Shown here: positions 1-64,000 of the stretch, piece by piece | Layout of the letters: each line of letters opens with the position of its first letter | How positions within the stretch are numbered: position 1 is the stretch's first letter | Origin: Romanomermis culicivorax | Taxonomy: Eukaryota > Nematoda > Enoplea > Mermithida > Mermithidae | NCBI GenBank assembly: GCA_963922205.1 | Contig: CAWUHX010000071.1 | Span: 186,001 to 250,000, forward strand | Length of the DNA: 64,000 nt | Direction: 5' to 3' | Program-made: the position numbers and the translations under genes | Notes under the pieces: model-generated | Told to the model about the DNA's origin: nothing | Databases searched by the model: none | Seen by the model: only the letters and a program-made list of their open reading frames with translations

Positions 1-111
1 AATACGCAACTATGAATTTCGGCGTAGTTTGAAATGTTATAACTCCATAGCAGTGCGAAGTCAGTCTTTCATCACATCAGGTAGTTTTTTTATATTACCT
101 GCTCTATATTA

Positions 112-345
112 AATGCGACTACCTCCTTCATTTTGAAATGATCCATGCAGCGATCGTATGAAAGTATGCTCAATGTAGAAAAATTAGTAAAGCTTATTAC
201 TGTAATAAATGAAGAAAATTTACTGTACGTGAGCGATAAACAGAACAGCTGAAATTTTTCTTCCATAACTTCGTTGAATGAGCAGAATTTCTCGACCTCA
301 GGTATCAAAAACAGGTCTATGTAAATCAAACGTGAATAAGCATTC
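112..345. repeat. Degenerate MITE copy (CATTCATTTTGAAATGAT family)
   Basis: The motif TTCATTTTGAAATGATCCATG followed by CAGCGA at 125-152 is shared with 7796, 31709 and 42584, where the copies are better preserved. Boundaries here are uncertain. Short open frames on both strands in 90-540 look random; I see no gene downstream of the mutarotase stop. Confidence 0.4.
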
Positions 346-614
346 TTGTCCTTCTATGATTTTGATTTTCCTATCGTCGTAGATGAACTTTGTAGTTTTC
401 TACATTATATTTTTCCGTTCCATGAACATTTTTCACATTTAACCTACTTTTTTGGTTATCGCTGTGTCTGTCATTTCCAGTATAGTAAATGGGCTATAGT
501 AACGTGTTTATATTCTTTGTTGTTCTCCATACTTCCATGAACACATTTGGTTTTGGTCCAATAGAAAAAGCCTTGTAATTTGAAAGGAAAAAGTCCAAGT
601 CACGAATTGCACTC

Positions 615-1003
615 TTATTGCTTGCGGACAAAAAATGTATACTGTACAGTTTCACTGTAAGTTTCACCGGGATTCAAAATAATGCTTGGGAATTCGGGAT
701 GATTCACTGCGTCCGGGTAACCCTGAGCTTCGACACAAAAGGCGCTTCTGGCTACGTAAAAACGGCCTTTCTCTTTGCTCGGCTCTTCATCCAAATAGTC
801 CGCCGTATAAAACTGAAATCCGGGATGCGTAGTTCTGACCTCCATGCATATACCCGTCGCAGTGCTACTAGCCTTAAATAGGCTTTTCAGTCGACTATCC
901 AGTGATGTAGTCTTTGAACAGTCTGCGAAGTAAAGATAGTTATTACTATCAAGCTTGTCCGCGTGCATGGATTGCACATGCTTAAGATCGACAGGCTTTT
1001 CGT
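615..1003 (-). CDS. Mutarotase exon 4 (C-terminal half with catalytic Glu)
   Basis: Acceptor TTCTTGAG at 1004-1011 joins to a CCAG|GTATCT donor at 1712, completing an Asp codon. The exon carries EVRTTHPGFQFYTADYLD and FCVEAQGYPDAVN, both strong family blocks, and ends with TAA at 615-617. I see no clear AATAAA within the 75 bases downstream. Confidence 0.88.
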
Positions 1004-4000
1004 CTCAAGAATAAACTGATTAGGTTATCACTTGTCTTCCAAATCGAAGGCAGATCAAGGAGGCTCAATTTTGGAACACTCCTTTTAACAATAATCCTTT
1101 TCTCGCAGCTTTCAGAAGATTTAATCTATATATATGTCTACGTGATGGAAATGTTGAAAACTCAAAAAATGCAAAATTTTATCAACACACGGTTTAAAAA
1201 ATGTTCAGTTCAAACAATTTTCAGGGGTTGTGACTCCTTTCCGCAATAAAATGTGTGTAAAACTGGCGGATGCGTTGCTAACCTGACCTGCAGACGATGG
1301 ACGAAAAGCAACACCAGTGGAAGAAAAGGAAGGGGTTTACTGTAAAAAAGTAGAGTTCAACATTTACCTTAGCTACGTGGATAAAATTTTTACACAAGGA
1401 GCTAAGTGAATGTTGGGATCCACTGACTAGCAGTACAGTAAGTTTAATTATTACTTCTCGGAACCCTCGGCCGAAAAACAATTTTTTGATGTAACTCCCA
1501 AAACCGAATCAAGCCCATGACTTTCAAGACTCGCTTATTCTCCATGCCACAATACGGTCGTGGGGAACCTGACCAATCAAATATCGCCGTTAAATATGAT
1601 TGATTAACTACCACGTGCACTGTAAAATGACTGGTCACGCCAATCCGTGGTGGCATGGAGTATAAACGAGTTTTCCGGGGTTTTTGAGTTAATTTGTACA
1701 TTCCAAGATACCTGGACCGCAAAAGTAGTTGTCAAAAGCATATTCTTGCTTCCTCTTCAATCGGTCAACCAACAAGCCTAAGTTTGATGGTTGAGTCAAA
1801 TTGTAATCCGTTTTGTCGACGAACTTGATTTCTCCAGTTATCAAATGATCATTGTCAACTGGTAAATATTTCGTACAGTTTGACTGAATCTCGTGCATTT
1901 TGAGGCCGTCAAAGCCGCTACTTTCACCGGATAAATTAAAGTAGATATGATTGGCCAAGTTTACAGTAGTCGCTTTTGAACACGTTGCTCGAATGGTGGA
2001 TATCAAATGAAAAGCTTCTCTGGAATCTCTGGAAAAGCGAACTATACGAATCATTGACGAACAATAATAAACTTATCGTACGTTGAAACTTTGTAGGTGA
2101 CTTCCACGTTGACCCGACCTGGATAACCTTCGTCTCCGTCGTCGCTTTGATGGCTGAGTGTGATGGAGTCCTTACCGCATGCTGAAATACTCCAAACGTA
2201 TCTGTTGAAACCTTTCTTGCCGCCATGCAAATGATTGGGACCATTGTTGACGTTCAATTGATACTCTTTACTAGATAAAATGAATCGACCGTTTCTGAAA
2301 TAAAGGGTTCATTGTGCCAGTACAAAGGACTAGGTACCTATGGATAGAAAAGTTTCTCGGGTAGCGCCGAAAAATTGTTTGTATTCCGATGTTCTAGCAA
2401 TCTTTAAATTGATACAAGATAAATTCATTTCGGCGCCAGCCATTCCGGCGCCTGACATTATATAATGTCATATGCAAAAACAAAATAATGCAAAATCAAC
2501 ATTACTCCATCAGTTGCTTTTTGAGCTTGTAGTAGTTTTGTAAAAGAGTGTATAAAAAATAATAAAATGCACTACTACAAGAGATGGGAGGAAAAGAATT
2601 GCAAAAATAAAAAAATGCTTGCAGAAATGGAAAAAAGACGTTTTTTAACCGAATATGTCGAAAGTGATGCTACAGAAAGCTTATGCATAAAGTTCAACAG
2701 ATAAAAAATTGCTAATTAGCCTTTTTTTGAAATGCTTCCAAATTATTAGAGTGAGAAGCAAGTACTATTTTAGCCCTCTATTTTCAGCTAAACCGTGTGT
2801 CATAGAGCCGAAAACCTGTGAGCATACTCAACTAACCGTTAGCTACTTTTGAATGTGTAAACGATTTTAACGTCATTGCTAATATTTTTCAATTTTCACT
2901 TTACTAGCACTTCATAGAAAACAGACTATAGGTAAAGCGCTTTTATTTCTATACAGAAGAAATATCAGACAGAACAAATTCTAATCATGGATTCATTTTG
3001 AAGTTTTTGTTGTCGTTTTCCGACAGCAAAAAATACAAGATAGAGAATTAAAGATGAACAAATATAAAAGTAAAGAAAATGGAAGAAAAAATTATACAAA
3101 AGAAAACAGTTTGGCGCCGAAATGGCTGGCGCCTAAACGGCCCGGCGCGGAACTGGTCGGTGCCGAAATAGCGGCGTCAAAACGTTTCTTTCCGTCCTCA
3201 AACAGATCTTGATTGACTCTCAAGAGATTCTTGCTGACCCCCAGCAGATTCTAATACGTAACGTTGATAAGGAAGATGATGAGGGAAAATGGGAAAAAAT
3301 AGAAAGATGTCATAAGACTGAATGCATACTTGATACCAAGGGAGTAATATTGAAACTTTAAAAATTGTTGATCAAGCAAATACTTTCAAATATTTTACTA
3401 ATACAGATGGAAGAATATGATGCTTGGATGTTAGAAGACCGATCTTTTTGTTATCAAGAACAAAAATACTTCCATACTACCCCCAGTCCTGGCTGATCCG
3501 TAGCAGAATTTCTATGCTGTGCAGATTACAAGTTTATAATTTTTTCACTGCCAAAAACATGCCAATAAAAGCAAATATTTTAAGGCTAATATTTTCTATA
3601 TCAGGAATTACTTTTCCGAAATTGACCAAATTATACACTGTGTGTTACAAAAGCAAAATAATTAAGGTTAAGATAAATAGTAGTCGGTGTTTAGAAAAAA
3701 ACCATCTGACAAATTGTAATTTGGCATCTATTTTGGAATTTCTTGATGCTTTGCTTTGCCTCATCTTTCGCTTGATGACACTGGTCCCGATTGTAGGTCG
3801 TTGACCTTCTGGTTTTGATGCCACTTGTTTTTAAAATTCGATTGGTAGAAGCGAAAAAAATTTGAAATTTTCTTACGAATGTTGGCAGTACCCAATCAAT
3901 ATTATTAATATATTTCTCCTTTATTCCTTTTTTTATTTTTTCCCTTTGGTCCAAGAAAATTTTTTTTCCATTGGCTCAATAAAATATAGTTGAAAAATTG

Positions 4001-6107
4001 GCGAAAATAAAACATAACTAAAAAATCAGGAAAAGAGTCATGCGATCGGATGGCAGGTGTCATCAAGCAAAGGATAAAGCTACGCAAAACATGAAGAAAT
4101 TCAAAAAAAGATTCTACTAAATTACAATGTCTCAGATGATTTTCTTTAAAACACCGACTTGCTTTTTGTAACACACAGTGTATAATTCGATCAATTTTGC
4201 AGGATTAGTTCCTGCTGTAGAAAATATGAGCTCCAAAATATTTGTGGTTCTTTGGTATGTTTTCGGTAGTAGACAGATTATAAACTTGTACCCATGTATG
4301 CGCAGCATAGAAATTCTGCTTGGGGTCAGCTAGGACGGGGGCTGGGATGGAAATTTGTTTGTTTCATGACAACAAAAAGATGGGTCTTCTAACATCCAAG
4401 CATCATATTCTTTATCTATATTAGGAAAATATGTGAAAGTATTCGCTTGATCAGCAAAGCTTCAATATTAATCCCTTTGTATCGAGCACTTTGGGAAAAA
4501 TCGTTATCATCGTCATTTTAATGACATTATCAAGAATCTGCTGAGGGTCAATCAAAATCCGCTTGGGGTCCAGACCTCCCTATGCGCATATATGCTTGTA
4601 CCAATATTCATTTTGACTCAACAATGTGATGCATAATGAAGTGATGTTCTTTGAAGCACTATAGCTCAATAAACGGTACTCTTATTTTCCATATTTTTGG
4701 TTTATTGAAGGCCATATGGATGCTCTTTAAGCCGACAAAATTTGGAGTTCAGCCCCCACATATTCGACTAGCTGTAGGCCAAAATGTGCAAAATGTTTAA
4801 CAAGTAAATCTTTAAATTTCTGCGTTCTTTTGTTTATAAAAAATATAACAAACAATTTTTTGTGTGAATATGACACATAAATGTAGCCCAACACTTGTCC
4901 TATGATTTAAAGGAAATCCAAACAAAATATAAAACAAATCGACAGAACTGTACGTGAAAATGCAACATCAACCATTCTTGCAGTTTTATGCAAATTTTCG
5001 AAATTTTACATGTCCATAACATCGTGAAAAATGAGTTTTGTGTAAAATAATTGTCATCATGATAATCAGCGTCAAGAAACTGAACAACATATGTAAAATT
5101 CAGGGCAACTTTTTTAAGGTTATCGGATTTCGCGGTTGTCCTTATAGAAAGTGACTCTTAACAAATTATACAGCTGAATAATTTAAAGTTTTTTCAAGAA
5201 CTTATGATTTGTATATACAAATCAAGTTTTATTTACAAACAGCAACTGTAAAGAGTATTGGATAATGAAGTGAAAGTATAAATACTATGATTGACCCTGA
5301 AAAAAAGAATCACATAATTCTCTATTATATCTGCCGCAAAGTGCTGGAAAATTTTAGCTCCAAAAACGTATCAAAATTCAACTCCAAAATTTTCTTACAA
5401 ACCAAGTTGGAATTTTTGTTTGTATACCAGTCTTCTTCATGTTTGAAGTACGAAACAACAGTTCTATAGCCTGTTTTCCTCAAAATGCTTCCAAATAATA
5501 AATCCGGAAAGCAAGTACTATTTTATATTCTCTGCATTTTCTGCCGAGCGGTACCTCATGTGGAACTGAAGATTTGTGACACCACTCAACTTGCGACCAA
5601 AAATTTTTTTATGTGAAAGATTAATGTAGAAAATTGTCAAGTCCACTGTATATTTGCGTCATTTTTCATTTTGGAAGCATTTTATAAAAAACATTTTATA
5701 AAATATACGGTTTACAAACAGAAAATCGTTAGAATATGAAATAAGTACTTCCTATTGAAGTCTTATTTAAAAGCACGTCCAGAAAAACGGATACCAGCCT
5801 ATATTCTGGAACATATCGCTCGATTTACTGACTTTATTCTGTTGGCAACACGTCCGACTACGCATCCCATGTAAATTTGGCTATTTTCGTAGTCTCTTAT
5901 GTTATTGCATCCTAAAGCAACGTCGATGGATTCGGCTCCTAGACCGAGCAGAATTGAACGAACCGTCGCTCCGTAGGTCAAAATTTCAACTTCGAATTTT
6001 CCGACTTTCCCACCATCTTGATCGGAAATATTTGGTTTCAAGATGATTGATTGAACTTTTTCTCCTCGTTTCGTTACTCCGAAATCAGTAATATTAATCG
6101 AATCCAT
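615..6107 (-). CDS. Aldose 1-epimerase (galactose mutarotase), 4 exons
   Basis: Catalyses interconversion of alpha and beta anomers of aldohexoses such as galactose in the cytosol, feeding the Leloir pathway. Exons on the minus strand: 6107-5833, 2294-2082, 2028-1712, 1003-615 (stop TAA at 617-615), giving 397 residues; all junction phases agree. Family landmarks: GRVANRI near residue 85, NHLHGG (catalytic-site His about 115), NLANHIYFNL (His about 190), FDNYFC (Asp about 262) and FCVEAQGYPDAVN (general-base Glu about 360). These match the His/His/Asp/Glu set of characterised mutarotases. The second intron is only 53 nt (2029-2081), while the first is 3.5 kb and filled with repeats. An in-frame ATG at 6164 would add 19 residues; the one at 6107 is chosen because homology begins shortly after it. 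The stretch between Asp 262 and the EVRTTHPG block is about 30 residues longer than usual. No signal peptide. Function is confident, start less so. Confidence 0.9.
1712..2294 (-). CDS. Mutarotase exons 2 and 3, split by a 53-nt intron
   Basis: Exon 2 (2294-2082) follows a TTTATTTCAG acceptor and carries NHLHGG and DGDEGYPG. Exon 3 (2028-1712) carries the second active-site His and the FDNYFC block. The intron between them (2081-2029) runs from GTACGA to TTTTCCAG; removing it restores VTYKVST-DSREAF in frame. Both frames otherwise run into stops. Very short introns of this kind are common in nematodes and some other small-genome invertebrates. Confidence 0.88.
2340..3190. repeat. Inverted-repeat element with GGCGCC-rich arms, in mutarotase intron 1
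   Basis: TTTCGGCGCCAGCCATTCC at 2427-2445 is the near reverse complement of GGCGCCGAAATGGCTGGCGCC around 3113-3133, and GCGCC motifs cluster at both ends (2362, 3150-3175). The interior carries a TAGTCTG-family MITE at about 2718-2931. No coding capacity seen. Confidence 0.6.
3200..4600. repeat. 1.4-kb foldback element with roughly 600-bp arms
   Basis: Sequence from about 3200 to 3810 reappears in reverse complement from about 4600 back to 4030: CTTGCTGACCCCCAGCAGATT against AATCTGCTGAGGGTCA, CTTCTAACATCCAAGCATCAT at 4385 against its complement near 3420, and CACTGTGTGTTACAAAAGC at 3639 against 4160-4180. The loop is about 220 bp. Open frames at 3424-3804 and 3691-4174 are only the two arms read on opposite strands. 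It lies in the first intron of the mutarotase gene. Confidence 0.75.
5468..5705. repeat. TAGTCTG-family MITE copy
   Basis: Left end resembles the family terminus (TAGCCTGTTTTCCTCAAAATGC) and the body shares GGAAAGCAAGTACTATTT and the GTGGAACTGAAGATTTGTGA block with other copies. The right end is disrupted by a duplicated CATTTTATAAAA. Confidence 0.65.
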
Positions 6108-6164
6108 ATAATCCAGCAACGAATTCTCATCAAAAACTCGATGAATATACAATGCTATAGTCAA
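5833..6164 (-). CDS. Mutarotase exon 1 (N-terminal strand region)
   Basis: Encodes the block from ILTYGATVRS to GRVANRI. The donor is read as AA|GTCAGT, so the split codon with the next exon gives Lys followed by NGRF, matching the family spacing between ANRI and the next strand. Two in-frame ATGs (6164 and 6107) are possible starts. No clear acceptor lies just upstream, so a further 5' coding exon is not required. Confidence 0.85.
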
Positions 6165-6672
6165 CGACCCTTATGAAACAGGTTTACGTAGATACCTGGG
6201 ATCGAAATTCCAGTTTTTGTGCAGTAGATAACCACTAGTGTACAATGTGGCGGGATACAGAGCATTTTGGAGTGTCAACAAGAAAATCTGAAAAAGGAAA
6301 CAATGTAGAAAAAAGACAAATATATAAAAAGACCGGGTAAAGACGTTTTCCTGGGGAAATTTCAATGTGGAACATTTTGTAGTTTATTCGATAGCCTAAC
6401 TAAAATTTGCATAAATGTGATTAATCATGGTGAATGATCTCATCAATCAAACGTGCGTAGATTGTACAAGCGAGGACAGATCGTACAGATCCTTTTAAGA
6501 GCTATAATAGACTGTTAATGTTAATGTGATTCTGTTACTATCGTGAATTATATTTTTCGCCATCTGTAATATTTTCTAAGGTATAAAACTCTCAACCTCG
6601 GGAGACAAGATTGTTTGATTAGGTTGGAAACTATATGACATACCTTTGTGAGCACATAAAGTACGATAAATT

Positions 6673-6906
6673 CTATAGTCTGTTTTTTAATGCTTGTAAA
6701 TATTAATAGTGGAAAGCATGTACCATTTCATGTTTTACGATTTTCTGCTAAGCCATACGTCACATGTGACTGAAAATCTGCGCGCATACTAAACTAACTT
6801 TTTTGACCGATAAATTTTATCGAAACAGTTTTGTGTAAACGAGTTCGCAACAATGCTAATTTCAGTCATTTTTGACTTACAAGCAGTTTATAAAAACAGA
6901 CTATAG
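6673..6906. repeat. TAGTCTG-family MITE, both ends preserved
   Basis: Begins CTATAGTCTGTTTTTT and ends AAAACAGACTATAG, so the terminal inverted repeats are flanked by TA, as for Tc1/mariner-type MITEs. It shares GTGGAAAGCA, GTCACATGTGACTGAAAATC and the AAACAG end with about a dozen other copies in the window. Length is 234 bp. Confidence 0.8.
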
Positions 6907-9530
6907 ACCCCGGTGAGTTTTACGAAATACATTTTGCCGTATTCTTGTATCATTCATGGTCCTGAGATCCTGTACAGACAAAATTAGAATTGTTGAGAAC
7001 TTTTATGCAAATTTTAGTCTCAAAAACATCCACTGGAGACTACGACTAGTGTAGCAAGACAGCTCGCTCTGGATTTTCGAATGGATTATATGACAATATA
7101 TTCGTGTTCATGGGGTTTTTGGAGGTTTTGACCCCATACAGACTACCTGTTGACCCCGTGCAGAATTCTGGCTGACCTCCACCAATTTACACATTCCAGT
7201 AGACTTTTAAGCTCATCAGACCTTAGAAACTTTTCAATTTTCGCATATCGTAGGGAATTTTCAAGTATTGATCAAAAATTTATTGACTAAATATCATATT
7301 AGAGTTTAGGAAATGCATGACAAACACATCTTTACGGAAGAGGAGAGACTCCTGCTACATATACGTGAGACCAATGTTACATGTGCGGAGGCTGACTCCC
7401 AGAAGATTTGCTGTATGTATACGGTTCTAGAATGGAATTTCCACCAGGAAACGTTCCGTCGTCAGCAGTGACTGAAAAATCATTTCACCCTCCTCCACCA
7501 AATCCTCACAGAAATCGACTCTGAAGCGGTTTCATATACATAGGACGTGGTACAGAATTTTTGATATGATTGGCTCGTTCCAAAAATTTCGTGTCAAACT
7601 GATTGATCGCCCATCTTGACTTTTTTTCAAGTTGCCACCTTGACACTTTTCTTAAGATTATTTTGAAGAAATTACATTTTAAAAAAAAATTCAGAAATTG
7701 CAAGCATTTAAAAAAATTGACGATCGCAATACTCTTACATCTTGATCTTCTGCGATGTATCTTTAAAATTGAAAAATCACAAAAAGTATAACTATACCCC
7801 ATTCATTTTTAAATAATCGATGTAGCGAGGTCGTATGGAAGGCTCGTTAACTCTATCCAATAAAATTTTCTTTCATGATACAAACTTCTTGATGATCATT
7901 CTTTTCAGTCATTTCCAGATTATAGAAAGTAATTTCCTGATTTATAGTAGGACTGCGTTTTCCGAAACTCCAACCGGTGCATCGATCCGATGTATGATAA
8001 ATATCGTTAAAATCGTTAATACAAAGCATTTACTGTAGTATTTTACTTGAAAAATTTCTAAAAGTCAGTTGACTATGATCACAAAGTTCAGTATTATACG
8101 GCATGTAGTTCAGCAGAAATCCGGAAAAATATGGAATACTACTTGCTTTCCAGTAGTTCTAAATTTTACAAGCATTTCAAGAAAAACAGACTGTGGATAT
8201 CACGTGGACCAAATTTACCTGACAGTCAAAATTCGCTACTGATTGATCAAATCAGTCGACAAAACGAAATTGATAATTTTGAGCATTGACCCATATAAAA
8301 ACGCTAAAAATTTTCATTAACTAAACGAAATAAGAAAAGAATAGAAATGGCAACGATAAATGGTTTGTCTGATATTGCAGCATTTAGCCTATTCTATAGT
8401 GTTCATGTTATTCAGCATAGCCTGCTATTAAAAAGATTCAAATCAAGAAACTTGAAGAAACTTATGGACATATTGGTTTTGCTCAAAAAATTTGTTTTAC
8501 CGAGATTTACGTCGAAACTAAGTGTTTTTTTACCGAAAATGTCGTAATCTCGGAAAATTATCCAATTCTTTAATTCAATGAAAAAAGTTTTACTAGCCCT
8601 TCAGTTCCGAATAGCCTTTCAGTTCCGGGCTATTCCCGGAGCCGGTCAGAGCTGTGTCCACCACTATTCTTTTCAGAAGTTTGCAAGCAGTTACCGGAGT
8701 TACTTTTATTACATTTTCTAGTTTGTACCGTCGTCTCATGCCAAGCGTGTGATCCATTTATGTTGCCATGACTCCTACGAAATATTTTGATACTGTAACA
8801 TTGACTATTAACATCATTCGATAACTACGCAAAGCATTGAACTCAAGGCATTCCTGGCTCGAAAATTTTCTCTTTCAGCGTTTAATTTCGAATTTAATTA
8901 TTTTTTCATCGAAGAAAAGTAATTTCCCGTTCGAAAGGATAAAATTAGTTAGTACACAATGTGAGACGCAACTTCTGCGCAGATAAAAAGTCATTTCCAG
9001 GTATTAAAAAAGTGAGTTTCGTTATCCTTTTACATGTGGAATTTGAACACTTGTGTCATTTCAACCGCGTCACTCACCACTTCAACTGTCACGTGTGGTG
9101 TAACAACTGTATTGCAATCTGCACATAAAATATAGCAAGTCGACGGCAATAAGTTCAGCCCGGAAGAAATTAGAAATTTTATTGTAGCTCATTGACGTTA
9201 AAATGGCAGTTGAATCGACAATCAAAAAATTTTGTTCGATTTTTCATTAAGCATTCACCGATGAATAGAAAATTATGTACTGCAGCATTCCCTTCAACGA
9301 GGAGGCCAGATTCACTTCTGATTATATAGAACTGCGTCGACACCTACCCGTGCTGCCCGTGTCTGACGATTTGACCAAAAAATTGAAAAAAATAGTTTGT
9401 TTCTGTACCGGTCGTAAACGAAAAAATTTCTCCGATTGTCGACAGTAGTAAGCTTACTAATTTTTCCGCATTAAACTGGCTTCCATCGGTTTACTGCACT
9501 GCACCTACTGCACTGGTTAAAACAACTGCT
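6907..9530. other. Intergenic; MITE fragments only
   Basis: No exon-like reading frame with recognisable similarity. It holds a CATTCATTTTGAAATGAT-family copy (about 7796-8000), a partial TAGTCTG-family copy in reverse orientation (about 8085-8196), and a relic near 7130-7190 of the GACCCC/GCAGAATTCTG motif from the 9.5-10.35 kb repeat. Confidence 0.6.
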
Positions 9531-9538
9531 GACCAATA

Positions 9539-10352
9539 TACATGCACAGCATAGAGATTCTGCTGGGGGTCAGCCAGGACAGAGGGTGGAAAACAAAAAA
9601 TTTTTTTCGTTCTTGATAACGAAAAAAGGTCTCAGAAAGTCTTCTAACATCCAAGCAGCATATTCTTCAACCTATATTAGTCAGATAAGTGAAATTATTT
9701 GCTTAGACAGCACTTTTTAAAGTTTTCATGCTACTTTTTTAGAATCAAGTATGATTTTTTTAGAAAAATTGTCAAACTATGGCATCATTTCCATTTTCAT
9801 GACGACTTTCTCTACTCTCTGGCTCATTTTCCTTCGTCATCTTCCCAACCATTGTTGGGGAACTCAAATCTGCTGAGGGTCAGCAAGAATCTGCTGGGGG
9901 TCAATAAAAATCTGCTAGGGGTCAAAACCCCCCCAAACCCCCCCCCCCCACCTGCATGTATGCTGACCACACATGCACAGCATAGAAATTCTGCTGGGGG
10001 TCAGCAGGGACAGGGCGTGAAATAACGGAAAGAAATTTCTTCTAACATCCAAGCAGCATATCGTTCAACCTATATTAGTCAAATATGTGAAATTATTCGC
10101 ACAGACAGCACTTCTAAAGTTTTAATGTTAATTCTTTGGAATTGAGTATGCTTTGTTTAGAAAAATTGTTTAACTACAGCATCATTTCCATTTTTATGAC
10201 GACTTTCTCTTCTCTCTTTCTCATTTTCCTTTATAATCTTCTCGGTCATTGCTGAGGAGTCAAACCTGCTGGGGGCCAACAAGAATCTGCTGAGGGTCAA
10301 TCAAAATTTGCTGGGGGTCAATACCCCCAAATTCCCCCGCGTGCATTTATGC
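9539..10352 (+). repeat. Two tandem copies of an approximately 420-bp repeat
   Basis: Copies at about 9539-9965 and 9966-10352 both begin CATGCACAGCATAGA followed by ATTCTGCTGGGGGTCAGC, share CTTCTAACATCCAAGCAGCAT, and end with repeated CTGCTGAGGGTCA and GGGGGTCAA motifs. The same unit forms each arm of the foldback element at 3200-4600, so this is a direct arrangement of that sequence. An open frame at 9699-10025 is a by-product. Confidence 0.75.
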
Positions 10353-12819
10353 TGCTGACCCACAGTTTGTGATTGTCAACAAAACAACAAGCGATATCAA
10401 TGTTGGAATGTTTTCTATGAGTAAACTGTAGGGAATATCATGTGTTTCCACGATTTTGGCTTCCTAACCGATAGGGAAGAAATTTCGAATTTTTCCCCGC
10501 AGTACAAAGTTTTCTGCCTACGTGAAAATTCTATGTCACATCAAGTTTCTCTACATGGCCTGTCACTGCGGCTGAATCAATGGGCTAGATCTCGAAACTT
10601 TTTTCCTCAAGTCTCTATGGAATTATTGAAAAGAAAATAATAGGAATCTACCAGGTTCCTGCAGTCTACAAAAAAGTCGTGATTATGCGAATTTTTAAAA
10701 GTATAAATGTACTGCTAATTATTGCACCGCACGGGTCTTAAATTTGACTGAAGTTTTATTTATTGCATTTGGCTAAATTTGGGATTCTTGGGAAAGCATT
10801 ACCTGCATGTTACGAAATCTTAAAATGAATTATGATTTTGTTGCTCATGTCAGACCTGCTTTTTATTTATAAATATACAAAATTTTTAAGATTTGTCTGA
10901 TTTATGAAATGACATTTATGACTATTTAGTTCGTCAAACGTACAATTTTGTTGATTTTGTATGACTTCAGGAATCTGTTGCATAAAAGTAGTAACATGAA
11001 TGTCGAGTTCGAACCAGCCTACTTCAGTTGAAAATATAGATTCAATAAAATGGGAATTTTCTCCCCTTAATGTTTGTTTAGACATCAAAGAAAATATTTT
11101 CAAAAAATTGCTATTTTTAAGTAATGTTGCAAGATAAAATTTGTAATTGCGACCGAATTACTACTGAAAATGTTTTGTGTTATGCATTTCAAGTTCTGTC
11201 GTACTACTGACAAGTTCGATTCAGACGCTCCCAGGCTCACTTGAAAATAAATGAACTTTTCTTCGACATTGACAGCTTGATTGATATAGAGTTTGATTTT
11301 TTAATGTTCGGATATTGCGTGATCTTATAAATACAAAATTATCTATGTAAAGCCAAAAACAAATGTGTAAGTACGTTGATCTGATGAAAAATAACTTGTT
11401 TCTATGTAGCTGATATTTATAGCTGAATAACTGTCTATTAATTTCTTTATTTATTTTAATCGATTCCAGTTTCTGTTTTTTCTTTTCTTCTTTTTCATTT
11501 TACGAAAAAAAGTTCACTATTTCTATATATCAAATGAACCGTTGTACAGAGGACAAGTGCTGCTCTGATTTAATCAGCACGTACCGCAGCTATTCTACTT
11601 TGAAAAATCCCCAATCAAAAAAACAGCATCAAAACACCAATCGAGCTAATGATGCCGCTGAAACCGAAAGAGAGAATGCGCAAAGCTTATCAAGTGTGAA
11701 ATCTTGCCATAGAAACAAAAACTTACTTCTCGATAAAAAATGTTCTCAGGTACGATTTGCAACTGAAAGTGGAAGTACTCTGCTGTTTCATCGGAAATGT
11801 ATACCTTTCACAATAAATTCAAGTATACTCGAAAAAACTAGCAAATTTTATATTTCCTGATTTAATCTTGCAGTTTTCATGGCCCCTTTGCACAGAGCCC
11901 TTACTTCAAAATTTTTCAAATGATGCATACATTTTGAGGTACTAAAATTTCTCCTGAAAATTTCCCTACCTGCTATGTAATTTTTATTATTTCTACGCTA
12001 ATTGAATGACCCGTCTAACTCCTTAGTTTTTCCCCAGTGTTGGCACTTCCTTTGACCAGCTCTTTATGAAGGATTTGCATTCCAAATGGAAGAAAATTGG
12101 CGATGTACAAACATCTGCCATCAAGGTCTACCTCGGTATCAAATTAGTCACGTTCTTGTGATTTTAATTAATAATGCATTGATGTCGTTGGAACAGGTTA
12201 TTTTTTCTATGAGGTGAATTCTCGAAAAACAATGAATATACAAAACTGGAAGCTGGCATGTTCATGTTCATGTAGTTCAGCTAGATAGCGGCACCCAGAA
12301 TAATCGACATTCTGTCTTTCGCTTTCATTCCGGTGCACGGTCATTATGATACTTGTACATAGCCAATTTTATTACCATATTCATTATGATTTATGAGAAT
12401 AATTTAGTCGTAATGAAGACTGAAGACTTCATTCGCCATGACTGACTAGCTAGAATAATAAAATTTGAGCAACTCCGATAGGCTTATTTTTCTTGATAAA
12501 GAGTATTTCTTTTACAGCTTGATATGCAGAGGATTTTCGGTCTAAGTAATCAGCAGCTCTTAGATTTCTAAAGTTTGTTATTGAAGGCTAATGTCAGGTA
12601 AACCGAACTCTAAAGATTCATTTATAATTTATTTTGTTTATCTTAGAAAATAAACTTATTTACAGCGGTCCAAACATGAAAACCTTTTTATGCATGCTGG
12701 GATAACAAGTGACGTGCAAATTTTTACCAGTCAAGACGCCAGATCTGTACTTTTACTCTGCATACCCATCGAAATTCACATTCAGCAGTAAAAGTTGTAA
12801 CAGAAAAACTACTTGAAGT
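10353..12819. other. No recognised gene; one polar open frame at 11534-11860
   Basis: The only notable frame is on the plus strand at 11534-11860 (108 residues, Ser/Asn/Lys/Glu-rich, Cys pairs near the start). It has no match I recognise, no clear splice context and ordinary AT-rich composition, so I do not call it a gene. Nothing else stands out. Confidence 0.4.
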
Positions 12820-13045
12820 GGTATTAGTAGTGTTAGAAATATAGTGACAGTAGCACTAGTAGTAGTAGTATTAGTAGCAGTAGTAATAGTAGTTAGGTAA
12901 GTAGCAGTAGTAGTAATAGTAGTTGGGTTAGTAGCAGTGGTAGCAGTGTTAGGAGTAGTAGTAGTTGTAGTAGAAGTTGTAGTAGCAGTAGTAGCAGTAG
13001 CAGTGGTAGTAGTACTGATAGTAGTGGTAGTAGTAGTTTCCCCTG
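12820..13045. repeat. GTA/GCA trinucleotide microsatellite
   Basis: About 220 bp of imperfect GTAGTAGTA and GTAGCAGTA units. It accounts for the Leu-rich frame seen on the minus strand, which is not a protein. A smaller relic lies near 13432-13470. Confidence 0.9.
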
Positions 13046-13178
13046 TCTTAAAACTCCGTCGAAAATGCTCCGAAATTCTTCTTTGATGGGCTTATTCGAA
13101 GATCTAAGAAAAATTAAAAATCCGTGCAATAGTTTTCTGGCAGAACATCAAATCCCATTGAACGAGCTTAGAATGAAC

Positions 13179-13312
13179 CAGGTTTTTTAGCACAAGTATT
13201 ATTAGCACAGCCGCTATCTTTCCTGAATTTGTATTACTTTTTCTTAGCACGAATAAGATTTTCATTAGCACAGGCACAACTTCATTAGCACTGTGCTAAA
13301 AACATCCTTGAA
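13179..13312. repeat. Short TIR element with TTTTTTAGCAC ends
   Basis: Starts CCAGGTTTTTTAGCAC and ends GTGCTAAAAACATCC, with internal TTAGCAC repeats. The termini resemble the CAGGGTTTTTTCGCAC element at 62221-63048, suggesting a small hAT-like MITE. No target duplication identified. Confidence 0.45.
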
Positions 13313-14145
13313 TGAACGCCTGACGGTAAATTTAGAAAAGTCGAAAATTTTTCGTATCCAGATTTTGTATAATCAAAAGAAAAATATTTTTGACGTGCTT
13401 TGTTCCTTCATGCTTCTGAAATACTAATTAAAGTAGTAAAAGAAGTAGTAGTATATATAGTATATATACATCAGATATAAATGCCATGTTGACATTTTGA
13501 CCTTTGTTTATTGATTCGATTCACCACAGAACGAAAACATCTTGTAAAGTTTTCCCAAAACAAAATGGAAGCCGAATACCACTGACGGTCAATGATCCAA
13601 ATTTCATTCGATAAAATACACGTATGTAATTATATTGTCGAATGCAGTGATTGATTTTGGATTCGCAAGATTGTGCTTGAAGATCAACCGTTTTTGGTAA
13701 ATTTATTTCATTATTGACGACTGCTGCACTACATCGATGTTTTCAATTTTCCCGGCTTTGCTGAATAATGCATCAATGAATAATGAATGAGTCCAGCAGA
13801 TTAAATGTCTCATCTTCTGGGAACTAACTTTATCCGATATATCTCCAGAGGACGACGAACCAAAACCGTAATTCAGTGCGTTTTTCCACTCAGTGCGGAG
13901 TAAAGTTATTAATGATCATTTCCTGCAACATACTCTATTTGGGGTTAGATTTATTTGATGGATAGAAATAAATGCTCCTGATTACTTTTATACGGATTTC
14001 TTTCCACGTTCAAATGACATAAAGTCCCCACGCACACATTCACTCAAAATAGACCTCATTCGGCTATCTATGCATCTTACCAATTAACATGCTTTATGTC
14101 GCTACCTAATTTTTAAAAAACCTACAACAAATGTAAGCAGTGTCA

Positions 14146-14445
14146 TTATGTCCGTCCATGCGTGTGTTCCATCATTTCTATTTTCACTTCTCTACCACCT
14201 TTAGATAACAAATTGTATACCCTCGCTTTCATCCCAGTCCTAGGCTTCTTAGAAGAAAAATATCCTCCTGAAAATGCTTCTAGTCTCACAAGCCTACATG
14301 TTATACTGTAATTTCCAAATTTATTTCTTTGTAAGCCGCCATCTTCCTCTGCATTTGGTTGGAGACGACTTATCGAATTTGAATGATTTTTTATGACTTC
14401 CGTAATGTTGAAAGAGTCTGTTTTTTCATCAGCACTAGCGCTCAA
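14146..14445 (-). other. Unassigned open frame, possible exon
   Basis: A 99-residue frame, polar and compositionally protein-like (FNITEVIKNHSNS, AEEDGGLQRNKFGNYS, SSKKPRTGMKAR). I do not recognise a family. An overlapping plus-strand frame (14383-14697) is also open. With no neighbouring exons in phase, it could be chance or a remnant. Kept only as a place to look with transcript data. Confidence 0.2.
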
Positions 14446-16218
14446 AATTTATCGGCTTCATTTGCTAATACGATGAAAATTTTTCACTTCAATGACTACC
14501 GTAGTTTAGTTCCTAAAAAATATAGAAATTATCGTCGTCGTGTTAGGAATTGTTTTTGTGTCACATCTCTTACTTTTCAAAAATTTCTTGGGAAAATAGT
14601 CATCGGCAAGATACTAATTTTCTTAAATGATGGATATGTTGAACAACTCGTGAAAAATCCTCCCAATCAACAACCGTTACATTTCTCAAGACACTAATAA
14701 TCAATTGAAATATTCTTCTGTCAGTAATTATTTTTTACATCTCTTTTCTGGGCCGTAGTAAACTGTAGTCGTCTACTATTATGCATAGTTCGTACTCTCT
14801 ACTTTCACGAAATAACAAACTTTCCAGATGGCAAAACCGTTGTTTTTTGTGCAGAAATAGTGATTTAAGAGTATAAATCTAATTAATCAGATCACAACGA
14901 GCCGCTGGTGTTCGATCGATTTATCGCTAATTATAGACATATGCATATTTATTTAGCTCGAATCATTACACAAATGAATTTCATTGTCTTTGAGTGTTAT
15001 CATGTATGCCCCTCGAGCTGAACTAATTTAACCCTTTTAACATGCGTGCTCTTTTTTATAGTTTTGAAAAATTATAGGTCATATTTGTCAATCACATTGT
15101 ACAAAGACAATCGATAAATCGATACCATCTGAAGTGCAATTTTCTTTCCTACTGCAGTTTACAGTTACATCATAATCATGAGCAGTGGAAACTGTTTTTC
15201 TTAGCAGTTCCTTTCACTTAAGCTCGGAACTGTAAAGTCAAGTTCGACCAAATGGTTTTTCATACTGTGATTTGTATCAAGGAAGCTATGAAGTTTTTCT
15301 TCTTAATAGGTTACTAAAACTAGCCTAAAATTTCTTCATTCGAGTACACAAAAGATGTTGTTCTTGGAATACTTGGAATAATATCGATTCCCAAAATTTT
15401 TATTTGGACAAATCAGCCAATCTCCCAGGCATACTGTCATGTAATGGGCTTAATGCGTATTAATCTACATTTCTTCTGCTCCACATTTTGTCATACTTCT
15501 ATCTTACCATCAGCTGCAAGCGGAATTGTTTTTTTGAGTAAAATTTCTTGAAGTGTGAAGTTTGGTATGATAATAGAAAGTTCTTTAGGGCCTGGATAGT
15601 ATCTTCTTTTGAAAAGATCCAGGTTCATATATTATGAATGGAAAAGTTTTAACGCTTGCCTCCGTCGTGGAAAAGTGGAACACCGAGGATGCTGACTATA
15701 TCAATCTTTTTGAGCTGCTATAAATTATTGTATCTTCTACTGAAAGCATCATTCACTCAGTTTTCCACTCGCTAAGTACTTAAGCTGAAAATAAGTACTT
15801 AAGCTGAAAATTGAATCAAAAGCACAATAAAAGATATTGAATATTTTTGTTCTATAGTAGATTTTAGTCCTATATCAACTAGGCTTGTTACAAAAAATGT
15901 CCAGGGTCTTCTGTAGCAAATTACGTAAAATGAGAACGCTAAAAGCGGTATTTGGAAAATAATTATCTCCGAGTATGTACAATCACAGCCCCATTAATAA
16001 GCTGATAAATTTTCAATGACTAACCATGACATCACGCACGATTTTTGTTCAACGACTGACTTGCTCTATATGAGGCTGTTAGCAATGCTACTCAAGCAAC
16101 TTTTATACATCTATCATTGTGGTATAAAGTGTATAAATTTTTACTGAAGTTCTCCCATCACATGGGCCTGTATACCAGTCACACCTTGGATGCTCCGTTT
16201 TCGCAATGAAAAGTCTTT

Positions 16219-16706
16219 AGCCCCTGCTATATTTCACCGGTCGGGGCCGGCCGGCGCCAGGAGATTCTATTGCCGGCTGGCGCAACAAAATTTTTGCTGC
16301 TATACTTCAGCCGGCGCTGTCCGGCAAGTGGAAGATTGCAATTGAATTTTCTTCTCATAATGATAAAATTTTTGTGATTTTTACTATTATCATCATGTTT
16401 ATAATTCCGATCTTTTTCTAAATGTTTCGATGCAAAAATTGAGAATTTTTCGGAAGTTTTTTTTGAAAATGTTCAAAAAACAAAATAATTTAAGATTTTG
16501 ATATAAAAATTTGTTTTTTTGGTCAGGATCTCCTCAATTATAGTCAAAATCAAGTCTAGTGATCATTATTTTTTGCTTCCTATGCTATAACATTAGCGCT
16601 GGCTAGCACCGGTTCAGAAAATTTCGATTGAGTTGAAATTGCCAAACCGGCGCCGGTACTAAGCTGCTATTCTACTTTCACAGCCGGCCGTCGCAGTATA
16701 GCTGGG
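16219..16706. repeat. Foldback element with GCCGGC-rich termini
   Basis: Left end has CTGCTATATTTCACCGG then GGGGCCGGCCGGCGCC and CAGCCGGCGCTGTCCGGC; right end has GCCGGCGCCGGTAC... and CAGCCGGCCGTCGCAG then TATAGCTGGGCC. The two ends are imperfect inverted repeats around an AT-rich centre. No coding content. Confidence 0.6.
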
Positions 16707-18560
16707 CCTTTATAAACAGAAATTGGAGTCTCAAATTTTCTTTGAAATATTGATGTCTAAGCGAGTAGGATGTAGATGTTACAACTACCGAAATAATTTG
16801 CTAAATCTTTCATTTTACGTGAAATTAAGTGAGTGTCGTGGCTCGAAATATGAATGAGAAAAAGGTTTGAAATGGAAATGAAAAGAGTAAAAAGCTACTG
16901 TAAAAAAATAAAAAAAATAAAATGAAGCCACTCATAAAAACAACAGGAATAGTGGCATAAGCTGAAAAATGATACAAAGTGGGAAGTGAGATATTTATTC
17001 GAAACATTGGTCATTTGATGTTGTACTTACCTGAATTACCTTAAACACTGATCAAATTTTCTCACAGTCTAAGGTCTATTCGGTACTTCAGTCTCGACCG
17101 AGACTCCAATTGTCTGGGCTTTTTTCTAGCTTTTTTATGATTTTCACCGGAATGTCCACTTCTCTCAAATTGTCACCAATGCACAACTTTACAACTCTTT
17201 ATATGAATGCGTTATCACGTAACATTTATCCATTTCTTTTCGAATTTGGTGTGGATGGCGAGACTTAAGTTTTCTCCACAAATCTTGACTAAGATATTTC
17301 TTTTATGTGATTTTAGGTCCTAAAAGTGAAGTTCTCTGCATCCTCAACTATTCACTTTATTCCAATACACGAAAATGTTAAATTCCCATTTTATAGAGAA
17401 CTCATCATCGATTTCAGCCGCGCGACATGTATGGAGTATTACACAATGTGCTTCGAAGTACCTCTACGCTGATCTGTAAATGGAATTCTCATCAGTAATA
17501 AAGTAATTGATGAATGTTTCGATAGGTTTTCACATGCACTCACATCAACTTACATATTCAATTATATTCAGGTGTTCGTGTGATAGAGCAGTGGTTAGCT
17601 GAAGTCTAATAATATTACACGAGACGTTTCTACCCGTTGATCGTTAATATTACACTCACGAAGGGAGGTTACCAGATGTGAAATCTGAAATGGCACATGA
17701 TATAGCGCATAGTACATTCGATAGATAAAAGCAAGTCGACTAATGTTACACAAACCGTTTTCCCCGTGGACTCTCTTTACACAGAAATTTGTATAAATAC
17801 GCAGAGTAGAAAGTTCGCCTATAATTTATCAGAGGAACAACAACAGATATAAGCATTGTTACAGGGCGAGCCAATATCGAAGAAGTGTGTACCTTATTTG
17901 ATTTAAGACATGACTTTAGACTGCTACGGAATTATAACTTTTCGAACTTAATCGAAGTTCCGAATTCTATATTACATAAAATATTAGAAACAGAAGTTAG
18001 TCACAAGAGCATTGTTGCAGTTTTCAAGATGATCTGTCGAATGCATGTTATGCGATTAAATATGGTTCAGCAGTTGCTGAGATCGAATGTTGGCAAAGTT
18101 GTCATATTTTGCAATATTTAAGCAAATTTCAGTTTAAAGAAGGTCCACAAGGAAAATTATTAGCGTAACATTCCTCAGGTTGTTATAGGCCATCGAATAC
18201 ACTATAACACGTATTATTTTAGAATTAACGTCAGATTGTCAGATTTAGATACTCGAATGTTTGGCATTAGCGTAATCAATCCTGGTCGGACTTCAATACA
18301 AATATCGTTTCGCGAAAATTTAATGTATAAGATCACGTATAAGATCAATAAGATTTCAGTACAAGCAAGTCTAATGAGCCAAAAGCTTCATTGTTTTACA
18401 GTTCTCACACCGTGAGGGAGGATTTACACCTTTTCGTGAAAGCTATCTATCCTTGTACTTCGTTATTGTAAAAAAGGCTGTGTGACTGTAGCTGGTGATG
18501 AATTAACCCCATCCTGATCTTGCCAGCCACCTTTGCGTGAGCTGAAATTGACCTATGCAC
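16707..18560. other. Upstream region of the receptor gene; no gene seen
   Basis: Contains a TATA-like GTATAAATAC at about 17790-17799, some 790 bases before the receptor ATG, which may mark a promoter or a 5' exon but is unsupported otherwise. A fragment of the ACACTATAACACG repeat family lies at about 18140-18235. The 17885-18121 open frame has no recognisable similarity. Confidence 0.35.
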
Positions 18561-18570
18561 AATAATGAAA

Positions 18571-18582
18571 TATTATTTCAGC
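18571..18582 (+). promoter_or_regulatory. Splice acceptor directly before the receptor ATG (cis or spliced-leader)
   Basis: TATTATTTCAG ends at 18581, one base before ATG at 18583. A consensus acceptor so close to the first codon, with an in-frame stop further upstream, fits either a noncoding 5' exon or trans-splicing of a leader as in nematodes. Sequence alone cannot separate them. Confidence 0.5.
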
Positions 18583-19124
18583 ATGATTCTACAGCATTCT
18601 AACAATTTGTCAATCGACGACGAATTTTCTTGCCGGACGCAGCATCCATGTTTTAGAGAAATTTTTGGCACCCGATGCGGGCAAATTCATAATTTGCATA
18701 CATTTAACGCAAATTTGTTCGAAATTTTAGAGTCCGAAGGTTGTAATTGCTCCACTGTACAAAATGATAATAATTTGGATAATTTGATATGCGAAATACC
18801 GCAAATCGTACGACATTCGTGGTGGACGCAAATTTTTTACTACGCCATGTTTTTGACCATCATAATTTTGTCAATAGGTGGCAACGCCCTGGTCATTTGG
18901 ATTATTTTAGCCCACAAAAACATGAGGACGGTCACTAATTATTTCTTAATTAATTTGTCATTAGCGGACGCTAGCATAGCGTTATTTAACGTATGTTTCA
19001 CTTTTACGTACAATTTGTATTATCAGTGGTGGTTCGGGTCGAATTACTGTATATTCAATAATTTCATGTCCGTCGTGCCAACTTGCGCCAGTGTATTTAC
19101 GCTGATGTCAATCAGCCTGGATAG
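18583..19124 (+). CDS. Receptor exon 1: N-terminus to TM3
   Basis: Ends within the Arg codon of the DRY motif (AG|GTAAAA), a conserved kind of GPCR splice position. Joining to 21704 gives DRYFALVRP. The exon is long and uninterrupted; the next intron is 2.6 kb and contains only repeats and chance frames. Confidence 0.92.
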
Positions 19125-22100
19125 GTAAAAATCAAAAGTTATAGTATGAACTATAAAATGATTTTCTTAAAATACTTGCGAAATCATAAAATTCGAAAAC
19201 GATTGCGATACCGTTATTCTCGGTTAAACTGAATATTCAGTCCAATCGTCTAATCATCGACAGGCTTTGAGTAAAAAATTTCAACAATCCTGCGTTATTT
19301 AGTAAGAAAGTTTCTCTTGCCTTATGTTCGGGGTGGTCCACGAAAAACCGGTCTGCCAAAAAGTGATACCTTACAATAAACAGAGCAGATCTGAAGATTC
19401 GGTCTTTTGAGTTCGATAAAAAAATTACTATAGTATCGTATCTCAAAATTTCATTCATGGTGAAAATCTCAGACTGATTGGCATAGATTAGGACAGAATC
19501 ACTCATTTTTGTGGTTTTTCATGAAATATTTTTGATGGAATCTAGAAAAATCAAAAAATTCAACGAAAAATACTGCTTTAGACTAAATTTCCGAAGGAAA
19601 AATGCTCGACGAGATTCCAATCTGTGAAAATTTGATTTCGATTAGCTATAAAACCAATTTGAAATCGTTCTGCAGCTGTCAATCAAAGAAGTATTGAAGA
19701 TTTTAGAAAATTTCGAATTTTCTTGGAAACACGATTATCAATTCAATCACTGTAGCTCAGAAAGCGGAAGTTCATTGTTCAGTCTGTTCAGTTTTTATTT
19801 GTGTTAAAGCATTTTTAAAGTGAAAATACATTATAATAGCCGCGCATAGCTGATTAGTTAGTTTTGAAAAAATGATGTGAAAAATTTTTATCAAAAAGTA
19901 GTGGTTTACTAAGAAAAAGTATAGCTCGCTCACCCTCACAACGTCAGATCATGCAGTACTTGTACTGTAAGTGTATGGTCTCTATTATTATAAAATTTGT
20001 ACGGAGTGGAAAATGACAAAAAATAGTACGGTCGTCAAAATCGCTTACACCATGCTTTAACCATAAACTTTTTCACTCAAAAAAATTAAAATTAGTCAAA
20101 TATGGTCACAAAAATTTACAGTCCTATGTGACCCGTGATTTAGCAGTAAATCGTAAAATCATGAAGAAGTAATTCTTTCTCAGTTCAGGTATAAAAAAAT
20201 TTTCGAAATCATCTTGCTGAAAAATTCTGCATTGTTTAATTCTTAAATTGAAAACAGATGAAGGTGGAAGTTATCAAAAACGCTCTAAAATGTTCTTAAC
20301 ATCGCGAAATTCATGTTAACGATAGATCATTTATTTTTTGTTTGTTTATTTTTTATTCGGTTCCAGTTTATACGACTTTCTTCAACTGAAATTAATGTTC
20401 CTTCAAACACACTGATACGTGATATTAATCCTATAATGCACTTTTTTGATTTCCACGTTTTATCCCTGCATACTGCTGGTATCTTGAACCAGTTATCAAA
20501 GAAATTTAGGTCATAACAAAAGTCGGTTTTTTAGATCATTAGCATAGAAGAAAATCAGACTTTAATTGGCAATTTGTTTTTGCAATACGTTTGCTTTTGG
20601 TAAATATATATCTGTGGAAAGAGCGGGAGGAGAAAATCGATTAATAGCAGTATATTATGGTGGTTTTCTATCAAGCATGCGATTTTTCGGTCCCCACGCA
20701 AAAAATGGTTTTGATGGTAATTCTATGTTATAAGACAGTAATAGCGTTAGTTACAGTAATCACCATTTCGAGACAAAATGGTCGTAAAATTTATTATTCT
20801 AGGATGTCGTGCGCCAACCGACATCATGCTATAGAAGCTGACTTTTCAGCTGAAAACGTTGAAAAATGTGGAAATGTAGGATAACACAAGTAGCTAACTG
20901 ATTTTGGGACAGTCTTCCACCTAATTACAGTATACTTGAAGTACGAGCCTCAAACCCCGGATTCATCTAATAACTAACCTTTCTAATGTAAATTCTTAAC
21001 TGATACAATTTATGTAGTCTATTTGTGAAAAGAACTTCTGAATTCTTAGAATTATCGAGAACAATTCAAATTCATACAGATTTTACAATAGAATTTTTCG
21101 TTTTTTTAAATCTGGCAAACAGTATAGCTGCTAGACTAACAATTTTTCCGTTGAGTATGATCTATGGTTTAGCAGAAAATAGAAATATTAAACTTACAAT
21201 ATCTGGTTCGGATTTGAGTGTTGTTGCACTGATCATTCTTCCTCTGAACTGGTTTTACACGAAAATTTGTATGAGCACATGATGCGATAAAACATGCATT
21301 CGATAGACTTTTTTGAAAATTACACAAATGCTCGTCATTCAATTAACAGCAATCTAATAACTGTTGAGTTGCACATATTTGAAATGTTGTACACTTTGAA
21401 AGTCTTTAGTTCCAAACATTAAATCAATGTCGCGAGACAGTCTACTTTTTTCATGAACTGGGACGCGAATGCGGAGAGGTAGATGTTTAAGAAGACTATC
21501 ATAATGATTGACAGATTTCACCGAGCGTTCGGTTACATCAGATAGAAAATCTTGTTTATAAAACTAGGGAATTCGAACAGAATTCAAGTTTTCGACCGAA
21601 AATTCATAGCAACATAAATAAGCTGCATATAGCCTAAATACTCAAAGAAAGCAAGTTTCAAAGCAATGACAGCATTTCAACTACGACGGTATTCTATTTG
21701 CAGGTATTTTGCCTTAGTTCGGCCTTTAAAGAGGCACATTTCGAGGAAGAAAACCTTGGCCATCATATGCCTAATCTGGATTTTTGCCTGTATGTGCGGT
21801 TTGCCCATGCTTTTGTGTTCCTACACCAAAAGCTTCTACTTTCCGAACGGTCACATCACAGTGGTTTGTTTTTCGGATAACTACCCGGACGGCGACAATC
21901 ATACAAGTGTCCTGTTATCAAGGTGCAGTAAGATTTTTAAGAGTATTACATATAAGTACGATGCGATTCCTCTCCTTCTCGAGGCTCTTGAATCGATAAG
22001 TTCATGAAGTAATAACATAATCTGGAAACTGGAAAATTTTCATTGCGAGCAGTATAGTTGATTGAGTTCAAAATTTTTCGAATTTTGAAGAAATAGTTGC

Positions 22101-25100
22101 AGAGTAATTTAATTCGAATTTTAATTTTGATAGAAAAGTAAATCGAATCAAAATTTTGACGTTGAACTATAAGTTCCATAGGGTTTTCAGATTTTATACT
22201 CATTCCGCATGAAAATTTTGAGTCTCGATGTCACGTCGATTTTTTCTAAATTATGAGTGTAGTTCATGGCCTTGTCAACTCGATGCCTATTGGTTTTTAG
22301 GATTTTACGATTACTTGACCCCAAAATTACGTTGTCTAACACTGCATCTGGTAGCCTTCAAATTCTCAAATACAGACTCAAACATTTAATCTTCGGAGTC
22401 GGGAACAAAAAAACAGTTGAATTAAAAACGAATGGAAACAAAACAATGAACGAAAAGTGAAAAAATTATCGCAATTTTCAGCTACAACTATATGCTAACG
22501 TTTGTCACTTACTTACTCCCGTTGACCGTACTTTCCGTCGCCTACGCTAGGATCGGATTCGTATTGTGGGGTAGTCAGCAGATCGGCGAAAATCGTCATG
22601 TGCAAAATATCAGGGCAAAAAGGAAGGTTAGATCTTCAGTGTTGTCTGCAGAAACATGGTTTAAATGCCTCGAAAGTCACATGTGATCTATATGTCTTCC
22701 GTCGACTATCTGGGTGTATATACTTACAGGCTGGAAGGATCGCGTCTGAAAGTGGGATACCTGATCTCAGACGCTAAGTGGCATTACGTAATGCATTAGT
22801 CTACAATGGATGAATTGTCTGTTCAAAATTTCAGTACTTTCCTACTTCATTAATTAGTTCAGCAATTCATAGAACAGTGATGGTAGTTTCAGTTTTTCAA
22901 ATGCTCAACAGTCCATGGTTTAGAAAATATTATTGTACCAGATTTTTTCACGTAAGTGTAAATCATTAAAAGATAGATTAATTTATTCCACTTACACATA
23001 CGAGTATTTCATTGATGTTCCAAAAAAGTTTTTGACGTCAACTACGAGACATTGTTTCATCAATAAATTTGTTATGCATGTAAATTGAAAAAAAAAACAA
23101 TAAAATAAATGCCGCCCCCAAAGTTGTTAACACAATGTTTTTACTGTATAATTTTTTACTCAAAAAATAGTATGGGCTACTTGAGTAGACTAACAATTGC
23201 AGTCATATGCGACACATGGTATAGCAAGACATTATAAAAATATGAAACTGTAATTGCTTTCCACTCTTATAGTATATATCTCGGCATCCCACGAAACTTT
23301 TCTTCTGATGCAGAAATCATCGATGCCTTGCTCAGTTCTCTCCAAGCCTTCTACGGTCATTTATCCTTCTTGATTCACAACTATAGTTGATCAAACGTCG
23401 CCATATTCCCTGATATTTTTCCAGGTCGTGAAAATGATGATGGTAGTCGTGATCATCTTTTTGATCTGTTGGCTCCCTTATCACTTATATTTTTCGGTTT
23501 TCTCGAAAATTTTGTCCAAACACGAAGACATTTACACGCCTATACATTTGTACGTCAACATCTATTGGTTGGCCATGTCATCGACCATCGTTAATCCGTT
23601 CGTTTATTGCTACATGAACAAAAGGTAGATGATTCTTATTTCTACAAAACTCGATACATTCTGGGACTGACCATGTAGTATTTTTCATTTCAAGTCGTTT
23701 GGAGAGAGAAAGGTTCATTTCTGAGTCTAGTCCAAGAACCAAATTGTTGCTCCAAGAAAACCCTAATCATTTTGAAATCATTTTGGAATATGCCAATGAC
23801 TCCTTTACTTTCACTTTTTCAGGTTCAGGATGGGCTTCAAATGTGCGTTGAGATTTTTGCCGTGTGTTTCGTTCGACCCTGTGGAATACATGTCCGTCAA
23901 CAAAGAGAAGAAGAGCGCCGAAATCACTAATCAATGCACGCGCTCGATGTCTTTGAGGAGTCGGTAGGCTATATAAACTGGAAGCATTGACATAATCTTC
24001 AACAAATTTTTCAACAAAATATTATACAATAAAAGGTTATGTAAATGATTTTCAAGTCACTGTATTTTCTGTCATTTTAAAAGAATTTTATAAAGCCAGA
24101 TTGCAATTAGTTCCGTAATTTCTGCGATAGTCTTTAATTGCATGACATCAGTATCATTCCAACTCCTATAATAGAATGCATTTCCCACTCAAATCAGTTG
24201 CATTTAATTCATTAGTGTGTCTCAAAAAAGTATTCCGAAATTATGAATTCGGATACATGATTGTTTTTTCGACTCGATTCTTTGAAATCATTTCCAGGTT
24301 GAATAATTTATAACAAAAATCTCAAATCCAGTGCTGTTCGGCATTTAGACGTTTTTCGTGACAAATCTTGAATAGTTTAATTTCTTCAACCAATTTTTCG
24401 GTATCTGATAGAACACGGTAAAAGTAAGGTGTGGAAGTGCGTATGAAAGACAAAAGCAAGTGGTTCAAGTTGTAAAAGCAAACAAGAAAATATAAGTGAA
24501 GCTGATAAGTATAATGTATTCTGCCAGGAACTATATAGACACCGATGAGAATATTGAATTCCGTCAAGAAAATTTCAGTTGAACTAAAATTCTATTCTTG
24601 ATCAGATAGCCAAATTTTTCGTATGAATATTTCGACAAGCGAGCCAGCTTCTAGAAAGTGTAGTTTAGTAATTACTACGAACTAAAGTTAGTTGATACCT
24701 TGCAATAAATCCGTTTATTCCGGGGATACCTCGAGAATAACTTTATTTTTATATTTTTTACATAAAAAGTGGACATGTGGGATGTCTACAACAAGAAACC
24801 TCAATCTTCCGCCAAAAAACTTGTTTATGAGAGCCAACTGTTCTTGCTGTTTAAGTTCGGCTTTTGGGAAATTAATTTTTTTGGGCAGTAACAAAAATTT
24901 GTCTGTTACTTAGAAAAAATTGAAAAATGCTGAATTCCTTAAATTGACGACTTGAGAGCAGAAAGGGAGGCTTAATAAGAAAAATTTTTATGTTCTGCTT
25001 AGAACATATTTCTCAACTTACAACCAAAAAAAACTTTCAACCACTCCTTGATTATTTTGGATAAAAAAATTGAGAAATTATTTACTATTGTATATTTATT

Positions 25101-27077
25101 CTGAAATGACAGCTTCAACGAATCGGAGGAAGATTTTTTTTTCACGGCCGATAAGAAAACAAAGTGAACTTTTTTATCAAAAGTCGACAATCACCATTTC
25201 GATTCTATGATTTTGGCCTCACCTTCATTGTGAAAGAATCTGGTGGTTTTGATACACCATAAAGCGTTTTATGACGACTACAATTTAGAAGTAAATGATC
25301 TGTAGTACAATTTTGAAAGTACGTTATTTTTTGATGATATATAATACTGTAATTAAAATTGTTCAGGTTGGGAACGTTTTATTCAGTATTTGTTCTTATC
25401 CTGAAAAATTCACAATGAAGTTCATGTAAGCAATTTTGAAAGCAGCATTCACCCATTTTTTTTTGATTTGGAGGCAGTCTATAAAAACAGACTACAAATT
25501 TTTTGACAATTGTTCAAAAATTGTCTCAATAAATGCCGATCTAACGAAAATATTGTAAATCTACCAGCTTGTGTGCGGGTTTCTTGGCAGTTATTGTGGC
25601 GTTTCTTTGAGTATTATGATTCCGTCTTGTTGTTGCTAACTAATGCTACTTATTGCAGCTTATTCCAAGTAAGAATAACTGCCAGATAGCTCTGTCTCAA
25701 CTCTCAACTCATAAATATGTCAAAGTACCATGCTTTTAAGGACCAAGGAAAAGTGATGAAAATTTTTCACATGGAAAACACAAAACGTCTGTCTTTCTTA
25801 CGTGGAATGGATGGTCTATAAGTGTAAATTCAGAAATCATACGTATTATAGAGCATTCGATAATCCTCAATAGCCTGAGTAATGTTACACTGATTATTTG
25901 TGCCACATAGGCTTTCTTTATCTTGAAATTCGCTCAACTTTGCTAATAAATAGAGAATTTACCTATACCTGACCTCTAGAACTATAAAAGGTATAGACTA
26001 GCGAAAAATCATATTCGACAAAAATCGCCTAGAAAACAGTCTGATCTCACACCATTTTCGGTCTGTGAGCTACTGAACTTCGTCAAAGTTCAGAACTATG
26101 TATTTCATAGGGCATCAGAGATGAACGCTTCTTCTAATGGGCATTATTGTAGTGCTCACTATCATGTGTCTAAGGCACGTTTCAGCATCATTTAGTTTTT
26201 CCTCGTTGCTAAGATCGGGTGTAGGCGAACTTACCACTGTAAACCACATTTATACTAATTTAAATGTAAATACGGCCTATAGACAAAAAAGATTATCGTA
26301 ACATTACTCGCACCTACCTACGAACTGTCCAATATACTCTTAAATATTCGGAATTTAAACTTGAAGACCTTCCTCGTTAGAATACTTGCAAATGAGTTGA
26401 AAAACATGTCTTGTTATATGCTTTAATAATTTCTGAACCACGCGTCATGTGGAACTGAAAATCTGTGAACCCACATGAACATTTGAATAGCAATTAAAAC
26501 TTTTTAAATCAAGAATTCTATGTATAATCTTCGAGTAAAAGGATTTTTAAAATAATATTTTTTGTCCTTTTTAGGTACATGTAGAGACTGTAAACACATC
26601 AACTTTTCACGAAACGATGCCCAAAAAATATTACATATTTAAATTCCGAGGCAGCGATAAGACTTAGTGTAATACTGTAATTTATTTATTGATCTTTAGT
26701 GTATCTTTCTGAGATCAGACATGATCTGTTTCCGGAAAAAAATTACGAATCATTGTAGTTTGTTGTATTCTAGAAATTCGGCAATTAACGGTCAGCATAC
26801 GAAATTTTTGCATCCCGATAATCAGCAGCATCGTCAACATTTCAATAGCAGCTTTTCGAGCAAGAACGACGAAAGGAACTTGTCGCCTCGCGATCAACGT
26901 AACTATTCGATGTCGCCGAAAAATCCGCAAATTTCTCGACAAATTTCGATCAACGATTCAGAATCGGCCAGTCCAACGTCGTCGGTCGTCGCCGATGACC
27001 AAAATCAATGCAGCAAAGATTCTATAATCTATAGAAATTCAGCCAAAGCCTATTGTCCAACTGATAGCAGAATATGA
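18583..27077 (+). CDS. Tachykinin-type neuropeptide receptor (class A GPCR), 6 exons
   Basis: Seven-transmembrane receptor for a tachykinin-like peptide, acting at the plasma membrane of neurons or target cells. Exons: 18583-19124, 21704-21922, 22482-22626, 23425-23624, 23823-23963, 26774-27077; phases agree and give 516 residues. Extracellular N-terminus has N-glycosylation sites NLS (8) and NCS (55). TM1 near 82-106 (GGNALVIW), TM2 NLSLADA, TM3 ending in the DRY motif (180-182) followed by FALVRPLKR, TM5 YLLPL, then AKRK|VVKMMM into TM6 ICWLPYHLYF, and TM7 WLAMSSTIVNPFVYCYMN, then FRMGFK. CWLPYH, WLAMSST and RPLKR are typical of tachykinin receptors. A Ser/Asn-rich cytoplasmic tail follows. 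The start at 18583 sits one base after a TTATTTCAG acceptor; an ATG at 18565 would add six residues. Ligand identity is inferred from family resemblance. Confidence 0.93.
21704..22626 (+). CDS. Receptor exons 2 and 3: second intracellular loop to third loop
   Basis: Exon 2 (21704-21922) encodes TM4 and extracellular loop 2, including the Cys expected to pair with TM3 (VVCFSDNYPDGD). Exon 3 (22482-22626) encodes TM5 and the basic loop ending AKRK. Junctions are CA|AG-GTGCAG to TTTTCAG and AAG|GTTAGA. Confidence 0.9.
23425..23963 (+). CDS. Receptor exons 4 and 5: TM6, TM7 and helix 8
   Basis: Exon 4 (23425-23624) carries CWLPYH and NPFVY; exon 5 (23823-23963) carries FRMGFKCALRFLPC, with the palmitoylation-type Cys pair typical after helix 8. 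If the last intron is retained, translation stops at TAG 23965-23967, giving a receptor about 100 residues shorter. Confidence 0.9.
25265..25495. repeat. TAGTCTG-family MITE copy inside receptor intron 5
   Basis: Right end GGCAGTCTATAAAAACAGACT matches the family terminus; the body is diverged. A weaker copy is visible at 19985-20165 in the large first intron, and another at 26398-26590 (CACGCGTCATGTGGAACTGA). Confidence 0.5.
26030..26345 (+). repeat. Interspersed repeat family B (GGCGAACTT / TAACATTA), copy 1
   Basis: Shares ordered blocks with 29115-29410 and, inverted, with 33845-34080: CTCACACCATTTTCGGTCTGTG, a TTTCAGCAT block, CTCGTTGCT, GGCGAACTT, AAAAAAGATTA and a GCTATAACAC block. 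No termini defined; noncoding. Confidence 0.6.
26774..27077 (+). CDS. Receptor exon 6: cytoplasmic tail
   Basis: The TGTATTCTAG acceptor leaves one base, which completes the Arg codon begun at 23963, so phase fits. The 101-residue tail is rich in Ser, Asn, Gln and Pro (SPRDQR, SMSPKNP, SESASPTSS), as expected for a phosphorylated arrestin-binding tail. It ends at TGA 27075-27077. The link to exon 5 rests on phase, orientation and composition, as tails are not conserved. Confidence 0.7.
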
Positions 27078-28869
27078 TGATAAAATGATCATTCCAATCC
27101 GGCATTATTTCATTGTTTACGTGAAATTTTTTATGTTCATATTTTGTTCATGAATGTTTTATTTTAAAATTTACTATCAAATGCTATAAGGTCTTGATCG
27201 GTAATACCTGCACAAAAGTCACTTCAGCATGCAGCCCGTGTACCATACAGTAAGACGTTTAGTGATGAGCAAGGATGTACAGCTTGGAAAACTCATCATC
27301 AGCATTTACCAAAACTTATGAAATCACGGTTATTATTGTAGCAGACCACAGTTAGTTGTGGAAAATGGCACAAATCCTTGTTTTTGGTCTCCAGGTGCAA
27401 ATTCCAATCGTTCTCCTTGTGTTCCGTACTCAAATTTCTCTAAATGTAATGAGCAGTTCGTTTATTCAGCGTCTCAGCACAGCACACACTGGAGGTTGTA
27501 AAACGTGCGTTCCGTAGATGTTTTGAAGTCAAAGCATAGAATTCTCGTCAAAGCATAGAATTCCGATCCTCCGTGATAGCCTACAGTTCCAAAACAGTGC
27601 AAAAACCTTCTTGATATTTGCGGTTCTAGTATACAAAGGATTCCTATTTAGTTCTAATTTATAACAAAGTTTTACCTTTCGAAATTCCTGAAATCACGTT
27701 AGACGATTTTTTCACGGTTTTTGCACTAATTATTCAAGTTCCAGTGTAATGTAGGTCCACGGGAGAAAACGATAATTACAGTGGTATTATTATTTTGAGA
27801 TTTCAGAATTTATACTTGGATATCTCCTCTGGGGCCCGATGCATAATTGTTAGCTGTACCAGCAGTGCAGTAGTAATACTGAACTCGCAATCGGTAGAAG
27901 TTGTAACATAGAAGTCTATTGCATAAAACACTGCTGACACCATAATTACGCATTGGACGCCTGGTCAGGATTTTTCTTCTAATGTGGAGCGTGCAGAATA
28001 AATTCACGTTATCAGCTTGTATGAAAAGTTGACTTTTTCATGTCTGAACCCTCTGATCGTGAGTTATTGTTTAGTACATTTATTTAGGCGAACTTTGATG
28101 CGAATAAAACTGCAACTTATGTTGAGATGAGAAAATTCTTGACTGATTTTCCCAAATATTTGTAAATTGAAAATTGAGAAAAATTAGTCTGATTTTTATG
28201 TAACGTTTGTCTAAAAAAATGTCTTTAAAATCGTTTCTGTTGTAGAATTCTATACTCAAAGTATGTCTAGCAGCGAGATGGTTCGACTCAAAAAAATTTC
28301 AGCGTCGGTAGTTGGTTTGCCAAAAAATTTCGAAAATATGACCATAGAACTTTTTTTCCATTTTCTTTTGATTCACAAGAATAATAGATAACAGACTACA
28401 GAACTGTCATTAAAATTATTAACACAAGGCGTTTACGGAGGAATTTTTTAGTCAATAAATCGTTCCATGTTAGTAATTGAATAGACGCAAGAACTTCCAG
28501 TCCTATGTGGCATACTGTGTAGTCAAAAGATCGTAAAAATGTAGCACTTTTGCTTTTTGCTTTTATTTCAAGAAAAATAGACCATGGTTTCATACGACAT
28601 CCCATGTTGTGATGCGTCCATAGATCCTCCCTCGTTATTGTTATCTGCATATTTGCTCAATATCCCACCGCAAATATTGCAGCCACTTGAGCAATCAATC
28701 AATAAACGAAAGCAATATGCAATAAAAAGTTAAAAGAAGCACTGAAATGTCATTTTGATGACGTCGGCAACGTGAGCCGATTCATTTATAATTGATAGGA
28801 GAGTATTTCAAGACTTTACGTGGCTACATTCGTGCGGACGTCACACCTATTTTACTCACCTTACTGCCA
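27078..28869. other. Intergenic region between receptor and astacin genes
   Basis: The receptor (plus) and the astacin gene (minus) converge here, leaving about 1.8 kb. The only structure recognised is a reverse TAGTCTG-family copy at 28385-28585 (ending next to ACAGACTACAG). A Cys-containing minus-strand frame at 27810-28007 is downstream of the astacin stop and has no recognised similarity. Confidence 0.5.
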
Positions 28870-28875
28870 TTTATT
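28870..28875 (-). terminator. Polyadenylation signal of the astacin gene
   Basis: AATAAA on the minus strand about 70 bases after the TAA stop at 28943-28945, an ordinary distance for an animal 3' UTR. Confidence 0.6.
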
Positions 28876-28942
28876 TATATAAAAAGTGAAGGGAAAAGCT
28901 ACAAAATTAAACCCAGAAAAGTTGAGCACTAGAAAAATCTTT

Positions 28943-31900
28943 TTAGACGGCTTGCAATGTCACACTAAAACCTTTGGCGTTTTCATGATCGTCCGACGTG
29001 AATTTGATGACCATATTTTCGTCGTTGCTGGTGACGGTTTTTCGGCCACCGGTAGAAGATCCAGGTGTTAGGCTATTGCCACAATACCTGAATAAGAATG
29101 TTGAATTTTCTCACAGGGAGGCAGTATGATCCCGCACCACTTTCGATCTATGAGGTCTTGAACTTCATCAAAATTTATAATAGTGTACTTCACATAATTG
29201 TCATCTGTCTAATGCATGTTTCAGCATCTTTTTTAAACTTTCCCCGTTGCTGACAGGCGAACTTGCGATTTTGCAAATTTTGTGTAAGCATGTGAAGTTT
29301 AAGACGAAGCAAAAAAGATTAGTGTAAAATTATCCGCATGCCTATAAGCTACAGAACGCGCTATAACACAACATTTACGTATTTGGAATTTACACCTGGC
29401 GACCTGCGTTTATTGTCTTGATATGAGTTTTACTGGTTCCCTGATCCAGTGGGCATGATGTGAAATTGCCATGGCCACAGTTGTGCAAATTTCAGTGTGT
29501 ACAGGACACCAGCGGAGGAGTGTAGCCTGATGGTGCAACCAAAAGTGTTTGTTTCATTTTTGTATACCACTTCGGATATCTTCATCCATAAGTTCAAGTT
29601 GTTTGAGCAACAATAACCATTAACTCCGGCTCCCATGGGGATGCCACATTTTGAATGGAGTTTTACGACGAGGTGTATCATTTGGCGATGATGAAAACAT
29701 GATTGCTCTCAGAAATAAAATTTGATCGACAGATGTTGCACTTACAAAACTTCAAGTGGAATAATTACTGTGTGACCGATTCGAATATTTATTCTATCAT
29801 TTCATCAATTCTCAAAAAATATATGTGTAAACATTTCTTTTAGCGCACGTCTAATGTACTAAAGACTTGTGTGGCCAAAAGTTCATCTAACTGAATTTTC
29901 AGGGAGGATCAAGTTCAACGACTGTCGCCATTGGATATCTCAACTTTCACTTCATTTTTCTTTAGAATTCATATCTGAAGGTCATTTTGCTATTTAGTGA
30001 ACCAATTTCAATACCGCAGGTGAGATGATGCATCGCCTCGCCCATGTCTGACCAGGGCCGTTCTTAGGGTTTTAGCGGCCCTGGGCGAACTCAGGTTTAG
30101 CGGCCCTCATTTTTTCCAATAATTATTATACACCGTCCCATTTTCAGGTAGTAGATGATTCGCTACTTTACAGACTTTAGAATATCTAAAAATGACGCAT
30201 AATTCCATTATTACATGATTTTATTATAACACATTTTTGAACCGACTGAATGACTACAACAGGTCTTTCAACTCTGTGCATGCTCATGCATCATAAACGA
30301 CATTACACAGCATATAACTTATATGTAATGCAACGTCTGCACACACCTCCATAAAACACCAAAGTGACTAAGTGTAGAGCGGTTTTTTCAAATGGAGTTC
30401 CCAGGTTTTGCACGTCTTTTTTTCCAGAATATTCCAGGGTTTTTTCAGAACAAAATTCAATTATTGCTACATAGAATAGTTCAAAAGTGTATACAGGACA
30501 GAGACCTGAGCAATGCGCTGATATTTTCAATTGCCGCAAACAGACAAGAACACAAAAACATCAACTAGAAATCAACCATTTTTTATAAATTTGGTTGAAA
30601 CAGCAGAAATCAAATCAGTTTTGAACTAAAAAAGACAAGTAAAATTTAGAAATCATTCAACCACCAAAAAAGAGAGATTCTTTGACAAGCAAAAACTTTT
30701 TTCATTGCACCGTACTAACCAGAAGCTGTAAACATGTATAACATTATAAAGCAGACATGATAATAAAAAATTACTGTTTTTCCGGAAATAAATTTTCTTC
30801 AGTATTAGATAATTTAATTTCAAGTGCAACATTTTTTCGTTTCAGTAGCTGTCTATTTTCTTCAAGTAATTATGTTTTAACTGTTTGATGGCTTTTTTGT
30901 GTCGAGAGTTGTTTTTTACCACTCTTGGCAAAAAGAAGCGCATAGTGGAAAAAACAGGTGCTTCACAAAATTGTATAATTTGTGTGTCCCGATGCACATT
31001 CCATAATTGTGTGGACTGCAAAGCTCCCAAACTTTTTCTCAAATAAGACAGATTTCTTTAAAACACGTTTCTACTCAAAAAAGCTGATATAGCTGCTGTT
31101 TCTAAACAAAATATCATTTTAAAAAACTGATCTGAAATTGTAAGACTTCTGCGCCATCATGCAGTCGACCACCAGATAAGGAAACAAGTTGGAACTAAAT
31201 GTGATATTCATACCTGTAATTGGAGGAAGGGTTTGGGAACTTAGTCAACCCTATACCCAAGCCCCTTCCAAACGCGGAAAAATGAGCAAAAATTGGGAAA
31301 AAGTACCTTTTTTGGGAAAATTTTCTATTTTTTTTCCGATTTTTCAACCCCCGTCGAACCTCTTACAGGTACGTTGATACCGAAAAATTCCTTTTATAAG
31401 CAGAACAGTTAACATTTGAAACAAAAACTCAAATAATTTTCGCCAGTAATGATCGGCTATATGAAGCTTTATAAAAAATTGATTTGGTACAAACGTAAAT
31501 TCACTGCCCTTTTTGATCATGCGTGGTAAAATATAAAATTCTGATATGAAATGTATAGTATATGTATGATTCTTTTGTGTACCGCTAACTATTGGTTTTT
31601 TTTCATTTATTTTTATTATGTTCTTTGTTTCCTTTTGTTAAGCTGCTGCAATTATAATATTATTACTCTTATTTTTAAACATATTTTTTCAGTGCACTGT
31701 AACTATACTCCATTCATCATCAAGTGATCGATGCAGCGATTGGAGTTTCGGCAAACGCTGCTTCACTGGAGATCAGGAAAAGAATTTTGATAATCTGTCA
31801 TTGAAAAGAGTGATCATCAAAGTGTCTGTATCATGAAGGACAAATTTATTGAAAAGAGTAAACAAGCCTTCCATAATTTTGATTAAAAGTTTGGATGCGA

Positions 31901-34900
31901 CATCGCTGCATCAATCATTTCAAAACGAACCGAGTATTTGGAAAATTTTCAAAATCAAGAAAAATATAATTTCCTGAAATTCGTTTCAATTTCATTATGT
32001 ACAAAACATTAATGCCACACGAGGCATCTCTCATAGGAGTATTATGCTTTAGCTGCTCTTCGATCAGAACAGTAAATCATATTGTATTACTAGCTCCAAG
32101 TATCTAGAAATATTAACTAAAAGTAAGCTTCCAAAATGTTTCTTAATGTACATTAATGATAACTTTATAACAACCATCAAGTTGGCAACGTAATAATATC
32201 AGCAGCAATTACGCTTCAAAAAACGTTAAATATTAATTATAGACGAAATAGATCTACAGATGTACTAAGAATGTTAATCGAGTAATAATTCTAGACTTCC
32301 TATCTACACTATGCAAATTTGGCTTATGATGCAATGATTCGAGTCCATCTTGCGATAAAAACAACTACATCAACAATCTATAGTCTGTTTTCCTTGAAAC
32401 GCTTCTAAATAACTAAAGTGGAAAGCAAGTAGCATTTCAGATTTTCACGATTTTTTGATAAATAATACATCATATAGGTCTGGAAATTTCTGAGCATACA
32501 GGCATCGCCTTTAACAATTTTTCGAATGAAAAATTTTATGGTAAAAGCCCTACGTAAACGATTTAGACGACAGTACTGATTTGTGTCACTTTCCTATTTG
32601 GAAGCATTTTATAAAAAACAGACTATAAATCGAAAGTCCCTGACTTTTCCATGTCTTCTAGGTTGATGGACACCCCACTAATAGCAAAAGAATTTAACAA
32701 ACTGGCACCAAAATTGTGGAGTACTGTTTGCATACAATAATAGGAAATTTTATCGAGGGCCGTTAAAAAGTCATTCTTCAAGCATAGACATCTTTAGCAG
32801 TCCTGGGCGGCCGCACAGTTCGCCCCTCTAAGAACGGCCCTGTGTCTTATTGTGGCTTTAATCCTGCTAGGATAGAAATTAAAAACTCTCGACCTCATAT
32901 CCTCAGGATGATTCGTTGCTGCCGCGCAAATCGACTTTCTAATTTCCAAATAATCGTAACACCCGTCGTCGTCAGCCGTTTCGAGCATAAAGTCATCAAC
33001 AGTTGCTTTCACTCGCATTCCTTTGGGAGCCTGAATGTGAAGATGCGTAGCACGAAAGCAGCAAATCCCAAATCTAATGTCAGTCACAAAAATTTGAACA
33101 AAATTTCGAATAAATGACTTAGGGCCCAAATCAACACCTTTGGCTACATACAAAAGTTTCAATACTGACGTTAATGGAATCACGAAGACATGCGGGTCAT
33201 AGTTATTATAGTCTATTCATTTTCCAATGAGCCCCCGAAAGCAAAATAATCCGTAGGAATCAGTGAGCAGAAATTTTTTTTCACAACTTGTTCGTCTAAC
33301 TGCCACAGTTAACTTGAGAAAAAATGAGCCAGTTCCGTATACGTCGGTTGTTTGCTATGAACATCTTCTACAGGCCGAGGTTATTTAGAAAAAATTAACT
33401 ACAGATCACTTACTGCAATTGTTCCAGACTGTCAAGTGTGTTTTCCACAGTCAGCTCAGCCGCACTTTGTAGCTGTACTTTGTTCATTTACTTTAATTAA
33501 GTTCGTTTTGGTGCCAATTCTGCACTCATCATTAGACAAAGATCTATCAATTGCCCACTTACCGTACAAATGCTTCCACATTAATGGAGACTCTCCAGGT
33601 GTGTTTTTGAAATGCTTGTAAATATCAGAAGTGGTAATCAAGTACTACTTCATATTTTTACCTTTTCCTGCTAAATCACGTGTCATATAAGACTGGAAAT
33701 TTATGAGCCTATTCAGCTAACGCTTTTCATTTTTTGAGCAAAAAATCCTACAGTGAAAGCTATTTGTAAACGACCAAGAGGGCGGTATTTATTTTTTGGA
33801 ATTTTTCTATTTACAAGCAATAAAAACAGACTATATATGTATGCGAATAAAGTTACTCTAATCTTTTTAGCCAATAGGCCATATTTACACTAAAATGTGC
33901 ATAAATGTGGTTTACAGTCGTAAATTCGCCTGTGCTCGATATCAGCAACGGGGAAAGTTTAAGGTGCTGCAGAGACACGCATTATACAGATACTATACTA
34001 TACAGATGAGTTCAAGTGCTCACAGATCGGAAATTGTGCGAGCGCATATTGTCTTCCTGTGAGAAACTTTTCCGTTACCAGCAAGTTTTATCGAATATGA
34101 TTTTCTACTTTTTTTGGTATGAGTAAACTTTCCATTTTTAGCACATTTATGCAAATTTCAGCGTATGGGCCTTTGGTCAAACGTGGTTAGTGCAACACGT
34201 TCAGTCATACATATAAACGAGCTCCATTCAAAAACAAAATTCGAATTTTTTGTCTGAAAATTTCAAAAAATGGTCCAAAAAATTTTTTGTTTAAACAAAC
34301 ATAACAATATCGATATTTTCGACCATTTTTTGTTCAATAATCACGATTTTCTAAAAAACTGACATTTTCCATTTTTCATGAGGAGTGGGTTCCTATGGTT
34401 GCCACGTGGCTAGGTCCTATGGCACTTTACCCTCAATCACAAGTATTATTCAGGCTGCTGTCGGTTATCAAACGCGCTATAACACGTCTAATTACATAAT
34501 TTACTCTTGGAGACCCTCGCTCTTTCGTGGCCTTAATAGTATACTACGTTAAGTCTTTTCACAAAAAAATTTGGTTTTAACTATTGAACGGCTTGATGAA
34601 ATCCTGATGAAAACTATGCCAATTTACTCGACCCAATTTTTAAAGGCAAAAGGAAATATAGACTAAAGAACCCACAAGCGAAGCAAGCCCAGCCTTCCCT
34701 GATTCTTCGCAATGAGGAGCAATAATAATTTTAACTTTGAACAGAAAAGTGGAACATGATTCCTGACTTGATTACTGTAACTTATTATTTTGTGGTAATA
34801 CTGGACAACCGTGTATATCGTATTAGATCACAGATGATATAATAGGCGGCCTTAAGCGGAGTTTCGGTTTCATTTGGTAGCAAATGAAAGCAAAAAATAA

Positions 34901-35333
34901 TCAATGGAAGACAATAAATACTGACAGAGCGAGAAAAATGGAACAATGGACTGGTTTGTTTGGGAAAATAGAAATTTACAGAAGCAATTCTTAAACTGAA
35001 CCCTGAAGAACTGTATCACGACCAACGTATCATACAAAACATTGATCTGTAAGGGATGGCAAAAACTTTCAATCAAAATTTTTGCGAATGTTTTCACAAA
35101 TTCAATAAGTAATTTTTAGGCTAACTGTTCAATTTTTACCAAAATTTCTCTGCACAGCAGATTAATTATCAAGATAGAAAATCGAGTAATTATTAATGTT
35201 TCAACAGTCTGACTTACTCTAATCCACCAAATGCATAAGGAGTTGTAACCATATTCGCGGGGGTAATTGGGAGACGTAATTTTTTGTTGGATCCCACTTT
35301 GTAGATCAATAACCTTTCCGCATGTCAAGTGTC
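28943..35333 (-). CDS. Astacin gene exons 16-18: C-terminal CUB domain
   Basis: Exon 16 (35333-35218): TCGKVIDLQSG, TSPNYPREYGYNSLCIWWIR. Exon 17 (33030-32894): APKGMRVKATVDDFML, DDDGCYDYLEIRK. Exon 18 (29087-28943): YCGNSLTPG, TSNDENMVIKFTSDD, NAKGFSVTLQAV, stop. Together they make one CUB of normal length with both Cys pairs. The exon 17 donor is read as ATGAG|GTCGAG (phase 2); AGAAA|GTCGAT upstream is also phase 2 and would remove 13 residues between LEIR and YCG. The last intron (3.8 kb) contains a hAT-like element. Confidence 0.88.
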
Positions 35334-38300
35334 CTGTAACAAAAAATGATCCTTACCCGACGGATTAGGCTACACTGAATGGACAAACGTACCATATTTG
35401 AGTGCATGATTAATATTTTCGCAAAATTTTCCCGTAGCAAATTTGGGGCATACACATTCGCAATTCGTAGGACTGTGATAGCCGCCATTGTAGCACCAGC
35501 CGTGGCAGTAGGAACGCTTCAGTTTTTCTGTGAAGCATAAAACATTGAGAATCTAATGTTCGAAAGAGCCTTGGGATTTAGAGAAATCTATAGGCAGATA
35601 TAATAAATCAGTATCGTATGCCAATATCTTCCTTCCCGAGTTGTGATTGCTACAGTCAACCTGGGATAGAAGATTACGCTGCAGCTTTATCATTTGCATG
35701 GGCATTTTCTGCTTTCTGAAGCTCTTTTGAAAAAAGTAAACTATTCGGAAAGGAGTCGAATTTTTTTACTAGTTTGATATGTACGTAAAAATCGGGACTG
35801 CGGAAAAATGCAATTTTTGAACAGCTTATAGAAATTGAAATATGACCCAAGGAAAAGACAACGTCACTTGAATTTAGTTTGACGCTGCACGTCTAAAAAT
35901 ACAGGTCTGGGAGTGTTCCCAAATCTACCTAAATCTTCACAAGACGAAAAGCATGGTTCATACGGCACAGAAGGATCTTTCGTATAACACCAAGGTCCGC
36001 CAGCCCATTTGTCGGGATTGCGACAAGACTCGTGATTTCCAAGACTAGTGTATCTGCAAATAATCTCTCGACATGCGGTTACGTGATTATAAGCATTGTG
36101 ACGTACCTGTGCTTTTGGGGATACTGAGTCGCCCAATTTTGACACGTTCGTCCGCTGATGGTCATCGTCAAGTTGCCATTGAAATTGACGTTCGGCAATT
36201 CGTTTTTGTTGAAGCAAGATTCTAAAAAATGCAAATTTAGATAGAAAAATCAGTAAAATGTCGTGTTGACCATTCGACCTTGGCAATAAATTCTATTGAT
36301 CAACGAAACATCACCGAACGCCGGCTCTTCTCTCTGACCCATTATAGTCTCCATGACAGGGTCTAACGGACAGATAGTCATGAGACCGTTGGTTGAAGAT
36401 GCCTGAAAAATATCCAAGTCAGCTGACATGACAATGCAAAAAATCATGATTGATTTTTTTAGAATAACCTTCAATTCGGAAAATAATGTGGCACTGCAAG
36501 AAAATTCTAGGAGCGAAAAAATAATTTGCTTCAAACTTTGGGCACGTCAGATTTGACATTAGCGATTCGGTAGTTCAAACTTAGAATCACATCATTCCGC
36601 AAATTTTGAGAAAAAATTATACAGTAAAAGCTTTTTATTTTCGACACGTAATTTACAAACGTTTCATTAAAAATATGGAAAATGGTGCGCAACAGAAACA
36701 TAATGAAGTGCAGATGATAATAAAAATTTAGTAGTTTCCAAAAGCTGGCCCGAAGAATGCCTTTTCAAAGAATACTGTATACTGCAGTAATCAAAAGTAA
36801 TATCCGGGAAGCGATCCTACATGTTACTACTACTAATAATACTACTAATACCGATAAAAATCCAATGTTCATTACTTAATTCCGCAACTTGAAAGGAAAG
36901 TTAATTTTGAACCCACAAGTTTTGTCATAGGGAAATGAATGGGTGAAGCCTAGTAAAGAAGATTTCAAGTTCAGCACTCCGAATTTGCTTCGAATAAAAT
37001 TATTATTAGAGTAAAGGCACACGAAACAGATTTTGCATACGCCTTTTATGCTGCAATAACTTGATTAGAATTTGTTGCAGACAGTGTTTTTTTGCATTAT
37101 GCAAAACTTTTTCCGCTCGTGTAAAACTTTAATAATCATTATTATTTATTGTGAAGCTCAGGCATGTCTACCTTCACTTATCACCATCGTCTTAAACGTA
37201 TTATTTCATGTCTAATTGGCGATTTTCAATATTATCATAGGTGGCGCGATAGCGTCAACCTATAATATACTTGGCCCCCAAATTTCATGTCCCACCCCTC
37301 TAGAGCAAAAACGGTAAGAACTAGAATCTTCGGGTTTTTTGCATAATTTCAGGCATATTGGCAAACTATGAGGTGCCTTTGGTCATTTCGCCTCTATCTG
37401 CAAGTGGTGCTCGGTGGGGCCCCAAAAACATGCAAAAACGCACTTTTTAAGGCCCCTCAGTTCCACCACGCCCAGCAATGGGTGTGCCATATCCATGCTT
37501 CATACTACGGCCTAAGCATCTTGGGGGTGCAATCTCAAATGCGATTTTTTATTTTTTTGAAATATGGCCTCAATTCAATTATATAGTGGTCCAAAATCCC
37601 GGAAAACGCCGAATTACCCAATTTTGTTATATAATACTTACGGCTTCAAAAAAAAATTTTTGCAGCATAATGCACCACTAATTTTTTTGCAGTTTCAATT
37701 GAACCTGTAGCCTTATTGGGATTTTTGGGTTGCAACGGTTTTCGACCACTGGGAATTTGATGGACGCGGTAACTTTACACGAAAAATTATCTCGGGTGTA
37801 AACAAGCGTATTTCCGTGATTTTTCAGTGGAGGGAGTTTTCGACCGCGGGGAATTCAATAGACGTCCTCACTTTACACAAAAAAATTATCTTGGGTGTAA
37901 ACAAGCGTATTGCCGTAATTTTCTTGTGGGGGGGGGGGGATTTTCGACCACGAGGAATTCAAAGAATGTGATCACTTTACACAAAAAAATTATCCCGTGT
38001 GTAAACAAGCGTATTTTTGTGATTTTTTTCTGGAAGAAGTTTTCGACCACGAGGATTTTTATGAATGCGATCACTTTACACGGAAACTTATCCCGGGCGT
38101 AAACAGACGTATTTTCGTGATTTTTCGGTGGACGGGGTTTTTGATCGCGGATGCATCATTTTACACGAAGCAAACTATCTGGGGTGTAAACAAGCATATT
38201 TTTGTGATTTTTTATGCAAGGAGTTTTTGACTGCGGGGAATTCAATGGATGAGTCACTTTACACAAAAAAATTATTCCGGATTTAACCAAGCCTATTTTC

Positions 38301-41300
38301 GTGATTTTTTTGTGGAAGGGGCTTTCGACCATTGGGAATTTAATGAATGCGATCACTTTAAGCAAAAAATTTTTCTTCGGAAGGGGTTTTCGATCACTGG
38401 GAATTCAATGAAAGTGATCACTTTACACACTAATTCATATTGAGTGTAAACAAATGTATTTCTACGATTTTTGAGGGAAGATGCTTCTGACCATGGGGAA
38501 TTCAATGGACATAGGAAGTTTACACGAAAAAAAGTCATTTGTGTAAACAAAGGTATTTCTGCGATTTTTTGGGTTGAAGGCTTCTAGACCATGAGGAATT
38601 CAATACATATGGTCACCTTTCAGTCTGTTTACAACGTTTTTTAAGTACTATGCGGTTTACACATGTTTTACTTTTGACGCAAGTGAGAATTCGTAGCTTG
38701 AAGATGGTTTTTTATTGTTTTTTTGACGTGAAGATGACCAAATTTAAAACTTCAATGTGCTTCTATGAAAGTTTTCGGGCATGGTTGGGGCCCACTAAAA
38801 AGAGGTGAACTAGTTTATTAGAAAATGCCCCGATGGGGCAGAAAAAAAGAGAATATACTTGCTTCGATAGTTGCCATGCTAGAAAAAGAAGTGGACTAGA
38901 TTTTTGAGAACTTGGGTCAAAGTTGGAAAAAATTCACTTCCCTTATATTGGATTTTCATTCTTTCTCAAAAAAATTGTCTATGTCTGTGAAAAAGTATAT
39001 TCTGCAGCTGAGTGCATCAACACACTTTCCAACCGATGTGCATCTCTGACATTTTTAGAATGGTACAGGCGTGGACCTTGATGTTTTGGCATTTTGTGAG
39101 ACAAAAAATCCAAAAAAAGTTGACCAAAAAATTTTTTGCACAACAAATTTTCCATTTTCAAAACCCTTGTGGAAGTTCATACCCCCATGTATCCTCTCAC
39201 ACATGTTTGCTTCCAACTGTGTTAAATATTTTTACTGAATTTGATGTCAACAAAAGGAATCAACTGTGGGAAAGTGGCACATGAAATCCCATTTAGCTTT
39301 TTTAGAAAAAAGAGCTACAGCACAAAGTCTTCTAAGAACTAAATTGATTGTGCAAGATACGTTTCATTCACTCATTTTATATAACATATCATATAGAATT
39401 CACTCCGTAAGTTCTACTGATTACAAGCTAGAAACAAATTTATTCCCTTCTATTTAACTATTGAACAAAATAGCATCATTCGCAGTTTTTGGATTTAAAC
39501 TGAAATTTGTAGAAATAGTGCTTTTTGCGGGATTGCAAATGGGAAGCAATTTCACCCATCTTTGTCGCTCCGATCCTGCTTTCAAAAAAGTCGTACTGTT
39601 GCCGTGGGAGTACGAGTAGAGTTGGGGAGAACCGGGTACGGGATTTCGCGCACACTCCTAATATAGGCATCGGTGAATCAGGTGCATTTTTGCTTTACCC
39701 TGTTCTCCCATTTGCAGATCGGTGCCCAATGACTGTAACCAAGGCCCAGTTGCACTAAAGAGGTCTGAGCTCGAGCTCAAGATAATCTCAAACAAGAAGG
39801 CGACTCGGTTTGATCTCAAGTTTGGTATAATTTGAATGTCATCAGGATTATAACAAGCTCAATGTCGAGATTATCCCCAGCTCAAGATGTCGGGTTGCAC
39901 TAAAATTTTCGCATAATTTTCTTATCTCTAAAGCAAATAAATATAAATATTTCTGTAATTTCCAAACCCGAACTTAAACCTCAGGTTTAGTTAATCTTGA
40001 AGTGAGTATGGTTTGTGCATTGGAAGAAAATAATTTGCACATTGTGAATAGCTCAAACTTAGGATCATCAATTTAATCCCGATGTTGAGATTATCCTCAT
40101 GCTGGGTTAGTGCAACGAACCTCAGGTTCCTTTATAGTTCTGAAAATGACTATAATATGTATGCCTCCCTCACTATTTTTCAGATAGTGTGAGAGGCAGG
40201 AGTTTTGAATTGGTCGGGAGATAGAATGCTATTGGTTTACCATTTCTTTACATTTATAGTCATGTGCATATAATTTTCATATAGAAAAATTTTACTGTAG
40301 TTAATGCCAGGGGAAGGACAAAATGCACGATGCTGCAGAATATACTTTTTCACAGACATAGAAAATTTTTTTCAGAAAGAATGAAAATCCAATGTAAAGA
40401 AAGTAAATTTTTTCCAACTTTGACCCAAGTTCTCAAAAATCTAGTCCACTTCTTTTTCTAGCATGGCAACTATCGAAGCGAGTATATTCTTCTTTTTTCT
40501 GCCCCATCGGGGCATTTTCTCATAAACTAGTATCATTATATGTGATGAAGATCCCCATTCTTCTCTCATGCATTTTTTGAGAAAGATCAACACATCAACT
40601 TGGTGCATTTTAGAAGGTCATAATCTCAAAATTTTCCGGCGCTTCGAGCCGGTTATTACCTTAATAATCATTAATATGTATTACATAGCTCAGACGCGGC
40701 TTTTAGAATGTCTACCTTCACCTATTATTTAATCTATTATAGTTTTCATCATCCCAAACGTATTATCTCATGTTCTAAATGGTAATCTTCAATATTATCT
40801 TGATATTTAATGAAGATTCTCAGTTTTTCTTTGAAACATTTTTTGAGAAAGATCAATCCGTCAAGTCACTAAACCTTTTGAAGTGATTATTCCTTTCTTA
40901 ACGTAAAATCAATCCAGAAGCTTTATCGAAGAAGTTTTCGGAAATTTCTACTCTTCCACTCATATCTTTTCGGCCAAGTTCATGAGAGTCAACGAATAAA
41001 TCACTGGTTTTAAAATTTTCAAATAATAAAATTCTAAAAATTACGATTTTTGAACACAAAATTTAATTCTTGAAATAAATGTTTGGAAAATTGATTTTGA
41101 TGCCTCGCCGAATGTGAATAGACGAAAATTTTCTGGCGCTTGGCGCCGGAACGATTAACATCTTTTTTGGGCTCTCACTTGTCATCATAGAGGACTTAAC
41201 TGTCGATTTATCATCTAATGCAAATTCATCATGCTATTGGACAGTTTTCTAGAAAATTTGTTCCACAATGCTTGTTAATTAGACTTGAAACTCGAGAATT

Positions 41301-44300
41301 TCAGTTTTTTGCTCAATTTTAATGTTTGTAGCTATAAATTAAATTCGAAAATTACACTGATTTGGTTATTAGTCTTTGGCCATGACATAGAATAACACAG
41401 GTTACTTATTTATACCTATTTTTGCTATGTACTAATTGTACAAATGAAATATTGACTGCTGTTTGTACATGTGTAAATGGGTCATGTACAAAAAAACCCC
41501 GTTTATAGTACAAAAAAATTTTTTGGCGTGCAAAACTTTTTTGGTGATTTTTTTACACCGTGCAAAACTTTTTTGGTGATTTTTTTGCACCGTTCAAAAC
41601 AGCTCGTGCAAAAAAACACTGGTTGCAGACGAATAAAGCTCAGCCAGTTATTCTAGATGTTCAACGTAGTCCTCATGATCATAAACTCACGTATGGAAAA
41701 TAGTGCATGATGGAGTCGTAAAAATAAGGTACGCCCCATTCGTCGAATTGCCTATCGTTATTTTTATCGAACTGCGACCTCCACGAAGGTGCTATATTTT
41801 GCATGGCGACGTTCACCGCACGGTCCCTGTCCACTCGTTTTTGGCTGTGAGCCAATCCCAAAGCGTGGCCTAATTCGTGGGCTATACTGCCCACCTGAAA
41901 TCGTTTTTTATAGCACCATAGCAAGGATGGACAAGATCATGCTCACCAAATCTGAACATTGAGCTGTGTCGATTACTGTAGTATACGGCGGACTCTGATT
42001 CGGTCCGAGACGGTCGGTAGAACAGGACCTGCAAATTATTTGGACAAAGTAAGGTCAATTTTTAATGGTTTTATTGTGGATGTCTCAGCTGTAATTTGAA
42101 TTCGAAATAGTCACATTGCGAATGGCTGCATTTCTTTGGAGTGCAGATACCAGTCAAAACATGCCGAAATTTGAATCGAAGCCAAGCTTAGTGATGTTCC
42201 GATATGTACTCTGATCAAGGATACTCTTTCTGTAGAGACACGAAATAGGAAATGGTTCAGAGAAAACGCACTGCCTAAAAGAATTTTAGTCGACTAATTA
42301 TTCTACAGATTCTACATGATAGCCCATCTACTCTATAACTTTTCGCCTTAAACTTTCCTACAGTACATTTTAAGCTGTCACTTACAGCAAACCACTGCCT
42401 TTACCTTTTGGTGTCGATTTTAGCACGCAATTTCAAAATTGAGAAATCAGCATTATTTGCCTTGTTAACCATTTTCTAAAGATATCTTGCCACCAATGAA
42501 TATTGGAAACATTAGACAGTGAAGTTTTGGTTTCTCTGCTGTAGTCGCCCATTTTGTCTGTCAGGAGAAAAATCAGTTTTATACTCCATTCATTTTGAAA
42601 TGATTGATGCAGCGAGGTCGCGGCCAAACTTTTATTCGAAATTATGCAAGGCTCGTTGACTCTAATCAATAAATTTTTCTTTGGTGATCGATCATTTTAA
42701 AATGAATGGATTAAAATAAAGCTTGTTGTTTTCCAAAATTTTCGATGCTTCTTTTATGGAGAAGAATCGAAAAATTGTTTTAAACCAACTGACGTTAAAT
42801 TTATTTCGAATAATATTCTATCATGTATCGTTAGTCAATATGACACACTCCGGCGATGTTTTTCCTCGAGTTTTAAGGTTCTACTGGACTTAGATCATTA
42901 AAAAATTCCAAGAAAACGAGCAGAATTCGAGGGTTTTACGTCGAGCTATCCCAACCAGTTTGTGGATTTCGAGACCAAATGAAATTTCAGCATGATTCTA
43001 ATGTAGTTTTGCTTACAAAAGCGAAAACCATAAGCCCATATCTATTGCTGGTTACTGTAATTTTCGGAAATCGACCACAAGTGAAATAACCGTTTTAGTA
43101 TTTAACCTTCTAGCACATACCCGGAGAAGCTCAGAGTCATTAGTATATGCGGTTCAGTCAGTCTCGCCGAAGAAGATTGCTCGTGGAATTTCAGGCACGT
43201 TTTATTTTGCCAAAATTGCCATGCTTTACGGACGTTGTTTCTTTTGGACTCGGGATCTGGGGGGAAAACGAATATACAGATTAATCTTCAAAACTTTAGT
43301 GTAACTCTGGCGTCGTACATGAACTATCGAATTTGATCAAAATACGTTCGGGATCGGGCCATAAAAGTCGAACCGAACTGTACGACTCGGAACGTTTCTT
43401 CCTTTCTGAACGTAACGGCTGTTCTTGTTGGGTCCATTTACCGCGCTTATGACCACCTCTTTTACGTTCTTGGCAAGGCTGGAAGTGTTCGCTTTGGGCG
43501 CCGTCGGCCGACGGCCCTTTCGACGTATGCTGGAAGTCAATTTTGCACGAACGGGCCAAATGTTGTATTTCCTAAAAATATTTCCCAGGGTTTAGCTGAT
43601 CCTGAAAAATCTTAAGTTTTTGACTTTTATTGACGTTATCACGGTAGATTGGTATAGGCTACTGTCATTCCATGACACTGTAGTTATTATAAATTCTACT
43701 GTACTGGGGCCGGTCGCAATAACTAATGCTGAGGATCATCGCGAGCTCGGTATTAAGTTGTTTATGCTGAGAATTAGCTAATCGCGAGCTCAGTTTCATC
43801 TTTCTCGGGTTGCAATAAAAAAATCGAGCTCGCGATTAACTGATGCTCAGGTTTAAGTCCGAGCTCGCGATTATCTCGACCTTCCAGGAAGAAACATTGC
43901 CAATACATTATATTACCTGCATGGAGTGAAAAGTAAACAAAGGTTGGTGAAAAAACACTGTGCCCAACATTGTTTGTTTTTCTGTTTGCTGTTGGTATGT
44001 CTTTTGTTCCCCCTTAAATTTCGAGTAGTTTCAAGGAGAAAACGCATTCCAAAGTGAACACCTAGAAAAGAAGTACTTTTGAGAGAAATTTGTTTCGAAT
44101 ATCGATTAGCTTTGGATTTGGACAGCTCATTAGCTGCATCTTAACCTTCTCGATTTGTTTACGACAATGGTATAATATGTAGTTAAGCTAGTAGTTAAGC
44201 TACAGCTGCAGTTCAGCTGATAAAACCGGCCCCACGTCAGCTGATGAAACCGGCTCCTTGATGAAACCGGCCCCACGTCTGGAATATAATCGGAGCCGAA

Positions 44301-47300
44301 GACAATAAACAGAATCCCATTGTCCATAAGTCTCTGGAAGATATAAAAATTACATCGAAAAATGTGAAAAGCCGTACAAAAGAAGATTTGAGAAAGGAAA
44401 AAAGCGGTTTGGAAAACGGTTGGTGGACCGCCTGATTCTTGTCTACCTTCCGAAAATTCTCAAACCATCATAGAAGCACACCAGCAGCATTCCAAGAGAT
44501 CGGGGGAGGTCTGTAATCGGATACTAGTTTATCTGAATTGGCCGCTGTTTCATCAAAAGTTTCATGGGGAAGCCTAGGTTTGATGGTTGAAGAACCGAAG
44601 TGGCAAAAAGTGGATCCTTTGGAATGAAACAGTGTTTCTATTAAGCAAGAAAAATTAGCGTCGGAAAGTGAAAAGATTAATTTAGAAAAAGAAAAATTTG
44701 AATCCGAAAAATCGGAATTTGTATTTTATCAACATTGGATACAAGCCAAAACCAAATATTTATTGTCAAACAAGAAATAATTAAGCGATAGAGGTATTTT
44801 TGTCAGCCATATTGATCAAAATTATATTTCCTGTCGAATAGTGTGAAATTAGCGACTTTCTTCATTATTCTTAAAGGCAAATTTTTCGTTCTCCTTATGA
44901 TAAAAAATTCTTAATTTCGTCAATAACTTCCATTTTCCGTGTACGTAGTTTTCGTAGCACACAAGAAAATGATGTATTGTAGACTATCATGCAAAAAATT
45001 TGGTCGAAATCCAATCAGTGGAACAAAAATTGTTCGGCCAAAAGTACTGTATATTTTTTGGCCAACGTGTAAATTTTGGCCATGTTCGAAATCATGGTGT
45101 GTGATTAATAGTCAACGTCTGTGAGGATCGACCAGAGTCCGTGAACTCAAATAAAAACTTAACCTCGAAAGAAAACATACTGAGTAGTGTAAATTATTTC
45201 GCGCATAAACATTTTCCATTTCTCTGGACGAGTGTAAAGTTTAGAAGTTTCCCCAAAATCATGATTATCTGCTTAGTGTATTATTTCGATTGTACGTCAT
45301 CAAATAGTCGTGCTTTACCACCGTTCTTTCACTGAATGCTGCAGACATGTTGCATCTGAGTTGACAATTTATTCTCTATGGTGCAACATGGCACTGAACT
45401 CGAAAGATTATAAACTGATCAACAATGTTTTTTTCGCGGCTAGGTTGTGATTTGGGTTGACGGACTCACTATTACAGTTGATCGATTCGTGCAGAAATTG
45501 GTTCTTTCGTAACTTTGCTTAGTCAAAATGCTGCCTTATATGTTTTTTATTTTCTGATACGAGAAAACCTAGTGACGAATTCAGCAGTAAGGTATTCCTT
45601 AAATGATTCTAATTACATCAATCTTTTTTGAACCTTAAAATTTCCAACTATATCATAAAAATTGGAGTCTGGGTATTTTTACACCGCATACATCGGGAAT
45701 TTTATATTGCATAACTTACGTCGTGCTCGGGAACATGGATCGCAGGAGCCGGATCACTGGCGTCGGGGCCGGCCCGGCGTACAAGTTTTCCTTGCCAAAG
45801 ATAACTTTTTTCATTCTTGAATTTGTCCCTTTTGCCTTTCTTCTTTCCCTTATGCTTGTTTGTGCCCTAAAAAATCTCATCAAAGAACGAAAATTTCTTA
45901 AATTTTTTGAAACATACATGCAATTTTTGAACGTCCTGAAGCAAATGACTCCAGCGACCTTTATGTTTTCCACCCCTACTTTTTTCAACATTTGCTGGAA
46001 TAATAATTCAAAGTCTATATTGTCAAATCATCGCAACTTTGCCGCGCTTCTATGTACTTTCTCCCCCGCTCAGTGATCCACGCCTGGAAGCTTTCGACTT
46101 TGAGACACTGCTCGAGCTTTCTACTCCTTCATCGTCTGTGTCGGTCTCTGACGGTCGTCCGCCGAATTTGGATTTTGATTTTCCTTCGGATGCAAATAAA
46201 ATTTGGACATATAATAGACTTATTTTGACACTGTAACATCAAATCTATCTTGATTAATCGAATTTTAACACTTCTATTGTCTATTCATTTTAAAATGAGA
46301 CTCGGCCAATAGAAAAATGCTTTTGCAGATGAAAAACTTGCAATGTACGGTTACTTTTTCTCTCAAGTTGTAGACAATTTTTAACATGTTCAAGCAGGTT
46401 CAAGTCAATTTTCCAAAAAAGACAACCGCGACTGCAGGTTCTTTTTTCTCTCTAGCATCCTTTTTGCTTTCCAAATTTCATTAAGAAAACATGGACGATA
46501 GACGGATCAATCTTTTAGACAACCTATACCTTTGCCTTTAGATTTTCCGCGTCTTCTCCAATCACCATTATCTGAAATGAAAGAATGTTCACTATTAAAC
46601 TCATTCAAGTTGTGATATTTTTACCATCATCATCGCGTCTAATTCCTCGTTCGCCGCCTCCCCTCCTTGACCCAGCAGTTTTAGGTTCGAGTGAACGACG
46701 AGCACCGACTGTAACTCGTCCTACGTATAGAAATTGGAGTTTCATGCATTTTCCATATAAATTTACGAAATCAAGATAATGCTTCGCTTAAAAACTTTAA
46801 TCAGACGCCAGCTTTTCATTCGGATACTTTTTCATAGTACTAAACCACGTAATTATGATTTGTCAGTTAGGTATTCACACATCAATTGTCACTGAATAAC
46901 AAACTGCATCCCATCATTTATAGTGGAAGCACTTTTTTACAGTAGTTACCTAGCCTTGCTTTTACAAAAGTAGACTACTAGTAAACATCTGCATCGTATA
47001 CCGACACCTTTCCCCAGAACAGTCGACTTGGAAAAAATGTTCGCTTGCGCTACAGGTTTGTCATTTGCATGAGCATCTTTATTGTGTTATATCTTATTTT
47101 GGTCGGGGCGGAGATAATGCGGCGTGGGCAGGATTGGGATTCCAAGGTTGCGTCCTTAATGTACGTGCGTCCCACGCCCACGTTTACCCGATTACTTAAT
47201 TACTAGTACTTAAACCCCGACAATAATTATCCCAACAATTAAAGAAAACCTAGTTTCTTTAATTGTCTCCCTTCTTTTCTCACTAACTAAAAATAAAGGG

Positions 47301-50300
47301 ATTCTCCTACCTATTTATTATTATACAATAACGTACGAAAAACTTACGTGACCAAAACGCTACGGGCGAGACGAAAATAAAATGACAATAATAAATCTAC
47401 TCCCACGCACGGGCGAGCAAAGACGAAAAGGCGTGGTGGGAGGCGGCTAATACGTACTAGTGGTGGCCGGCGGGGCACACAACTAGTAAAGAAAAATAAA
47501 ACACACGTAAAATATACGTTAACGAATAAGTGAAGAGAGAGACCAGCGCACGCGTACCGACGTGCGCTACAGTAAGATGGCCACTGGTGGTCCGCATTGC
47601 TCTCTCCACTTGCCACCTGCGGGCCTGTGACGTAATTTGACAAACAATGAAAAATCGGCGGAAAACACACTACAACAATTGCGTTCCTAGAGAGTCTCCA
47701 TTTAAAAAATAGACAATTGTCAAGGCTTCTTCGCAGTGTTTATGATTGGTTAGGGACCTCCAGGAGAGGGGTCAGGTCACATTTGTCCCATCAATGGATA
47801 TCTTGCAGTGTAATATCAGGTGAAAAACGAAAGGTATGACAGAATCATCAATATAGGCGTTCGAATTTACCACTATTCGCGCCATACCATAATTTACATA
47901 AGAAAAAAGTCCCTTGCTATTGCATAATTTCAATATGGAATATTTCAGGAGTGGTTTGTGACGAAGAGATGAAAGGCAAAACAAAAAAAATCAAAGTCAA
48001 AAATGGTGTAAAAACTGCATGCATGGAAAAACAATACATTTCCAGGGGCCGATTTCTCAAAAAGCGTTCAACGCTAAACGCGTCTAACTCACGTCTAAAA
48101 TGACGTCATATGTTTATTCAATGTTTCTCAAGAGACGTTCAAGCTAAACATGTTTAAACTTAGACGAAAAATTTAGGCGGGGTGGGACCCTGGGTTAAGT
48201 AATGTGAAAATTTTTCAAATTATGCTTGCACGTTTTTTTCTTTATATTATTGTTGTACTCGGTGATAGAAAATACATGGCTTTTGTAAATCAATTTGGAA
48301 TTATATTTTGTTTTTTATAAAATGCCTCCAAATAGAAAAGTGACACAAATCAATACTGTCGTCAAAATCGTTTACATAAAGTTCTTATTGTGAAATTTTT
48401 CACTCAAAAAATTGGTTGAGGTTAGGTCAGCAGGCTCACAAATTTCCAGTCCTACATGATATATTGTTCATTGGAAAATCGCGAAAATCTGTAATACTAC
48501 TTGCTTTCCACTTTCATTATTCGGAAGCATTTCAAGAAAAACAGACTATAGGTTTTAAGGCGAACTTTTTTTTCAATTGATCATTTTTCCATTGACCGAT
48601 AATGAATTCTAGTAAAGTTTTGGATTTTCAAAAGTTACGTTCGCAAGGATTCGAGCATTAGTACCACAGTTGAGATAATGGCGTGCCTGATGTGAGATAG
48701 ATACAAATTTGGCTGTAACTTCGAATTTTTATCGAACGGACGGCCCATATTTTGATTGTATCCAAAAGCTACAGTTTCGAAATTGTGACAAAAATGACGG
48801 ATTATTTACCAAAAAATATCGTAGAGAAATATGCTAAATCTCTAGATAATGTGGAGGATATGTTATTGGGTGCATAGTAGGGACCTGCACGGGCCGCAAG
48901 GACGCGGCCTGCCCTGCCCAGGTTCACTTCTCAGCCTGAGCCCGGTCCGTCGAAGCTCGTTTTTTTAAAAAGTATGTCACAATATGATGAAAAATTATGA
49001 TAATGCAAAAAATTAACCAAAACCAAATCAAATTTAAGTTGCTAAATAAAAGTATATCAAACTATTATTTTTTTTAGAACTGATTGTACTCACTTGCAGT
49101 ACGTAGTCTTTAAAAATGTTTGAATTTAGGAATGAAGCATTTGCACTTGGAAAATGAGTAAAACATCATGAGCAAAGGACAATACCGGAAGTTGTTGAAG
49201 AATCCCAATTCTTCATTGATTGCCTGATTTTAGAATTTTGGCTGCATGTTTTCAATATGATTTTTCCATTTTGCCCGACCGGAAAACGATTGAATGGCTG
49301 CAAATTTAGAATTTTTATCCATGAAATAAATGCTGAAAAAATTCTTGTGCCAGCATTGTTGAATATCAAAATTCAAAAGTTTTTTCCGGCACTTTGCACC
49401 GGAAATAGTGACATTCGAATCCATTTCAGGTGTTCGCACTTTGCGACCAATTTTTTTTCGGAATTTGATTATTTAAACTATTAGATAATTTGAAAATCAT
49501 CATTTGAAAATTCAGAAATCATTTAATTCATTGTTACCATTATCTGAATCCAAAAAAGTCAATTTTTCTCAATTTTTGGTTCCCTCCGTATATATTTAAT
49601 TTCTCAAAGCCAAAGAAGCATGAATAACGCATCTGTGGACTTTTTGAGTGAAAAAGGTGACTTGAAGAAAATGGCTGAAAAATAAAAATGAAGAAAAGGC
49701 AATTTTGACCTCTTTCGCCAAATGGCGAAACGAGCCATGCTAAAAAGCAGTGCATAAGACGTCTTATCTCCTTTTCTGATGAACTTATCAATTAAATTTA
49801 ACCAGAAAAGAGATGCATGCTGGTAACAGGAGTCTTCAAGTTCGTCAGAATGATGAATAGTATTGCTAATAGCTAAAACTGCATCTGAAACAAATAGTAA
49901 TTATGCTGACAATAACATCTAAATTATTAGATACACACTAAATATAATAGCAGTGAAATCCTGGCAAATTTCAAATTAGGAAACATACAGTAAATGGACG
50001 TTTGTCGGAAGTTCACTTATAAGCGTAAATAGTGGCTTAAATTTTCGGGCTTTTATGGGCCTGAACCTTCTGGCCCGGCTCGGCCCAATAAAGTTTTTCC
50101 GCGGCCCGAAGCCCAGCCCACTCTTGGGCCGGGTGGCTCGTGGAGGTCCCTACTTCCGATTGGGAAAGACACAAATGCATATACATAAACATCAATGCTT
50201 ACTGAAACTTCCACGCGTCTAATTTATTGGCAAGAAACGCATGTCGTCTATTTCACCCGTCTAACTTTAAACGACTACAAGTTCCGTCTAAGTTTAGATG

Positions 50301-51577
50301 CATCTAAAGTTCGTTCAACTTGGACATGTCTAAAGTTATACGCGTGTAACTTTAGACACTTTCTGAGAAACCGGCCCCAGTTGTATTATTTGCAGTTGGT
50401 GCAACGCAGTTTCTTGAAAAATGCATTCAGCTACAATATTTTCGATTATGATTATTACAGCTGATACCAAAATAGCAAAAACTAGAAATTTAACCCCTCT
50501 AATTTCTCAATTTTTTGTTGATCATTTCAAAAGTTTGCATTCTGGAAAGCTTTTGGAATTCTATTAATACTAATAATCAACAGGGTTCCACCAAAAAATG
50601 ATAGGTATGCATTTTTCCAAGAGTCAACCCGAAGGTAGCATCTGCTTGGGGAGTTTAGAACTCATCCAGGAAGTGTTCGACCTTACCCGAATAGGTGCTT
50701 AACCCACAAGGAGTAACCTTCGGAGGCGACCAAGCATTTTTTTTGTTTCATAGTGCAACATATGAGTTCATCAGATATCGTTGAGGTCTGTCCAAAAACA
50801 TTATTCAAAATGACGGATCTCAATTTTTGACGGATTCAGAGGTAATTAGAGTTTGGTTCAATTTTGGTTGATCTGCTCCAGATATTAAATGCTCCTGATC
50901 TTATTGTCAGAAGTGAGTATCCCCAGAAACTGGTACGTAGTTTTTAGCTTTTTTTAGTCAGGTTCTATACGGAATACGCTTTTCCACACGAAAATGTATC
51001 ACATCTTTTATCATTCCTATTCCATTTAATTCGTCAAGAGAATAAGGTTTGAACAAAAGTTCCACCGCCTTCATTCATGAATTTAAAAAATTTATCATTT
51101 TATCATATAAGTCATTTTTTTCGTACCTTCCATAAACGGGTTGGAAATAAGAAATCTAGATAAAATTCCGAAATATTTTTCCCCTAGCTAACAGCAACAG
51201 ATCCCCGGAAAAGAAATCAAATCAACATGAGATTTTTCTCACCATTATCGTCGCCATCATCTTCGTCGTCGGAACTTGGTGTTGGTGGAGCTCGATCTGT
51301 GATTTCATCATCCGTTCTTGGTTCACTGACTTCCTCTATAGACGATTGGCGAGACAGGCCTGATCTTGTCCTTTCTGTGATAGAGACTCCATTTACAGAA
51401 AAAACCTGATGTTAAATGCCAGTGCTATTTTACCTTTAAATGTCACAGCCTGAAAAAAACAGAATGCAACATTGCAATAGTACTCGGAATGAAAAGTCGA
51501 TGAAAATAACTTACGAATATTCCTTCAAAAACGACGAATATGCTGAAAAATAACAATATACAATGTTTCGACTTCAT
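28943..51577 (-). CDS. Secreted astacin metalloprotease with kringle, EGF and CUB domains, 18 exons
   Basis: Predicted zinc endopeptidase of the astacin (M12A) family, secreted and probably furin-activated. Minus-strand exons: 51577-51515, 51405-51243, 46720-46625, 46571-46530, 46183-46082, 45975-45959, 45866-45720, 43571-43319, 43256-43121, 42028-41947, 41894-41691, 36402-36279, 36221-36107, 36053-35929, 35527-35393, 35333-35218, 33030-32894, 29087-28943. Phases agree throughout and total 733 residues. Order: signal peptide (1-18), polar propeptide, RKKR (267-270), catalytic domain (271-477) with HELGH (373-377), third His 383 and SIMHY (428-432), kringle (about 478-553), EGF (560-598), CUB (603-733). 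Catalytic to CUB exons are firm; propeptide exons 3-7 rest on phase, splice consensus and coding-like composition. Astacin-EGF-CUB is the usual nematode NAS layout; the kringle between is unusual. Substrate unknown; cuticle or matrix remodelling would be a guess. Confidence 0.85.
29115..29410 (+). repeat. Interspersed repeat family B, copy 2
   Basis: Same block order as 26030-26345: GATCCCGCACCACTTTCGATC, ATGTTTCAGCATC, CCCCGTTGCTGACAGGCGAAC, AAAAAAGATTAGTG, GCGCTATAACACAAC. It lies in the last astacin intron. The Cys-containing minus-strand frame next to it (29430-29681) is skipped by the phase-consistent CUB junction, so I treat it as intronic. Confidence 0.6.
31210..31376 (+). repeat. ATACCTGTA-family MITE, copy 1
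   Basis: Begins CATACCTGTAATTGGAGG, contains TTTTTTGGGAAAATTTTC and a run of C, ends CCTCTTACAGGTA. Related copies: 53433-53688 (inverted), 58980-59190 and 59610-59834. Short inverted termini (TACCTGTA / TACAGGTA) mark it as a TIR element. Confidence 0.7.
31705..31935. repeat. CATTCATTTTGAAATGAT-family MITE, near-complete palindromic copy
   Basis: Left CTCCATTCATCATCAAGTGA then TCGATGCAGCGA, right TCGCTGCATCAATCATTTCA. Both arms are visible, showing that this family is an inverted-repeat MITE. Other copies: about 112-345, 7796-8000, 42580-42716. Confidence 0.7.
32378..32628. repeat. TAGTCTG-family MITE, best-preserved copy
   Basis: Begins CTATAGTCTGTTTTCCTTG and ends AAAAAACAGACTATA; 251 bp. 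It shares GTGGAAAGCAAGTA, the TTTTTCGAATGAAAAATTT centre and GCATTTTATAAAA with the other copies. Sits inside the hAT-like element. Confidence 0.8.
33600..33836. repeat. TAGTCTG-family MITE copy between astacin exons 16 and 17
   Basis: Left TTTTTGAAATGCTTG; right ACAAGCAATAAAAACAGACTA. Body retains TCATATAAGACTGGAAATTT and the TAAACGA block. The adjacent minus-strand frame at 33456-33641 is open but is excluded by the phase-0 junction joining the two CUB exons. Confidence 0.7.
33845..34080 (-). repeat. Interspersed repeat family B, copy 3 (inverted)
   Basis: CTCTAATCTTTTTAGCC, TAAATTCGCCTGTG, CAGCAACGGGGAAAGTTT and TCACAGATCGGAAATTGTG are reverse complements, in reverse order, of blocks in the copies at 26030 and 29115. 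A further fragment with GCGCTATAACACG lies at about 34430-34530. Confidence 0.6.
35393..35527 (-). CDS. Astacin gene exon 15: EGF-like domain
   Basis: One phase 1-1 exon encoding YCHGWCYNGGYHSPTNCECV, then CPKFATGKFC. The six-Cys pattern with NGGY..P.NC and a CxCP..xG.xC end is that of the EGF module following the catalytic domain in nematode-type astacins. Confidence 0.9.
35929..36221 (-). CDS. Astacin gene exons 13-14: kringle domain
   Basis: Two exons (36221-36107 and 36053-35929) encode a complete kringle of about 75 residues: ESCFNKNELPNVNFNGNLTM, SGRTCQNWATQYPQKHRY, ESCRNPDKWAGGPWCYTKDP, YEPCFSSC. All six kringle Cys are present, as are the diagnostic TCQ-W, CRNPD and PWCYT segments. 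The intron splits the domain in its middle (after HR), and both flanking junctions are phase 1, so the two-exon module could have been inserted or lost without breaking frame. Kringles bind proteins or glycosaminoglycans and usually serve as targeting modules in secreted proteases. Confidence 0.9.
36279..36402 (-). CDS. Astacin gene exon 12: end of catalytic domain
   Basis: Encodes ASSTNGLMTICPLDP, then TIMGQREEPAFGDVSLINRIYC. MGQR, the D-x-x-x-I-N block and the final YC are standard for the astacin C-terminal subdomain; TMGQRE with IN..YC is especially frequent in nematode NAS proteins. It joins SIMHYFPY across a 5.3 kb intron in phase 0. A Cys in TICP is additional to the usual four. Confidence 0.9.
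37735..38610. repeat. Minisatellite of roughly 100-bp units, about 8-9 copies
   Basis: Each unit has TTTCGACCA..GGGAATTCAA, a CACTTTACAC block, AAAAATTATC..GGGTGTAAAC, AAGCGTATTT and GTGATTTTT. Units diverge and vary in length. Frames across it give repeating peptides on both strands (for example NKRIFVIF), which are by-products. It lies in the intron between astacin exons 11 and 12. Confidence 0.85.
38809..40531. mobile_element. 1.72-kb element with about 207-bp terminal inverted repeats
   Basis: ACTAGTTTAT then AGAAAATGCCCCGATGGGGC at the left end matches the complement at the right end (GGGGCATTTTCTCATAAACTAGT), and the match continues past GTATATTCTGCAGC (39000) and GCTGCAGAATATAC (40330). 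Interior frames (39012-39284, 39266-39457, 39476-39758) are not recognisable as a transposase. A second element is nested at 39743-40135. Confidence 0.8.
39743..40135. mobile_element. Nested short element with CCCAGTTGCACTAA ends
   Basis: Left GGCCCAGTTGCACTAAAGAG, then GAGCTCGAGCTCAAGATAATC; right GAGATTATCC, then GGGTTAGTGCAACGAACCTC. The inverted ends and internal repeats of AGATTATCTC/GAGCTC resemble 43706-44274. No coding content. Confidence 0.6.
40620..41152 (+). repeat. Hairpin-ended repeat family H, copy 1
   Basis: Runs from AAAATTTTCCGGCGCTTCGA to AAAATTTTCTGGCGCTTGGC, then GCCGG, i.e. each end carries a GGCGC-loop-GCGCC-like hairpin beside AAAATTTT. The interior matches 53877-54415 in reverse complement (for example TTCAATATTATC, AATGAAGATTC, GAAAGATCAAT) and a fragment at 37125-37250. 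Confidence 0.75.
41691..43571 (-). CDS. Astacin gene exons 8-11: furin site and catalytic core
   Basis: Exon 8 (43571-43319) ends the propeptide with ERKKR, then WPDPERILIKF, the usual start of mature astacins. Exon 9 (43256-43121) has VRKAWQFWQNKTCLKF, with the first conserved Cys. Exon 10 (42028-41947) has SGSCSTDRLG and AQCSDLV. Exon 11 (41894-41691) has HELGHALGLAHSQKRVDRD, with three zinc His and catalytic Glu 374, and the Met-turn SIMHY including the Tyr ligand. The residue after the third His is Ser rather than the family Glu that normally anchors the mature N-terminus. Confidence 0.92.
42580..42716. repeat. CATTCATTTTGAAATGAT-family MITE, short copy
   Basis: TACTCCATTCATTTTGAAAT at left and ATTTTAAAATGAATGGAT at right; contains GCAAGGCTCGTTGACTCTAA. 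Lies in the intron between astacin exons 9 and 10. Confidence 0.7.
43706..44274. mobile_element. Element with GGGGCCGGT termini
   Basis: GGGGCCGGTCGCAATAACT at the left and ACCGGCCCC at 44267-44274 (also 44225-44232) on the right. The left half is packed with CGAGCTCGCGATTA motifs in both orientations. The short GC-rich termini and internal palindromes resemble 48045-50378. I would place both with the Harbinger/ISL2EU-like group, with low certainty. Confidence 0.5.
44380..44780 (+). pseudogene. Decayed Myb/SANT-like, transposon-associated protein
   Basis: Pieces in different frames read VGGPPDSCLPSENSQTIIEA near 44410 and KLASESEKINLEKEKFESEK near 44660-44710, then a stop at 44778-44780. A GGPP segment followed by a Glu/Lys coiled coil resembles Myb/SANT-like proteins, often partners of Harbinger-type transposases. 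Several stops and frameshifts separate the pieces. It is on the opposite strand to the astacin gene, within its intron. Assignment is from pattern only. Confidence 0.4.
45720..51405 (-). CDS. Astacin gene exons 2-7: polar, low-complexity propeptide
   Basis: Exon 2 (51405-51243) is acidic and Ser-rich, ending PSSDDEDDGDD. Exons 3 (46720-46625) and 4 (46571-46530) are Arg/Gly- and Lys-rich (GERGIRRDDD, DWRRRGKSKGK). Exon 5 (46183-46082) is GKSKSKFGGRPSETDTDDEG plus a Ser run. Exon 6 is a proposed 17-nt microexon (45975-45959). Exon 7 (45866-45720) is Lys-rich (KHKGKKKGK), then SYLWQGKLVRRAGPD and HVPEHD before GAC|GTAAGT. Phases 1/1/1/1/0/0 chain correctly into the catalytic exons. Astacin propeptides vary widely, so membership is inferred from context; I see no FxGD zinc-blocking motif. 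Confidence 0.55.
47085..47677. mobile_element. Solo LTR (593 bp) with ATTG target duplication
   Basis: Starts TGTTATATCT and ends CACTACAACA, so it has TGTT...AACA termini, flanked directly by ATTG at 47081-47084 and 47678-47681. It is far more GC-rich than its surroundings and contains an AAATAAAG polyadenylation-like signal near 47290. No internal retroelement coding sequence adjoins, as expected after recombination between two LTRs. It lies in the large intron between astacin exons 2 and 3. Confidence 0.7.
48302..48551. repeat. TAGTCTG-family MITE, inverted copy
   Basis: Right end AAGAAAAACAGACTATAG and left TTTTATAAAATGCCTCC fit the family in reverse orientation; body retains GTCAAAATCGTTTACAT and AGTCCTACATGATA. 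Confidence 0.8.
48878..50152. mobile_element. TAGGGACCTGCACG-terminated element nested in the previous one
   Basis: Left TAGGGACCTGCACGGGCC, right GGCTCGTGGAGGTCCCTA; short GC-rich inverted termini around an AT-rich 1.2 kb interior. The termini resemble hAT-type ends with GGGCC motifs, but no 8-bp duplication could be matched. No transposase frame. Confidence 0.65.
51515..51577 (-). CDS. Astacin gene exon 1: signal peptide
   Basis: MKSKHCILLFFSIFVVFEG encodes a short basic start, a hydrophobic core and a small-residue end, i.e. a secretory signal. It stops at a strong ATTC|GTAAGT donor in phase 0. An ATG further upstream in frame (51631) would bury the signal, so 51577 is preferred. Confidence 0.7.
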
Positions 51578-51946
51578 TGTCAATACACCAGAAGCCGAAT
51601 TTGAAAAACAAAATGGGAATGTACTGGGCAAAATTCAGCTAATTTTTAGGCTGATAAGTAGTATGTTAGAGTCAGCAAAGATAAGAACAAATTGAAAGAA
51701 AAAGGATTTTGTCATTTTCTGCAACATCTGCATTTTTTACTATAATTAGATTCGATTATGTGTAGCTAATGAACCTAAAAATCATAAATCGAATGTGAAT
51801 TGATCCATTTTCGTTTGTGCAAATTTCACCGAATTAAAGTCCGATTCTAAAAAAAGGGAACGGCTTACATCGAATTCGCGCAATCGTTGAAACGTAATTG
51901 TGTATCGACTAAAGTGTTTGCGATAAAGAACTTTATATGAAAGGGT

Positions 51947-52960
51947 CTATAGTCTGTTTCCTTGACGTCTAAATAATGAAACTGCAAGTTGGCATTTTTG
52001 CGTTTGCGTCTCATAGGACTGGTCATTTTTCAGCTCACTCAACCATACACCTGCATGGAGAGGACTTGGAGTTTGACCCCAGCCATTAAGTGTTTGACTT
52101 CGCCAGGTAGGTGTTTGACTCCACCCAAATAGTGAGTTTTCATGGCGAACAGGAATTTTTTCTCCCAAAATGCAAACTCTTTGACATTTATTTAAAAAAT
52201 TATCGAGAATTTTGTACCTTCTTTTTGACTGAGTTATTGATGTTTAAAGTTCGGCAAAAATTTGGTTGATTTACCACAAATTTTTCTTGCCGCCCGATGT
52301 GTGCCATCAACTGACTTTTAATGAATAAGAAATCATATTGTAAATGCTTGATTGGAACAATTTTTACGACTTAAGGATTTTATAAGAAACACGAACTGTA
52401 AATCTGTTTTCGCTTGTGAATCAAAAAAGACAAAAATAAAAACACATTCTGTTCTTAAAAAAGTTCACAAGAAGGTTAACAGAAGAATTATTCACTGAAT
52501 TAATCAACTAACTGATGCTGCAGGTAATAGTCTGCTCTTGAATTTCATGAAATGCTAAATATGTTAAAATGCTTATAATCAAAAAATGACCAAAATTAGC
52601 GGATCTAAAACCGTTCACTCAGAACTCTATAACAGTGAAGTTCTATAACATAATGTATGACGTCAGCAACATTTTAAGGGAAACGGCGTTGTGGCGTTTC
52701 ACGGCTGTCAGTCCATTTGTTTTTGTAATTTTTTCTAATCACGTTTTTTCAACCTACGTCTGTTTGTAAGCGAATGACGAGTGAGAAGTGTGGTCGGAAT
52801 CAGAAATGTCATATTTTTACCATTTCCTGCTGAACCTTATGTCAAAAATACTATTTTTCTACAGTTCAAAAAAATCTGTGTGTTAAAACAATATTGAGGA
52901 TGGCACATATTTTGTGTCATTTTCCAATTTACTGGTAGTTTATGGAAACAGATTATTCTT
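51947..52960. repeat. Two diverged TAGTCTG-family pieces upstream of the astacin gene
   Basis: A left end CTATAGTCTGTTTCCTTG at 51947 and a right half at about 52785-52960 (TGTGTCATTTTCCAATTT, GGAAACAGATTATT). The sequence between contains GTGTTTGACTCC-like repeats near 52060-52130. No gene seen; the astacin promoter should lie in this region but no motif is convincing. Confidence 0.45.
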
Positions 52961-53129
52961 ATTATATTCGGATAGTAATTTATCCTATCTTTGCCGCACT
53001 CATCGCTTTTATTTCTTACTCGTTTTAACTAGCAGGCATTTACTCAAGTACAGTTTTATCGCGGGTATCAAATAATCACTGTGGTTATAATGACAAATCC
53101 ACAAAGCATTGCGGGCAGCCCAGTGCTGC

Positions 53130-53260
53130 CAGATGCGGCTATTTCCCGCCATTTTCGCGGCTTTCAGATCCCTCTGGCGGTTTTTGCGGTGTTTTGACTA
53201 TTTGGCGGTTTTTGGGATCTTGCCGTGGTTTTGGCGGTTTTCAATTTTTTGCTTACCACA
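53130..53260. repeat. GGCGGTTTT-rich repeat, copy 1
   Basis: Starts CAGTGCTGCCAGATGCGGC, then alternates GGCGGTTTTTG motifs. A related sequence at about 61070-61185 ends in the complementary CATCTGGCAACACTGG. Open frames here are repeat by-products. Confidence 0.5.
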
Positions 53261-53432
53261 TAAAGACGCAAGATCAGGGTTGGCGGCAGCCACTTTTTTC
53301 CCCGGGCCTTTTCCCCAAATGGGGAAAAGGGTCAAAATTTTTTCCCCGATTTTCCCGAAGCCGTTTTTTTCGCTTAAAAATGCTCACAGACGCTTTATTT
53401 AGGTGTTTTTGAGTCTTTTCAAGCCTTCTGCA

Positions 53433-53688
53433 TACCTGTAAGACCTCCGACCAGTTGGGGGGGGGGGGGGGGGGGGTAAATCCGAAATTTTGGGGGGGGG
53501 GGGTAGGAAAAAGTCGAAATTTTTCCCAAAAAAGGCCAAAAAACATACACTTTTTTGAAAAAAAAAATTTTTTTTTCCAAACTGGGGGGGGGGGGTTGGG
53601 GGGGGGGAAATGATTTTGGGTATAGGGTTGGCCGAGTTGGGGAGGGGGTCACCCCCCCAACCCCCCCCCCCCCCAAGTACAGGTATGG
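53433..53688 (-). repeat. ATACCTGTA-family MITE, copy 2, with G-homopolymer runs
   Basis: CCTGTAAGACCTCCGACCAG at left and AAGTACAGGTATGG at right are the complements of the 59610-59834 copy. Long G and C runs (for example 53457-53476) give open frames on both strands that are not genes, and may be assembly-sensitive. Confidence 0.75.
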
Positions 53689-53876
53689 CCTTCTGGTGTT
53701 TTCAGACCCGTTAATTCACTAAAATTGAGGAAAAAATTGAAATTTTCGAGTTTCAATTCTAATTTACAAGCATTGGAACAAACTTTCAAGCAAACTATCC
53801 AAAAGCATAATGATTTTGAATTATATGAGAAATCGATGGTTAAGTGCTCTGAGAACCCAAAAGGAATGTTAATCTT

Positions 53877-54415
53877 TCCGGCGCGAAGCGCCGGAAAAAT
53901 TTTTTGGGTATTGATATTCTGCGACGCTGGAAAATCAATTTTCCAAACATTTATTTCAAGAATTAGATTTGAATTTTGTGTTCAAAAGTCGTAATTTCTA
54001 GAATTTTACTTGAAAAATTTTAAAACCAGTAAACTCTCATACTTGGTCGAAAATATATGAGTGAGTAAGCAGAGTATAAATTTCCGAAAGATATTTCTAT
54101 GAAGCGTTTGAATTGATTTTACGTTAGAAAAGAAATAATTGCATCAAAAAGCTTAGAGAGTTAACGTATTGATCTTTCTCCAGAGGAAAAAATGCGAATC
54201 TTCATTAAATATCATGATAAAATATTGAAGATTACCAATGAAAACATGAGATAATACCTTCAGGATGATGAAAACTATTATAGATGATATGATAAATGAA
54301 GGTAGACATGCTAAAAGCCGCGCCTAAGCTAAGTAATACATAATAATGATTATTAAAGTAATAATCGGCGCGAAGCGCCGGAAAATTTTGAGATTATGAC
54401 CTTCTAAAATGCACC
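53877..54415 (-). repeat. Hairpin-ended repeat family H, copy 2 (inverted)
   Basis: Bounded by CCGGCGCGAAGCGCCGG at 53879 and GGCGCGAAGCGCCGG at 54366. The interior is the reverse complement of 40620-41152, sharing TTCATTAAATATCATGATA, TATTGAAGATTACCA and GAAGGTAGACATGC. Confidence 0.8.
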
Positions 54416-54600
54416 AAAATGCATCTTTTCTGTATCCGATCCCCAAAATTTTCTTCCCCAAATGGGGAAAGAGCCCAAAATTTTTTTCCCTTTTCCGAAT
54501 TTTTTTCCCGAAAAAGCACGATTTGGGGGGGAAAAAAACAGTGGCGGCAGCGTTTTTTTTGTGCACGGACATGTGTGCCCCTTGGCACAGGAGGCCAAAA
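54416..54600. repeat. TTCCCC/GGGGAA palindromic low-complexity block
   Basis: CTTCCCCAAATGGGGAAAG and CAAAATTTTTTTCCC mirror a block at 53300-53350 (TTTCCCCAAATGGGGAAAAG). Four overlapping open frames arise from it; none looks real. CAGTGGCGGCAGCG then a T-run and GTGCAC at 54539 resembles a hAT-type terminus. Confidence 0.4.
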
Positions 54601-54609
54601 AAACGGCAG

Positions 54610-54775
54610 TGGTTATTCGGCGCCCGGCGCTAAATATCCTTCCGTCTTAATTTTTTTTATTCATTGCCCGGCGCTGAATAACTAAGCATTTTAATTTTTT
54701 TATGCAGCGCCGGGCGCTGAATAACATTTTATCATTACGTTGGTTATTCAGCGCCTGAACTTCTCGCGTTGCACC
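54610..54775. repeat. Palindromic GCGCCGGGCGC satellite, array 1
   Basis: About four units of GCGCCGGGCGCTGAATAA in alternating orientation, separated by short AT-rich spacers. The same unit recurs at 59285-59440. Confidence 0.75.
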
Positions 54776-55490
54776 CGTAGAGTTTATGTTTCATCAAAAT
54801 AGGAGTTCCATCGTCCATAATGGGTTGTTTCGAAGTAAGAATGCGTCATATTCGGATTAACCCCTGTGAACTGCGATCAAACTACGGCTGCTCACTTAGT
54901 CGGTCCGGTTAAGAATGAATTTTTTGACAGCTTACAAAATTGTTTACCATTACAATTGGATTTTTTCAAGTAATTTGTGGTTAAGGAATATGATTTTAAT
55001 CTAATCCTCATTAGTTTCGTTGCAATATATACAACGCCAGTCTATTTCTAAAAGCCAGACTTTTATGTAACGTTTCTACTACTGTGACTATAACTCGCAA
55101 AGTCTTCACCCCTATCAAGTCTTTGAACTTTTGCTGGAGTCACGAAAATGATTGAATACGAATTGCAATCTGCTTAGAAATAAAGAATTGGCTAGTCAAA
55201 AACAGTTTCTCATCAAGCATACGATTTTTATCATTTGGTGGGTGCACAGCGAAGCTTGAAAATCGTGAAACAAGTCATGGAAAAATTTAACAGAGCACAC
55301 ATTCCAAGTGGTGGCGATCTTTCTATTCATCAAGTTCTGCTAGCAGCAACCTAAAAGTTCAACAGTGTTATTTTGTACTGTATTAGGAGGTCAGTAGTTC
55401 ACGATTACTTGCTTGTTCACTTGCACAAAACACTCCTAGAGTAATTCTTTTTCAACAGGTTCAGGATTAATTTTATTCCATATGTATTAC

Positions 55491-57666
55491 CAGAGCACCC
55501 CATGGGGGGGTATGGGGGGGTATTACCCCCCTCTTAGATTTGGAAATTCATTTACTACCCCCATAAAAACAGCTCACTATAGCAAAAAATTTTGGTAGAC
55601 TTCATCCTCTCCCCAGTAGGTTATACTAATTCGAGAAAAATTGCAGAATGTGTGATTCTGAGGAATTACTGCTCTTTTTGACACATTTACTGAGCAAATG
55701 ATAACGAGAAAGTATGCAACTTCTATGCCATATAGCGATTTTTAGGAAAGGATATCAGCACATTAATATATACTGCTTGTAGGAAATCATTATAAATATA
55801 ATTGGGAGATGAAATAATGCGTTATGTATATGTGATTAATCGAAAAATCGCCCCTTGGGAAGAAAAACATTATGTTCTTAAAATTCTGCCTCTTCATGCT
55901 CTCCTTTCCTTTTCTCCGCTTCTGCGTTGGGTCTGCTGTGCGCATATGGTTACCCAAGCTGTGGCATACTTTCCTGCTATGAGTTGAGACATGTGAGGTC
56001 TGTTGACGTGGATCAGGAGTGGTACTTGGTTTCAAACTTGTAGTTCATAGTCTAATGGGATTAATAATACTAAAGTCACATTCAGCATCAGGACTCTCAA
56101 TTGGATACTGCTGAAGATGCTGGTTGAAACAATGTTTCCAAACGTATGTTGTGCCCGATTATTGAAATGTGCAGGAATCAAAGTGTGACTATTCTGTACA
56201 TATAATTAGTGCATTAAAGTTGCATGATTGGCAGCTGGAAAATGGAGTTGAAATAGTAAATGTTTTTTGACTGTAAAAAGCATAAAGTAGGGGCATTAAT
56301 CAGTTTTGTAAGTTCGAGACAGTACAACTCCCCCCTCCTTAGCAAAAAGTTGAGAGCAAAAAAAAAAAAAAAAAAAAAGGTCACGGCATATTTCAAGTAC
56401 TACCCTTAAAATCTAAGATTTTACCCCTACCTAAATTTTCGACCTTGGGGACCTCTGTGTATTACCAACAAAGCAAATTACTTATAGTTTTTTCGCTTTT
56501 TGTGTTTTATATGTCTCGAATTCGAATATTTTGTTCACATGACGGAAAAATTAGATTCTTGACAATCACATGAAGTAACCACTAGAAAAAATGGTTCAAG
56601 TATCATATACATGGAAAATAGCTCAACTGGCAACTACCAGACGGGCTAGTTCTCGGCACCAGACAAGGGGCTAGATTTACCAAACGCATCTGAGCTTTTC
56701 TGTTGATTCAGTGGCGTAAAAATTGACCTGTACCGAACTCTGCACCACAGAACTGACACACACTGCACCACAGAAAATAATAATGAACTGAACTAATTGA
56801 ATGGCGTTTTCTCTTGCACCTACTTCTATTTATAGGTACCACTGAACCTTTAGAAGAGTTCAGGGCACTTCTATAAACGTTTTGTTTGCACCAAAATGTA
56901 GCGGTTCATTGATACTTTATTGTGCAGATTTCCAGTTGTCACTTAGATAATTGTTTTCATGCACCCACCAAGCCAATGAGCTATAGAAGTTTCACAATTC
57001 ATGCGCTAAAAACCAGAGTAGGCGTAAAGCAATGTTCGAAAAATAACTCACTATTTCCCACAACGTTGGCCAATTTCAGATGCTCACGTTAGAAAACGCA
57101 CCAATATTCGGTATTAAAATTTCGTCGATAATTAACATTTTCAGCTTTTTTAACATTTTCCCCAAATGAGCATAATTTCGAAAAAACAGCGGATTTTCCA
57201 ATTCCAAGAATTACAATATAGATTCCTGCACTAGGCGCCAGAAAACTGTAATTCCGACTAATTGTATTTGTGCTTTCTAAAAACATATTACAAAAATCTT
57301 CGTACGGAGCGAAATATGTTTGTCTCCTACAAAAGCCAGTGGTTCTGTACAGCTGTCAAATTTTTCACTTTCATATATCAAAATCATTTATGCAATAGAT
57401 ACATTTTCAAACCTGTAGACACGATAAACATACTTTTTTCATACTGACCACAAACTTTAAAAAATATCCAATAGTAGTTCTTCTAAAAGTGTCCGCTTAC
57501 TCATTTCCTTGAAATTGGCTTACCCATTATGACACTCGCCAAAGTTTTGTGTACCTGTGGCCATTTTTGTCTCATTTCATCAGTAAGTCATTCTTACTAG
57601 GATGGTAAATGAATATCCAAACATGAGACCGCGGCAATATCCCGTTCCCCCCTATGGGGTGCTCTG
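55491..57666. mobile_element. CAGAGCACCCCAT-terminated element, 2.18 kb
   Basis: Left CAGAGCACCCCATGGGGGGG and right CCCCCCTATGGGGTGCTCTG are inverted repeats, and TATTACCCC / GGGGTATTAC motifs recur nearby (also 58145-58195). No matching 8-bp flanks. The interior holds a 20-A run near 56359 and no convincing gene. Confidence 0.55.
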
Positions 57667-58979
57667 CTTAAAGCCTTACAGTAGATGTATTTCGCTTGAA
57701 TAATGTAGGGAGAAAAAATTTGTTGTGGATTTGAAACAGGATTACAGAGAATTTTAGTTTACGGATAATAACAATTTTCTAAGTAACCTTATCTGTAAGG
57801 GAAGATTTACTGATCTTCGCAAGTCATTTTATGCAAAATTTTAGTTTTCCATTCATAAGATTAAAATGCACTTCAACATTCTTCACGTGATAAGAAATAC
57901 ATTATTACATTCTTTTTACATGTTATAAACAAGAATGTGAACACTAATGAAACACTAGAAAATCAACCTTTCTAAAAGTCGTTGATGCAAGCGGACAACG
58001 ACTCAACCACCGTACTTGTGAATTGTGAAAGTAGCCTCAGATCAAAAATTGAGTCAGGGCCAGTTTGATTGGAAAACTGGCTAACAGTACAGAGAAAAAA
58101 TTGTGTTCAACATGATAATTTCATTTTTATTTTGTTCAAGTGTGCAGACTGTCCCATAGGGAGGAGTACGAACGAGGGGGTATTACCCCTACCCGAAGTC
58201 CTAAGAATTGATCACTGGGTGGTTAGTTTTGTCAAAACTGGTGCATTTATATTGGACCTTTAGCTATTCATTGCCGCCGCAAATTATTAAATTTACTACT
58301 ATCTGAAAATCTGACCTTAGGAGCTCTTGATAGACTCTGAAATAAGCCCGACAATCAACTTTGATTGCATTTTGTCTATTTTCTTCGAAATAAATGTACT
58401 ACAGCCGGTTTTCTGAGCTGATTTGGCTCGGCAAAGACGGAGAGGATTTGAGAACCAACCGAATTTCTGTATACACTGACTACAAATAAACCCATATTGT
58501 TTTTGAAAGTATATGCGATTGTTATGATAGCATGCTCTTTCATGTTAGAGTCATGCGCAGTGTTAGACAATGAAAGAAGTTCATGCTGGTTGAAGAATCC
58601 AGATTTTCGCTTGGGGGCCAGATCTCTGATCTTCGGTTGTCTATCATCAATCCAAAATTAATGTTATTTTTACTGTTTTGCCCATTTCTAGCTGATTTTT
58701 TTTGTTATCCAGTTGGATGACCGCAGTGTCTGGCTGATTGAAAACATCAGTACATCGCCCATGCCTAGTCATTTGCTACATGGTCATCTCAGCTCATTTT
58801 GACATACACTATTCAAAGCTCACACATGAAAATCCACAAAATTAAATTATCAAATTATGCCTCTTCCTTGAACTTCAGCCTTGAGAATTATGTTGTTACG
58901 TCTTATAATCACTCATGTCAAAGTTTCATGAATACGGAAATCCATAGGCAACTCCTAGAATAGTTCAGGAATCACTGGC
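57667..58979. other. No recognised gene
   Basis: Only short frames. Around 58140-58200 there is another GACTGTCCCATAGGGAGGA / GGGGTATTACCCC block related to the ends of the 55491-57666 element, suggesting a fragment of the same family. Confidence 0.5.
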
Positions 58980-59190
58980 ATACCAGTAATTGTGGGAGGG
59001 CTGTCGAGGACCTCCACCCCCAACTTGGTCGAACCCTATACCCATCGGAACCCCCACTCTCAACTTCGTCAACCCTATACCCAACCCCGCACACTTGAAA
59101 AAAAGTGGCTTTTTGGGAAAATTATCGAATTTTTTTGCGTTTTTTCGACCCCCACACACAAATTTTGGGATCCCCGGAGCGGGTCGGAGT
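58980..59190 (+). repeat. ATACCTGTA-family MITE, copy 3 (right end lost)
   Basis: CATACCAGTAATTGTGGGAG at left, internal CCCTATACCCA and TTTTTGGGAAAATTATCG as in the 31210 copy; the right terminus is degraded near 59190. Confidence 0.65.
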
Positions 59191-59284
59191 CCCTATTACT
59201 TTTGACTTTCATTCACTAATATCGCTGATTAAATTAGTATTTTCAGCATGCAATAATTTAAGTCCCGATTACTGTAGTTATCGT

Positions 59285-59440
59285 CGCCGGGCGCTGAATA
59301 ACCGTGTGTCATGCCAATGATTATTCAGCGCCCGGCGCTGAATAAAAAAAAAATCATAATGCGTGGTTATGCAGCGCCGGGCGCTGAATAAAAAAAATAA
59401 TGAAATACTGTTATAGAGCGCCGGTCGCTGCATAGCGCCT
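59285..59440. repeat. Palindromic GCGCCGGGCGC satellite, array 2
   Basis: GCCGGGCGCTGAATAACC, ATTCAGCGCCCGGCGCTGAA and further units separated by A-rich spacers; same unit as 54610-54775. Confidence 0.75.
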
Positions 59441-59609
59441 GCCCAAAAAAACTTGTGTCAATGACACAAAAAAATTTTTTCTATTAGAAACATACTGAAA
59501 ACTGCGGAAAAGTTTTAGGCCGAAAGCTTGATAAAAAGTTAACGTTTAACGCATTAATTTTTTGTAAAAATCGTGCACAACCTATTTTTCTGCTAACTAT
59601 GTCAGTGAC

Positions 59610-59834
59610 ATACCTGTACTTGGAGGAGGGGGGTTGGGGGGGGAACTTGGCCAAACCTGTACCAAAAATCATTTACCCCCCCCCCTCCCAGTTTGGAAAA
59701 AATTAAAAAAATTTTCAAAAAAGTGTATGTTTTTTGGCCTTTTTTGGGAAAAATTTCGACTTTTTTCTACCCCCTCCCCCAAAATTTCGGATTTATCCCC
59801 CCCCCCCCCAACTGGTCGGAGGTCTTACAGGTAT
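59610..59834 (+). repeat. ATACCTGTA-family MITE, copy 4, complete
   Basis: Starts ACATACCTGTACTTGGAGG and ends GGTCTTACAGGTATG, giving clear inverted termini. Internal CCCCCC runs and TTTTTTGGGAAAAATTTCG match the other copies. Confidence 0.8.
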
Positions 59835-61070
59835 GGTCAGTGAGATATAATAACTGTGCAAGAAAATAGTCAAGAAATGGAATGCTGAGAGAATTTAAAT
59901 AACTAGAATTGTTCATAAAGTTCAAATTGATTCAATTTTCGACAACGAATATGAATATAATAGGATATATTTAACAACAATGTAAAGACTAGAGAAAATA
60001 AAGTCGAAAATAGTGTAAATCTTCGGTTGAAACATTGTACAAGTACCAACCATGTCGATTCCTCTATTTGAATCAATAAGAGTTTCAGTTTCAAATCCGA
60101 ATCTGACAGGATTAACAGAGAATATTCAGAATTTCTTTTCATTCATCAGTCATTGAAAGCCTATAAAGTCTGCTGCAACGATACTAATACACTGTTCGAA
60201 GAGTTCGCGTTCGGGTCGAATATACGAATAGGAAATATTATATTCATTGACTCGGCGCAAAGCGCCGAAATTTTTTTGAATTTTCAGCCCCTAAAACGTC
60301 TAAAAATCAAGGAAATTTAATGTTTGACCAGCCGAAAATTTTGTGCCAATTGGCATAAACGCTCAAAATTTTTTGTGCCATTCCAATTTTTTTTGTGAAA
60401 AAAGCCATGTTTTGGCATGAAAAAACACTGGTTGGTGGGCATTGGGTTTTTGGGTTGAGTGGTTTTTTTGCGTTGAAAAATTGAACATTTTTGGGTTTTT
60501 TAACTGAAAAATTCATTTTTTTTCCATTTTTTCTCAAGAATACACGTTTCTTCCTGATTTAACAATCAAATTCAGACACGTAAATTCATCAGCGGAAAAA
60601 TTAAAATTCGTTACAGCGTTGCTACAGTAATAACGAAATAAAGAATATTTCGGATAATTACATATATCTCAACGAAGAAGCAACCAATTTCAACGCACGA
60701 TGGTGAATTTTGCATAATTATCTGCTGTCTTCAACATAGCGTTGCGATATTCGAATATCACTTGCGTCTTTTCATTTCGGTATCATGGTTTACTGTAGCC
60801 AAAAATTTCAAATTCGTCCATGATGGTTACGAAACTTTTCAGGGTGGGTTATCTCACTTGGCGTGAATCATTTCACGTCCTACTGAACTCTACCACACGA
60901 AACTTAGATTTTCTGGTCGAAAGAAGAATGCTGATTCTAAATCTAGCTTTGCTTTTTTGCAATATGCAGTATCTTCAGATCTATCTGTTCCGGAATACGA
61001 GCTATCAACTATCACCTGAATCGACGTGGAGAGTTCAGACAACTTTAGTAACTGCAATGCAGTCTTTTCT
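59835..61070. other. No recognised gene
   Basis: A plus-strand frame at 60820-61215 (131 residues, hydrophobic, Phe/Leu-rich) overlaps the GCGGTTTTTT repeat and resembles no family I know. GGCGCAAAGCGCC at 60251-60263 is another family-H-type hairpin. CATGAAAAAACACTGG near 60416 resembles a hAT-type terminus. Confidence 0.4.
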
Positions 61071-61163
61071 GACAGTTTTTATGCGGCGGTTTTTTGGCGA
61101 TTTTCACATTTCTTGTTGCGGTTTTTTTCAGGTCATTTTGCGGTTTTTCACTAAAACCATCTG

Positions 61164-61380
61164 GCAACACTGGTGGAGCGAGAATTTCATCAATTTGATT
61201 GGTCGAAAATTGTAGTCTGCTGCTCCTAAACCGTGAGTCCAAGTCTAAGCCTGAGCCTATGCCTAAAAATAAACCCAAGCCTAAGCGTAGACCTAAGCCT
61301 AAGCCAGAAAATTTGTCAGAACAACTGAAAAAAGTCAATAAATTTTTTCGACCAATCAAATTGATGACAGATCTCGCTGC
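61164..61380. repeat. Foldback enclosing a degenerate CCTAAG hexanucleotide tract
   Basis: CATCAATTTGATTGGTCGAA at 61188 is inverted at 61345 (TTCGACCAATCAAATTGATG). Between them, 61235-61315 is an imperfect 6-nt repeat (CCTAAG, CCTGAG, CCTATG). It can be read as Lys-Pro repeats, but is better seen as a tract. Confidence 0.7.
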
Positions 61381-61757
61381 GTTATGCCTTCTGACAAATC
61401 CAAACACTAGCGTTTTTCTTCAATAGCCTACTGCCGTGCCGCGGTTTCGCGCCATATTTGCGGTTTTCGGTCGCCCTTCGCGCATTTTCTTTGAGGATAA
61501 AAATTTGGAGATGAGGAATAAATTTTGCGCATGGTTCTCATAGTGGAAAAAATTTTGAGGACAAAACCGAAAAGATGCATTTTTGGTGAAATGAAATGAA
61601 AAACTTTTGAAAGTAGAAAACTCAAAATTTTCTGGCGCTTGGTGCCGGTAATCGGTATAATAAACATTATCTTCTATCAGGCGATCCCGTTAGCATACCT
61701 GCTTCCACTTACTAATTAACTTTCAACAGTTTCTTTCTATCAATTGAGAGTTACCAG

Positions 61758-62215
61758 CAGTGTTTTTTTTGTACTCGGTCCATTTGTACTGGTACAAACG
61801 ACCTCTCAAAAACCGGTTGTACTTCAAAACGAAAAATTGCTGAAAAAAGGATTCATTGTTATAAAATGCAACAAACATGCTGTGAAATAAGAATACGTTG
61901 GATATTTCCACGAAACACATAAGAAGGCTACAAATTCAGACACATAAAACACTTGATCATGAGGCACAAAACATGCACTAGTGAAATACTCCACAAAAAG
62001 CTTTTATTATTATGCCACAGCTGCTAGTTTGTTGTTTTCGATTTGAACGCATAACAAACAAGTCCTACAAAGTCCATTGATACTGAATACTGACAGCTAT
62101 TGAGTAACAAAAAATTTTTTTGTCCTAAAATTTTCGTTTGTACCGGTGCAAACGAAGCCCAAATTTTTGTTTGTACTCTGGACCGTTTCGTTTGTAAAGT
62201 ACAAAAAAAATACTG
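61758..62215. mobile_element. hAT-type MITE A (458 bp) with perfect 8-bp duplication
   Basis: Left CAGTGTTTTTTTTGTAC, right GTACAAAAAAAATACTG, flanked by GTTACCAG at 61750-61757 and again at 62216-62223. Internal TTTGTAC/GTACAAA motifs at both ends. It is inserted three bases into the left end of the element at 62221-63048. Confidence 0.88.
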
Positions 62216-62220
62216 GTTAC

Positions 62221-63048
62221 CAGGGTTTTTTCGCACTTAGCAACTAAATTTCGGGCTGTGCAACCAATTTGTGTCTGTCAAGTTGCATAGTGCAACTTGA
62301 AGCCTGACTTTCCTGTTGATTAGGTTATAGGGTAGGGTTTATTGTCCGGAGATGCATTTGCGTTATAAAATGGAAAATAGTGAAAATTTTCCGGGGCTTG
62401 GCGCCGGATTTTAATTATATAGTAATTTTTCTTTACTATTCTAGTGCGCAGTTCGAAAATGTCATTCTAGCTAATGCTTACAGCTTTTAATTATCAACAT
62501 ATTATAGATAAATGTTTGATCCTGTGTTGTTTTTTGGCGGATTTAACGAATAGCAAGATTTTTCTTGATAATTTCCCAACATTCTTTATTTTGACATTTC
62601 TGCGATTAGAACATTTCGAGTATGAGTAGAAATTCTTGCTGGCTGAAGAATCGAAATTTTTGGTTGCTTTTCTCTAGAATTGTAGTCTGCTCCGCCCGAC
62701 TGAAAATTCATTGAATTTACTGAAAAATTAAAGTCTTCTGTCGTGGAAATAAAAGTTGAAAGATTCATTTTGCGGCGCTCTAGAATATAAAAATGCCAGA
62801 AAAATTTTCGGCACTACCCGCCGAACTAGTTACTTTTCATTTTCTCTTCAAAATTCAGAAAATTCGGTTTTTAAAGGCTAAAAGCGACGCGATTCGGATG
62901 AAATACAAGAAAACTAGCTTTTGGCCATTTTTCCGATAAAATTAGGCTAATTAATTGATTTTAGAGTGAGCAACCAAAAATTTATTTGTGCAACCTAAAT
63001 TTTTCCCCAAGTTGCACCTTGCAACCTGGCTTGTGCAAAAAAACCCTG
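62221..63048. mobile_element. hAT-type MITE B, interrupted at its left end by MITE A
   Basis: Left CAGGGTTTTTTCGCAC, right GTGCAAAAAAACCCTG. The flank to the left of MITE A reads GAGTTAC-like (GAGAGTTAC before CAG at 61755) and the right flank is GAGTTAC at 63049-63055. The subtermini carry GTGCAAC/GTTGCA motifs. No transposase. Confidence 0.78.
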
Positions 63049-64000
63049 GAGTTACATCGTCTCATTTTGTATACGTAAACAGTCAGTGTTTGGGGGGGGC
63101 GGTGGGGGGGACCCCCAAACATTGTTTTTTTAGCTAAATTTTATAAGGTTCGGGCGCAGCGCTCGCAGCGCTGTTGATGCTCTTCCAAATGAAGTTTTTA
63201 GTTCAAATAGTATCGAGGGTCTTAAAGGAATATAGTGTTTATACTTTCTGGTGAAATTGTGTGGTGGTAAATGCATTAAGTCCATAGTCTGGTGGACCAG
63301 GTTCAATTCTTGAAGTAGGTAGGATTTTTCTGTAGTGACAAGAAGTATGTGACATGTGTGCATATTTTGTGCAAATAAGTTCCTGAATGCCATGAGCGCC
63401 TCGATTTTCGAACTGATCTGGATAGCTGGCATCTTGAGGAGTTTGAAAATGACAGTTTGGACCATAATTGGGAGGGGAACCGACTTGTAAAAAAATTCGG
63501 TTTTATGCTAAAATCTTTTTTCCCCATTTGAAGAAAAACCCTCAAAAAATTTTCTCCACGAGGAAAAATCAATTTTGTTAGTTTCTTTGCTTAAAAATCG
63601 TTCAAAATTATTTCTAATATGTTTTTTAAACATTTCTCATTAACTTGCATCTTATTCCACCAAAAAACCGACATTTTTTGCCCAAGGTTTCGAGCTATGA
63701 CCTGCTCATAAATAAATATTTAAGTATGCTTACAAGAGCCAAGCAAGAGAATAATTCATTTGTTTTGTTCACAGATCGTACATTCGACTCCATTATTTGA
63801 TAACTTTCCTAGCCAAGTGAATTCAGATTACCAATGGATTCGAAACGACCGTTTTTTTGTTGTTGTGTTGTAGAGTCTTTTTGTGCATCATCTAGCAGCA
63901 TTTTTCATCATAACTGTGATCAGTCTTAAGTGTTCGGCATCAGAATTAATTGCAGAATTCTGTAAAGCACAAGCTTCTACATCAACAACTGTTCCAGCAA
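63049..64000. other. Right edge; one unassigned minus-strand frame
   Basis: A 111-residue minus-strand frame (63465-63130) has normal amino-acid composition but no recognised domain. It begins beside a GCGCTCGCAGCGCTG palindrome (63158-63172). It could be a transposon remnant. The last 400 bases show nothing. Confidence 0.3.

Follow-up and report, generated by a model that had tools for sequence, protein, structure and literature searches.

More than 100 additional domains have been reported from the astacins of 154 helminth species (PMC9848320), and the Figure 1 legend of that paper places the kringle (PS00021) among 31 astacin accessory-domain entries. The available portion of its text gives neither species nor domain order for this entry, and the kringle may well be one of the more than 100 helminth domains. 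The accessory domains listed in an earlier note on this DNA (EGF, CUB, TSP1, ShK, MAM and MATH) are therefore incomplete; astacin plus kringle is already on a published accessory-domain list, and the combination is moderately surprising. The same note knew of no characterised astacin with a kringle, and the astacin and kringle literature, in its available portions, likewise yielded no functionally characterised example (PMC9848320, PMC12549020, PMC10855680, PMC6626399, PMC11788884); the word kringle is absent from the main text of PMC12549020 as far as that text was available. In Caenorhabditis elegans, the available part of PMC2824743 describes subgroup III astacins as a catalytic domain with typically one EGF and one CUB domain, and links the four characterised astacins of this species, all of subgroup V, to the eggshell or cuticle.

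The gene described here was found in a 64,000-nucleotide window of Romanomermis culicivorax (C71:186001-250000 of a genome of 359 Mb in 595 contigs). The model runs on the minus strand from the start of an open frame at 43571 to a stop at 28943, and these end points, like the junctions 36279/36221 and 35929/35527 on either side of the kringle, are exactly those proposed in the earlier note. It comprises 11 exons and ten GT-AG introns, encodes 523 residues and ends in TAA. Exon borders were picked by eye with an open frame as the criterion, so the in-phase fit of the model is partly by construction. The exons, with positions counted in the window, are as follows.

43319..43571, minus strand: exon E1, prodomain tail, RKKR site and start of the catalytic domain, phase 1 into E2
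43121..43256, minus strand: exon E2, catalytic domain, WQFWQNKTCLKF (translation, Pfam, PDB match)
41947..42028, minus strand: exon E3, catalytic domain, GSCSTDRLG..AQCSDL (translation, Pfam, PDB match)
41691..41894, minus strand: exon E4, zinc site HELGHALGLAH at 41879-41847 and SIMHY Met-turn at 41714-41700 (translation, Pfam)
36279..36402, minus strand: exon E5, end of the catalytic domain, GQREEPAFGDVSLINRIYCQ, phase 1 out (translation, Pfam, paralogue exon)
36107..36221, minus strand: exon K1, first half of the kringle, phase 1 in and 2 out (Pfam, paralogue)
35929..36053, minus strand: exon K2, second half of the kringle, phase 2 in and 1 out (Pfam, paralogue)
35393..35527, minus strand: EGF-like exon, phase 1-1 (six-cysteine pattern by eye, paralogue match)
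35218..35333, minus strand: exon C1 of the CUB domain (translation, Pfam)
32894..33030, minus strand: exon C2 of the CUB domain (translation, Pfam)
28943..29087, minus strand: exon C3 of the CUB domain and TAA stop (translation, Pfam)

The 5′ end of E1 is uncertain; one candidate is an in-frame acceptor at 43529, which adjoins model residue 16, where the match to the paralogue described below begins. Signal peptide and N-terminal prodomain exons (with the Asp switch) were not found upstream of E1, and the minus strand from 43.3 to 64 kb had a single loose FxGD-like match, at 51212, which was kept out of the gene. The donors after E5 and after C2 both read GTCGA, which is weak compared with the usual GTRAGT. 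Searches of the window with Rfam at gathering scores and with ARAGORN gave no match, and a search for SL1 (RF00198) was silent, as was its control. The genome also contains 50 matches to the cuticle-collagen N-domain, a nematode-specific family, which identifies it as that of a nematode.

Pfam places three domains along the protein, all above cut-off, in the order Astacin, Kringle, CUB. The kringle (PF00051, cut-off 34.3) scores 43.1 bits in the whole protein (E 5.4e-11) and 48.8 bits alone (E 9.2e-13), and its translation and PDB alignments display the kringle signature of six cysteines with TCQxW, CRNPD and PWCYT; a phmmer search of PDB returned the kringles of plasminogen, HGF, prothrombin, ROR and apolipoprotein(a). 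The introns between E5 and K1, K1 and K2, K2 and the EGF-like exon, and the EGF-like exon and C1 are 57, 53, 401 and 59 bases long. Phase 1 applies at the end of E5, the start of K1, the end of K2 and the start of the EGF-like exon, so that the kringle is, as had been proposed, a symmetric phase-1 module of two exons, here totalling 240 bases. Behind it, the earlier note had placed an EGF and then a CUB domain. The CUB part is secure (PF00431, 70.4 bits against a cut-off of 21.4). By eye, the exon that separates kringle from CUB shows six cysteines spaced as in an EGF domain. It is 53% identical to the matching stretch of the paralogue, and it gave no Pfam EGF match at E up to 1; for these reasons we call it EGF-like only.

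A genome search with the model found a second gene of the same kind. Nine collinear matches, 38-73% identical, lie on the minus strand at C41:548963-554551 and correspond to E1 (44%), E3 with perhaps the end of E2 (38%), E4 (42%), E5 (47%), K1 (48%), the second half of K2 (73% over 26 residues), the EGF-like exon (53%), C1 (44%) and C2 (48%); the same search returned no match for C3, and E2 was matched at most in part. Stops fall inside three of the nine matched stretches, that of E3 included, in a search that translates through introns. E5 and the kringle were read directly in 700 bases of C41, the remaining exons being known from match positions and identities. In this stretch E5, K1 and a K2 split by one extra intron are joined by GT-AG introns with no stop, and the kringle module is again in phase 1 at both ends. 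The two kringles agree in 49 of 80 columns, with pS at 0.85 (saturated), pN at 0.23 and a bootstrap 95% interval for pN/pS of 0.18-0.39. Saturated synonymous change together with few non-synonymous changes indicates that the duplication is old and that selection has preserved the kringle.

A short loop before CRNP is common to the two copies and absent from the six other kringles aligned, which points to a single insertion. In this wider alignment the window and C41 kringles are identical at 50 of 80 positions, the best values among the six other kringles of the genome being 34 and 39/79, both for kringle b on C30, which is thus the nearest of the six. A PF00051 search of the genome gave nine matches, a count to be read as a lower bound because the window's own kringle, split over exons, was missed. 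Lysine-binding kringles have a DxD anionic pair and a late Arg, and the second Asp of the pair and the late Arg are missing from both copies (CRNPDKW...PSVPYEPC in the window, CRNPDNL...PSVLYEPC on C41). As judged from these residues, lysine binding of the plasminogen type is improbable for the window kringle, and their loss from both copies makes protein binding likelier than lysine binding. The targeting of the protease to matrix or a polymer substrate, suggested in the earlier note, is hypothetical.

No third astacin-kringle gene appeared among the 17 matches of a genome search with the C41 protein (best candidates scored), which fell on C41, C71, C30, C77, C33, C25 and C63 and, weakly, at the astacin loci of C1 and C294. 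C25 and C33 were rejected as such genes, their astacin exon and kringle standing about 62 and 37 kb apart; the kringle there lies behind another cysteine-containing stretch, lectin-like by eye, with no Pfam lectin match. Four kringle-like pieces lie within C77:401851-407180, and EPCFxxC closes three of these. The 26 kb there gave no tblastn match to the window catalytic domain at E up to 1, and no astacin on C77 was among the 100 matches listed in a PF01400 search of the genome (150 of 185 candidates scored).

The layout without a kringle is found in an astacin on C219. Its last catalytic exon ends in ...MNRIYC and a phase-1 split codon, an EGF match starts 154 bases past the conserved Cys of that motif, and the CUB domain follows further on; three of the four AG sites between the donor and the EGF would give phase-1 entry. 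No kringle match was detected in the 10 kb around the locus at E up to 1. Such a layout is expected if a symmetric 1-1 module was inserted by exon shuffling, and the kringle-less C219 gene with its corresponding phase-1 intron, together with the kringle-bearing C41 gene, lends support to the proposal of the earlier note that the kringle could have been acquired in this way; its interpretation as a whole is partly supported. To judge from these sequences, a single entry of the kringle through exon shuffling is probable. On the same comparison, we think it very probable that a nematode astacin of the EGF-CUB type, laid out like C. elegans subgroup III, gained a phase 1-1 kringle module in the intron after its catalytic domain, and that this kringle-bearing gene was then duplicated, both copies retaining the kringle under purifying selection. 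The presence in one genome of the kringle-less C219 gene, the kringle-bearing window gene and the diverged kringle-bearing C41 gene makes this a clean case of exon shuffling, in which a phase-1 intron can be named as the site of insertion and related genomes could supply a date.

The same features would also suit a cassette exon pair, with K1 and K2 included or skipped to give both astacin-kringle-EGF-CUB and astacin-EGF-CUB isoforms. Skipping of the 240 bases between two phase-1 introns keeps the phase, and in the C219 gene EGF follows the catalytic domain directly; even so, we consider such splicing rather unlikely.

The catalytic domain matches the whole of the Pfam Astacin model (PF01400, 150.3 bits against a cut-off of 22.5, E 6.5e-44, positions 2-189 of 189), exons E2 and E3, which were absent from the earlier note, completing it. 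The zinc motif HEXXHXXGXXH is present in E4, as is the Met-turn with the zinc-binding (switch) Tyr, and the RKKR convertase-type site lies in E1 at 43403-43392, 10 residues ahead of the conserved Trp. The best match among solved structures is BMP1 (E 8.3e-20); in its chain 3edh, which we take to begin at the mature N-terminus, this Trp is residue 10. A Peptidase_M10 match (26.3 bits against a cut-off of 24) covers the zinc site only, lies far below Astacin and was set aside as the shared metzincin motif; NCBIfam returned just two bacterial metalloprotease models, both below cut-off.

After the third His, where the strict family motif is EXXRXDRD, the window protein reads HSQKRVDRD, with Ser replacing Glu and RxDRD intact. 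We call it an astacin of deviating form, since the profile match is clear and the strict motif definition is not satisfied. Among the ten distinct zinc motifs at 51 loci of this genome, seven have Glu at the family position (two of these are interrupted by a stop directly after it) and two others have V and T. By its position the Ser could alter astacin activity, and if it left the enzyme dead or weakened the gene might encode a binding or decoy protein. We consider this improbable, because the three zinc His, the catalytic Glu, RxDRD, the Met-turn, the switch Tyr and the convertase-type site have all been kept, and V or T stands at the same position in two other motifs of the genome.

A kringle that is encoded apart from the astacin protein, by its own gene, by a nested gene or by a read-through message, would fit the weak donor GTCGAA before K1. 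This reading is very improbable and was rejected: the 57- and 53-base introns around K1 offer almost no space for a separate promoter and start, the phases agree on both flanks, and the same order and phases recur, under purifying selection, in the collinear paralogue at another locus. The reading of one strand in consistent phase, with the HELGH...SIMHY astacin core followed by a six-cysteine kringle, holds in the 11-exon model and in the Pfam Astacin and Kringle matches; the Pfam order, the short introns and the C41 paralogue bear out a single gene with the kringle between the catalytic domain and EGF-CUB. At the level of the genome sequence, it is confirmed that the window gene truly encodes an astacin-kringle-EGF-like-CUB protein and is no reading error. 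Helminth annotations contain many false fusion genes, among which this is a well-supported example.

By analogy with C. elegans astacins, a role in the matrix or cuticle can be suggested. In the likeliest role, though one somewhat short of probable, the product would be a secreted zymogen activated by a furin-type convertase at RKKR, the mature protease would cleave extracellular-matrix or cuticle proteins, and kringle, EGF and CUB would serve as exosites for a protein substrate or partner. A more specific and more tentative version, which we consider less likely, is that the kringle, a module familiar chiefly from clotting and HGF-type proteins, forms a rigid exosite directly after the astacin domain, repurposed for one specific matrix or signalling protein and perhaps cassette-spliced, in what would be a new type of metalloprotease of a nematode lineage; the absence of the lysine site and the loop deletion common to both copies would then be the mark of a repurposed kringle. 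A protease family of matrix type would have gained a module whose binding role is directly testable.

The kringles of plasminogen, HGF, prothrombin and ROR, which are carried by trypsin-fold or kinase proteins, share the six-cysteine signature with the window kringle, whereas the latter has a shorter loop before CRNP and neither the second Asp of DxD nor the late Arg. BMP1/tolloid (nas-39, subgroup VI) is similar in its catalytic domain and in the approximate spacing between a convertase-type site and the conserved Trp, but has two EGF and five CUB domains in the descriptions available, whereas the window gene has one EGF and one CUB, a kringle, and Ser for the family Glu. With the kringle astacins of PMC9848320 the window gene has the kringle in common, the available text being too brief to compare the layouts. 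C. elegans subgroup III has the same catalytic domain, EGF and CUB, to which the window gene adds a kringle; as that subgroup is defined by a single EGF and a single CUB with nothing further, the window gene resembles it without being filed there.

Kringles or kringle-like pieces also occur on other contigs of the R. culicivorax genome assembly, among them C30, C77 and C63:

C30:1563001-1566319 (locus L033), EGF and two kringles
C77:401851-407180 (L031), minus strand, four kringle-like pieces in tandem
C63:166130-169824 (L028 and L029), a kringle in two separate stretches

Among the non-astacin kringles found in this genome, the one closest to the astacin kringle is kringle b of the C30 locus. 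Three of the four C77 pieces end in EPCFxxC, as does the astacin kringle, and the Pfam cut-off was passed by one of the two pieces tested; a tblastn search with the window's catalytic domain (E up to 1) found no astacin match in 26 kb at this array. Astacin and kringle loci on C25 and C33 are near-identical between both contigs, and may be haplotype copies.

Within the main gene, the 5.3-kb intron upstream of the exon that closes the catalytic domain holds a tandem repeat (37738-38369; 98-base unit, about 6.5 copies). The window also contains an aldose 1-epimerase gene (6170-618, minus strand), with successive parts of the profile spread over three open frames, and rhodopsin-type GPCR matches in two open frames (18541-22004, plus strand) that score 74.5 and 31.9 bits against Pfam 7tm_1.

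At the C63 locus, the second kringle stretch is followed by a hydrophobic stretch that, judged by eye, is transmembrane-like; this locus possibly encodes a ROR-type receptor.
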